Shown here: piece after piece, positions 1 to 5,912 of the stretch
How the letters are laid out: every line of letters begins with the position of its first letter
How positions within the stretch are numbered: the stretch's first letter is position 1
Program-made: the position numbers and the translations under genes
The notes under the pieces: generated by a model
Seen by the model: the letters and a program-made list of their open reading frames with translations, nothing else
Database searches by the model: none
Told to the model about the DNA's origin: nothing
NCBI GenBank assembly: GCA_013372875.1
Contig: JABXIW010000075.1
Location: forward strand, 1 to 5,912
Direction: 5' to 3'
Length of the DNA: 5,912 nt
Source: Gammaproteobacteria bacterium
Lineage (GTDB): Bacteria > Pseudomonadota > Gammaproteobacteria > Enterobacterales > Kangiellaceae

Positions 1-35
1 AGCGTTGTGAATCCCTCTTGAATGCTTTGTTAGTT
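1..35 (-). other. Partial attC site, left half (R''/L'' side)
   Basis: Read on the minus strand this is the first part of a Vibrio cassette attC. It starts with the core box AACTAAC (29-35), continues through AAAGCATTCAAGAGGGATTC and ends in ACAACGCT at the window edge. CAAGAGGG followed by CAACGC is the conserved left half of the VCR/VPR repeats as I remember them. The right half lies outside the window. The TAA stop of the adjoining cassette reading frame falls inside the AACTAAC box, a common arrangement in cassettes. Confidence 0.8.
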
Positions 36-275
36 GCCAAACCTAAAGCTTTGGTTTGAAGTTGATTGCCGCTTTGCCGACACTGTCTTTGTGTGTGTTG
101 AAACACTCAAATCAGGCGCAGTTTCAAAGCGCCTGTCACTGAAACCACTTGGAACTCGAAACGCCGGAGAAAACGGACTAACAACACCAAAAAGCTCATT
201 TGAAAATGACAATATTACAAAGCTGACTTTCAACAAGTAAATCGGTTTCCGAAATAGAAAGACTGAGCAGCACAA
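30..275 (-). CDS. Hypothetical integron cassette protein, possibly an N-terminally broken gene
   Basis: This is an 81-residue frame whose TAA lies in the attC core box, as expected for a cassette gene. The first half is hydrophobic (CCSVFLF, PIYLLKVSFVILSF) and could cross the membrane. The second half is polar and rich in Ser, Thr and Arg. The only start is a TTG at 273-275 with no ribosome binding site. In the same frame, 19 codons beginning with ATG (351-353) precede a TGA at 294-296. That upstream ATG has AGGG just before it and encodes a hydrophobic stretch (MSVCFWLGFLISISSYLGL). The original gene may therefore have been a 107-residue protein over 30-353, now interrupted by one stop. The opposite strand is also open (34-240, TTG start, 68 aa) with acceptable codon use, so the coding strand is not certain. 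I do not recognise a family with known function. Confidence 0.35.
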   Translation of the reverse strand: MCCSVFLFRKPIYLLKVSFVILSFSNELFGVVSPFSPAFRVPSGFSDRRFETAPDLSVSTHTKTVSAKRQSTSNQSFRFGN

Positions 276-395
276 AAAACCGAAGAACGATTTTCACAAG
301 CCCAAATAACTAGAAATTGAAATAAGAAAACCTAGCCAAAAACACACGGACATTAGCCCTAAACATTCTGATTTAGCTGCGCTTTTCTCATTGGC

Positions 396-402
396 AACTA
401 AC
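396..402 (-). other. Cassette junction (R' core site GTTAGTT) starting the left-most cassette
   Basis: On the minus strand GCGTTAGTT marks the likely recombination point (G^TTAGTT) between an upstream cassette and the cassette ending at the left window edge. It is the exact complement of the AACTAAC box at 29-35, as required for the two ends of one cassette. The complementarity extends to 12 nt (GTTAGTTGCCAA at 29-40 against TTGGCAACTAAC at 391-402). The attC expected just upstream is not of the canonical Vibrio type. The sequence there reads GTCTAATAAGC immediately before GTTAGTT. Confidence 0.5.
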
Positions 403-411
403 GCTTATTAG

Positions 412-426
412 ACGGATTTAATCCGT
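412..426. repeat. Perfect 15-nt palindromic hairpin
   Basis: ACGGATT and AATCCGT flank a single T, giving a perfect dyad. It sits next to the cassette junction at 396-402. A near-copy, CGGATGAAATCCG (11 of 13 positions the same), lies at 1005-1017. No T-run follows on either strand, so it does not look like a terminator. Its role is unknown. Confidence 0.5.
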
Positions 427-450
427 AATTGTACCTGACCAATCATAACG

Positions 451-672
451 CTAATTATACTCACTCTCAAAATAAGCTCGGTCTGACTCTCTTTCATCGG
501 AGTCGATTTGATAGGGAAAACGCACGCCCCCTGAAATGTGTAGAGTATTTAATTTAAATGACTTTGGGGCATTAGTTAGTTCTATTGCCGAAGCGACGAG
601 ATCAGAAGCGGGTTGGAGCAGAGGTGATTTACGAAACAACCTGTTTCGCAATTGTGCAAGACCCTCTTGCAT
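451..672 (-). CDS. Doubtful 73-aa reading frame
   Basis: This open frame runs from ATG (670-672) to TAG (451-453). I recognise no family. The ATG and first codons lie inside the hairpin array, so the N-terminus (MQEGLAQLRNRLFRKSP) is mostly a translation of hairpins. No good ribosome binding site precedes the ATG. The C-terminal part (SGGVRFPYQIDSDERESDRA) has protein-like composition and might be the tail of a degraded gene. The stop codon abuts GCGTTATGA, which resembles a cassette core site and matches the start of the gajA cassette. It could be a real small cassette gene, a remnant, or chance; chance or remnant is more likely. Confidence 0.25.
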   Translation of the reverse strand: MQEGLAQLRNRLFRKSPLLQPASDLVASAIELTNAPKSFKLNTLHISGGVRFPYQIDSDERESDRAYFESEYN

Positions 673-734
673 AATTGGTTACTAGAGTTTGTCCAACAAC
701 CTGTTGGACAATTGGGAAACAGCTTGTTTCACAA
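629..734. repeat. Tandem array of four short hairpins with 3-nt loops
   Basis: There are four consecutive dyads. The first is CGAAACA-ACC-TGTTTCG (632-648). The second is TGCAAGA-CCC-TCTTGCA (655-671), extended by CAATT/AATTG arms at 649-653 and 673-677. The third is TTGTCCAACA-ACC-TGTTGGACAA (689-711). The fourth is GAAACA-GCT-TGTTTC (716-730). Stems are 6-10 bp and every loop is 3 nt. Hairpins 1, 3 and 4 share the AACA/TGTT stem top. CAATTG-like linkers separate several of them. Such regular structure is not explained by coding sequence. Possible roles are a structured RNA, a recombination or protein-binding site, or part of a small repeat element. Confidence 0.7.
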
Positions 735-1042
735 ATAAATCTCATGACGGCTTCTTGCGCTCTAAACACATCTTGGGGCAAAGAAGATTTACGAAAGACG
801 ATGCATGTACTACTGCATCAATAACTTTCACGCTGAATTAACAAAAAATCCAATTGCCGAACCTAAACTTAAGTGATGTAGATGAGCTTTGACAAAAAAT
901 GGTATATCACGGACTTTAAACTAATGGAGACGCTTCTATTGAACCTGTTTAGATGAGTGTAGACACGTAACAATGTCAAAGCTATATTCACTTATCATCG
1001 TCATCGGATGAAATCCGCGGCTCGCCATCTAAGATATATCAC
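735..1042. other. About 300 nt without a recognisable gene
   Basis: I see no convincing coding frame here. The sequence is AT-rich. GATTTACGAAA at 786-796 is an exact direct repeat of 626-636. The first copy leads into hairpin 1 of the array. The second is followed by a dyad, GATGCA (800-805) and TGCATC (814-819). A TTGACA box lies at 889-894, but no good -10 box follows at 16-18 nt. Two tiny frames (from about 925 and 974) have no support. CGGAT-GAA-ATCCG (1005-1017) is a small hairpin 25 nt before the next gene. Confidence 0.5.
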
Positions 1043-1219
1043 ATGACACAAGAAACTAAAAGAATTCACCTTTCCGACCAACAGCGTCGTGAAGCAGTTA
1101 CTCGCGTGATGAGTGGAGTTATTGTCAGTGAACATCGTGCCCACAAGATCAAGAAAGTCCGCCGTAATGTTATACAACAGATGTGCATTGCATTTACTAA
1201 GGCAGTTCACGCTGAGTAG
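1043..1219 (+). CDS. Small basic hypothetical protein (58 aa)
   Basis: An ATG-to-TAG frame of 58 codons that begins MTQETKRIHLSDQQRREAVT and ends MCIAFTKAVHAE. It is rich in Arg, Lys and His, is predicted by eye to be mostly helical, and lacks a signal peptide or membrane segment. The stretch SDQQRREAVTRVMSG resembles the first helices of helix-turn-helix domains in transposases and regulators, but the resemblance is weak. Codon use is normal for Vibrio. The ribosome binding site is poor (AAGATA about 8 nt upstream). It lies opposite to the array direction and converges on the 83-aa gene with a 56-nt gap, so the two are not an operon. The gene is probably real, with unknown function; it might bind DNA or RNA. 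Confidence 0.5.
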   Translation: MTQETKRIHLSDQQRREAVTRVMSGVIVSEHRAHKIKKVRRNVIQQMCIAFTKAVHAE

Positions 1220-1275
1220 CAACCACTAGTAATTCTTTCACAGCATTCAAAGGTGTTTTGTTTTCTAGCCAAAAG

Positions 1276-1527
1276 CTAGCGCTGTTGTTGCGTTAGCTTC
1301 CTCTCTAGAAATTGAATGAAAATGTCATCTTCTATGTAAAACAGATCATAACCAACATGCTGAATACCCTCTTGCGAGATTTCCGTGATTTGCCCTTTAC
1401 CATCGTTCTCGAGTGAAAACTCTCGTTGAAGGTTATACATCAACTGATTGAACCGAAGGTCAGTATTGTTGCTCCAAAGTTCCTTCAAAAGTGAAAGCGT
1501 AGTTTCTATTCGTTTAGGGTCACGCAT
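1276..1527 (-). CDS. Small conserved protein of the MRDPKRI type (83 aa), YihD/DUF1040-like
   Basis: The ATG start is preceded by a strong ribosome binding site (AAGGAG, 7-nt spacing), which fixes the start. The protein begins MRDPKRIETTLSLLKELW, followed by TDLRFNQLMYNL at about 23-34 and DLFYIEDDIFIQFLERKL at about 61-78. This order is a helix with an aromatic end, an NxDLRFxQL segment and an acidic DLxYxEDDxFIxFL C-terminus. It matches small uncharacterised bacterial proteins that begin MRDPxRI and broadly recalls YihD (DUF1040); both comparisons are from memory. It is soluble, acidic and has no catalytic motif I can name. A core-site-like GTTAGAC ends 16 nt upstream of the start codon, so it is probably the single gene of its own cassette. 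A CTAGC-CAAAA-GCTAG dyad overlaps its TAG stop. Confidence 0.82.
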   Translation of the reverse strand: MRDPKRIETTLSLLKELWSNNTDLRFNQLMYNLQREFSLENDGKGQITEISQEGIQHVGYDLFYIEDDIFIQFLERKLTQQQR

Positions 1528-1534
1528 TGATGTG

Positions 1535-1540
1535 CTCCTT
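1535..1540 (-). promoter_or_regulatory. Strong ribosome binding site of the 83-aa gene
   Basis: AAGGAG on the minus strand, 7 nt before the ATG at 1525-1527. It decides the start codon and is the best Shine-Dalgarno sequence in the window that has a start codon at the right distance. Confidence 0.8.
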
Positions 1541-1543
1541 GTG

Positions 1544-1550
1544 GTCTAAC
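1544..1550 (-). other. Candidate cassette start (R' core site GTTAGAC)
   Basis: GTTAGAC on the minus strand is a perfect match to the integron core consensus GTTRRRY. It lies just before the ribosome binding site of the 83-aa gene, the usual place for a cassette boundary. The upstream side reads TTTTGAC rather than the expected GGGCG, so the attC it should terminate is not canonical. If real, the gajAB cassette runs from 5857 to 1550, about 4.3 kb. Confidence 0.4.
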
Positions 1551-1668
1551 GTCAAAATACATATTTGAATTAATTTTTATGATGTTAATTATCAGCGCCA
1601 AGGGGCAACACGTCTAGCGGACATACATCTTAATTGAGGTGTTCCCTAAAGTATTACTGTTTAAAACC

Positions 1669-1790
1669 AATACCAAAATTTAACTCTAGTTTTGGTATTT
1701 CACACTTTTCTGGTCGTGTATTTGAGCTCAAATACCAAAAGTAACGTTGAATTTAGTATATATACCAAAAATATGCATAAATTTTGGTAT
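1669..1790. promoter_or_regulatory. Cluster of ATACCAAAA / TTTTGGTAT dyads, probable operator
   Basis: Five exact copies of a 9-bp half-site occur in 122 bp: ATACCAAAA at 1670-1678, 1732-1740 and 1762-1770, and TTTTGGTAT at 1690-1698 and 1782-1790. They form two perfect inverted repeats with the same 11-nt spacer and a 20-nt start-to-start distance, about two helical turns. The third pair is degenerate: 1732-1740 with ATTTAGTAT at 1751-1759 (7 of 9), 10-nt spacer. A perfect 18-nt palindrome, GTATTTGAGCTCAAATAC (1718-1735), overlaps the middle site. Regular phasing of dyads is typical of cooperative binding by a dimeric regulator. The regulator is not identified and no clear promoter could be assigned. 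The nearest gene reading away from it is the 83-aa gene, 140 nt off. Confidence 0.6.
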
Positions 1791-1868
1791 CGCATGTAGA
1801 AAATGCAGGATGCAATCTCCCTTCAACCAATTTGTATCAATTTTGTTTGTGCAGGAACCTGTTAGCAC

Positions 1869-1891
1869 CTAAAGCGTTGGAGGCGCTTTAG
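1869..1891. repeat. Hairpin with 8-bp perfect stem
   Basis: CTAAAGCG (1869-1876) pairs with CGCTTTAG (1884-1891) around the loop TTGGAGG. No T-run follows on either strand, so it is not an obvious terminator. It lies between the dyad cluster and the strong hairpin, and could be part of a structured transcript. Confidence 0.5.
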
Positions 1892-1995
1892 TCTAGAGGA
1901 CGTGCCCCATAGATAAAAAGACAATATAAACCTGATTGATTGGAACGATATCTTTACTTAGTTATTACTTGGTCTTTTCCACAAATAAGAGCAAA

Positions 1996-2040
1996 CTCAT
2001 CGCGCAAGTTGCGTCACGCAACCTGCGTGATGAGCTTTTT
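1996..2040 (+). terminator. Strong Rho-independent-type terminator hairpin
   Basis: The 19-nt arms CTCATCGCGCAAGTTGCGT (1996-2014) and ACGCAACCTGCGTGATGAG (2016-2034) pair at 17 of 19 positions around a single base. One of the two exceptions is a possible G-U pair. On the plus strand the stem is followed by CTTTTT (2035-2040), a good terminator tail. On the minus strand it is followed by a weaker T-rich stretch (TTTGCTCTTATTTG). It may therefore act in both directions and end the gajAB transcript, whose stop is 158 nt away. GAGCT/AGCTC (2032-2036 and 2041-2045) form a second small hairpin around the T-run. Confidence 0.7.
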
Positions 2041-2197
2041 AGCTCGGAGAAGGAATCAAGAAAGGTTTGCCATTAATGCACAGCACACTCTTGGACAAAT
2101 ATAAGCTAGGAATAAATCGTCGACCGAATAATTTGGATTAGTTTTATTAAGTTGAAACTTTTCGGAGGGCACCCAAAAGCCAACTATAACTCCGGAA

Positions 2198-3847
2198 TCA
2201 TCGGGTATAACCCAAGTATTCCTTTTGAGGTGTTCTTCGTTCGCTCCAACGCCCGGTGTATCCGTCAGGTCTTTGCCTCACCTCAGAGTGAGTTAACACT
2301 AGTCTTCGCTTGGCACGCGACACTCCCACAAAGAAGGCGCAGCGATTTGCGCCCTGATCACCAAAAAAAATCTCATTCTCAATTGCCATCATGATCACTG
2401 AATCGAATTCAAGGCCTTTGCTTTTGTGGATGGTTAGAATCCTGACGGCCTGGTCATCGGAAAATCGGCTTAGTGCGCCCAATAAGTCCTCTTCAATTTC
2501 CCTTAATTCATTTATACGGGCATGAGTTTCGGCTACCACTTCATTAAGCCGCACTTTCGACTCGTAATCTGGTGATAATGATGTAACAACCTCAAGACCG
2601 ACGAAAGTCAGAAAGTTTCGAACCCCCTCCCACCAAGAATAATACCTATCTCCTTCAGCATTCTCCTGAACAATTTCTCGCCTTTGTTGCCGAATGAACT
2701 GACCAAAAGATTGCTTAACACTGGATTGGGCATCTTCATCCTCGAATGGTGTCAGAAGCTTAGACAAGCTTCTCCAAGCGTCAGGGCAACGCTCCCCGTA
2801 GAGGCATTGAAGATAATCAACGATGAGTCGGGCGAATGGCTCTGTAGTGATATCTTGCATCTGCTGTTCATTGCGATAAGGGATTCCTCGAGCCTCAAAA
2901 GCGGCCATAAGTGGGGCTGCGTACAGGTCGAGTTGCTTGGAGACTAATATGGCAATTTCAGAGGTGGGCAGGCGTTCATCCCTGATCCACTGTAAGACCG
3001 TATCAGCTATCCATTCAGCTTCATTACTACAAGTGTCAAAACTCAACGAATGCATTTCGCCTTCATGACCGGCTAGTTGAGCATCTGGCATAACGGATAC
3101 GGGATCCAGAGTACGAATTATCTCGTTCTGTAGGCGAAGTAACACAGGCTGAGATCGAAAGTTTCGATACATGTTCAGTGGCCTTGCCCCAAAATCTCTG
3201 GAAAATTGCAAGAAAATTCCCTCAAGAGCTCCTGCCCACCCCATAATCTTTTGCTTCGTATCACCAACAGCAGTAAGACGAGCACCTGTTCCAAGGAATG
3301 CTACTTTGACCAACTCATACTGCAAGTTGGTACAGTCCTGAAATTCATCAAGAAACACGTCGCTATATGTCTGCCTTATTGCGTTTCTGGCAATTTCTGA
3401 ACTTTGAAGAATTTTGATTGCTAAGGGGACTAGGTCAAGAAACAAAATCTGCTGATGAGGAATTTTTGTCTCACCAATTGTATACCCAGTAGTGAGCGCA
3501 TCATCACCTGTAAGTACTACTCTGAATCTATCAATAATGCGTTTAGCAAATGCATGAAAAGTGTAGCTATCGAAACGAGAACCAAGCTCAGTGCCACAAC
3601 GCCGCTGCACTCTTTCTCTTAAATTTTTGCTAGCGTCTACCTTGAATGAAATAGCAAGAATTCGTTTAGGGTATCTTGATACACCAGTGCGCAGCAAAAA
3701 ATCAGCCCTTTGCGCTAGCATCTCTGTTTTCCCTGCTCCAGGTCCTGCTGTAAGAGCTAGTGATTGGTTCTGCTCTGTTGCAGCAATTTGAGCATTCGGT
3801 TCTAGCTGTAACCCATCAGACGGACGCCAAGAATCAATTGATATCAC
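2198..3847 (-). CDS. gajB: Gabija protein GajB, UvrD/Rep-like superfamily 1 DNA helicase
   Basis: This 549-residue protein is a compact SF1A helicase, shorter than housekeeping UvrD or Rep (about 670-720 aa). It is close to known GajB proteins (about 500 aa). Motifs appear in order: Q motif around LEPNAQ (15-20), Walker A AGPGAGKT (34-41), TFHAF (96-100), Walker B VFLDEFQD (164-171), motif III AVGDTKQKIMGW (193-204), motif IV YRNFRS (227-232), motif V LTIHKSKGLEFD (471-482) and motif VI VGVSRAKRRLVLTH (507-520, arginine finger R511). All catalytic residues are present. The start is GTG (3845-3847), which overlaps the gajA TGA by 4 nt (GTGA), so translation is probably coupled. A GAGG lies 10 nt upstream. 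In characterised Gabija systems GajB binds GajA and is thought to sense DNA ends or single-stranded DNA made during phage replication and to stimulate the nuclease. The partner gene directly upstream fits that role. Confidence 0.92.
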   Translation of the reverse strand: MISIDSWRPSDGLQLEPNAQIAATEQNQSLALTAGPGAGKTEMLAQRADFLLRTGVSRYPKRILAISFKVDASKNLRERVQRRCGTELGSRFDSYTFHAFAKRIIDRFRVVLTGDDALTTGYTIGETKIPHQQILFLDLVPLAIKILQSSEIARNAIRQTYSDVFLDEFQDCTNLQYELVKVAFLGTGARLTAVGDTKQKIMGWAGALEGIFLQFSRDFGARPLNMYRNFRSQPVLLRLQNEIIRTLDPVSVMPDAQLAGHEGEMHSLSFDTCSNEAEWIADTVLQWIRDERLPTSEIAILVSKQLDLYAAPLMAAFEARGIPYRNEQQMQDITTEPFARLIVDYLQCLYGERCPDAWRSLSKLLTPFEDEDAQSSVKQSFGQFIRQQRREIVQENAEGDRYYSWWEGVRNFLTFVGLEVVTSLSPDYESKVRLNEVVAETHARINELREIEEDLLGALSRFSDDQAVRILTIHKSKGLEFDSVIMMAIENEIFFGDQGANRCAFFVGVSRAKRRLVLTHSEVRQRPDGYTGRWSERRTPQKEYLGYTR

Positions 3848-5772
3848 TCTGGTATAGCCTCAAGACGTGTTTTGATACTGTCCGCTAAACGAACCAAGGA
3901 GTCAGGCATTCTATCGAGCAAGTCGCTATCAGAGAGTTTAGCGAAGGCTTCGATATGTGATGCGGGTTTGCTACCTAGTTTAAACAGTTGGTGATAAGTG
4001 CCAAAAAGCCTTAACTCATCGGCTGTGTATTGTTCAGAGTTGAAGTGACTTTTACCTAAAACAGCTTTAATCGTAGACTCTTCAGGTTCTTCCTCTTGCA
4101 CACCGTAGGCTTCAGGGTATGAAATTAGCATCGTAAAATCTAAGTCCATCGGAGATGAATAAAATACTCCTTTTGACTCCAACTCTTGGAAAACACTTAT
4201 GGTTCCATTGTTGAAAAAGTGGTGTGTTCTTATTGGGATCTTAGGCTCGTTCCACTTCGGTATAGGGGAGAAAACATCTGATAGTTTATTTGTATCGGAA
4301 TACTTGGCGAGTTGCTCAGAGGCGTACTTAATTCTTCCCCAGCCTGCTTGATAGCGAGCTACATCAAGGTCCAACAGAGTTAGGTACGGTATTTCCAATG
4401 CTGATAGAAGTCGCCAGAAATGGTTCACATGTCGTCCACCCAGTGGGGCTACAGTAATCGCAGACTCATCAACAGGTATACCTTTCGCTGCTAGAAGTCT
4501 AGGAAGAACAATTTCTTCGCTGTCACCTTCGCCGAGTACGACTAAGCGAGAGAAGTATATTTCTGGAAAGGCTTGTACTGCTTGCCGGACAAACTTGTGT
4601 GCCTCATCAGTTGTAGGAGGCATTTGAATATGCTTCACCTGAGTGTTACGAGCAGAGTTAAGTCGAAGGTAACGAATATCTTCAGGCTTGACACGGCGTA
4701 GCATCGAAGGTGCGTGAGTGGCTATCAGCGCTTGAGCATCGCCACCTTTCGTCATTTCTACGAGCGCATTAACTATGCGGCCAAGATAGTAAGGCGAGAG
4801 GCTGTTTTCGGGCTCTTCTAGTGCAACGATAGTAAAAACTGGTGGCTTAAGTTTTTCTACGTCAAACGCAGTATCCTCACCGCAGAGGGTGGCCTTGTTT
4901 ACTGTTTGAGATGATAACACTAAGGAGAGGTAAAGCATCGATTTTTGTCCATCGCTAAGGCGAGAGAAATCGACGAACCCCTCATCATGCCCTGGTCCGA
5001 AAGAAATCGACGTATGTCGCAACAAAGCTTCTATTTCTGATGCGACAAATGTAACCTTGGGGTCTTTAAAGAAGTTGCCTTTATGCAGTTTGTTCCACGT
5101 ATTTGTAAGACCTTGGCTTAGAGCCGCAATAGATGGATTACCAACCAAACTATCGCTTATCTCTCCTGTTAGCCTTGAGATGGTTTCTCGTTCATTATCC
5201 CACTGAATAGAGCGTAACATTCTGCCCAAAATAGCATTAGAGCCGTATGTAACGTGCTCCGCAGGATCGCGCCTAGCTGGAAGATAATGAACATGGATGT
5301 GATTGCGCTCGCCACGTGGAACTTTCGCACTACTTAGTGGTGAGCCATCTGAGTTTACTTCTAGCACATAATCAAGTGTTTCTTCGATATCACCATCAAT
5401 CCCCATCGTCGCAGTAAGGCGGTATCGTACTCGCGGAAGGCCATCAGGATCGTCTAACCTCATATGGCCAAAGTGCGGAGCTACAGTGCTGTTATCACTG
5501 CCCTTTACAAGTTCAGGAAAAATGAATTCAGATTCGATCCAAAGCGTGCGTTCTTCAGGAGTTTCTTCCTCCCCTAAAGGTACGTGAAAGTCTGGGCGCT
5601 GAATTCTACGCATGGAAGGGTTGAAACCGAACATGCGACTCAGAGCCAATAGTGCAGCTGTTTTGCCTGAACCATTTGGACCAATTAAATAGGTCATGTC
5701 ATCGAGTGTAAGAGTGGTTGGTTCTGGCCCGAATGATTGAAAATTCGATAGCCGGACAAAACTAAGTTTCAT
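3844..5772 (-). CDS. gajA: Gabija protein GajA, OLD-family ATPase/TOPRIM DNA endonuclease
   Basis: This 642-residue protein has an N-terminal ABC-type ATPase and a TOPRIM nuclease domain. ATPase motifs are Walker A GPNGSGKT (31-38), signature LSDGQKS (272-278), Walker B IVALEEPE (315-322), D-loop region NSLSP (323-327) and switch His in IATHAP (350-355). TOPRIM motifs are LGEGDSEE (413-420, E415) and DLD (468-470); the acidic metal-binding residues are intact. An OLD protein next to a UvrD-like helicase defines class 2 OLD, that is Gabija. Known GajA forms tetramers, nicks DNA and is inhibited by nucleotides, so it fires when phage replication depletes them. The start chosen is ATG 5770-5772 (MKLSFVRLSNFQSFG), which gives the usual OLD N-terminus, with GGGG 6 nt upstream. 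ATG 5782-5784 is an alternative. The longest frame starts at 5901, but its first codons lie in attC DNA, so that start is unlikely. The gene heads the operon and gajB overlaps its end. Confidence 0.92.
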   Translation of the reverse strand: MKLSFVRLSNFQSFGPEPTTLTLDDMTYLIGPNGSGKTAALLALSRMFGFNPSMRRIQRPDFHVPLGEEETPEERTLWIESEFIFPELVKGSDNSTVAPHFGHMRLDDPDGLPRVRYRLTATMGIDGDIEETLDYVLEVNSDGSPLSSAKVPRGERNHIHVHYLPARRDPAEHVTYGSNAILGRMLRSIQWDNERETISRLTGEISDSLVGNPSIAALSQGLTNTWNKLHKGNFFKDPKVTFVASEIEALLRHTSISFGPGHDEGFVDFSRLSDGQKSMLYLSLVLSSQTVNKATLCGEDTAFDVEKLKPPVFTIVALEEPENSLSPYYLGRIVNALVEMTKGGDAQALIATHAPSMLRRVKPEDIRYLRLNSARNTQVKHIQMPPTTDEAHKFVRQAVQAFPEIYFSRLVVLGEGDSEEIVLPRLLAAKGIPVDESAITVAPLGGRHVNHFWRLLSALEIPYLTLLDLDVARYQAGWGRIKYASEQLAKYSDTNKLSDVFSPIPKWNEPKIPIRTHHFFNNGTISVFQELESKGVFYSSPMDLDFTMLISYPEAYGVQEEEPEESTIKAVLGKSHFNSEQYTADELRLFGTYHQLFKLGSKPASHIEAFAKLSDSDLLDRMPDSLVRLADSIKTRLEAIPE

Positions 5773-5851
5773 AATCAGCCCCATTAAAATCTTGTATGGA
5801 TCAATTAGTAGTAAACGGCCTATCGATTTAAATAGGTCTTTCCTCCTAAAC
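5773..5851 (-). promoter_or_regulatory. Leader between the attC and gajA
   Basis: This 79-nt cassette leader is AT-rich towards gajA. It contains a perfect AGGAGG (5842-5847, minus strand), but no ATG, GTG or TTG lies 5-10 nt downstream of it, so it seems to serve no start codon. CCTAT...ATAGG (around 5819-5835) is a small dyad. TTTACT and AAGATTTTAAT could be part of a weak promoter, but no convincing -35/-10 pair is present. Whether the operon has its own promoter or depends on read-through from the array cannot be decided here. Confidence 0.3.
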
Positions 5852-5912
5852 TCATAACGCCCTGCTAAGGGGTGAGCAACGCAATACAAAAGCCGCAGCA
5901 TGCCACCTTAAT
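5852..5912 (-). other. Partial attC site, right half (L'/R' side), bounding the gajAB cassette
   Basis: On the minus strand the sequence runs from the window edge through GTTGCTCACCCCTTAGCAGG to GCGTTATGA, the classic terminus of a Vibrio cassette repeat. The CCCCTTAGCAGGG segment and the final core GTTATGA (5852-5858) are the key parts. Recombination would occur at G^TTATGA, between 5858 and 5857. The gajAB cassette therefore begins at 5857, 85 nt before the gajA start. The left half of this attC is outside the window. Confidence 0.82.

Follow-up and report, generated by a model that had tools for sequence, protein, structure and literature searches.

The Gabija operon in the window, the whole 5,912-nucleotide stretch of DNA analysed here, was probably carried at first as the first gene behind an element with an orphan attI-like end (repeat B) and was then joined to an attC site by integron-type recombination. 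The first-pass annotation had regarded the operon as an integron cassette. This description held for the 5' edge, which coincides with the cut point of an attC, and failed behind gajB, where no attC of the neighbouring type is found. An integron cassette ends in an attC that belongs to it, so the description is only partly right. The features of the window are listed in Table 1, in which, as in the text, a slash marks a cut point.

Table 1. Features of the window, in the order in which they are read
Feature	Position	Strand	Description	Basis or comparison
Right half of Vibrio-type attC	5851-5912	minus	Cut point G5858/T5857; cut by window end	
gajA	3844-5772	minus	642 aa, OLD-family ATPase with TOPRIM domain	PADLOC, Pfam, motifs
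gajB	2198-3847	minus	549 aa, UvrD-like helicase	PADLOC, Pfam, motifs
Junction motif TGTCCAAGAGTGTGCTG	2080-2097	minus	Recurrent	L001 homology stops at 2081; L061 and L062 homology starts at 2097
Sequence X	781-2097	minus	Dispersed; holds an 83-aa ORF at 1276-1527 (minus)	
Repeat A	572-780	minus	About 210 bp, many short palindromes, begins TGCCCC	
Repeat B, internally shortened copy	402-571	minus	Begins TGCCCC, ends at G402/T401; orphan attI-like	
attI-like 3' end of B	398-470	minus	...CCGTCTAATAAGCG/TTA	Resembles attI beside intI in L079/L080
Stretch between two G/TT points (Gabija + X + A + B)	402-5857	minus	5,456 bp	Junction letters; homology limits in L001, L005-L007
Next integron cassette	1-401	minus	Starts at 401 and runs downwards; own attC begins at 32	

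An intact Gabija operon behind a Vibrio-type attC

Analysis of the two genes indicated that gajA and gajB are predicted to form an ordinary, intact anti-phage operon, in agreement with the first-pass reading of a complete Gabija with intact ATPase, TOPRIM and helicase motifs. GajA matched the PADLOC profile PDLC00097 from end to end (1045 bits, residues 1-642), and GajB did the same with PDLC00144 (851 bits, residues 1-548). Pfam placed AAA, OLD-like TOPRIM and UvrD domains in the pair, and neither reading frame contains an internal stop. The motifs GPNGSGKT, LEEPE, LGEGDSEE and LLDLDV are present in GajA, and AGPGAGKT, FLDEFQD, VGDTKQ and VGVSRAKRRL in GajB, which we take to be those expected for the two proteins. 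The two parts by which a Gabija system is recognised are found, an OLD-like ATPase with TOPRIM in GajA and a UvrD-like helicase, GajB, encoded by the adjoining gene. The gajB gene starts with GTG and overlaps the stop of gajA, and an in-frame ATG at 5784 is a second possible start of gajA, besides that at 5772. Relatives are numerous (of the 7,997 proteins scored, 5,411 reached E <= 1e-100), and Vibrio diabolicus, Vibrio sp. TBV020 and Shewanella gelidii are among the sources of close relatives of GajA. The sequence match to solved GajA chains is confined to residues 314-472 (E 3e-5 to 1.2e-4). With its full-length profile matches, adjacent overlapping genes and intact motifs, the window Gabija is a further member of the known system; its proteins show nothing unusual, and the setting alone is notable. 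Gabija is named on Vibrionaceae plasmids in the excerpted text of PMC12753305. Rfam gave no match in the window at E <= 1, and E. coli genomes and phages held no near match to it.

The attC sites were located with two covariance models, R1, built on 18 attC sites from three Vibrio plasmid arrays, and the broader R2. The first-pass annotation had placed a Vibrio attC at 5852-5912, just ahead of gajA, and this placement withstood the covariance-model search: R1 detected an attC at 5851-5912 with 46.1 bits (E 2.5e-9) and R2 with 42.6 bits. Its cut point G/TT (5858/5857) lies 85 nt ahead of the gajA ATG at 5772, and its orientation is that of gajA and gajB, so that both genes follow the direction of the array, as had been proposed. 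Stretches 89.5-95% identical to the region 5851-5912 are present in nine further plasmid records (H5-H13). A second attC, cut by the window end, occupies the first 32 positions (32-1, minus strand; 30.0 bits with R1 and 27.4 bits with R2). No other attC was found in the window by R1 at E up to 1, and R2 gave the same two only. With filters off, a mode in which neither end-cut attC was reported in full, the best other matches between 5851 and 32 reached 9.2 bits (R1) and 11.2 bits (R2).

Limits of the Gabija unit and the sequences behind it

The closest genome locus (L001), from Photobacterium alginatilyticum, encodes a GajA 86-87% identical to that of the window and is the one close Gabija relative that was read with its flanks. 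Comparison of the two revealed that the homology spans window positions 5860-2081 and no further, with 5860 corresponding to L001 9908; on the 5' side it stops at the attC cut point, and on the 3' side at the TGTCCA motif (window 2097-2092). In L001, the same Gabija stands directly behind a full-length copy of B (profile E 7.5e-19), at the position that the attC takes in the window. No attC of the neighbouring type was found behind gajB in L001 (9000-15000; best match 8.9 bits). In the window, the Gabija unit thus begins at the G/TT of an attC, and neither there nor in L001 is it closed by a cognate attC of the neighbouring Vibrio type. Both models know one attC type, and the missing attC behind gajB is therefore a result for that type.

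A crude box scan for attC of any other type behind gajB gave one candidate, a fold at 1752-1678 on the minus strand. It was rejected: it sits in a run of TTTTGGTAT palindromes, neither attC model exceeded 7 bits there (6.7 bits at 1789-1667), and in L061 and L062 X continues through it without a break. The scan, whose shuffles do not preserve the TTTTGGTAT palindromes, recovered 4 of the 18 known attC sites and hence proves little either way.

The next G/TT point after 5858/5857 is 402/401, the end of the attI-like repeat, 1.8 kb past gajB, and the Gabija unit takes up 3.8 kb of the stretch between the two points. Within the remainder, X is 96.2% identical to L061 (2097-774) and 96.7% identical to L062 (2097-1257), and near-full-length copies of repeat A, 95-98% identical, occur in seven genomes (G131, G190, G195, G245, G248, G280 and G296). 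The cassette that starts at 401 is 84-87% identical to cassettes in three Vibrio plasmids (L005, L006 and L007), which stand behind an attC there.

The motif TGCCCC/TGTCCA (here the slash separates the two forms) was found at 289 of 910 block ends from an all-against-all comparison, a count dominated by B copies, compared with 2.7% in a random sample of about 20,000 positions. These putative sites may be where a 197-aa tyrosine recombinase (L012:14296-14889) attaches. Its relatives (E <= 1e-10) were present in 3 of the 55 stretches fetched around B (L174, L202 and L207).

Repeat B is a dispersed element with no convincing integrase gene found beside it

Repeat B belongs to a repeat family of Vibrionaceae that starts with TGCCCC, ends at GCG/TTA and comes in a long and a short type (queries of 291 and 233 bp). 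The window copy was matched by a profile trained without the window, in two parts (571-463, E 6.5e-27; 470-398, E 2.6e-16). Among 329 genomes of the Vibrionaceae, the family of the L001 genome, long B was matched in 51 and short B in 62, 80 in total (E <= 1e-6), with many of the matches partial and at most two candidates scored per genome. An IntI match at E <= 1e-60 was also present in 44 of these 80 genomes; the other 36 had none at this threshold, which counts against the explanation favoured here.

The neighbourhood of B was analysed in 55 fetched stretches with 59 placements reaching the 3' end, a sample whose near-duplicates include L155/L156, L182/L183 and L192/L193. A tblastn search of the 55 stretches, whose flanks extend to about 6 kb at most and less where a contig ends, with five IntI proteins (E <= 1e-3) revealed no convincing integrase; the two matches obtained were weak, with 24% and 26% identity. 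In this sample repeat B does not adjoin intI as an attI does. At a threshold of at least 25 bits, an attC was found downstream on the same strand in 22 of the 59 placements, upstream in 6 and on the opposite strand in none; three matches below 25 bits were left out, with which the upstream count would be 7. The upstream attC in L153 and L154 lie downstream of another B, and that in L178 partly likewise. In 37 of the 59 placements no attC of the modelled type lies downstream, which likewise weighs against the favoured explanation. Of the 59 placements, 57 have an ORF of at least 100 aa downstream within 3.5 kb, and the first such ORF is on the strand of B in 48; 30 of these 48 start no more than 60 nt from B.

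Sequence comparison indicates that B moves. A Shewanella plasmid (L013) and a Pseudoalteromonas plasmid (L014) share a block of 1,677 bp, 97.6% identical, which runs from the TGCCCC of B to a TGTCCA end, and the sequence surrounding it differs. A second, distant Gabija (L060, GajA 61% identical) is preceded, at about 1.4 kb, by a partial B match whose 3' end is missing; farther upstream come an attC and a match to the attI end. The genes downstream of B resemble the usual cassette cargo (GNAT and others). A PADLOC comparison of downstream and upstream genes gave no sign of defence enrichment in the cargo (23 families, at most 8 proteins, for the 54 first genes downstream; 49 families for the 57 nearest genes upstream), and B is therefore not a defence element as such. 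One protein, L157:6361-6738, belongs to both gene sets.

The 3' end of B resembles attI and exchanges partners with attC

Comparison of the B profiles with 38 integrase loci yielded 11 matches at E <= 1. Ten of them are located on the upstream side of intI and directed away from it, in the attI zone as placed by coordinates and intI strand, and seven of the ten extend to the 3' end of the profile. Two attI-zone matches have E below 0.001 (4.3e-5 and 1.4e-4) and the others range from 0.0036 to 0.56, with L080 counted twice and L079 and L080 alike. The eleventh match (L084) covers the 5' part of B only and is located away from attI. The last approximately 33 bp of B match the attI of L079/L080 and share its GCG/TTA end (AATAATCCGTCTATAAAGCG/TTA in the L080 attI versus ATTAAATCCGTCTAATAAGCG/TTA in the window B), and cassettes begin at the end of B. 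Unlike Vibrio chromosomal attI, B has a conserved TGCCCC 5' part, which was not beside attI in the 38 integrase loci, and it stands without intI. The 3' end of B is thus attI-like and a putative capture site; since the window B is internally shortened, its own attI-like end may not work.

Four gene starts were found behind B and behind attC alike, with the partner switching at the same GCGTTA. The sequence TTATGAG...gajA follows B in L001 and attC in the window (89% identical). The sequence TTAGTTGCC... follows B in the window and attC in L005, L006, L007 and L071 (82-85%). A nucleotidyltransferase gene is located behind B, and a 71% identical relative of it behind attC in L071. The fourth start, TTATGTGTTTGATG..., stands behind B and behind attC in L180 and at the attI beside intI in L230 (90-92%). 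Because the attC and attI ends share GCG, the exchange point is fixed to within these three letters. Integron recombination leaves partner switches of this kind.

A proposed history of the Gabija unit

In the history that we favour, Gabija would have entered the array as the first gene behind B, a small mobile element with an attI-like site and no integrase. Integron-type recombination at GCG/TTA, with an integrase presumably supplied in trans, would have swapped the attI-like site of B for the attC of a Vibrio array, and the transfer from B to the array would have left Gabija behind a true attC. On its 3' side, Gabija would have kept the TGTCCA junction seen in Photobacterium. Behind this junction lie X, A and a further B, and the array resumes with a normal cassette at the attI-like end of that B. 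The 5.5-kb composite could still leave as a circle by recombination between attC and attI.

Gabija may instead have been a classical cassette whose own attC decayed or was cut off by the later arrival of X, A and B, a history that we consider possible and rather unlikely. It would account for a 5' edge exactly at an attC cut point, and X, A and B, being dispersed, could have arrived later. In the excerpted text of PMC12409362, which cites others, defence systems in integrons are described as smaller in size, and those of more than two genes as absent, so that a two-gene Gabija is not excluded from integrons. However, the defence cassettes of that text are size-reduced, whereas the Gabija unit measures 3.8 kb and holds two long genes. 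Moreover, L001 shares the 3' end of the window unit as far as TGTCCA (2081), again with no attC of this type, so the loss would predate both the window and L001. We regard as improbable a single composite cassette of 5.46 kb, from 5857 to 402, that moves as one with the end of B as its attC. G/TT is present at both of its ends, and L005 and L006 show the state expected after its loss, with an attC directly ahead of the 401 cassette, but that arrangement is also the ordinary one, and the end of B is attI-like and is not recognised by the attC models. An assembly artefact, with unrelated pieces joined in one contig, is very improbable, as the junctions coincide with recombination points or recurrent junction motifs, and independent records match the sequence to each side of them.

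Relation to known systems and meaning

Clusters of attC sites without an integrase are known as CALINs and are defined by attC alone. B elements are similar in that they can head runs of attC cassettes, with no integrase in the fetched flanks; they differ in that the run is headed by a repeat that carries an attI-like site. The defence cassettes of chromosomal integrons (Getz 2025 and Darracq 2025, as presented in the excerpted texts of PMC12409362 and PMC12753305) likewise have anti-phage genes directly behind a Vibrio attC, whereas those are size-reduced cassettes and the window unit measures 3.8 kb with no cognate attC found. Neither an integrase-less attI element in Vibrionaceae nor a Gabija cassette appeared among the titles and abstract openings that searches of open-licence PubMed Central listed, which leaves their absence from the literature unproven; the orphan-attI family may be new.

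The favoured history can be extended to the family, and here we see the chances as evenly balanced. Vibrionaceae, and by plasmid matches Shewanella and Pseudoalteromonas, would carry small mobile elements with attI as cargo and no integrase. Through these elements, capture sites would reach plasmids and islands and be loaded there with cassettes by an integrase acting in trans, which would found integrase-less arrays, and the window Gabija would have passed from one such element to an attC array. To our knowledge, the origin of integrase-less cassette arrays is an open question. If true, a repeat that delivers a capture site by itself would be part of the answer, and it would also account for the position of an operon as long as Gabija behind an attC.

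Sequences around B and repeat A

Seven other genomes carry repeat A at 95–98% identity, and in the B-containing stretch L174, B is adjoined by an incomplete copy of this repeat. Within the window B, a promoter-like pair (TTGAGA and TATGAT, separated by 17 nt) is directed into the next cassette, with one pair observed versus a mean of 0.4 in shuffles. In sequence X, near-palindromic TTTTGGTAT/ATACCAAAA boxes are located 5' of the 83-aa ORF, their sequences looking like an operator array.

Sequence features of the window
Feature	Position	Strand	Basis
Repeat A, palindrome-rich, ~210 bp	780-572		Near-identical copies in other genomes
Promoter-like pair in B	470-442	minus	
Boxes in X	1790-1670		

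B and an Abi-family gene form a 1.68-kb block common to a Shewanella plasmid (L013:828-2503) and a Pseudoalteromonas plasmid (L014:8001-9677), beyond which the two sequences differ. Another, distant Gabija, with a GajA 61% identical to that of the window, is located within L060:1540-8238, and two B-type matches and one attC lie upstream of it.

Analysis of L012:14157-14889 revealed a TGCCCC motif followed, ~140 bp on, by the start of a 197-aa tyrosine recombinase gene. Relatives of this recombinase are found near B in three stretches (L174, L202, and L207). The L012 enzyme may serve as the recombinase of these modules.
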